NCBI GenBank assembly: GCA_020048335.1
Contig: JAIFMS010000197.1
Span: forward strand, 1-32,316
Source of the DNA: Methylococcaceae bacterium
GTDB lineage: Bacteria > Pseudomonadota > Gammaproteobacteria > Methylococcales > Methylomonadaceae
DNA length: 32,316 bases
Direction: 5' to 3'
Shown: one piece after another, positions 1 to 32,316 of the stretch
Numbering within the stretch: the first letter of the stretch is position 1
How the letters are laid out: each line of letters starts with the position of its first letter
Program-made: the position numbers and the translations under genes
Notes under the pieces: generated by a model
The model's input: only the letters and a program-made list of their open reading frames with translations
Database searches by the model: none
What the model was told of the DNA's origin: nothing

Positions 1-2216
1 AAGGACATTTAGCCTTATTGTCACAATCAGGCGCGGTCTGTACGGCGATTTTAGATTGGGCAAAATCACAAGAAATTGGTTTTTCTACTGTGGTGTCGAT
101 GGGCGGCGCGGCGGATATTGATTTTGGTGAAGTGCTAGATTATTTGGCGACCGACAGTGAAACAACAGGTATTTTGATGTATGTTGAGGGCATTCGTGAT
201 GCCCGGCGATTTTTAAGTGGCTTGAAAGCGGCGGCACGTTTAAAACCTGTGATTTTAATTAAATCAGGTCGCCATGAAGCCGGCTGTAAAGCAGCAATGT
301 CACACACGGGCGCGATGGTCGGTGGCGATGATGTGTTTGATGCAGCGATTGAAAGAGCAGGGGTGGTACGGGTTTACAATATCATTGAGCTGTTTTCAGC
401 CGCGCGGATTTTGGCGAACAATTATGTTTTGCGAAAAGACCGACTCGCGATTATCACCAACGCAGGCGGCCCCGGGGTAATGAGTACCGATAGGGCTGGC
501 GATGTGGGCGTGACGATGGCAACCTTAAGCGAAAAAAGCATTGCCGCGTTGAATAAAGTATTACCGATTCATTGGTCACACGCCAATCCTGTGGATATTT
601 TAGGCGATGCAACTTCGGAGCGGTATAAACAAGCCTTGGAAATTTGCTTGAATGATGAAAATGTGGATGGGGTGTTAAATATTCTTACCCCTCAAGCGAT
701 GACTAACCCAACTGAAGTGGCGCAATTTATTATTGAAGGGGCAAACAATACTAAAAAACCGGTATTGGCTTCGTGGACGGGCGGGAGCAAAGTGTTAGAA
801 GGACGGGCTTTATTTGCCAACAGCAAAGTCGCGCATTTTAATGCCCCTGAAATTGCGGTGGATGCGTTTTCTTGTTTGGCAAAATACACCCGTAACCAAA
901 TTTTACTCAAGCAAATTCCCTCACCGTCTCAAGAAATGGCAGCACCGAATGTCAATGGAGCGCGGTTGATTATTCAGCGGGTTTTATCCGAAGGGCGGCA
1001 AGTGCTGACCGCGCAGGAAGCCAAAGCGATTTTAGTGGCATTTCATATTCCTGTCACGCAAACCATCAAAGTCACCTCCAGTAAAGATGCGATGGTTGTT
1101 GCACAAGGCTTAGGATTTCCTGTGGTGTTAAAAATCAATATGCCTGAGTTTAGCCATAAATCTGATGTCGGTGGCGTACGACTCAATCTTAATAGCGTTG
1201 AAGAAGTTTCCCATCATTTTTTAGACATGGAAAATTTGATTAAAAAACATAGCCCCGATTTAAAAGAAGTGGTGATGACGCTTGAGCCAATGTACCGCTC
1301 ACAATCAGGACGCGAGCTGATGGTGGGTGTGGTGCGTGACCCTGTGTTTGGCCCTGCGATTAGTGTTGGATTGGGCGGCACGATGGTGGAAATTTTCCGT
1401 GATAAAGCGGTTGCTTTGCCGCCGTTAAATGAATATATGGTGGAGGAAATGATTGCCAAAACCAAAGCGGCAAAATATTTAAAGCAATTCCGCCAATTGC
1501 CTGCGGCGAATAAAAAAGCTTTGATTCAGGTGTTGCTGAATATTTCAACCATGGTTAGTGAACTGCCTGAAATTTTGGAGCTGGATATTAATCCGTTGAT
1601 TGTGGATGAACACGGCGCGATGGCGGTTGATGCCCGAATTAAGGCAGAAATGTCGCATCAATTAACCGCGTATTCGCACATGACGATTCATCCTTATCCG
1701 TCTGAATTAACTCAACATTGTCAATTGTCCAATGGGATGGATGTAACGCTGCGCCCGATTCGCCCAGAAGATGCCAGCATGGAAAAAGATTTTATGCAAA
1801 GTCTGTCAGAGCGCACCAAATATTTTCGCTTTATGCAGGCAATGCAGGAATTAACTCCTGAGATGATTGTGCGCTTTACGCAAATTGATTATGACCGTGA
1901 AATGGCGTTTGTGGTGGTCGCAGGTGAAGAAAAACAAACCGAATTAGGCGTTTGTCGCTATATTATTAACCCAGATGGACACAGTGCAGAATTTGCGTTG
2001 GTTGTTTCGGATGATTATCAAGGGCTAGGGATAGGTTCTCGATTAATGACCGCGCTGATGCAATCGGCAAAAAGTAAAGGGATTTCTATCATGGAAGGCG
2101 AAGTGTTAAGTGTCAATCAGCCGATGTTGTCATTAGTCAAAAAATTAGGTTTTAGCATTGAAGTCATCCCTGATGAACAGGACATTGTGCGGGTCGTAAA
2201 AAACTTGCGGATGTAA
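1..2216 (+). CDS. Protein lysine acetyltransferase, Pat/YfiQ type (5' partial)
   Basis: This is a fusion of an ADP-forming acyl-CoA synthetase-like region and a C-terminal GNAT acetyltransferase, the layout of Pat/PatZ (YfiQ), which acetylates lysines of enzymes such as acetyl-CoA synthetase using acetyl-CoA. The frame is open to the left edge (codons from base 3 read GHLALLSQSG), so the TTG at 18 is not a start. About 150 N-terminal residues, most of the CoA-binding domain, lie outside the window. Counting from base 18, SHTGA with the His that is phosphorylated in ADP-forming synthetases is at residues 95-99, an ATP-grasp-like region follows from about 335, and the GNAT domain spans about 575-732 with the acetyl-CoA loop YQGLGIGSRL. 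Whether the synthetase half is active cannot be told. A terminator-like hairpin follows the stop. Confidence 0.88.
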   Translation, partial: GHLALLSQSGAVCTAILDWAKSQEIGFSTVVSMGGAADIDFGEVLDYLATDSETTGILMYVEGIRDARRFLSGLKAAARLKPVILIKSGRHEAGCKAAMSHTGAMVGGDDVFDAAIERAGVVRVYNIIELFSAARILANNYVLRKDRLAIITNAGGPGVMSTDRAGDVGVTMATLSEKSIAALNKVLPIHWSHANPVDILGDATSERYKQALEICLNDENVDGVLNILTPQAMTNPTEVAQFIIEGANNTKKPVLASWTGGSKVLEGRALFANSKVAHFNAPEIAVDAFSCLAKYTRNQILLKQIPSPSQEMAAPNVNGARLIIQRVLSEGRQVLTAQEAKAILVAFHIPVTQTIKVTSSKDAMVVAQGLGFPVVLKINMPEFSHKSDVGGVRLNLNSVEEVSHHFLDMENLIKKHSPDLKEVVMTLEPMYRSQSGRELMVGVVRDPVFGPAISVGLGGTMVEIFRDKAVALPPLNEYMVEEMIAKTKAAKYLKQFRQLPAANKKALIQVLLNISTMVSELPEILELDINPLIVDEHGAMAVDARIKAEMSHQLTAYSHMTIHPYPSELTQHCQLSNGMDVTLRPIRPEDASMEKDFMQSLSERTKYFRFMQAMQELTPEMIVRFTQIDYDREMAFVVVAGEEKQTELGVCRYIINPDGHSAEFALVVSDDYQGLGIGSRLMTALMQSAKSKGISIMEGEVLSVNQPMLSLVKKLGFSIEVIPDEQDIVRVVKNLRM

Positions 2217-2224
2217 AATTCACC

Positions 2225-2257
2225 CCGCTCTTCTTTACAAAAAGGAGGGCATTTTTT
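2225..2257 (+). terminator. Probable intrinsic terminator after the acetyltransferase gene
   Basis: A pyrimidine-rich arm (CGCTCTTCTTT) pairs imperfectly with AAAAAGGAGGGC across a short loop and is followed by six T. The stem has mismatches and a G-U pair, so strength is uncertain. Its place right after the stop fits. Confidence 0.45.
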
Positions 2258-2276
2258 AACACTGAGGTTAATTATT

Positions 2277-2759
2277 ATGAGTGCACCGATTTATTCATTT
2301 TCAGTTAAAACAGTCGAGAAACGGTATAAAAGTCTGGCAGATTATCAAGGTAAAGTGCTGTTAATTGTCAACACCGCGAGTCACTGTGCTTTTACCCCGC
2401 AGTATAAAGAATTACAGGCGTTGTATGAAAAATATGGCAACGAAAGCTTTGAAGTGCTGGCTTTTCCTTGTAATCAATTTGCAGGGCAAGAACCAGAAGA
2501 GAATGCTGAAATTGTCAGTTTTTGCCAACTGACCTATCAAGTGACCTTTCCTGTGTTTGCCAAAATTGATGTCAATGGCAACAATGCGCTTCCTTTGTTT
2601 GCTTATTTAAAAACGCAACAAAAAGGAGTTTTAGGAACAGAAGCGATTAAATGGAATTTCACAAAATTTTTAGTGACAGCAAAAGGTGAGGTGGTGAAAC
2701 GTTATTCACCTTCTACTACGCCGAGTAGTATTGCCCAAGATATTGAGTCTTATCTGTAA
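2277..2759 (+). CDS. Glutathione peroxidase family thiol peroxidase
   Basis: A 160-residue Gpx/BtuE-family enzyme that reduces hydrogen and lipid peroxides in the cytoplasm. The catalytic tetrad is visible: Cys37 in NTASHCAFT (the position of selenocysteine in animal enzymes), Gln67 in FPCNQF, and Trp126-Asn127 in KWNF. Cys83 in SFCQL sits where thioredoxin-dependent bacterial Gpx proteins have the resolving cysteine, so thioredoxin is the more likely electron donor (inference). The ATG is preceded by GAGG at 2264-2267. There is no signal peptide. The next gene's ribosome binding site overlaps the stop codon, suggesting co-transcription. Confidence 0.93.
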   Translation: MSAPIYSFSVKTVEKRYKSLADYQGKVLLIVNTASHCAFTPQYKELQALYEKYGNESFEVLAFPCNQFAGQEPEENAEIVSFCQLTYQVTFPVFAKIDVNGNNALPLFAYLKTQQKGVLGTEAIKWNFTKFLVTAKGEVVKRYSPSTTPSSIAQDIESYL

Positions 2760-2768
2760 GGAGAAAAC

Positions 2769-3798
2769 ATGAAAAATGAAAAATGGGTGGTTGTTGAGCA
2801 TTGTCCAGGGATTCCTGATATTGAACGGATTTATAAAAAAGTAGAAGGAGATGCTGTTTAAAACCTTGTATGTCACGGTTGATTTATATCAACATGGCAT
2901 TGCGTTAGACACGCCACTGAATCAGTGCATGGGAGCGGATTCCATCATGGAAGTGGTCGCCACAGGCGCAAACGCGAAGTTTAAAGTGGGTGATGTAGTA
3001 CAGGGCTTTGGCGGCTGGCAGAAATATGTGATTCACAACGGCGGTGAAGTATTATGGCAAACAGGCACTTTCCCGATGGTTTTCCCTGCCTATCGCAAAC
3101 TTGACCCCGCCGTACATCCTGCAAAATTTCCTTATTCCTTAGCCTTAGGTGCGTTAGGCGGACCGGGTATGGCAGCCTGGGGAACGATTTCAAAAGTGTT
3201 TAACCTTGAAGCAGGGCAAACCTTGCTGATTAGCGGTGCGTCTGGCGCGGTGGGTGAAATGGTCGGGCAGTTGGCAAAACTGCACGGCGTTAAAGTGATT
3301 GGCATTGTCGGCAGTGATGAAAAAATAGCTCATATTAAAAGTCTTGGATTTGATGCGGGGATTAATTACAAACAAGCCAATGATTATGAAAAAATGAGTC
3401 AAGCCTTACAAGAGGTTGCGCCTGAAGGAATAGACCGTTATTTTGACAATATCGGCGGTTATATAACCGATGCGGTATTCCCACAATTAAATGTTTACTC
3501 GGTGGTCGCTATTTGCTGGCAGTTGGCGACGCAACTGGAAACCGAACCCAATACAGGGCCGCGTTTGTTTCCTTGGATTATGTTTCCAAGAGCCACCATT
3601 CGGGGAATTTTCGCTTTGGAATGGTTTACTCAAGAAAATTGGCTCGCCTTAATCGAAGAAGTAGGGGGCTATATTCAAGCTGGTAAAGTCAAATATCACG
3701 AAGTCCATTATGAAGGCTTTGACCAAATTCCGCAGGCTTACTCGACCTTGTTCAAAGGCACGGAAAAAACCCGTGGAAAAGTGATTGTCAAAATTTAA
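2769..3798 (+). pseudogene. Zinc-free MDR-family NADP-dependent oxidoreductase, frameshifted near the 5' end
   Basis: The protein belongs to the medium-chain dehydrogenase/reductase group of leukotriene-B4-dehydrogenase/CurA-like NADPH oxidoreductases, which reduce the double bond of enones. The NADP-binding glycine motif is SGASGAVGE and YFDNIGG is typical. The natural start is ATG 2769, six bases after AAGGAG. This frame reads MKNEKWVVVEHCPGIPDIER and stops at 2859-2861. The rest of the family sequence (LFKTLYVTVDLY...) continues in the +1 frame from 2851 to 3798. ATG 2851 directly abuts AAGGAG with no spacing, so it is a poor start. A small indel near 2850-2858 is the simplest explanation, and about ten residues of the N-terminal region also look missing. 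A sequencing error cannot be excluded. bluB overlaps its 3' end. Confidence 0.7.
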
Positions 3799-4447
3799 CG
3801 GCTCTTTTACCGATGCAGAACGTGCCGCTGTGTATCGCGTTATCGCACAACGCCGAGATATGCGGCATTTTCTAGCCACGCCGATTGCGCCTGAATTATT
3901 AAACCGCCTTTTACAAGCCGCTCATCAAGCAGGCAGTGTCGGTTTAATGCAGCCGTGGCGATTTATTCGGATTACAGAGCCTGATTTAAAACTGCAAATT
4001 CAGGCACTTGTCGAGCAGGAACGCATTAAAACAGCGCAGGCATTAGGTGAGCGGGAAGAAGAGTTTATGCGTTTAAAAGTCGAAGGAATTTTAGAATGCG
4101 GCGAATTGTTGGTGGTTGCTTTACCCGACCAACGGGAACAACATATCTTTGGTCGCCGTACCTTGCCGCAGATGGATATAGCTTCAGCGGCGTGTGCGAT
4201 TCAAAATCTTTGGCTCGCGGCACGCGCGGAAGGATTAGGCATGGGCTGGGTTTCTTTATTTGAGCCACAAGCGTTAGGCAAGTTATTGAAAATGCCAGCA
4301 AATAGTGAACCGATTGCGATTTTATGCTTAGGGTATGTACCTGAATTTTATGATAAACCGCTGTTAGAAATGGAAAACTGGATACACGGCAAACCGCTGG
4401 ATGCGCTTGTGTTTGAAAACAGTTGGGCTAATAAAAAAGCCACTTGA
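3785..4447 (+). CDS. bluB: 5,6-dimethylbenzimidazole synthase BluB
   Basis: A flavin-destructase of the nitroreductase fold that converts reduced FMN and oxygen into 5,6-dimethylbenzimidazole, the lower ligand of vitamin B12. Family landmarks are RRDMRHF near residue 23, VGLMQPWRFI near 52, and LPQMDIASAACAIQNLWLAARAEG with GMGWVSLFEP towards the C terminus. The length of 220 residues is normal. The start is TTG 3785, overlapping the upstream frame by 14 bases. No ATG exists upstream of the conserved FTDAERAAVYR segment, so a TTG start with coupled translation is likely. No other cobalamin gene is in the window. The first array repeat lies 88 bases downstream. Confidence 0.92.
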   Translation: MSKFNGSFTDAERAAVYRVIAQRRDMRHFLATPIAPELLNRLLQAAHQAGSVGLMQPWRFIRITEPDLKLQIQALVEQERIKTAQALGEREEEFMRLKVEGILECGELLVVALPDQREQHIFGRRTLPQMDIASAACAIQNLWLAARAEGLGMGWVSLFEPQALGKLLKMPANSEPIAILCLGYVPEFYDKPLLEMENWIHGKPLDALVFENSWANKKAT

Positions 4448-4535
4448 TTCTAGGATTTATCCACGAAATTTGTTGAACAAACTATCTTCCAGATGGTCGT
4501 TGTTTTGCTGTTGGGTGGATTTTTTTAGTTGTAAT

Positions 4536-4570
4536 AAAAGCCTTGGTTGTGAAAGCAAGCGGGGCTTTTT
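4536..4570 (+). terminator. Array repeat T1 (form A), terminator-like
   Basis: First of nine related hairpins. AAGCC...GGGGCTT forms the outer stem and TTGT-GAAA-GCAA forms an inner hairpin with a GNRA loop, followed by five T. An A tract on the left means it could also act on the other strand. It follows bluB and marks the left edge of the accessory array. Confidence 0.75.
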
Positions 4571-4620
4571 CATTTACTCCCTTCATGTAACAAATCATTC
4601 TCGATAGTCCAGTTTTCATG

Positions 4621-4626
4621 TACAAT
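4621..4626 (+). promoter_or_regulatory. Candidate -10 element for the first toxin-antitoxin pair
   Basis: TACAAT lies 21 bases before the ATG at 4647. The -35 match 17 bases upstream (TTCTCG) is weak, and no Shine-Dalgarno sequence precedes the start. Confidence 0.3.
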
Positions 4627-4646
4627 ATATTAAAAACGTACCAAAA

Positions 4647-5021
4647 ATGAAACACACTGAGCTATCAAAAATTATTAACCACCAACCAAAACTTTCTGTG
4701 AAATTTTTTCAACAGCAAGCGTCTCTTTCTGAGCCTGTACGAGATTGGCTTAAATCATTGCCTTTAGAAGATAAAAAAGCGATTGGTGAAGACATTAAAG
4801 CGGCTCAATACGGCTGGTCGTTGGGATTGCCGCTAATTGATTATCTTGAGGGTGACATTTGGGAGGTTCGCACTAAATTAACCAATCGGATTGCCCGTGT
4901 TTTGTTTGTTGTTGAAGGTTCAACAATGGTTCTGTTGCATGGCTTTATTAAGAAAAATCAAAAAACGCCGAAGCAAGAGTTAAATCTTGCCAAAGAAAGA
5001 TTAAAAAAATTGAGAGGATAA
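4647..5021 (+). CDS. Gp49-like (HigB/RelE superfamily) toxin
   Basis: A 124-residue type II toxin of the phage-derived Gp49-like family, RelE-fold ribosome-dependent mRNA endonucleases. The diagnostic block is in the second half: IWEVRTKL, then RIARVLFVV, then LLHGFIKKNQKTPKQELNLAKERLKK. The first 20 or so residues are an unusual extension, and an internal start cannot be excluded. The order toxin then antitoxin, with one base between the frames, is usual for HigBA-type pairs. The pair is bounded by repeats T1 and T2. Confidence 0.85.
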   Translation: MKHTELSKIINHQPKLSVKFFQQQASLSEPVRDWLKSLPLEDKKAIGEDIKAAQYGWSLGLPLIDYLEGDIWEVRTKLTNRIARVLFVVEGSTMVLLHGFIKKNQKTPKQELNLAKERLKKLRG

Positions 5022-5022
5022 C

Positions 5023-5322
5023 ATGAACCCACATATCGGCTCTGACTTTGACGATTTTCTGCACGAAGAAGGTATTTTTGAAGAAGTGGAAGCGGCTGCA
5101 CTCAAAAAGGTGGTTGCTTGTATGGTTGTGCAGGCGATGGAGGAAAAGCATATTAGCAAAACTGAAATGGCGCGGCGTATGAAAACCAGTCGTCAACAGT
5201 TGGCTAGATTGCTTGATTTTGATGGTCATTATTCTGTTTCTTTAGCGACATTGACTAAAGCGGCGGCGGCGGTTGGTAAAAAAGTTTCGATTAGTTTTGA
5301 GTCTGTAGAAGGTGCAGCTTAA
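5023..5322 (+). CDS. XRE-family HTH antitoxin
   Basis: A 99-residue partner of the preceding toxin. The helix-turn-helix spans about residues 42-80 (HISKTEMARRMKTSRQQLARLLD, then VSLATLTKAAAAVGKKVSISF), typical of HigA-like antitoxins that neutralise the toxin and repress their own promoter. The start ATG lies two bases after the toxin stop, with GAGG just upstream inside the toxin gene. Confidence 0.87.
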   Translation: MNPHIGSDFDDFLHEEGIFEEVEAAALKKVVACMVVQAMEEKHISKTEMARRMKTSRQQLARLLDFDGHYSVSLATLTKAAAAVGKKVSISFESVEGAA

Positions 5323-5339
5323 AAATAATCATAGAACGC

Positions 5340-5373
5340 AAGGCTCGGTTGTGAAAGCAAGCGGGGCTTTTTT
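5340..5373 (+). terminator. Array repeat T2 (form A), terminator-like
   Basis: Near-identical to T1: AAGGCTCGG...CGGGGCTTTTTT with the TTGTGAAAGCAA inner hairpin. It begins 17 bases after the antitoxin stop. Confidence 0.78.
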
Positions 5374-5462
5374 ACACTGTCATTTCTTCTACTGATTTTT
5401 TAAGACGACTGGTCATTTTGAAAAATTAAAGCTCAAGGCTATCGACAAAATGCCGCCTCACG

Positions 5463-5492
5463 CCGAATGACGCAAGCTTTATTCGGGGGGGG
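5463..5492. repeat. Short inverted repeat ending in a run of eight G
   Basis: CCGAAT and ATTCGG face each other across 12 bases and run directly into G8 at 5485-5492. This lies in the 270-base gap before the methyltransferase gene, about 40 bases upstream of the candidate -35. Apart from T2 and the promoter, nothing else was recognised in this gap. Confidence 0.45.
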
Positions 5493-5530
5493 CTTGCTAA
5501 ATTATCCAGTATTATTTTTTTATCTTCTGA

Positions 5531-5561
5531 CCTGGAGAAAGAGTATAAAACCTGGCATAAT
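5531..5561 (+). promoter_or_regulatory. Restriction-modification operon promoter framed by two CCTGG sites
   Basis: TGGAGA at 5533-5538 and CATAAT at 5556-5561 form a -35/-10 pair with 17-base spacing. CCTGG at 5531-5535 overlaps the -35, and a second CCTGG at 5551-5555 touches the -10. CCWGG is the target of EcoRII and Dcm-type enzymes, the family encoded just downstream. The sites are exactly 20 bp apart, so they lie on roughly the same face of the helix. Methylation- or methyltransferase-dependent control is an inference. Confidence 0.55.
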
Positions 5562-5592
5562 GTCTGCAAATATTCTTTGAGAGACGTTAAAA

Positions 5593-6783
5593 ATGAATCA
5601 GCAACCTGTTAATAATCTGCTACGACAGACGCGAATTCTGCATACTCAAAATGGTGTTATCAATGTTCGTGCTGTTCACCGTTGCGAAATGCGAGACCAT
5701 GAATCACCTCCTTACTTTAATGATGCAATCCGGCAATATATTGATTCTGACAAAAATAATGACCATCTTTTCACTTTTATAGATTTATTTGCCGGAATTG
5801 GTGGAATTCGTCTTGGTTTTGAAGCACATAGAGGTCATTGTGTATTTACCAGTGAATGGAATTCATTCTCTCAAAAGACCTATCTAGCCAATTTTCAACA
5901 TGATGACAAACATATCCTTGCTGGCGACATTACAAGCATTGATGCTAATGACGTGCCAAATCATGATGTACTGTTAGCAGGCTTTCCTTGTCAGCCATTC
6001 AGTATCGCAGGAGTTTCAAAAAAAAATGCGCTAGGTCGCCCTCATGGATTTGAATGCACCACGCAGGGGACTTTGTTTTTTGATGTTGCACGGATCATTG
6101 CAGCTAAAAGACCTAAAGTGTTTTTATTGGAAAATGTTAAAAATCTTCTTTCTCACGACAAAGGAAATACTTTTAAGGTGATTTTGCAAACATTACGCGA
6201 TGAGCTTGGTTATACGGTGTATTACAAAGTTATTGACGGTCAATATTTCGTACCACAACATCGAGAACGTATTATTATCGTTGGCTTTCGAGATAAGACT
6301 GATTTTTCTTGGGATAATTTGCACTTACCAGCTAAAAAAACCTATCTTTCAAGTATCTTGCACCCGCAAGATGGTAGTGAAATAGCCGAAGAACCTTACA
6401 CTATTGGAGAACAAGCAACCATCAATCCAAAATATACGCTAACCCCAAATTTGTGGGCATATCTTCAAGCTTATAAAGAGAAACACCAAGCCGCTGGCAA
6501 TGGTTTTGGTTTTGGGTTAGTGACTTCGGATAGTGTAAGCCGTACTTTATCAGCAAGATATTATAAAGACGGCTCAGAAATTCTTGTTTCACAAGGAAAA
6601 AGCAAACGCCCCCGCAGACTAACGCCACGCGAATGTGCAAGACTTATGGGGTTTCCAGATACATTTAAAATCCCAGTCAGTGACACTCAAGCATACAGGC
6701 AATTTGGAAACAGCGTTGTAATGCCAGTGATGAAAGAGGTCGCAAGAATTTTAATCCCAAAGATTATAGAGATAAAACGATGA
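5593..6783 (+). CDS. DNA cytosine-5 methyltransferase, Dcm/M.EcoRII type
   Basis: A 396-residue C5-cytosine methyltransferase with all main motifs in order: [11 protein letters not shown] (62-71), IV FPCQPF with nucleophile Cys133, VI ENV (180-182), [31 protein letters not shown], and [11 protein letters not shown] near the C terminus. An N-terminal extension of about 60 residues precedes motif I, as in Dcm and M.EcoRII, where this part can act in autoregulation. With the EcoRII-like nuclease next to it, the expected target is CCWGG, methylated on the inner C (inference). The stop overlaps the nuclease start as ATGA. It is bounded, together with the nuclease, by repeats T2 and T3. Confidence 0.94.
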
Positions 6784-8006
6784 AACGAGGGTATCTTTCG
6801 CAGTATTTTGAAGGCGTTGCCCTGAAACGACTTAGTGCGGTTGAGGTTGATATGATGTATTCCCATCAGCATGAGTTTAATGGTGTTGAGGGATTGCGTG
6901 AAATACTTGGAGAACCAGAAGGAAAAGTTAAATACAAAGCTAAGTTTTTATATCTTACGGATTATGATGATGAGCCAATTATTGAAGATGGTTTTTTGAC
7001 TTGGTATGATGCACGACAAAGAGCAAGACTTGAAAAAGGAGTTATGCGATGGGAATATCGGCTTTATTTTCCAGCAAATCAGGTTTTGCAATGCGCGACT
7101 GTTGGGGATTTATTATTAATTGCAAAGCTGCCTGACGGCACTTTATTGGCAATAGTAGTGGAACAAGAAACAACTATTGCCAAACAACTTATGTGGTTGT
7201 TCGGGTTTTCAGATTTATCGCATCCCGGCTTTTCAATCCGTGAAGATTTAGAGACGGAACAAGACAGAATAGAATTTGCATCAAGATTTATTCTTGAAAA
7301 TATTGGGATTATTGTCGAAACTACTGAGGAAACTAGGCTGGATGCCATGCTTGAAAAGTTCAAAGGCAAATTTCCAACTACAAGAGAATTTTCTGCCTAT
7401 GCTCGCTCTACTTTGAAAGACATTGATCCTCAAGATGGGGCGGATGATGTATTAATGGCTTGGCTAGAACGCGAGGAAGTTTTATTCCGAACTTTAGAAC
7501 GCCATCTTATTGGAGACCGACTTACTCAAGGCTTTGATGACGATGTGGACAGTTTTATTAGTTTTTCGCTTTCAGTGCAGAACAGACGGAAAAGCCGCGT
7601 TGGTCTCTCGCTGGAAAATCATCTGGAATCTTTGTTTACTGCTTATAGCATCCGCTATTCCAGAACATCAGTCACAGAAAATAAAACAAAACCAGATTTT
7701 TTGTTTCCAGGATATGAGGAATATCACGACCCAACATTTAACCCAATAAATTTAACCATGCTAGGAGTAAAAACCACTTGCAAGGATCGTTGGCGACAAG
7801 TATTAACAGAGGCTAACCGAATTCCTAAAAAGCATCTTTTGACTTTAGAGGCAGCAATCAGCAGCAACCAGACTAATGAAATGCAATCGAAGAGTCTGCA
7901 ACTGGTTTTACCGCGTAGAATTCACGAATCCTATACAGATTTGCAACGCTCATGGCTTATGGATATATCAGAGTTTATAAGACTTGTTTCTGAGCGTGAC
8001 AAATAA
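6780..8006 (+). CDS. Type IIE restriction endonuclease, EcoRII-like
   Basis: A 408-residue protein with the EcoRII layout (EcoRII itself is about 400 residues). The N-terminal effector domain (about 1-180) contains [11 protein letters not shown] and [11 protein letters not shown]. The catalytic C-terminal domain (about 270-390) contains [18 protein letters not shown] with Asp306, and [13 protein letters not shown] with Lys331, which form the PD-(D/E)XK centre. EcoRII-type enzymes cut CCWGG and need a second site as allosteric effector. The start codon overlaps the methyltransferase stop by four bases, so nuclease synthesis is probably coupled to methylase translation. There is no frameshift or missing motif, so the pair looks intact. 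Confidence 0.93.
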
Positions 8007-8079
8007 CCTGTAACTCGTAAAGCGCACATTATGCCGTATGCCAAACCACTATGCAGTGAAATACTCTACCCACAAAAAC

Positions 8080-8114
8080 AAAGCCCCACTTGCCAACGCA
8101 GTCGGGGCTTTTTT
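8080..8114 (+). terminator. Array repeat T3 (form B), terminator-like
   Basis: Form B repeat: AAAGCCCC pairs with GGGGCTTT, and the inner part CTTGCCAACGCAG differs from form A. A T6 run follows. It lies 73 bases after the restriction gene. Confidence 0.78.
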
Positions 8115-8165
8115 GTTTGTATGCTAAACTCGCATTTTACCCTTACATTTGAGAGAAAATTCATA

Positions 8166-8588
8166 ATGTATAAAGAAAAACTAAAAGCTTTTGCCAATCA
8201 GGAAAGCTTAGTCGGAAAAGCATGGCAACACGCCGCCGCGATTGATTTGATTGAAACCTCCGACATCAAAGATTGCTCTATGCACTGTTTTCATTATCAG
8301 CAAATGTTTGAAATGCTGCTTAAATTCTTGCTGGAAACCAAAAGCAAATATGGAGCTTATCCGCATACCCATAAGTTAAATAAACTACTTGAGCAATTGA
8401 TTGAATTAACAGATTTTAGAACCGATAAAAATAAATATTTTATGGCGTTACAAGTGATTACGGTTTGCGCAGAAGAATATCGCTACAACTTTTTGCTGGA
8501 TTGCGAAGGTTATAAAGTCAGTGTGCAGTTAGCGAATGAGTTGCTTGAACAGCTTGTAAGCTGGGGTAGCTTGTGCAGTGAAACGTGA
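8166..8588 (+). CDS. HEPN-domain protein without an MNT partner
   Basis: A 140-residue all-helical protein. CSMHCFHYQQMFEMLLKFLLE followed by HTHKLNKLLEQL is the usual HEPN pattern, in which a paired helix is followed by a TH(D/K)L..LL segment. HEPN proteins act as RNases or as partners of MNT nucleotidyltransferases in toxin-antitoxin systems. No nucleotidyltransferase gene is adjacent, and a clean RxxxxH catalytic motif is not obvious, so catalytic activity is unproven. ATG 8166 is preferred because GAGAG lies just upstream and the longer frame would run through repeat T3. The gene stands alone between T3 and T4. Confidence 0.72.
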   Translation: MYKEKLKAFANQESLVGKAWQHAAAIDLIETSDIKDCSMHCFHYQQMFEMLLKFLLETKSKYGAYPHTHKLNKLLEQLIELTDFRTDKNKYFMALQVITVCAEEYRYNFLLDCEGYKVSVQLANELLEQLVSWGSLCSET

Positions 8589-8613
8589 AGCGAGACAAAA
8601 TCAACAAAAAACC

Positions 8614-8648
8614 AAAGCCCCACTTACCAACGCAATCGGGGCTTTTTT
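8614..8648 (+). terminator. Array repeat T4 (form B), terminator-like
   Basis: AAAGCCCCACTTACC...AATCGGGGCTTTTTT, 25 bases after the HEPN stop. The downstream flank TATTGCCACT is shared with the other form B copies, so the repeat extends beyond the hairpin. Confidence 0.78.
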
Positions 8649-8657
8649 ATTGCCACT

Positions 8658-8690
8658 TTGTTATTTTGTACCGAATATTGTACAATATTC
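8658..8690 (+). promoter_or_regulatory. yefM-yoeB promoter with YefM-type long and short operator
   Basis: TTGTTA (8658-8663) and TACAAT (8681-8686) form a promoter with 17-base spacing. A perfect 18-bp palindrome GAATATTGTACAATATTC at 8673-8690 covers the -10 and centres on TGTACA. A second half-conserved core TGTACC is at 8667-8672, 12 bp away centre to centre. This is the long-plus-short TGTACA architecture described for YefM repression in E. coli. Confidence 0.75.
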
Positions 8691-8738
8691 TTTCTATCTG
8701 TTAGACAAAAGACAAAATTAAAATACAGAGAATCAGAT

Positions 8739-9065
8739 ATGAACATATTAACTTTTAGCGAAGCTCGTGCCAGCTTAAAGACAGTAATGGATAATGTTTG
8801 CAAAGACCATACACCGACAGTAGTAAGTCGTGTGAGTGGTGAACATATTGTGATGATGTCATTAGCCGATTTTAATAGTATGCAAGAAACCATGTATCTA
8901 TTAAGTTCACCTGCGAATGCCAACCATCTCATGGAGTCCATTGCCCAACTGAAAGCGGGGAAGGCGCAACCACGAGAACTTATTCGCAATGAAAAACCCA
9001 AAAAGCAAAAACAAACAGCAAGCGAAAACAGGCAATCTCTCGTGGACTCCGAATGCGTGGGCTGA
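8739..9065 (+). CDS. yefM: YefM-family antitoxin
   Basis: A 108-residue Phd/YefM antitoxin. The N-terminal DNA-binding fold is typical: MNILTFSEARASLKTVMDNV, then VVSRVSGEHIVMMSLADFNSMQET, followed by YLLSSPANANHLMESI. The C-terminal third is lysine-rich and disordered-looking (KPKKQKQTASENRQ) and longer than usual, which is where the overlap with the toxin gene falls. It should bind the palindrome at 8673-8690 and neutralise YoeB. The frame is open upstream to 8658, but ATG 8739 matches the family start. Confidence 0.9.
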   Translation: MNILTFSEARASLKTVMDNVCKDHTPTVVSRVSGEHIVMMSLADFNSMQETMYLLSSPANANHLMESIAQLKAGKAQPRELIRNEKPKKQKQTASENRQSLVDSECVG

Positions 9066-9294
9066 TTACCGTTTTTGGCAAAAAGAAGACCCAAAAATTG
9101 TTGATGAAATTAACGATTTGTTGGATGAATGCTTCAAAAATCCTTTCAAAGGGACAGGAAAGCCTGAGCCATTGACAGGGGATTTAACTGGTTACTGGTC
9201 ACGGCGCATCACGCATGAACATCGGTTAGTCTATTTACCCGAAGATGGCATGATTTATGTTGTTTCTTGTCGTTATCATTACAGTAAACACTAA
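8989..9294 (+). CDS. yoeB: YoeB-family mRNA interferase toxin
   Basis: A 101-residue Txe/YoeB toxin that cuts mRNA in the ribosomal A site. The family core begins at SWTPNAWADYRFWQKED. Catalytic residues are visible: the Glu region in KPEPLTGDLTGYWSRRI, the Arg in HEHRLVY, and the His-Tyr at the end in CRYHYSKH. The first 17 residues are an extension compared with the usual 84-residue YoeB. It overlaps the antitoxin gene by 77 bases, much more than the few bases usual for this pair. No later in-frame ATG precedes the core, so the long start is kept. Confidence 0.9.
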   Translation: MKNPKSKNKQQAKTGNLSWTPNAWADYRFWQKEDPKIVDEINDLLDECFKNPFKGTGKPEPLTGDLTGYWSRRITHEHRLVYLPEDGMIYVVSCRYHYSKH

Positions 9295-9298
9295 AAAC

Positions 9299-9332
9299 AA
9301 GCCTCGGTTGTGAAAGCAATCGGGGCTTTTTT
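9299..9332 (+). terminator. Array repeat T5 (form A), terminator-like
   Basis: AAGCCTCGG...ATCGGGGCTTTTTT with the GAAA-loop inner hairpin, five bases after the yoeB stop. Its AATCGGGG half resembles form B, linking the two forms. Confidence 0.78.
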
Positions 9333-9372
9333 ATGCTTTAATAAACATTATTTTTTCTCAGATGCGCACCGT

Positions 9373-9651
9373 ATGATTGTCAGTTTTAAACACAAAGGAT
9401 TGGAACGCTTTTTTAAAACGGGCAATGTCGCAGGAATCCAAGCGCAACACGCGGCAAGATTGCAGTTAATATTAGGTCGTTTAAATGTTTCCTCTGAGCC
9501 TGCGGATATGAACTTGCTTGGTTTAGCGTTGCATCCGCTTTCAGGCGATAGAAAAGGCATTTGGGCGGTAAAAGTCAGCGGTAATTGGCGCGTGACTTTT
9601 CGCATGAATGGCGAAGATGCGGAAATCGTCAATTATGAAGACTATCATTGA
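9373..9651 (+). CDS. higB: HigB-type toxin (RelE superfamily killer protein)
   Basis: A 92-residue toxin of the plasmid-maintenance killer family: [14 protein letters not shown] at the start, [26 protein letters not shown] in the middle and VNYEDYH at the C terminus, all characteristic of HigB. It is a ribosome-associated mRNA endonuclease. ATG 9373 is chosen because the reading frame upstream would run through repeat T5. The ribosome binding site is weak. The antitoxin gene follows within eight bases. Confidence 0.9.
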
Positions 9652-9658
9652 GGTTATT

Positions 9659-9949
9659 ATGTTAATGCACAATCCACCGCATCCTGGTTTGGTGATTAAA
9701 GAACTCTGTTTAGACCCACTCGGTATTTCAATAACGGAAGCGGCAAAAGCATTGGGAATTAGTCGTTATACGCTGTCGAATTTGATTCATGGCAAAACGG
9801 GGATTACGCCGGAAATGGCGGTGCGTTTGTCGATTGCGTTTAATACGAGTTCGGAGAGTTGGTTAAAGCAGCAGTTGCAGTATGATTTGTGGCAAGCAGA
9901 GCAACACCGTAGCGAGTTTCACGTTAAGCAGTTGGTGGCGGTGATGTAA
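9659..9949 (+). CDS. higA: HigA-type XRE antitoxin
   Basis: A 96-residue antitoxin. [59 protein letters not shown] is the standard HigA helix-turn-helix block, and [19 protein letters not shown] is the conserved C-terminal part. It represses its own operon and neutralises HigB. GAGG precedes the ATG at 9659. A second ATG at 9665 is equally plausible. Confidence 0.93.
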
Positions 9950-9968
9950 GTAATTTGGATTTTAAAAC

Positions 9969-10001
9969 AAGCCTCGGTTGTGAAAGCAAGCGGGCTTTTT
10001 T
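9969..10001 (+). terminator. Array repeat T6 (form A), terminator-like
   Basis: Form A copy with one G fewer in the 3' arm (CGGGCTTTTTT), 19 bases after higA. Confidence 0.77.
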
Positions 10002-10029
10002 GTGCTACAAAATATCGCACATAAGAGCT

Positions 10030-10035
10030 TATAAT
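10030..10035 (+). promoter_or_regulatory. Candidate -10 box of the ATPase-nuclease operon
   Basis: A perfect TATAAT lies 36 bases before the ATPase start. No convincing -35 is seen at 16-18 bases upstream. Confidence 0.4.
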
Positions 10036-10070
10036 GGATACATACTCAGTAACACAAGCATAATAGAAAA

Positions 10071-11477
10071 ATGAAATTTAAATTTGAACAATTAGGTCCT
10101 TTGTATAGCGGCGAAGTTGAACTTGCTGATTTAACTATTATCTGTGGTGAAAATAATACAGGTAAAACTTATATCACTAATTCTCTTTATGCCTTATTTT
10201 CTGGCTGGCAACAATTACTTGCATGGGATTTATCAGAAAAGGATATGCTTAAATTACAACGTGAAGGTTTTATCAGCATAGATTTACAAAAAGAGATTGT
10301 TGATAATTGGGTTATCATTTTGCAAAATACAATGAACAGATTATCCAGTAATTTACATGATTTTTTAAAAATAAACCCTGACCATTTAAAACAAACAAAG
10401 TTTTCCTTATTAGTGCCAATTACTAATGATTGGATTAATAGAAACTTTGAAAGTGAACTTAATAGTAGTCAAGGAAAGCTATTGGTTTCTATAAAAAAAC
10501 AACTGAATAGTAATATTGGAGAGATAGCTCTTGTAGTTGAATCAGGTGATGAGTTGCCACCTATTCATTCATTAGCTCGTTTTATTCGTGAGCAACTACT
10601 TGAGTTTGTTTTAGAAGATACATTTTCAAACGTTTTTATAGCAAGTGCAGAAAGAACTGGTGCGGCAATCTTTCAGGGTGAGCTTAATTTTTCTAAAAAC
10701 AAATTAGTCAAAATATTGACTGAAATGGAAAATGCTGAAAAATCAGTAGTAACCTTTTCAAAAATATTAAAAGTAATGCAACGAACTTATGCGTTGTCAA
10801 TTGATCACAATGTTGAATTTATCAATATTGAAATTAGAAATCTTGAGCAGTTTGGTATTAGCGAAATCATAAGAAATAATCCTGAGTTATTAAAAGATTT
10901 TCGTATAATTGCAGGTGGTACTTATACTGCTACTAAAGAAGGTGCGATTTATTTCACACCTCGTGGTACAACATTAAAAATGGGGTTAGGAGAAGCATCT
11001 AGTTCGGTCAGATCACTAATGGTGTTATGGTTTTGGCTAAATCACAAAGCTAAATCAGGCGATATGTTAATGATTGACGAGCCTGAATTAAATCTACACC
11101 CTACAAATCAGCGGCGGTTGGCTAGATTTTTAGCTGCTTTAGTTAATGCTGGAATTAAGGTGTTTTTAACAACCCATAGTGATTATATTATTCGGGAATT
11201 CAATACGTTGATTATGTTATCAAATGATAAGCCTCATTTGAAAGCAGTTAGAGAAAAATTTGGTTACAGTGAAAAGGATTTTTTGCAAGCAGAAAGGGTT
11301 GCTGTTTACAGTACAACAACCGAGCCTTTTGATATAGGAGGAAAAAAGAAAAAACGGTTAGGAACTTTGAAGAAATGGTCTGTTGAACAGAATCGAGGTA
11401 TTCAAATTAAAAGTTTTGATGATGTTATTAATGAAATGAATCATGTTCAAGATTCCATTTTATATGGAGTTTTTTAA
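10071..11477 (+). CDS. AAA/ABC-type ATPase of a two-gene putative defence system
   Basis: A 468-residue SMC/OLD-like ATPase. Walker A is GENNTGKT near residue 25 in TIICGENNTGKTYITNSL. A signature-like GEASSSVRSL is near 307, Walker B is MLMIDEPELNLHP near 330, and the H-loop is FLTTHSDYII near 365. The region between Walker A and the signature is a long helical insert. There is no C-terminal TOPRIM domain as in OLD nucleases; the tail is a basic segment with KKKKR. ATPases of this group sense phage or DNA structures in systems such as Gabija, Septu and PARIS, each paired with an effector. The stop overlaps the next start as TAATG, so the two are an operon. The specific system was not recognised. 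Confidence 0.85.
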   Translation: MKFKFEQLGPLYSGEVELADLTIICGENNTGKTYITNSLYALFSGWQQLLAWDLSEKDMLKLQREGFISIDLQKEIVDNWVIILQNTMNRLSSNLHDFLKINPDHLKQTKFSLLVPITNDWINRNFESELNSSQGKLLVSIKKQLNSNIGEIALVVESGDELPPIHSLARFIREQLLEFVLEDTFSNVFIASAERTGAAIFQGELNFSKNKLVKILTEMENAEKSVVTFSKILKVMQRTYALSIDHNVEFINIEIRNLEQFGISEIIRNNPELLKDFRIIAGGTYTATKEGAIYFTPRGTTLKMGLGEASSSVRSLMVLWFWLNHKAKSGDMLMIDEPELNLHPTNQRRLARFLAALVNAGIKVFLTTHSDYIIREFNTLIMLSNDKPHLKAVREKFGYSEKDFLQAERVAVYSTTTEPFDIGGKKKKRLGTLKKWSVEQNRGIQIKSFDDVINEMNHVQDSILYGVF

Positions 11478-12052
11478 TGTCTACTGATGCAATAAAAAAA
11501 CTACAGGAAACTATTGTACCTAGAATTAGACTCCGTTTCTCTAATGGTAGAATTGATTTACATGAAAATCAAAAAAATACTTTTTTAAAACACTTTATTA
11601 TCGGTGGAATAGACGAAGAATGTATTGCTATTAATTTAGATAAGGTTGGTTTTGCTAATAAAGTACTTCAAAACTCTAAAGGGCTTAAAGCATGTGATGC
11701 TGTCGTTTTTTGTCACTTAGATAATCAAGGCTACATTTTAATTCTCGAAATGAAATCTAGCATTCCTTCAGAAACAGAAAAGGAAAATGATAGCCCTATA
11801 TGGCAATTGAAAGCGGGGGATTGTTTTGCTGATTATTTATTATCGGTTTTAGAACATGTTGAAGAAATTAAAACAACAATGGGTTGGCAACGGCGTTATT
11901 TCATTTTCCACTGCAATCATAGGCAGCGTGATACGTTGCCTGATTATGCTACAGAGCTACTTGACAATGATCAAGCGAATAAACCTCATATTATGTTTGT
12001 CAACAATGATGAAATCGTCCCTTTGCGAAAACTTTTAGGTAAACCTTTATAG
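11477..12052 (+). CDS. Putative PD-(D/E)XK nuclease effector paired with the ATPase
   Basis: A 191-residue protein not assigned to a named family. It shows a possible restriction-nuclease-like core: Asp74 in LKACDAVVFCH, then Glu91-x-Lys93 in GYILILEMKSS, then Gln110 in WQLKAGDCFADYLL, which fits the D-(D/E)XK-Q arrangement with beta strands around it. The remainder includes MGWQRRYFIFHC and a C-terminal IMFVNNDEIVPLRKLL. It starts on the A of the ATPase stop codon (TAATG), so translation is coupled. By context it would be the effector nuclease. It is not an HNH (Septu), UvrD-like (Gabija) or clearly TOPRIM (PARIS) protein. The function is an inference. Confidence 0.65.
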   Translation: MSTDAIKKLQETIVPRIRLRFSNGRIDLHENQKNTFLKHFIIGGIDEECIAINLDKVGFANKVLQNSKGLKACDAVVFCHLDNQGYILILEMKSSIPSETEKENDSPIWQLKAGDCFADYLLSVLEHVEEIKTTMGWQRRYFIFHCNHRQRDTLPDYATELLDNDQANKPHIMFVNNDEIVPLRKLLGKPL

Positions 12053-12079
12053 CAAGTGAATCTTAGTTACAAAAAAACA

Positions 12080-12113
12080 AAACCCCACTTGCCAACGCAG
12101 TCGGGGCTTTTTT
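12080..12113 (+). terminator. Array repeat T7 (form B), terminator-like
   Basis: Form B copy (AACCCCACTTGCC...GTCGGGGCTTTTTT), 27 bases after the nuclease gene. The 5' arm has A in place of G, weakening one pair. Confidence 0.75.
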
Positions 12114-12183
12114 ATTGCCGCTGTTTTTTTAACAAAACTGCTAAAATGCGCCATCGTTAAACGATTTTTTAAAGGTAAAAATA

Positions 12184-12396
12184 ATGCTCACCAGCCAACA
12201 ACTTTATCAACAAGCCCATCAATTACCCGCACTGGAAAAATTACGCCTTGCCGAATTATTGCTTTCCGATTTAGATTTGCCAGATTCCAACTGCGATAAA
12301 ATTTGGGCGAATGAAGCACAACAAAGATGGCAAGCTTATCAAGCGGGGGAATTAACCACTGTTAGCTATAATGCGGCAATGGAAAAATATCAATGA
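12184..12396 (+). CDS. Putative addiction module protein (antitoxin-like)
   Basis: A 70-residue acidic protein of the short addiction-module family often annotated TIGR02574. It starts MLTSQQLYQQAHQLPALEKLRLAELLLSDLD and has WANEAQQRWQAYQAGELTTVSY in the second half. Members normally sit before a RelE/ParE-type toxin gene. Here the overlapping downstream frame stops after 20 codons, so the toxin appears lost. AAAGGT precedes the ATG. Confidence 0.75.
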   Translation: MLTSQQLYQQAHQLPALEKLRLAELLLSDLDLPDSNCDKIWANEAQQRWQAYQAGELTTVSYNAAMEKYQ

Positions 12397-12454
12397 ACAT
12401 CGAATTATTGGATAAGCCGTTTAAAAAGCTTGAATTCGTAACACAACCCACATA
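12392..12454 (+). pseudogene. Remnant of the partner toxin gene
   Basis: An ATGA overlap with the preceding antitoxin opens a frame of only 20 codons (MNIELLDKPFKK...), ending just before the convergent ParE-like gene. Position and overlap are those of a toxin gene, but no toxin motif remains. It may be a leftover from insertion of the neighbouring pair. Confidence 0.35.
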
Positions 12455-12458
12455 AAAG

Positions 12459-12728
12459 TTACAATTTTTTCAATAACTTATCATAAACGCTATGCGAACC
12501 AATCCAAAACCAAATAATCTCACTCTCTTTGATAATACCAACGGCACGATAATCAATAGTGACCCTCACCGAATAAATCGGTTTACTTGAATGAACCCGC
12601 TTGAATTGCAAACTGGGATGATAGGGGTCTTTTTTAAATTGCAGATACGCCTGTTTTGCTTGAGATTTGATTGAACTCGGCAACAGTGCAAACAACGCTC
12701 TAAATTTCGCTGTGGTACGCGAAATCAT
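12459..12728 (-). CDS. ParE/RelE-superfamily toxin
   Basis: An 89-residue toxin. TTAKFRALFALLPSSIKSQAKQAYLQFKKDP is the helical hairpin, VHSSKPIYSVRVTIDYRAVGI the central beta sheet with its Arg residues, and WFWIGSHSVYDKLL the usual C-terminal block of RelE-like proteins annotated as cytotoxic translational repressors. It overlaps the upstream antitoxin by four bases. This is the only minus-strand unit in the left array and it converges on the preceding + strand remnant. Confidence 0.85.
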   Translation of the reverse strand: MISRTTAKFRALFALLPSSIKSQAKQAYLQFKKDPYHPSLQFKRVHSSKPIYSVRVTIDYRAVGIIKESEIIWFWIGSHSVYDKLLKKL

Positions 12729-12943
12729 AGCGCATCTACATTTAAAAGCTGCGTTTTACCTTGTTCATATTCGCTTAACGCCTCATCTGCCAATCCCGCT
12801 AAAAAATCTTCGGATTCAGAAAAAAGCATATCCCATTTTTTTTCGGCTAACAGTTCTTCAATTATCCATTTCGCTAACATATTTTGCTGAATTTCAGGCA
12901 ATAAAGAGGCTTGAGAAAAAGCTTTTTCTAGTAATTGAGTCAT
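12725..12943 (-). CDS. Antitoxin of the ParE/RelE pair
   Basis: A 72-residue small acidic protein: MTQLLEKAFSQASLLPEIQQNMLAKWIIEEL, then AEKKWDMLFSESEDFLAGLADEALSEYEQGKTQLLN. The final part, LAxEAxxEYExGKTxxL, is the common toxin-binding tail of this antitoxin family. ATG 12943 is preceded on this strand by GGAG. The frame extends further upstream, but that part has no support. Its promoter must lie between the start and repeat T8. Confidence 0.82.
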   Translation of the reverse strand: MTQLLEKAFSQASLLPEIQQNMLAKWIIEELLAEKKWDMLFSESEDFLAGLADEALSEYEQGKTQLLNVDAL

Positions 12944-13007
12944 GGTAAAACTCCAAAATAACGCAAATTGATTTAGTAGCAAGATTTTATCACAATGGAC
13001 AAAAAAC

Positions 13008-13042
13008 AAAGTCCCACTTGCCAATGCAGTCGGGGCTTTTTT
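13008..13042 (+). terminator. Array repeat T8 (form B), not behind a + strand gene
   Basis: AAAGTCCCACTTGCC...GTCGGGGCTTTTTT followed by the shared ATTGCC flank. It lies upstream of the minus-strand antitoxin and upstream of the KilA-N leader, so it does not terminate an adjacent + strand gene. It does mark the boundary between the two modules. Confidence 0.72.
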
Positions 13043-13187
13043 ATTGCCTGTCGTTTGACACATTTCTGATTGCGGGTGTATGCTTTTTTACAGAGTCCTG
13101 AAAAACTCCAACCAAGAAGCGGACACCGCACCCGATAGTTTAGCGGTATTTTTTTGCCTGCCATTTTTGTGATTGTGCTGTTTATGG
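13043..13187 (+). other. Non-coding stretch before the KilA-N leader, with a terminator-like hairpin
   Basis: Part of the 372-base gap 12944-13315. ACCGC (13125-13129) and GCGGT (13143-13147) form a hairpin followed by A and T7, a possible terminator. GGGTGT near 13074 and GCACCC near 13128 could also pair. A minus-strand frame crosses this region but also covers a repeat and a leader, so it is not called as a gene. Confidence 0.4.
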
Positions 13188-13193
13188 CATAAT
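13167..13193 (+). promoter_or_regulatory. Candidate promoter of the KilA-N leader
   Basis: TTGTGA (13167-13172) and CATAAT (13188-13193) have a 15-base spacer, somewhat short. The predicted transcript start near 13200 falls right at the start of the 12-bp stem of the leader RNA. Confidence 0.45.
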
Positions 13194-13199
13194 TGCGCT

Positions 13200-13285
13200 C
13201 GTGGTTAGGAGTGGCGTGAATATATTGAATCAATGCCGCAGTTCTTCTTGGCTGTTTTCAGACTCCTAACCGCTCCTTCGGGAGA
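13200..13285 (+). ncRNA. Structured leader resembling C4 antisense RNA
   Basis: GTGGTTAGGAGT (13201-13212) pairs with ACTCCTAACCGC (13261-13272) over 12 bp with one G-U. Inside, GGCGT/AATGCC and CAG/CTG can form smaller stems, and CTCC-TTCG-GGAG follows at 13273-13284. TTTTCAGA (13255-13262) is perfectly complementary to TCTGAAAA (13290-13297), just before the KilA-N ribosome binding site, and TTCTTG (13245-13250) can pair with CAAGGA (13302-13307), the binding site itself. This matches the mode of the C4 RNAs of phages P1 and P7, which are processed from the leader of the antirepressor message and block its translation. Family assignment is from memory of the motif, not from a search. Confidence 0.6.
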
Positions 13286-13315
13286 TTTCTCTGAAAAGAA
13301 ACAAGGAAACTCAAA

Positions 13316-13846
13316 ATGGCTATTCAGCTCATCACCACACACTACGGCGAAATGTCCGTACAATTTCAAGAAAATGGCTTTATCAATGCCACCGCCATTG
13401 CAAAACAATTCAATAAACAACCGCGTGATTATTTAAAAACGGAACAAACGAAAAACTACATAAATTCAATTAAGAGAATATTCTTAATTGATGAAAATCA
13501 ACTGGTTATCGTCAGAGGTGGCTCTACTGAAAACGGTGGCGGAACTTGGTTACATCCTAAACTTGCCATTGATTTTGCACGCTGGTTAAGTTCTGATTTT
13601 GCAGTTTGGTGCGATTTTCAAATCGAAAAAATCTTGCATTTAAAAACTGCGCCTATCAATTCCGATTTAGCCGAAATTTTCCTAAAGCCCATTACCAAAT
13701 CCCTCACGCCTGATGATTTCAAATGGCGGTATCAAGTGCTGGCAACTGCTTTTCAGCATTTGAAAAATGCAACGATGGTGAAAACGTTTAAAGGCTCAGA
13801 ATTGTTGGTTGGCAAAGGCTTGGTGAAGTCAAAACGAATTTTTTAA
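13316..13846 (+). CDS. KilA-N domain protein (phage antirepressor-like)
   Basis: A 176-residue protein with the KilA-N DNA-binding fold. VQFQENGFINATAIAKQFNKQPRDYLKTEQTKNYINS is the first half and GGGTWLHPKLAIDFARWLSSDFAVWCDFQIEKIL the diagnostic second half. Such proteins are mostly phage regulators. The C-terminal 60 residues have no recognised domain. AAGGA at 13303-13307 precedes the ATG. No integrase or other phage gene is near, so it stands alone between repeats T8 and T9, together with its structured leader. Confidence 0.87.
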   Translation: MAIQLITTHYGEMSVQFQENGFINATAIAKQFNKQPRDYLKTEQTKNYINSIKRIFLIDENQLVIVRGGSTENGGGTWLHPKLAIDFARWLSSDFAVWCDFQIEKILHLKTAPINSDLAEIFLKPITKSLTPDDFKWRYQVLATAFQHLKNATMVKTFKGSELLVGKGLVKSKRIF

Positions 13847-13864
13847 GCACATCGCTTATGACAA

Positions 13865-13899
13865 AAAGCCCCGCTTGCCAACGCAATCAGGGCTTTTTT
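13865..13899 (+). terminator. Array repeat T9 (form B), between converging genes
   Basis: AAAGCCCCGCTTGCC...AATCAGGGCTTTTTT. Flanked by A and T tracts, it could end both the KilA-N transcript and the converging gyrB-lgt transcript. It is the right-hand edge of the array. Confidence 0.78.
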
Positions 13900-13929
13900 A
13901 TTATCACTGTTTTACCTCTGTGACAAAGG

Positions 13930-14715
13930 CTATATGTCACTGTTTTTACGCGCCCAAACAAACATTCCCGCGCCAATCACAATCATTGGCAAGGATAAAA
14001 TTTGCCCCATCGTGACCCAATCTAAGGCTAAATAGCCTAAATGCGCATCCGGCATTCGATAAAACTCGACAAAGAACCGAAAGCAGCCGTACACAAACAG
14101 CACCAACCCTGTCGGTGCGGCAACAGGGCGTTGTTTTTGCGTGTAAATCCACAAAATAGCAAACAGTAAAATCCCTTCCAAGCCTGCCTCATAAAGCTGC
14201 GAGGGATGACGCGGCAACGCCCCGCCTGTTGGAAAAACCATTCCCCACGCAACATCAGTGGTTCTGCCCCATAATTCGCCATTAATAAAATTGCCAAGTC
14301 GTCCTAATCCTAAGCCAATTGGACAGAGCGGGGCAATAATATCAGTGAGTTGCAACATGGAGCAGTGATGTTTTTTACCAAAAAAGTGCATCGCGACAAA
14401 CACCCCCAGCATTCCACCATGAAACGACATCCCGCCTTGCCAGATTTTGAATAACACCAGCGGATTTTCTAAAAACAGTCCGAAGTGATAAAACAAAATA
14501 TAGCCAATCCGTCCGCCTAAAATCACCCCTAACGCACCGAAATACACTAAATCTTCCAAGGCTTCGGGAGAAATGGGCGAATAAGGGCGTTTAGCTCGTT
14601 CTTTTCCTAACAACCAAACGGCGGCAAAACCAAGCAAATACATCATCCCATACCAATGGATTTTCACCGGCCCTAAAGCCACGATAACAGGGTCTATCTG
14701 TGGATAACTAAGCAT
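13930..14715 (-). CDS. lgt: Prolipoprotein diacylglyceryl transferase
   Basis: A 261-residue inner-membrane enzyme that transfers diacylglycerol from phosphatidylglycerol to the lipobox cysteine of prolipoproteins. Seven hydrophobic segments are visible. Signature residues are FHGGMLG (His99), GLGRLGNFINGELWGR (Arg139, Asn142, Glu147) and FRFFVEFYR (Arg213 to Arg220). HPSQLYEA is also conserved. Two bases separate it from the upstream gyrB stop, so they form an operon. The lipoproteins at 27186 and 29264 would be among its substrates. Confidence 0.97.
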   Translation of the reverse strand: MLSYPQIDPVIVALGPVKIHWYGMMYLLGFAAVWLLGKERAKRPYSPISPEALEDLVYFGALGVILGGRIGYILFYHFGLFLENPLVLFKIWQGGMSFHGGMLGVFVAMHFFGKKHHCSMLQLTDIIAPLCPIGLGLGRLGNFINGELWGRTTDVAWGMVFPTGGALPRHPSQLYEAGLEGILLFAILWIYTQKQRPVAAPTGLVLFVYGCFRFFVEFYRMPDAHLGYLALDWVTMGQILSLPMIVIGAGMFVWARKNSDI

Positions 14716-14717
14716 TT

Positions 14718-17162
<2,445 letters not shown>

Positions 17163-17186
17163 TTACAATAAAACGCGCTTGGTTTT

Positions 17187-17603
17187 TTATTCATGCAAAG
17201 TAGGTACAAAAAAGTTTTGAAAACCTTGTGCTAATAAGCCATTTTTTAGTCTTTTATCGCCTGACCAAAGAGCGGCGTTAAGTTCCAATGACAATGCTAC
17301 AAAAGGCGTATCTGCTTCATCCACTTCTTTACATAATTCATAAGCTAAATGATAGTGTTGCGTGGAAACTAAATCAGGGGAAATAAACCTAATGCGCTCT
17401 AACAAATAATTTAAAAATAGGTAGATTTCGGCTTCCGATTGTTTGGAAAGTTTTAATAATTTTTCTTTGTGTTTAAATAATTCCAGAAAAATATAGTTTG
17501 GCGCGAAAATTTCTAAATCTTGTTGATACAAAGTTTGCCGTAAATGCGAACTTTGAGAAAGCATTGCAGAAAATAAGATATTGGTGTCAACAATGATTTT
17601 CAT
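17187..17603 (-). CDS. PIN-domain RNase, VapC-like toxin
   Basis: A 138-residue PIN-domain protein. The first acidic residue is in MKIIVDTNILFSAM (Asp6). A glutamate follows in YIFLELFKHKEKLL, then EVDEADTPFVALSLEL and WSGDKRLKNGL supply the remaining acidic residues of the metal site. PIN toxins cleave RNA. It overlaps its presumed antitoxin by four bases. It reads towards gyrB on the same strand with 51 bases between. Confidence 0.87.
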   Translation of the reverse strand: MKIIVDTNILFSAMLSQSSHLRQTLYQQDLEIFAPNYIFLELFKHKEKLLKLSKQSEAEIYLFLNYLLERIRFISPDLVSTQHYHLAYELCKEVDEADTPFVALSLELNAALWSGDKRLKNGLLAQGFQNFFVPTLHE

Positions 17604-17818
17604 GGTGTTTTCAGCAAGCGGTTTTTATTTTCTTGCCACCATTCTTGCTTAATCTTATTGCCTAATTCAATTAATTCAGAGCTGAAGTTAATTTGTTGTG
17701 CCATTGTCTCAAGCTCTAATAAACGGATTATTTTTGCTAAGGCTTCGGTATTGATAAAGTTTTTGTCTATGCTGATTAATACCTGCTCTGCGGTATTTTC
17801 AATGGTTAATGCGTTCAT
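17600..17818 (-). CDS. Presumed antitoxin of the PIN toxin
   Basis: A 72-residue protein: MNALTIENTAEQVLISIDKNFINTEALAKIIRLLELETMAQ, followed by SSELIELGNKIKQEWWQENKNRLLK. The first half looks like the short beta-helix DNA-binding part of small antitoxins. The family was not named, and the call rests on size, position and the four-base overlap with the PIN gene. CGGAG just upstream of ATG 17818 belongs to the array repeat D1. Confidence 0.7.
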   Translation of the reverse strand: MNALTIENTAEQVLISIDKNFINTEALAKIIRLLELETMAQQINFSSELIELGNKIKQEWWQENKNRLLKTP

Positions 17819-17862
17819 GTTTTTTCTCCGTTTTGTCAATTAAGCCGCGTTTATTTTTTGTG
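17816..17862 (-). repeat. Right-array spacer repeat D1 (3' half of the unit)
   Basis: On the minus strand it reads ...AACGCGGCTTAA, then TTGACAAAACGGAGAAAAAAC, then ATG of the PIN-pair antitoxin. It supplies that gene's ribosome binding site. The frame ending in NAA-stop matches the end of the short reading frame in the full copy at 18963-19049. No start codon remains in this copy. Confidence 0.65.
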
Positions 17863-17911
17863 CTAAAACACACGGCGTAATACGCTAAAGCTATTACTTG
17901 TCGCGGGTTGG

Positions 17912-18907
17912 CTAAAGGTCTATGAGTTTAGATATTCCTGATGCACGTTTTTGTATACCGGATAGTTGGGCTTCTTTTTCTCCTTCAGAGATTATTTCTG
18001 AAAGAGTTGCAGAAAAGTTGTTAATTCTTTTGAAAAGTTTAAAACCAAAAAAAGTGCCTTTAAAACTAAACTTGTCTTTATAGACTGCTTTGCCAAACCC
18101 AACGATTCGAGCTTCTCCAGAGCCAAGTGCGTACCATCCAACGTTTGCAGCTAATTTACTCAATACATACAATCCAAAACCTGAGTTATCAAAAACATTT
18201 CTGCCAGATGAAAGTTTTGTTGTGCGAGATGTTCCAGGTCTAAGTGCTGTTTCAAGAGCAATAATATCGTTTTCTAGCTCATAGGATTCTTTCAAAGTGG
18301 TACATATTCCAACGCCTTCATCTATGACGGCAATTTCTACTCGCCCGTTTATCCAACGCTGTGCGCAGATGTAGCATTCTTTGGCTTGTGAGTGTTCAAA
18401 AGCATTTCTTATAATTTCTCTTATGGAATAAGTGTATACCTTTTGGGCTTCCTCATCTTTATCTGAACCGATGAGAACCTTGGCTAGTTTATTTGCTTCA
18501 TATTGAAGGCTATCATACCAATCTTGTAAACTTTGATCGCAAGGATTAAATTCTGGTCGAATAATTCTTGTAATTGGTAAATAGTTTATATTTCCTCTGG
18601 CTTGGCCAATTCGGTTGCCTTCATTCATGTAGATATAATCAAAGAATCCTACATGACTCAAATAGGAATGTGCCTGAATTGAATTACTTATTCCATCACT
18701 TCTCGACTTAAGACCATTTTGATGTCTGTAGTAAACCCAGTTTCTCAATTTTGATCCGGCAACCAGCATTCCGGTTGGATATGCAAAATTAAGAGCAGAA
18801 AAATCTATGCATACATCATTGGTTTGCTTTAATTGGTCTAGTTTGACAAAAAAATCATATAAGGTGTCTTGGTCAAATTTACTTGGAACTAATAGTGTTT
18901 CACTCAT
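17912..18907 (-). CDS. STAS-like plus GHKL ATPase regulator-like protein
   Basis: The preferred start is ATG 18907 (331 residues); a GTG at 18943 would add 12. The N-terminal part (about 25-70 in the longer count) has the STAS-like string DVCIDFSALNFAYPTGMLVAGSKLRNW. The C-terminal part is a GHKL (HATPase) fold: N-box REIIRNAFEHS, G1 box VIDEGVGI and G2 box NSGFGLYVLSKLA. There is no histidine kinase dimerisation helix or receiver domain, so it resembles anti-sigma kinase/STAS regulators fused in one chain. No sigma factor or effector gene is adjacent. It stands alone between repeats C1 and D1 among toxin-antitoxin pairs. Its job is unknown. Confidence 0.72.
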   Translation of the reverse strand: MSETLLVPSKFDQDTLYDFFVKLDQLKQTNDVCIDFSALNFAYPTGMLVAGSKLRNWVYYRHQNGLKSRSDGISNSIQAHSYLSHVGFFDYIYMNEGNRIGQARGNINYLPITRIIRPEFNPCDQSLQDWYDSLQYEANKLAKVLIGSDKDEEAQKVYTYSIREIIRNAFEHSQAKECYICAQRWINGRVEIAVIDEGVGICTTLKESYELENDIIALETALRPGTSRTTKLSSGRNVFDNSGFGLYVLSKLAANVGWYALGSGEARIVGFGKAVYKDKFSFKGTFFGFKLFKRINNFSATLSEIISEGEKEAQLSGIQKRASGISKLIDL

Positions 18908-18962
18908 TTTATTCTTTTTACCCCACTTTCTTCTCAAACTCACTCAACTCAACCGCACACCG

Positions 18963-19049
18963 ATTAAGCCGCATTTACACTCGCTACAAAATTCAAACTC
19001 AACAATAAGCAAACCGTTGTTATTTTTGTTTTCATAAATCCGCCTCTTG
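18963..19049 (-). repeat. Right-array spacer, full copy: C1 plus the NAA-stop tail
   Basis: The minus strand reads CAAGAGGCGGATTTATG, then a 23-codon frame (18964-19035) that starts MKTKITTVC, has a hydrophobic core and ends SVNAA-stop. This is the layout of a Sec signal peptide that stops at the cleavage site. The first 43 bases recur as C2 and C3, and the tail recurs as D1 and D2. On the + strand the segment near 19005-19026 can form a CAA/TTG-AATAA/TTATT hairpin followed by T-rich sequence. Confidence 0.65.
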
Positions 19050-19052
19050 AAA

Positions 19053-19337
19053 TCAAGCCGCTAATAACTCAACTTTTCGCCCAGCACGAGTCGCTAATGT
19101 CACTAACATATCAAGGCTAAATTTATCCCATTTATTGCGCATTAAATCGGATACCCTAGACTGTCCAATGCCTAACTGCTCTGCCGTTTGTACTTGTGTC
19201 CAGCCGCGTTCAATAATCGTCTCGCGCAATGTTGCTAGCAACTGCGCACGCATTGCCAAAAGTGTGGCTTCTTCGGCTGAAAATCCCAAATCAGCAAACA
19301 CATTGCCACAGGATTCAATAACAGGTTCTTTAGTCAT
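19053..19337 (-). CDS. XRE-family antitoxin
   Basis: A 94-residue protein. The helix-turn-helix is RGWTQVQTAEQLGIGQSRVSDLMRNKWDKFSLDMLVTLATRAGRKVEL, the pattern of HigA2/XRE antitoxins that partner Gp49-type toxins. It overlaps the upstream toxin gene by eight bases and follows it, so the order is toxin then antitoxin. Repeat C1 begins four bases after the stop. Confidence 0.9.
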   Translation of the reverse strand: MTKEPVIESCGNVFADLGFSAEEATLLAMRAQLLATLRETIIERGWTQVQTAEQLGIGQSRVSDLMRNKWDKFSLDMLVTLATRAGRKVELLAA

Positions 19338-19653
19338 GGGAGTTCACCAGTTGTTTATAACGCCGTGCTGCCAGTTCAATATCTTCACGGCGTGTTTTTT
19401 GAGTTGTTTTATGAAAAGCATGGAGGACGTAAACAGCATCATCAAATTTAGCGACATAAACAATTCTCCACTCGCCTTGTACATGAATCCGAATCTCATA
19501 AGCACCTGCGCCTACGGATAGCAAGGGTTTAAAATCGGAAGGCATATTGCCACGTTGCACAGTATCCAGTTCAAATCCTGCACTACGGCGAGCTTCGGCG
19601 GGAAAATTTTTTAAATCATCAAGGCTTGAGCCAATAAAGCTAAGTTTTTTCAT
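19330..19653 (-). CDS. Gp49-like (HigB/RelE superfamily) toxin
   Basis: A 107-residue toxin with the family's block GAYEIRIHVQGEWRIVYVAKFDDAVYVLHAFHKTTQKTRREDIELAARRYKQL. FPAEARRSAGFELDTVQRG near the start is typical too. It belongs to the same superfamily as the toxin at 4647 but is clearly divergent, so it is not a recent duplicate. On the minus strand a TTGCAT/TAAAAT pair with 16-base spacing just upstream is a possible promoter, partly within the tail of repeat C2. Confidence 0.9.
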   Translation of the reverse strand: MKKLSFIGSSLDDLKNFPAEARRSAGFELDTVQRGNMPSDFKPLLSVGAGAYEIRIHVQGEWRIVYVAKFDDAVYVLHAFHKTTQKTRREDIELAARRYKQLVNSHD

Positions 19654-19698
19654 GCGGACATTTTATCTAAGTATTTTGATAATGCAACATAACGCAAC

Positions 19699-19741
19699 AA
19701 GCAAACCCTTGTTATTTTTGTTTTCATAAATTCGCCTGTTG
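19699..19741 (-). repeat. Right-array spacer repeat C2 (5' half of the unit)
   Basis: A 43-base copy of the C repeat (CAACAGGCGAATTTATG, then AAAACAAAAATAACAAGGG). It overlaps the end of the DUF2442 gene and supplies its last codons and TGA stop. A 25-codon frame starts at its ATG but lacks the signal-peptide character of C1. On the + strand AACAAG and CTTGTT form a hairpin followed by ATTTTTG. Confidence 0.68.
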
Positions 19742-19987
19742 GGTGGCATTGTTAAATGGTTTTGATTTTAAATAAACCGTATCAGGACAAAAATCCACTT
19801 CATCAAACCAACTTAACGTGCCGTATGCAACCTGCACTTGCTTAAAATAACTCGGATTAGTCAAAACTTGAAAAACCGGCAGCGTTAAATAGTCTGACAC
19901 ATCAAAAATCCGTTGTTCTTGGTTAGTAAAAGTAACTAAAAGTTGATGATGATTTAGCACTTCTGCACAAATAACACGCGGATTCAT
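19724..19987 (-). CDS. DUF2442 protein
   Basis: An 87-residue protein with the DUF2442 pattern: MNPRVICAEVLNHHQLLVTFTNQEQRIFDVSDYL, then FKQVQVAYGTLSWFDEVDFCPDTVYLKS. DUF2442 proteins commonly pair with DUF4160 proteins and are suspected toxin-antitoxin partners, though no activity is established to my knowledge. It starts two bases after the DUF4160 stop. Its last residues are encoded by repeat C2, which suggests the original 3' end was replaced when the module joined the array. Confidence 0.87.
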   Translation of the reverse strand: MNPRVICAEVLNHHQLLVTFTNQEQRIFDVSDYLTLPVFQVLTNPSYFKQVQVAYGTLSWFDEVDFCPDTVYLKSKPFNNATQQANL

Positions 19988-19989
19988 GA

Positions 19990-20259
19990 TTAACGCAAGG
20001 GATCTATTTTAAAAATTGGTTCACCGCGTACTGCTAATTTCCAGTCCGCCATCAACTCCTCTTCGTGAATCGCAATCCATGCTTGCACCATTCTTAACTT
20101 TTTTAACGGCAAGTCACCGCTGAGTAATTCACCATCAGGAATTTTTAATACCGCTGTAAAGTCTTGGTATTCAACGTGAATATGAGGCGATTTGTGTTGG
20201 TCTACGTCTTTGAAATACATCATAATTAAGATGCCATAGAACATACTGATGGTGGGCAT
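19990..20259 (-). CDS. DUF4160 protein
   Basis: An 89-residue protein with the family's landmarks: MPTISMFYGILIMMYFKDVDQHKSPHIHVEYQDF and IPDGELLSGDLPLKKLRMVQAWIAIHEEELMADW. DUF4160 occurs next to DUF2442 in many bacteria and is treated as a possible toxin-antitoxin-like pair. The ribosome binding site CGGAG comes from repeat D2. Confidence 0.88.
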   Translation of the reverse strand: MPTISMFYGILIMMYFKDVDQHKSPHIHVEYQDFTAVLKIPDGELLSGDLPLKKLRMVQAWIAIHEEELMADWKLAVRGEPIFKIDPLR

Positions 20260-20302
20260 GGTTTTTTCTCCGTTTTGTTAATTAAACCACGTTTGTTTTT
20301 CG
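20257..20302 (-). repeat. Right-array spacer repeat D2 (3' half of the unit)
   Basis: The minus strand reads AACGTGGTTTAA, then TTAACAAAACGGAGAAAAAAC, then the start of the DUF4160 gene. It matches D1 closely over about 45 bases, including the ribosome binding site. A residual frame ends NVV-stop, where D1 and C1 end NAA-stop. Confidence 0.65.
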
Positions 20303-20316
20303 TTTGTCTGCTTTTT

Positions 20317-20667
20317 TCAAACAGCCAATTCCAGCAAAATATCAGGATGCTTTTCTGCCACCTTGAGTAACGTTTTAGCCGCGCCTGACGGTTGTTTTCT
20401 GCCCTGTTCCCATTCCTGCAAAGTCCGCACCGACACGCCCAGCAATTTCGCAAACTGCGATTGTGATAACTGAGTTTTCATCCGTGTATAAACAATATCA
20501 GACAAAATATCCTCACGTTCTACCGTACCATCCGCTAATGTAATCAAACGTTTTACTGTGCCGTTATTTTGTGGAATAAATTCAGTTTTTCGCGCCATTT
20601 TTCCTGTATTCATTTCTTGCACAGATTGCAACAAATCACTGCAAAACTGTTCCATTTCAGTGTCCAT
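20317..20667 (-). CDS. Orphan XRE antitoxin (NadS-like)
   Basis: A 116-residue protein if ATG 20667 is used, giving MDTEMEQFCSDLLQSVQEM, the usual start of NadS-like antitoxins; TTG 20685 would add six residues. The C-terminal helix-turn-helix is LSQSQFAKLLGVSVRTLQEWEQGRKQPSGAAKTLLKVAEKHPDILLEL. Such antitoxins normally follow a RelE-like toxin gene. Here the upstream space to the ABC ATPase gene is 162 bases and holds only repeat C3, so the toxin is missing. Confidence 0.83.
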   Translation of the reverse strand: MDTEMEQFCSDLLQSVQEMNTGKMARKTEFIPQNNGTVKRLITLADGTVEREDILSDIVYTRMKTQLSQSQFAKLLGVSVRTLQEWEQGRKQPSGAAKTLLKVAEKHPDILLELAV

Positions 20668-20745
20668 TTTCTGCATATTTTTCAAAGATGGGAGTTTCTA
20701 TGATTGTGTACATGAAAAAATTATACGCTTATGGCGGATAGAAGC

Positions 20746-20788
20746 GAGCAAACCGTTGTTGTTTTTGTTTTCATAAATTCGCCTGTTG
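20746..20788 (-). repeat. Right-array spacer repeat C3 (5' half of the unit)
   Basis: The third copy of the 43-base C repeat, on the minus strand CAACAGGCGAATTTATG, then AAAACAAAAACAACAACGG. It opens a 17-codon frame. It lies 42 bases after the ABC ATPase gene and marks the right-hand edge of the second array. Confidence 0.68.
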
Positions 20789-20829
20789 AGTGACATCGAA
20801 AACTCAAGTCATAAACGCAATTCCAGCCC

Positions 20830-21546
20830 TCATGCGGCTTTGCCGCGCACTGTCAACTCATCAGATGCCACCAACCCATCCACAAAATGCACAATCCGTT
20901 TAGCATACTCTGCCATATCAGGTTCATGTGTCACCATCAAAATCGTAATACCCAAATCCTGATTAAAAGCACACAACATTTCCATAATTTCACGACTGCG
21001 TGCTGAATCCAAATTGCCCGTTGGCTCATCTGCAAGCAGCACCGCAGGCTCACTCACAATCGCCCGCGCAATCGCCACCCGCTGCTGCTGTCCACCTGAT
21101 AACTCAGCGGGTGTATGGTCTTCCCAACCTTTTAACCCGACAATATCCAAGGCGCGACGTGAGCGGGTGCGCCGTTCCTGCTTAGGCATTCCTCGATAAA
21201 TCAGCGGCAATTCCACATTTTCCAACGCCGATGTACGCGACAATAAATTAAACCCTTGAAACACAAAGCCCAAATAATGTCGGCGTAATAAAGCCCGTTG
21301 ATTGCGCGACAAGGTATTGACTTCCACATCTTGAAAAAAATAACTGCCGCTGGTAGGAATATCCAAACAGCCTAAGATATTCATGCAGGTGGATTTTCCA
21401 GAACCGCTTGGCCCCATCACAGATACAAATTCACCGCGATAAATCTTTAAATCGACATTGTGCAGCGCAACCATTTCCGCCGCACCTTCGCCATAGACTT
21501 TGCGAATTCCACGCAATTCAATAATGGGGCGTTCCGTTATCGTCAT
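20830..21546 (-). CDS. MacB/LolD-type ABC transporter ATPase
   Basis: A 238-residue ATPase: Walker A GPSGSGKS (45-52), Q-loop FVFQGFNLL, signature [14 protein letters not shown], Walker [13 protein letters not shown] and H-loop [16 protein letters not shown] and [20 protein letters not shown] are typical of MacB/LolD/FtsE-type ATPases that power mechanotransmission through an FtsX-like permease. It lies six bases downstream of the adaptor gene, so they are an operon. The expected permease gene does not follow; repeat C3 and an antitoxin do. Confidence 0.93.
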
Positions 21547-21552
21547 TTTGGA

Positions 21553-22833
21553 CTACTCGCCGTATTCCACAATCACTTCCATCCCTTCATGCAGTTTATC
21601 AGAGATGACCGCATTCATTTCTCCATCATTCAAGCCCAAGGTAACAGGAATGGCCACAGGTTTGTCTTGTTTTAACACCCAAACTTGTGGCGGAGCTTTA
21701 GCTTCTTTGACTTTTCCGCCCTGTTTATTGCCTGTTCGGGTATCTAACCGCCGTGGTAACAATTTTTCCAAAAAGGTGGGTTTGGATTGTTTTTCCCTTT
21801 TATCAGGTGGGGTAAAACGCAATGCTGCTGAAGGGACTAATAAGGTATCATGCAGGTGTTCAACCACCATTTCAGCGGTGGCTGTCATTCCAGGACGCAG
21901 CAGTAAATCGCTATTATTAACCAGCAAAATAGTTTCGTAAGTGACAACCCCTGTGAGGGTTTCAGGTGCGTAGCGAATTTGACTGATGGTTGCGGGAAAA
22001 TGTTTATCAGGATAGGCATCAACGGTAAAACTTGCCGCCTGTCCGATTTTTATTTTTCCCACGTCAGCCTCATCCACATCAACGTGCAGCTCCATTTCAG
22101 TTAAATTTTCTGCCACAGTAAACATCACAGGCGTTTGCAAAGAAGCGGCAACCGTTTGCCCTTTTTCAATTTTACGATTCAACACAATTCCACTAATCGG
22201 TGTGCGAATGCTGGCTTTAATCAAATTGGTTTGATTCAGTTTTAACTGCCCTTCTGCCTGCGCAATTGAACCTAACACCACTTTTTGTTGCGCCAACGCC
22301 CGTTGTAAATTAGCTTGTGCAGCAATTAAATCTTGTTTAGCAGGCAGTTGCCCCCCGCTTAAACGGCGGGCTTTTTCAATAAATGCCAAGGCTTGTTTTT
22401 TCTCGATAATAGTCGCTTGCGCAGCGGTCAAATTTGCTTGCGCTTGTGCTAAAGCCCCGGCAGATTGTTTGACTTGCGCTTCTAAAATGCGAGTATCCAA
22501 CGTTGCCAATACCTGCCCTGCGACAACATGGTCATTAAAGTCGGCTTTGATTTCTGCCACCGTGCCTGATACCTCAATCCCAATATCCACTTGAGTTACT
22601 GGCTCTAATCGCCCTGTTGCGGTTACTTCTATCGTTAAATCCCCGCGTTTAATCGTTTCCATTTCAAATTGCGGGGTTTTTTCTTTAGTTTCCTTAAAAA
22701 ACAAAACTTTTATGCCAAACAGCGTGAGCAATAGCACAAGGCTAGCGATAACAAAAAAGGTGTATTTTTTGCGACGATTAAGGGACTCATCCGTTTTAAG
22801 AGCAGCCCCTGCGGTGACTTGTTTATCTAACAT
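21553..22833 (-). CDS. MacA-type periplasmic adaptor (RND/HlyD family)
   Basis: A 426-residue membrane-fusion protein. The N-terminal anchor is TFFVIASLVLLLTLFGIKVLFF (about 25-46). The lipoyl half-motif VEVSATGRLEPVTQVDIGIEVSGTV-like segment follows near 70-95. A long alpha-helical hairpin rich in A, Q and K runs to about 210, and the beta-barrel region contains GIVLNRKIEKGQTVAASLQTPVMFTVAENL and LLRPGMTATAEMV. A basic, proline-rich insert near 345-380 is unusual. It would link an inner-membrane MacB-type pump to an outer-membrane channel for efflux of a peptide, macrolide or similar compound. The substrate cannot be told. Confidence 0.9.
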   Translation of the reverse strand: MLDKQVTAGAALKTDESLNRRKKYTFFVIASLVLLLTLFGIKVLFFKETKEKTPQFEMETIKRGDLTIEVTATGRLEPVTQVDIGIEVSGTVAEIKADFNDHVVAGQVLATLDTRILEAQVKQSAGALAQAQANLTAAQATIIEKKQALAFIEKARRLSGGQLPAKQDLIAAQANLQRALAQQKVVLGSIAQAEGQLKLNQTNLIKASIRTPISGIVLNRKIEKGQTVAASLQTPVMFTVAENLTEMELHVDVDEADVGKIKIGQAASFTVDAYPDKHFPATISQIRYAPETLTGVVTYETILLVNNSDLLLRPGMTATAEMVVEHLHDTLLVPSAALRFTPPDKREKQSKPTFLEKLLPRRLDTRTGNKQGGKVKEAKAPPQVWVLKQDKPVAIPVTLGLNDGEMNAVISDKLHEGMEVIVEYGE

Positions 22834-22923
22834 TGTGCTTCTGGAAAAGTGAAAAAAAGTGTTATTAGCCGCATAGTATAGTAAATTTCGCTCCTACACT
22901 TGATAGGATTAGGATTTAAGCGC

Positions 22924-23697
22924 ATGAATTTTTTTATTTCTTTCACCGTCACCGTGATTTTTATCGGTCTGATTTTTTACGGTTTATATTATCTGGTGGG
23001 CGGCGCGTTAGGATTAGCCACCGCCGATTGGCTGATTGGCTTTTTCAGTGTGCTGTGGTTATTATTTATTGTCACTGTGCCGTGGAATGCCTATTTTAAA
23101 GCTAAAGAAGTGTTAGATGAGGCGGCGATTTCTAAACGCAACGACATCCTGGTGATTGAAGAAAGTTTGCTGTATGTCAAAAAAGTAACCCAGGTTGCGT
23201 TGATTGTTTCACTGGGATTACACGTTATTTCAGCCGCTGTTTTGTATTATATTGCCAGCTCGGGCATTAGCGTCACAGGCTATTATGCCGCGATAGTGTG
23301 CTTATTGTTTACATTTTTGCGCCCTGCGGTGCGTTTTTATAAATATTTACAAAAAAGATTAAACACTATTCGGCAAGAATTTCGTTATCCGCGTGAAGAT
23401 ATTAATAGTTTATTAGAGGATATAACGCACATTAAACAAGATGTGGCCTTTATTTTGGCGGAGTTAAGTGATAAAGAAGGGGATACTTCGTGGCGCAATT
23501 CTATTAGCCACTATTGTCAACAGACTGATAAAGCAGTGTCAGAAATACAAAGCAATCTTGCAAAAAATGAAACCCAATTAAGCCATGAAGTGGATAAATT
23601 AACCCAATCGCATAACGCGCTCGTGACGCGGATGGTTGATAATGCACAAGTTTTAGAAAGCATTAAAGTGATTGGGCGATTTTTCAAAGGGCTTTAA
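22924..23697 (+). CDS. Uncharacterised inner-membrane protein with coiled-coil tail
   Basis: A 257-residue protein that I do not recognise. Four hydrophobic segments occupy the first half: FFISFTVTVIFIGLIFYGLYY, WLIGFFSVLWLLFIVTVPW, VALIVSLGLHVISAAVLYYI, and YYAAIVCLLFTFLRPAVRF. The second half is soluble and helical (INSLLEDITHIKQDVAFILAEL, then SEIQSNLAKNETQLSHEVDKL), a likely coiled coil. ATG 22924 is preferred, with AGGA some 12 bases upstream. Its stop overlaps the converging gene by three bases. Confidence 0.75.
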   Translation: MNFFISFTVTVIFIGLIFYGLYYLVGGALGLATADWLIGFFSVLWLLFIVTVPWNAYFKAKEVLDEAAISKRNDILVIEESLLYVKKVTQVALIVSLGLHVISAAVLYYIASSGISVTGYYAAIVCLLFTFLRPAVRFYKYLQKRLNTIRQEFRYPREDINSLLEDITHIKQDVAFILAELSDKEGDTSWRNSISHYCQQTDKAVSEIQSNLAKNETQLSHEVDKLTQSHNALVTRMVDNAQVLESIKVIGRFFKGL

Positions 23698-24299
23698 CGA
23701 ATTTTTTTGATTAGTTTACTTTTAATTTCACACAAAAATATATCCACATCAGGTTTTAAACGCCAATACGCATCGTCCAATTTTTCAGGTTTGAGTTTTT
23801 TAGGTTCTTTCCAGCCTGAAAATTGGGCGAGTTCTTTATCAACCCGACCTGCGTGTTTAATGCAATTATTAATACAGCGCAATTCATCATACGCCGAATA
23901 ACCCAGTAAATCTTCCATATCACACAGTGTTTTTTTAAACAGCTTTTTTAATTCTTTGTGTTTGTAAATTAATTTCAATTCTTCTTTACTGAATAAGCCG
24001 CAAAATCCCAGCATATCTTTGATTGCCATTTCAATGGTTTTATGAAATGCCACTAAGCGCATTTCACAGGCTAATTCAGTGGTACGTTTACTTAAAAAAT
24101 CTTCATCGGATATTTCCTCTAATAATGGTGCATCTTCTTCCTCAGATTTTTCATTCAGATTGGGTTTAAATGAGGCACGCGCGTGTGTGACGGCGTGATA
24201 AATACCGTTCATCATTTCTTCTGCATAATTGGCAGCTAAAGAAATATTTAATTGCGTCAACGCACGTTTTGATTGTTGTTTCATGCTTTGAAATGACAT
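23694..24299 (-). CDS. Uncharacterised HEPN-like helical protein
   Basis: A 201-residue, mostly helical protein with an acidic linker (EKSEEEDAPLLEEISDED) after about 50 residues. The second half has FHKTIEMAIKDMLGFCGLFS and YDELRCINNCIKHAGRVDKEL. The NxxKH string is reminiscent of HEPN-type proteins (NAIKHG), but the match is too short for a firm call. AGGAG precedes the ATG. It converges with the membrane protein gene, and the two stop codons overlap. Confidence 0.6.
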   Translation of the reverse strand: MSFQSMKQQSKRALTQLNISLAANYAEEMMNGIYHAVTHARASFKPNLNEKSEEEDAPLLEEISDEDFLSKRTTELACEMRLVAFHKTIEMAIKDMLGFCGLFSKEELKLIYKHKELKKLFKKTLCDMEDLLGYSAYDELRCINNCIKHAGRVDKELAQFSGWKEPKKLKPEKLDDAYWRLKPDVDIFLCEIKSKLIKKIR

Positions 24300-24762
24300 A
24301 AAAGCTCCTGAGGGATGATAAGTAATGAATCGAAAGTTATTGGGTATTGTTAAATCCCCCCTAGCTCCCTTTAAAAAAGGGGGAACTCCCTCCTTTCATA
24401 AAGGAGGGTTGGGGTGGATTTAAAAATGTAAATGCCTGATAACTTATGTATTTCTACTTAAGCTAAAAATTGTTTCACAAGGCTTTGTGCAACCTTGAAA
24501 AATTGACTTTGATTATAAAGCTACTTAATGACAATTTAATGTCGGTAGTGCGATGAAGAAATAATAAAAAATAAGCTATTTAGCGAATATAAACTGAGTT
24601 AAATAACCTTGTTTTTCATTTTAAGACTTACAAAGACAGGGGTTTTATACAAAATAATAGCTTAAATTGGCTCTAAAACAGGTATTTTCTAGGTTAACTG
24701 TGGCATTTGGCTTAAAAATTGCTCATTTTGTTGACCTATCATCTTTAAAGGGAAGACTTTGA
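24300..24762. other. Intergenic region upstream of the TonB receptor gene
   Basis: 463 bases without a gene. It holds the palindromic element at 24350-24424 and an AT-rich remainder. A small hairpin AAGG...CCTT lies near 24480-24500. No cobalamin riboswitch landmark and no clear Fur-type 19-bp palindrome was seen upstream of the receptor. The long leader may carry regulation that I cannot identify. Confidence 0.5.
24350..24424. mobile_element. MITE-like palindromic element M1
   Basis: The ends TTAAATCC and GGATTTAA are inverted repeats (about 13 bp with one mismatch). Inside are two hairpins, CCCTTT-AAAAAAGGG and the perfect 9-bp CCCTCCTTT-cat-AAAGGAGGG. The right flank to about 24470 resembles that of the other copies, so the unit may be longer. 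It is non-coding. Confidence 0.6.
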
Positions 24763-27135
24763 ATGAAAAAAACTGTGCTTTTAGTAGGCGTAAGTTGTTT
24801 GAGTGCAGGCTTGGCAATGGCTGATACATCGCCTAAAACCGCGAGTGATGCTAATGAAAATGTGACCGAATTAGAATCGGTCGAAGTGAATGGCGCACAA
24901 CATAAGAAAAATAAATCACGTTCCCGTGCCGAGCAGGATAAATTGCCACAAGTGACCGAAAGCGTGACGCGCGAGCAAATGAACGACACCACTAATGCGA
25001 TGAATACTGAAGATGTGATTAAGTATTTGCCGAATGTGTTAGTGCGCAAACGTTATATTGGCGATACCAACGCGCCTGTTGCGATGCGTACTTCAGGGAC
25101 TTCTTCCAGTGCGCGTAGCTTGATTTATGCCGATGGCATTTTATTGTCTTCGTTATTGGGCAATAACAACGGTAACACCGGCTCGCCGCGTTGGAATATG
25201 GTTTCCCCGTCTGAAATTGAGCGGGTTGATATTATGTATGGCCCCTTTTCAGCCGCTTATGCGGGGAACTCTATCGGTGGGGTGATTGATATTACTACAC
25301 GGATGCCAGAAAAATTTGAAGCCTCTGCCAATGTGCAAGCCACTTGGCAAGATTATTCTTCGTATGGCAATAGTCAAACCTTTGATGCACAACAATACAG
25401 CGCGAATGTCGGCGATAGAATGGGTGATTTTGCTTGGCGTTTTGATTACAGCCACTTGGATTCACACAGCCAGCCGATTGCTTATGCAACGATGGCGCAA
25501 TCAACCAATACCAATGTCAGAGGATTGCCAGTGGTTAGCGGGGGTGTGCCGGATTTAGACCCTAAAAATGCGAAAATTTTAGTGTTAGGGGAAACGGCGT
25601 TAAACCACACCATTCAGGATAATTTTAAGTGGAAATTAGCCTACGATATTACCCCGACTATTAAAGCCTCTTACACGTTGGGATTATGGTTAAATGATGC
25701 CAACAGCAAAGTGAACAGTTTTTTGCGCGATGCGGCAGGGAATTCTGTGTATAGCGGCAACGTCAATATTGGTGGACGCGCTTACAATATTTCACCCACT
25801 GCGATGGCGGGCAACGTCACTGAACAAATGCACTGGTCACACGGTATGGTGTTAAAATCCGATACGGGCGGGTTATTTGACTGGAGTTTAACAGGCAGTT
25901 TAATTGACTATGGCAAAGACACCACTCGCGCTCCGATTACCGCACAAGTGGGCGGTCTTGCGCCTTCTGGCGGGGCGGGGAGAACCACTTCTCTGACAGG
26001 CACAGGCTGGCATACCGTAGATGCAAAAGGCATTTGGCGACCTAAAACCAGTTGGGGCGACCATGAAATCACTTTAGGCTATCACCATGATTTATATGAA
26101 CTCTCTAACCCTGTTTATAACACTTTAGATTGGCAAGGCGGCGGCAATACCTCGATTTTCAGTCAATCCAGCGGCAAAACCCAAGCCAATTCCGTGTGGT
26201 TACAAGACATTGTGGCATTTAATCCGCAATGGACATTTACTATCGGCGGGCGGTTAGAAAACTGGAATGCGTACGATGGTTTGAATATCAGTTCTACGGG
26301 TACGGGGGCGGCAACCAAATACACAGTGATTAATCAAGCTAAACGCAGTGATTTGAAATTTTCTCCGAAAGCGTCGTTAAAATGGACTCCCGACCAACAC
26401 TGGCAAATGGTCGCGTCTATTGGACAATCGTACCGTTTTCCAACCGTCACCGAATTATTCCAAGCAGTTACAAATCCTGTGAGCAATACCATTTCAAATC
26501 CCAATCCTGGTTTAAAACCTGAAGAGGCATTGTCCTCTGAATTGGCGGTGCAATATATGCTAGAAGATGGCAAATTGCGTTTAAGCTTATTTCAAGAGCG
26601 GGTGAAAGATGCGATTTATTCACAAACCAGTTTATTACCCGGTGGCGGAACAGCGAGCTTCGTACAAAATATTGACCAAGTGAATACTTATGGTATTGAA
26701 TTTATGGGGGAAAAACGCGAAATTGGGCGGTATATTGGAATTGAAGGCTTAGATTTTTCAGCCAATGCAACCTGGGTAGATTCACGGATTACGAAAAACA
26801 ACGCTTTCTTAGCGTCAGTTGGCAAACGGCAACCGCGTGTTCCTGAATGGCGTGCCAGTGCAACCGCAACCTATCATCCCATCAAACCCTTAAGCTTATC
26901 TACTAGCTTGCGTTACAGCGGCATTCAATACGGTCAAGTCGATAACAGCGACATTAATCACAACACTTATGTTGGGATGGGCAAATTTTTTGTTGTTGAT
27001 ACCCGTGCGCGTTATGACATTACCCAACAAGTCAGCGTTGGCTTAGGGATTGATAATATTAATAACGAAAAATACATTCTGTATCATCCTTTTCCCGGGC
27101 GGACATTTTTTGCAGAGTTAAAATTTAATTACTAA
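24763..27135 (+). CDS. TonB-dependent outer-membrane receptor
   Basis: A 790-residue receptor. A Sec signal peptide (MKKTVLLVGVSCLSAGLAMA, cut before DTSP) is followed by a TonB-box-like ELESVEVNG. The plug (about 60-180) has PQVTESVTREQMND, IKYLPNVLVRKR, IYADGILLSS, VSPSEIERVDIMYGPFSAAYAGNSIGGVIDITTR. The barrel includes GQSYRFPTVTELFQ and NPGLKPEEALSSELAVQY, and ends with an aromatic C-terminal strand, FFAELKFNY. It imports a bound ligand such as a siderophore, copper chelate or cobalamin, using TonB energy. The ligand cannot be read from sequence. The gene appears monocistronic. Confidence 0.95.
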   Translation: MKKTVLLVGVSCLSAGLAMADTSPKTASDANENVTELESVEVNGAQHKKNKSRSRAEQDKLPQVTESVTREQMNDTTNAMNTEDVIKYLPNVLVRKRYIGDTNAPVAMRTSGTSSSARSLIYADGILLSSLLGNNNGNTGSPRWNMVSPSEIERVDIMYGPFSAAYAGNSIGGVIDITTRMPEKFEASANVQATWQDYSSYGNSQTFDAQQYSANVGDRMGDFAWRFDYSHLDSHSQPIAYATMAQSTNTNVRGLPVVSGGVPDLDPKNAKILVLGETALNHTIQDNFKWKLAYDITPTIKASYTLGLWLNDANSKVNSFLRDAAGNSVYSGNVNIGGRAYNISPTAMAGNVTEQMHWSHGMVLKSDTGGLFDWSLTGSLIDYGKDTTRAPITAQVGGLAPSGGAGRTTSLTGTGWHTVDAKGIWRPKTSWGDHEITLGYHHDLYELSNPVYNTLDWQGGGNTSIFSQSSGKTQANSVWLQDIVAFNPQWTFTIGGRLENWNAYDGLNISSTGTGAATKYTVINQAKRSDLKFSPKASLKWTPDQHWQMVASIGQSYRFPTVTELFQAVTNPVSNTISNPNPGLKPEEALSSELAVQYMLEDGKLRLSLFQERVKDAIYSQTSLLPGGGTASFVQNIDQVNTYGIEFMGEKREIGRYIGIEGLDFSANATWVDSRITKNNAFLASVGKRQPRVPEWRASATATYHPIKPLSLSTSLRYSGIQYGQVDNSDINHNTYVGMGKFFVVDTRARYDITQQVSVGLGIDNINNEKYILYHPFPGRTFFAELKFNY

Positions 27136-27173
27136 ACCCCCTAAACTCCCTCCTTTCGTAAAGGAGGGGGGGT
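27132..27173. mobile_element. Short MITE-like palindromic element M2
   Basis: The perfect CCCTCCTTT-cgt-AAAGGAGGG hairpin with CTAAACCCCC on the left overlaps the receptor stop codon. It lacks the TTAAATCC ends. It may double as a transcript end, but no T tract follows. Confidence 0.5.
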
Positions 27174-27185
27174 CAATGTCTTTAT

Positions 27186-27512
27186 TTATTTTGCTTTACT
27201 TTCAACAGGCACACTTTCGCTTTTTTTGCTATCAGCCGCAGCTGACACGCAACGAAATTCTAATTCGGCACTCGCACCACGAATAAAGCCCGCGCTGACC
27301 GTATTTAATCTTAAAGTCTCCACCGATTTTCCTTGCGAGGCACAAAATTGATTGGCTTCCAGATAGACATAGGATTTTTCGTCACTAGGCTCGGTATAAG
27401 GGAGTTTGGCATTGCGACTGGAAATCATATAACTTCCTGTATCCATTGGGATAATGCCCGTGTTTGAACAACCTACACATAACAGCACAGGCAATAAATA
27501 ATAAAACTTCAC
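27186..27512 (-). CDS. Small outer-membrane lipoprotein
   Basis: A 108-residue lipoprotein: MKFYYLLPVLLCVGC gives a lipobox with Cys15. The mature part has no recognised domain. YLEANQFCASQGKSVETLRLN and LEFRCVSA supply a pair of cysteines that could form a disulfide, a pattern seen in several small periplasmic lipoproteins. The start is GTG 27512, with AAGGAG six bases upstream. The function is unknown. Confidence 0.8.
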   Translation of the reverse strand: MKFYYLLPVLLCVGCSNTGIIPMDTGSYMISSRNAKLPYTEPSDEKSYVYLEANQFCASQGKSVETLRLNTVSAGFIRGASAELEFRCVSAAADSKKSESVPVESKAK

Positions 27513-27605
27513 AGTTTCTCCTTAGGACTATTAACGAATAAAGGGCATTTTAACGCATCGAATGGCTGAAAATTGCTTAAGTCGGCATGATTTTTTCTCA
27601 ATGAG

Positions 27606-28964
27606 CTAAAAATAAGCCGCATTTATCCAAAAATGGACGGCAATACTGGCAAAATAGCCCAGTAAAACCGCAGGCATCCAACGCAAGTGAAAACCAAACG
27701 TATATTCTTTGATTTGTCCAAGCATACCAACACCTGGCGCAGAACCAATCGCTAATAAACTACCGCCTACACCCAGTGTTAAGGTTAATAACAGCCATTG
27801 CCCAGAATTAATGGGGGGGTGCATACTTAACACCGCAAACATCAGAGTGCCGTTATCGACAAAAGCTGATGATAAACCAATTAAAATATTAGCAATAGAA
27901 GGGTCAATTTTTCCAAATAGAAAGAGTGCAATGGCATCTAAATAGCCGACAAAACCAATAGCACCGATTAACATCATCGCCCCATAAAAAAACAGTAACG
28001 TATCCCATTCAACATGACCAATATTTTTAAAAACATCAAAGGTTTGTTTATTGTTTTCGTTAGGGACATCCAGTTGGTAAAAACGATAAACATAGGCAAA
28101 ATCGCTTTCTTTGTTTTTTGCAGTTTTGTTTAGATAGAAATTATAAAATTGTAATAATCCTAAACCTGCCATCATTCCCGCAGCAGGCGGTAATAATAAA
28201 AATATATTAGAAGAAATAGTAATTATCAGGGTTAAAATAAATAAAATCAGTACCCAGATTGCACCACGATGCAATTTAATTGCTTGAGCCGAAACGTCTG
28301 GGGTTTCTTTGGGAATCCAAAAGTTCATAATACTGGCAGGGACGATAAAATTGACTAAACAAGGAATACCTAAATGAAAAAAGTCGGTAAATTTCAAAAT
28401 GCCTTGTTGCCAAACAAATAACGTGGAGATGCCGCCTAAAGGGCTAAAAGTTCCACCCGCATTGGCAGCGACCACTATATTGACACAGGCTAAAGCGACA
28501 AATTTTGGTTTATCTTTTCCTACGGCTGCGGCGACTGCCCCCATTAATAAGCCAATAGCCAAGCCGTTGATAGCCGTAGAAAGTAAAAAGGCTAATGAGC
28601 CTGTAATCCAAAAAAGTTGTCGATAACTATAGCGTTTACTTAATAGAAAAATCCGCAACGCATCAAATATACCCCGCTCTTCCATAGTATTGATATAGGT
28701 CATAGAAACTAAAATAAACAACAGTAATTCAATATAAGCGAGCAAATTGCTTTCAAATGCAAGTGATGCTATTTTTGCTTGACCGTGCATTGCATAATAA
28801 ATACAAATCACAAACCAGACCAATGCAGAACCTAAAACCATCGGTTTAGATTTACGCAATTGAATCACTTCTTCAGACATTGCTGAAATATAAGCAACAA
28901 CTGTAATGATAACAGAAAGATAGCCTACGATATGATGGGTTAAATCTAAAGATGCTGTAGTCAT
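27606..28964 (-). CDS. nhaD: NhaD-type Na+/H+ antiporter
   Basis: A 452-residue polytopic membrane protein of the ion transporter superfamily. The NhaD landmark AANAGGTFSPLGGISTLFVWQ is present (about 165-185), along with INTMEERGIFDALRIFLL, INGLAIGLLMGAVAA and, late in the protein, SAFVDNGTLMFAVLSM and GGSLLAIGSAPGVGMLGQ. About eleven to twelve hydrophobic segments are seen. It should exchange Na+ or Li+ for H+ across the inner membrane, supporting pH and salt tolerance. There is no partner gene and no obvious Shine-Dalgarno sequence. Confidence 0.88.
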   Translation of the reverse strand: MTTASLDLTHHIVGYLSVIITVVAYISAMSEEVIQLRKSKPMVLGSALVWFVICIYYAMHGQAKIASLAFESNLLAYIELLLFILVSMTYINTMEERGIFDALRIFLLSKRYSYRQLFWITGSLAFLLSTAINGLAIGLLMGAVAAAVGKDKPKFVALACVNIVVAANAGGTFSPLGGISTLFVWQQGILKFTDFFHLGIPCLVNFIVPASIMNFWIPKETPDVSAQAIKLHRGAIWVLILFILTLIITISSNIFLLLPPAAGMMAGLGLLQFYNFYLNKTAKNKESDFAYVYRFYQLDVPNENNKQTFDVFKNIGHVEWDTLLFFYGAMMLIGAIGFVGYLDAIALFLFGKIDPSIANILIGLSSAFVDNGTLMFAVLSMHPPINSGQWLLLTLTLGVGGSLLAIGSAPGVGMLGQIKEYTFGFHLRWMPAVLLGYFASIAVHFWINAAYF

Positions 28965-29158
28965 AACTGATATTAGTTTAGTTTAGAGGGGGAGAAGTAT
29001 CTCATTTTGAGAAATAAGATTCGTATAAATTTTGCTAGACCTTGTATTATAGGGCGACTCGATTAATAATTCATGCGTTGTGAATAAACAGGTTCGCTTT
29101 GGCAGTTATAACGAAGAATTGCTTACTAAGTCATTAGTTGCAAATTATGGGGTACGAC

Positions 29159-29225
29159 TAAATCCCCTGAGCTTCCTTTTAAAAAAGGGAGAACGCCTCC
29201 TTTCATAAAGGAGGGGGGGATTTAT
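29159..29225. mobile_element. MITE-like palindromic element M3
   Basis: TAAATCCCC at the left end and GGGGATTTA at the right end flank two hairpins, CCTTTT-AAAAAAGG and CCTCCTTT-cat-AAAGGAGG. It lies in the 299-base gap between nhaD and the next lipoprotein gene, where nothing else was recognised. The right flank TTATGTATTTTTACTTA resembles that of M1. Confidence 0.58.
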
Positions 29226-29263
29226 GTATTTTTACTTACCTTAACTTTTTTAACATTAAGACT

Positions 29264-29908
29264 TTAATCAGTTTCTATATCAGATTCAGCCTCTGCTTGT
29301 TCAGACTCTGCCACTACTGGTTTATCAGGTTGTTTTTTAGCAGGCAACACAACCGATTTTGGCGGGGTTGCACGGGCAATATAAAAAATATCTGACACAT
29401 CGTAAGGGCGATAACGGGCAGGTTCTTGGCGACTTTCACCCGCATAACTGAGCATTAATGCCATGTTTTTTTCTTTATCCATCCAATCAACAAAAATCGC
29501 ACTGTGTTCGCTATTGTGATAAGAATGATTAATATAGGAAAGAAAATCACCCGGCTGAAGATTTTCTAAGGCAAAATTCGGCTTTACATTCTTTTTTACA
29601 TTTAATAAAACTGTGCGTTTGCCTTTAATCGGAAAACCTGCTTTTTCATACACGGCATTGACATAATCCCAGCAACCGCCCTTAATAATTTTTTGTTCTA
29701 ATAACGCCATTTTGCGCCCCGTTTCCAACACTTTTTTTCCAGACGGGGGAGCTTTTTGTTCCGCAGCAATCAATAATTTAGCGTATTTATTATTGCGCGT
29801 TAATTTATTATAGTCAGGCTCTGTTATAACCGCTTGAATTGGAACAGGGACAGTTTCACAGCCGACTAAACCTAAAAACAAACACAACAGGAGGTATTTT
29901 TTATTCAT
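29264..29908 (-). CDS. Lipoprotein with NlpC/P60- or CHAP-like cysteine peptidase fold
   Basis: A 214-residue lipoprotein: MNKKYLLLCLFLGLVGC is a lipobox signal. GGCWDYVNAVYEKAGF carries the likely catalytic Cys. LQPGDFLSYINHSYHNSEHSAIFVDWMDK carries the likely His, and the region to RPYDVSDIFYIARA completes a papain-like fold. Such envelope enzymes cut or bind peptidoglycan stem peptides. The C-terminal tail is low-complexity and acidic. ATG 29914 would add two residues. The longer open frame upstream lacks support because it covers the promoter region of the divergent kinase gene. Confidence 0.68.
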   Translation of the reverse strand: MNKKYLLLCLFLGLVGCETVPVPIQAVITEPDYNKLTRNNKYAKLLIAAEQKAPPSGKKVLETGRKMALLEQKIIKGGCWDYVNAVYEKAGFPIKGKRTVLLNVKKNVKPNFALENLQPGDFLSYINHSYHNSEHSAIFVDWMDKEKNMALMLSYAGESRQEPARYRPYDVSDIFYIARATPPKSVVLPAKKQPDKPVVAESEQAEAESDIETD

Positions 29909-30000
29909 TATCATAATGTTTAATTGAGTAGACACACTATAAAAGATAGCACATTTACTATGATAAGCTGACAAATCAGCTTTTGCAGACAAGGAGAATA

Positions 30001-30843
30001 ATGAAAACACCCAAAAGTATTGAACCGTTAGTGCGTGACGGTTTTGTTGATGAAGTATTGCGCCCTTTAAAAAGTGGCAAAGAAGCAGCCGTCTATGTGG
30101 TGCGCTCAGAAGGCGAAATTCGCTGCGCTAAAGTGTATAAAGAGGCAAACAAGCGAGGTTTTCATAAACAAGCATTGTATCAAGAAGGACGAAAAGTGCG
30201 GAATACCCGCCAAGCTCGGGCGATGCAAAAAGGCTCGCGCTTTGGGGCGCAAGAGCAGGAAAAGTTATGGCAAAATGCAGAAGTTGATGCGTTATATCGG
30301 CTTGCCGCAGCCAATGTGCGTGTCCCTAAACCGTATAACTTTATTGAAGGGGTGCTGCTAATGGAATTAGTGACCGATGCCGCAGGAGGAGCCGCGCCGC
30401 GTTTAAATGATTTGACCTTTACCACTGAAGAAGCACTGGAATATCATGGCTTGTTACTCAAAGAAGTTGTGCGAATGTTATGTGCAGGTATCGTGCATGG
30501 TGATTTATCCGAATACAATATTTTAGTCGATGCACAAGGGCCTGTGATTATTGATTTACCGCAGGCAGTCGATGCGGCAGCGAATAATAATGCGCCACGA
30601 ATGTTAGAGCGTGATGTGACTAATTTAGCGGTTTATTTTGGGCAATTTGCGCCAGAATTATTAACCACCCAATATGGCAAGGAAATTTGGAAATTATACG
30701 AAAGTGGCTTATTGCATCCTGAGGTAAAATTAACAGGACGCTTTAAACGGGGTGAACAAATCGCTGATGTGGCAGGCATTCTGCGTGAAATTGATGATGC
30801 GCGTGACGAGGCAATCCGCCGTCGCTATGAGCAGAATGAGTAG
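30001..30843 (+). CDS. RIO1-family serine protein kinase
   Basis: A 280-residue atypical kinase. The P-loop is SGKEAAVYVV (25-34) with Lys44 in CAKVY, the catalytic loop HGDLSEYNILV (His166, Asp168) and the metal-binding loop IIDLPQAVD (Asp185). NKRGFHKQALYQEGRKVRNTRQARAMQKGSRFG is a basic segment typical of the family. Bacterial RIO kinases are poorly understood; archaeal and eukaryotic ones act in small-subunit ribosome maturation. ATG 30001 has AAGGAG at 29990-29995. A terminator follows. Confidence 0.92.
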   Translation: MKTPKSIEPLVRDGFVDEVLRPLKSGKEAAVYVVRSEGEIRCAKVYKEANKRGFHKQALYQEGRKVRNTRQARAMQKGSRFGAQEQEKLWQNAEVDALYRLAAANVRVPKPYNFIEGVLLMELVTDAAGGAAPRLNDLTFTTEEALEYHGLLLKEVVRMLCAGIVHGDLSEYNILVDAQGPVIIDLPQAVDAAANNNAPRMLERDVTNLAVYFGQFAPELLTTQYGKEIWKLYESGLLHPEVKLTGRFKRGEQIADVAGILREIDDARDEAIRRRYEQNE

Positions 30844-30851
30844 CTAGCCTT

Positions 30852-30887
30852 TCGCGCTCACCTTTATTCAGGGTGGGCGTTTTTTAA
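30852..30887 (+). terminator. Intrinsic terminator after the RIO kinase gene
   Basis: CGCTCACC pairs with GGTGGGCG (8 bp, one G-U) across an eight-base loop and is followed by T6. Confidence 0.8.
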
Positions 30888-30909
30888 AATTAAAATTCTA
30901 GGAAAAAAC

Positions 30910-31932
30910 ATGAGCTATCAGATTAATTTAACTACCCGCGATGGACAGCAAATTAGTTTTTCGTGTGAGGACACTCAAACGGTTCAAGACGGTGCCGAAG
31001 CGGCAGGTTTTTTTCTCCCTGCTCTATGCAAATGGGGCAGTTGTGGTTCGTGTCTTGCGGTGGCGGTGGCGGGTGACTATAAGCTGGAAGGCTATAGTGA
31101 CGCGCTGTTAAGTGAGGCGGGTAAATTAAAGGGTGATGTTTTGTTGTGTCGCACTTTTCCGTTAAGTGATTTAGCGATAACCGCGCCTTACAATGCCGAC
31201 CAAATTCGCAGTGGTGCGCAAACCGTACGGCAGGGCGATATTGTGGTCATCGAAAAAGTGGCAGAACGCACGATGCGACTGGTTTTGCAATTATTGCCCG
31301 ATGATTTACAAGGGATGGCATTTGAATTTGAGCCTGGGCAGTTTGTCGATTTGGAAACCGCAGAGCCTGTAATAAGACGGGCGTATTCATTGGCAAATAA
31401 TGCAAACTGGGAAGGGCAATTAGAATTTTTCATTCGCTTGCAACCCAATGGTCAGTTTTCAGCGTATTTACAACGGGCAAAAGTGGGTGAACGCTTACAC
31501 GTCCACGGGCCGTCGGGTACGTTTGGTGTACAGCAACAAAGTTTGAGTCCCCGTTGTTTTGTGGCAGGGGGAACAGGTCTCGCGCCTTTTCTGGCGATTT
31601 TACGCCGGATGGCAGATTGGGGTGAGGACCATCCAACGACCTTGTTTTTAGGGGTTAACAATGAGGAAGAAATTTTTTGTCAAGCCGAATTAACTGCCTT
31701 AGCCGCTGCTATTCCACAATTGACCGTAGAAATTTGTGTCTGGAAAGCCAGTCAGCAATGGCAAGGTTTTGTCGGAACACCGGCTGATGCGTTGCAGATT
31801 CATTTAAAAAATGCCCCTGTGTTGCCTGATGTGTTTTTGTGTGGCCCACCGCAGTTGGTTGAAGCGGCAATAGAGATAGCTCACCGTGCAGGAATTGGGG
31901 ATGAGCGAATTTTCTGTGAGAAATTTGCTTAA
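30910..31932 (+). CDS. 2Fe-2S/FAD/NAD(P)H oxidoreductase, methane monooxygenase reductase-like
   Basis: A 340-residue electron-transfer protein. A plant-type ferredoxin domain has Cys40, Cys45, Cys48 and Cys80 (C-x4-C-x2-C-x31-C). An FAD domain has RRAYSLAN (156-163), and an NAD(P) domain has GGTGLAPFLAI (220-230) and a late FLCGPPQLVEAA. GDYKLEGYSDALLSE..VLLCRTFPLSDLAITAPY resembles MmoC, the reductase of soluble methane monooxygenase, and related phenol hydroxylase reductases. No hydroxylase gene (mmoXYBZ type) is adjacent in the window, so the partner oxygenase is unknown. AGGA precedes the ATG. Confidence 0.88.
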   Translation: MSYQINLTTRDGQQISFSCEDTQTVQDGAEAAGFFLPALCKWGSCGSCLAVAVAGDYKLEGYSDALLSEAGKLKGDVLLCRTFPLSDLAITAPYNADQIRSGAQTVRQGDIVVIEKVAERTMRLVLQLLPDDLQGMAFEFEPGQFVDLETAEPVIRRAYSLANNANWEGQLEFFIRLQPNGQFSAYLQRAKVGERLHVHGPSGTFGVQQQSLSPRCFVAGGTGLAPFLAILRRMADWGEDHPTTLFLGVNNEEEIFCQAELTALAAAIPQLTVEICVWKASQQWQGFVGTPADALQIHLKNAPVLPDVFLCGPPQLVEAAIEIAHRAGIGDERIFCEKFA

Positions 31933-31984
31933 TGGACTTTTAAAATAACTGTTTAAATCAATTGCTAAACGTTATTTACGCAGT

Positions 31985-32062
31985 GCCTTTTTCTCTCTCT
32001 TTTTTGAAAAGAAGAAGGGGGATTTTAAAATGTGAATCCCTGACACAAATATTTTTTACTTA
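31985..32062. mobile_element. Degenerate MITE-like element M4
   Basis: CTTTTTTGAAAAGAAG and GGGGGATTTTAAAATGTGAATCCCTGA resemble the right half of M1 (GGATTTAAAAATGTAAATGCCTGA), and TTTTTTACTTAA ends it as in M1. The second hairpin is lost. It fills most of the gap before the MBOAT gene. Confidence 0.42.
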
Positions 32063-32073
32063 ACTGAGCCGCT

Positions 32074-32316
32074 ATGATATTTAACAGCTACGAATTTATT
32101 TTTTTATTTTTACCCTTTGTTGTCATTGGTTATTATTTTTTAATTCAGAAAAGACTGTTAATTGCCGCAAAAGGCTTGCTGATTTTCTCCTCCTTCTTTT
32201 TTTATTCCTGGTGGAATATTGCTTATTTACCTTTATTATTAACATCACTCTTGTTTAATTATATTATCGGTAACTCACTTAATGACAATATATCGACCAA
32301 AGTTTCCAAAAAAGCT
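32074..32316 (+). CDS. MBOAT O-acyltransferase, AlgI-like (3' partial)
   Basis: The first 81 residues of a membrane-bound O-acyltransferase, cut by the window end. MIFNSYEFIFLFLPFVVIGYYFL and KGLLIFSSFFFYSWWNIAYLPLLLTSLLFNYIIG are the classic start of AlgI/PatA-type proteins that pass acyl groups to exported polysaccharide. The family is usually about 450-500 residues, so most of it, including the catalytic His, is outside. The acceptor cannot be told. Confidence 0.88.
   Translation, partial: MIFNSYEFIFLFLPFVVIGYYFLIQKRLLIAAKGLLIFSSFFFYSWWNIAYLPLLLTSLLFNYIIGNSLNDNISTKVSKKA

Follow-up and report, generated by a model that had tools for sequence, protein, structure and literature searches.

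In a Methylococcaceae bacterium, the leader that precedes a stand-alone KilA-N gene is, judged by its sequence, a divergent member of the sRNA-Xcc1 (RF02221) group and very probably gives rise to an sRNA-Xcc1-type antisense RNA that acts on KilA-N like the C4 RNA of phages. The window, the whole stretch of DNA that was analysed, comprises 32,316 nucleotides, and the elements of the unit follow one another in the order promoter, linker target, loop target, terminator, antisense RNA, linker target, loop target (Shine-Dalgarno) and gene (Table 1). The antisense parts are named loop and linker here; the labels a' and b' vary in the usage of the phage papers. Both targets occur a second time upstream (13098-13119), ahead of the terminator, and this second pair had been overlooked in an earlier note on this DNA.

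Table 1. Features of the KilA-N unit, with positions in the window
Feature	Position	Strand	Basis
Promoter-like TTGACA-18-TATGCT	13055..13084	+	scan hit; identical in W, C57 and C73
Upstream target 1, CTGAAAA (13098-13104) in the loop of a GAGT/ACTC hairpin; complements the 3' linker	13093..13108	+	co-varies with the linker in C57 and C73
Upstream target 2, CCAAGAAG, complementary to the hairpin-B loop over 8 bp without mismatch	13112..13119	+	complementarity
Terminator-like hairpin CCGC-N13-GCGG with T run, between upstream targets and RNA; putative end of a short decoy RNA	13126..13155	+	24/33 loci including W, C57 and C73
Putative -10-like CATAAT of the antisense RNA	13188..13193	+	conserved TTTATRGYAYAAT in W, C57 and C73; no scan hit
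Antisense RNA core, sRNA-Xcc1 type (outer stem, hairpin A, hairpin B, linker)	13201..13273	+	fold z -4.29; RF02221 31.5 bits; R1 35.4 bits
CTCC-TTCG-GGAG hairpin with adjoining ATTTCT, perhaps a weak terminator or the 3' end of the antisense RNA	13273..13284	+	sequence; invariant in C57 and C73
Downstream targets TCTGAAAA (13290-13297, linker) and CAAGGA (13302-13307, loop, overlaps Shine-Dalgarno)	13290..13307	+	complementarity, co-folding
Stand-alone gene for a KilA-N protein of 176 aa whose C-terminal tail (about residues 120-176) is genus-restricted	13316..13846	+	PF04383 E 9.3e-24; tail alignment A5/A6
Terminator at the end of the unit; the repeat to which it belongs closes other cassettes too	13866..13899	+	repeat search, alignment

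A 12-bp stem and two complementary segments at the start of KilA-N had been described before and were confirmed by direct reading. The outer stem consists of 12 pairs, including one G-U, between GTGGTTAGGAGT (13201-13212) and ACTCCTAACCGC (13262-13273), the 3' linker TTTTCAGA (13255-13262) finds its perfect 8-bp complement in TCTGAAAA, and the loop TTCTTG (13245-13250) pairs with CAAGGA over 6 bp, one of them G-U, so as to overlap the AAGGA Shine-Dalgarno sequence; the ATG of KilA-N lies immediately 3' of these targets. The segment 13199-13275 folds with -29.2 kcal/mol, compared with a shuffle mean of -16.47 (z -4.29; 0/200 shuffles equal it), and its minimum-energy fold is a three-way junction in which the hairpin-B loop and the 3' linker segments are largely unpaired. 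Predicted duplexes reach -30.8 kcal/mol with the upstream target and -22.2 kcal/mol with the message, values that are attained by 3 and 4, respectively, of 1000 mononucleotide shuffles. When ranked against the targets of other loci, the 8-bp match of the linker to its downstream target is in the top 6%, the perfect 8-bp match of the loop to the upstream copy has rank 0.06, and the match of the loop to the Shine-Dalgarno region, taken alone, is not above non-cognate targets (rank 0.55). This last match gains weight because the same loop matches the upstream copy perfectly, and also from the C57 copy described below.

With respect to transcription, the earlier note had put the transcript start at the stem. 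A promoter of the leader is only suggested, by a CATAAT whose position would fit a start near 13200, but the promoter scan indicated no site at the leader start (about 13200). In the stretch scanned, 2 sites were found where shuffles predict 1.9, which means that the upstream promoter-like site is not above chance; a TTGACA upstream is also seen in the C4 units of the same genome. By the rule used, 9/33 loci have no terminator separating the upstream targets from the RNA.

For the assignment to an RNA family, a covariance match to the Rfam C4 model had been named as the check, and this match failed: model RF01695 gave nothing at E<=10 (13060-13420), and the leader groups with sRNA-Xcc1 instead. 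Nor did the window match RF03163 (c4-a1b1) or isrK (RF01394), and no Rfam family was found in it at gathering score. The best Rfam match was sRNA-Xcc1 (RF02221), which covers the full length of the model at 13203-13279 with 31.5 bits and E 9.2e-4, below the Rfam cut-off of 53; the copy C73 obtained 33.4 bits. A model R1, built from 24 of 30 RF02221 loci of other genomes with the genome of the window excluded, gave 35.4 bits for the window (E 3.8e-6 in 98,497 bases), 33.3 for C73 and 24.4 for C57, and found none of the C4 units of this genome. When R1 was run over the 2.73-Mb genome, the window, C73 and C57 were the three best places (E 1e-4, 3.4e-4 and 0.045) and the next one had E 0.77. The Rfam RF02221 model, searched against this genome, listed C73 as the sole match, so a first look with it misses divergent members. 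Matches to mir-5615 and PhotoRC-I were rejected as chance, the mir-5615 model just seeing the inverted repeat of linker and target. In the Rfam table, C4 belongs to a clan and RF02221 to none.

C4 RNA is processed by RNase P to about 77 nt and represses an antirepressor. Like the C4 RNA of P1/P7 (RF01695), the window element is a three-way junction upstream of an antirepressor-type gene, with antisense segments in a loop and in the 3' linker, with targets at the ribosome binding site of the next gene and with a second target pair upstream. It differs from C4 in hairpin A and in the outer stem, and the C4 model does not match it; moreover, the gene stands alone and the unit lies outside any recognisable prophage. 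With sRNA-Xcc1 it shares the fold, the sequence signature, the paired targets and association with genes such as KilA-N and SymE, whereas hairpin A of the window is devoid of the inner mini-hairpin and the outer stem reads GTTAGGAG as compared with GGCCGGG. C4-like Group 1 sRNAs of Acinetobacter baumannii, which according to portions of PMC5320573 exist in many chromosomal copies with variable target loops, match the C4 motif there, unlike the window leader.

Two further copies in the genome of the window (W), C57 (protein 82% identical) and C73 (58%), carry the same leader amid unrelated housekeeping genes. In the alignment of the three, promoter, terminator and stem are nearly unchanged, and the linker changes together with both of its targets (TTTTCAG/CTGAAAA in W, TTTCTAC/GTAGAAA in C57 and TTTCTAA/TTAGAAA in C73). 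C57 deviates from W in the loop and in both loop targets as well, and pairing is kept, with one G-U in the downstream pairing. A further copy, in G036, has the leader, with a decayed KilA-N gene and the linker match lost. No relatives were found in the genome contigs searched and one partial relative in the viral contigs, and a by-eye reading upstream of six KilA-N relatives in other genomes (L071-L074, L008, L013) detected no leader of this kind.

The specificity of pairing was analysed over 63 loci, 60 of them from other genomes: 30 from a first search, W, C57 and C73, and 30 held-out loci. At E<=0.01, 26 of the 369 genomes searched in the class contained RF02221 (11 of them above the cut-off), and at E<=1e-4 it was present in 54 of 398 in the phylum (39 above the cut-off); both searches yielded more places than loci, the tested ones being 30 places per search. 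Two genomes, G930 and G1043, possess nine and five RF02221 copies, respectively. Each loop or linker was scored by its longest complementary run in the downstream and upstream regions of its own locus and of all other loci. Constant offsets from the RF02221 match end defined loop and linker, by which some loci are mis-framed. In the first set (n=33), cognate and non-cognate means were 6.52 and 5.03 for loop-down, 7.00 and 5.18 for loop-up, 6.26 and 4.79 for linker-down and 7.00 and 5.11 for linker-up. With the same settings, the held-out set (n=30) gave 6.95 and 4.86, 7.13 and 5.25, 6.05 and 4.92, and 8.17 and 5.22 for the same four pairings. For each pairing in both sets, 0/20000 permutations reached the cognate mean; these permutations exchange loci against loci, and relatedness among loci makes the test conservative. 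Negative controls with hairpin A as query or with the region 200 nt further downstream as target were flat. The result also holds when the test is run ungapped over 22 nt (0/20000 both ways), the cognate target being strictly best in 11/33 loci downstream and in 5/32 upstream. In 19/63 loci, the window among them, the loop-down score is 5.5 or lower and so near background. The C4-type logic that had been proposed for the leader, two antisense segments directed at the Shine-Dalgarno region, is backed by the co-variation of the paralogues and by this family-wide test.

An ATG reading frame of at least 45 aa with a Shine-Dalgarno-like site is present within 180 nt of the RNA in 53/60 RF02221 loci and missing in 7/60. 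When 48 of these 53 frames were scanned with Pfam (short or doubtful L030, L047, L050, L051 and L052 were left out), 16 could be assigned to a family: SymE 6, Bro-N 5 (one of them, L114, below the Pfam cut-off), KilA-N 2, Phage_pRha 2 and P22_AR_N 1. Antirepressor-type domains make up 10/16 of the assigned proteins and SymE the other 6; the only further family among the 48 was a helix-turn-helix accompanying Phage_pRha (L126), and 32 were without any family. In L103, L112 and L114 a short ORF lies between the RNA and the Bro-N gene, and the loop pairs at the start of the short ORF, an order that resembles icd-ant of P1. SymE of E. coli is reportedly under the control of an antisense RNA, SymR; SymR is encoded opposite symE, whereas the window RNA lies upstream on the same strand. 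KilA-N homologues are common in phages and plasmids, at less than 60% identity. The most likely role of the KilA-N protein of the unit is that of a phage-type antirepressor or regulator. Neither a symE-bearing RF02221 stretch nor the SymE protein had a match in plasmids, and the L055 protein had none in phages.

In the mechanism we propose, the leader would be processed to a small antisense RNA, and its hairpin-B loop and 3' linker would pair at the ribosome binding site of KilA-N, so that a read-through KilA-N transcript would stay untranslated. The upstream copy of the targets, situated between the promoter-like site and the terminator, may give a short RNA, and this decoy could bind the antisense RNA and free the message, by analogy with IsrK and anrP in Gifsy-1. 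IsrK is described in sections of PMC4825925 as a terminated 77-nt RNA upstream of the antirepressor gene anrP that in trans raises anrP translation 114- to 171-fold in wild-type translation fusions and that stops growth when over-expressed. Window positions 13091-13156 occupy the place that corresponds to IsrK (Salmonella Gifsy-1, RF01394), and STnc1160 would be the C4-like part of the Gifsy-1 system. Since the paralogues have re-targeted linkers, each unit would mostly silence its own kind, as in P1 and P7.

A rather unlikely reading takes the RNA as an antitoxin and the unit as a type I toxin-antitoxin (addiction) module, in which KilA-N would be toxic and loss of the module would kill the cell. 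The unit does lie among toxin-antitoxin cassettes, antisense pairing is found, SymE is the downstream gene in 6 loci, and the growth arrest by over-expressed IsrK (PMC4825925, in the sections cited) fits; however, KilA-N, Bro-N, P22_AR_N and Rha point to regulators, and the presence of several scattered copies whose linkers differ calls for no such module. The type I reading is compatible with C4-type control of KilA-N as the main explanation. It is improbable that the element is a cis-only switch, the segments pairing within one transcript so that the ribosome binding site is masked and no separate small RNA acts in trans. Antisense and target segments do stand on one read-through transcript and co-folding gives the duplex, but the single-strand fold keeps the outer stem intact, the second upstream target would be left unexplained, and both sRNA-Xcc1, a separate 88-nt RNA by northern and RACE in passages of PMC2996969, and the C4 RNA of P1/P7, processed by RNase P according to parts of PMC5320573, are RNAs of their own.

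Contrary to the C4-type function preferred here, the published view, as set out in passages of PMC2996969 and PMC12189769, treats sRNA-Xcc1 as a trans-acting, virulence-linked sRNA, with 212 predicted targets in Xylella. A predominantly trans mode of action of sRNA-Xcc1-type RNAs, on a large number of chromosomal mRNAs and with the next-gene match as a by-product, appears highly improbable in view of the cognate next-gene and upstream matches in two independent sets, in which loop and linker track the neighbouring targets. A chance hairpin with chance complementarity, to which the shortness of the loop/Shine-Dalgarno match and its background level when taken alone might be ascribed, has next to no standing against a fold z of -4.29, an independent model match and co-variation in three copies.

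The sRNA-Xcc1 family is thus probably a C4-type antisense system, and the window element, being a divergent member, belongs to a family whose function is, on this evidence, C4-type. We further consider it likely that sRNA-Xcc1 as a whole is a widespread C4-type plug-in with an upstream decoy and not a trans-acting virulence sRNA, that within prophages, integrons and defence islands it silences antirepressors (KilA-N, Bro-N, P22_AR_N, Rha) along with SymE and many small uncharacterised genes, and that its loop and linker are re-targeted at each locus, giving immunity to its own kind only. A mechanism would thereby be given to an RNA family that has been treated as trans-acting with hundreds of predicted targets, and C4-type control would extend beyond prophages, members of one protein family being found with leaders of the C4 or of the sRNA-Xcc1 type. 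An explanation is also offered for sRNA-Xcc1 upstream of symE in integron cassettes of Xanthomonas, a location for which the mechanism is left open in the relevant part of PMC12444791. No proposal of a C4-like role for sRNA-Xcc1 was found in the literature searched, a body of texts that does not extend to subscription papers.

All eight proteins of the set to which the KilA-N protein belongs in this genome (8/8) share a C-terminal tail of about 55 residues and differ in their N-terminal domains. Of the eight genes, three are preceded by sRNA-Xcc1-type leaders and four by true C4 leaders, and neither kind lies directly upstream of the eighth; the four C4 units show, by eye, the same five-part layout as the window. 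As one protein family carries either leader, C4 and sRNA-Xcc1 leaders look interchangeable in this set, as far as sequence comparison goes. The tail was detected in 9/301 genomes of the order at E<=0.01 (7 at E<1e-12), all from two genera of one family, and had no match in phages. At 6/8 tail loci scanned a C4 leader was found; one of these six is just under the cut-off, and two overlap on one contig. AlphaFold gave no usable model of A5 (pLDDT 44). The tail set appears as a domain-swapping antirepressor family that is limited to two genera in the genomes searched. In two arrays, L019 (C89) and L021 (C133), antirepressor-type genes stand behind true C4 leaders, and each of them ends in the tail of about 55 aa. 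At L021:13315-13827 (-), a KilA-N paralogue with the tail and an upstream promoter-like sequence is devoid of an RNA leader; C4 RNAs encoded in that array may act on it in trans.

As for the surroundings, the earlier note had placed the unit not in a prophage but in a toxin-antitoxin array. For the neighbours scanned this stands: they comprise an EcoRII-type restriction pair, HEPN, YefM-YoeB, HigBA, an AAA ATPase pair and a ParE-like pair, followed by lgt and gyrB (the latter named from sequence), and 0 of the 30 window proteins scanned with Pfam were phage structural proteins. The cassette ends, by contrast, turned out to be terminators and not integron sites. An integron cassette was rejected after the TIGR02249 integrase had given 0 hits in this genome (about 90% complete), the 14 control genomes with matches below the cut-off being taken as having other tyrosine recombinases; attC ends were likewise rejected, the cassette ends aligning as shared terminators (attC consensus judged by eye). 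The 34-base terminator repeat ends many toxin-antitoxin and defence cassettes, with 14 matches on both strands at no more than 3 mismatches and 0 for a control pattern; its sites are at window positions 8081, 8615, 9299, 12080, 13009 and 13866, and also in C25, C57, C73 and C102. In window 5593-8006, a cytosine methylase and an EcoRII-type endonuclease lie beside the HEPN gene and toxin-antitoxin pairs, and this region constitutes a defence island adjoining lgt-gyrB. In window 10071-12052, the AAA ATPase gene overlaps a gene for a 191-aa protein without a Pfam or NCBIfam family, and a weak similarity to PtuA/retron effectors suggests that the two might form a defence pair.
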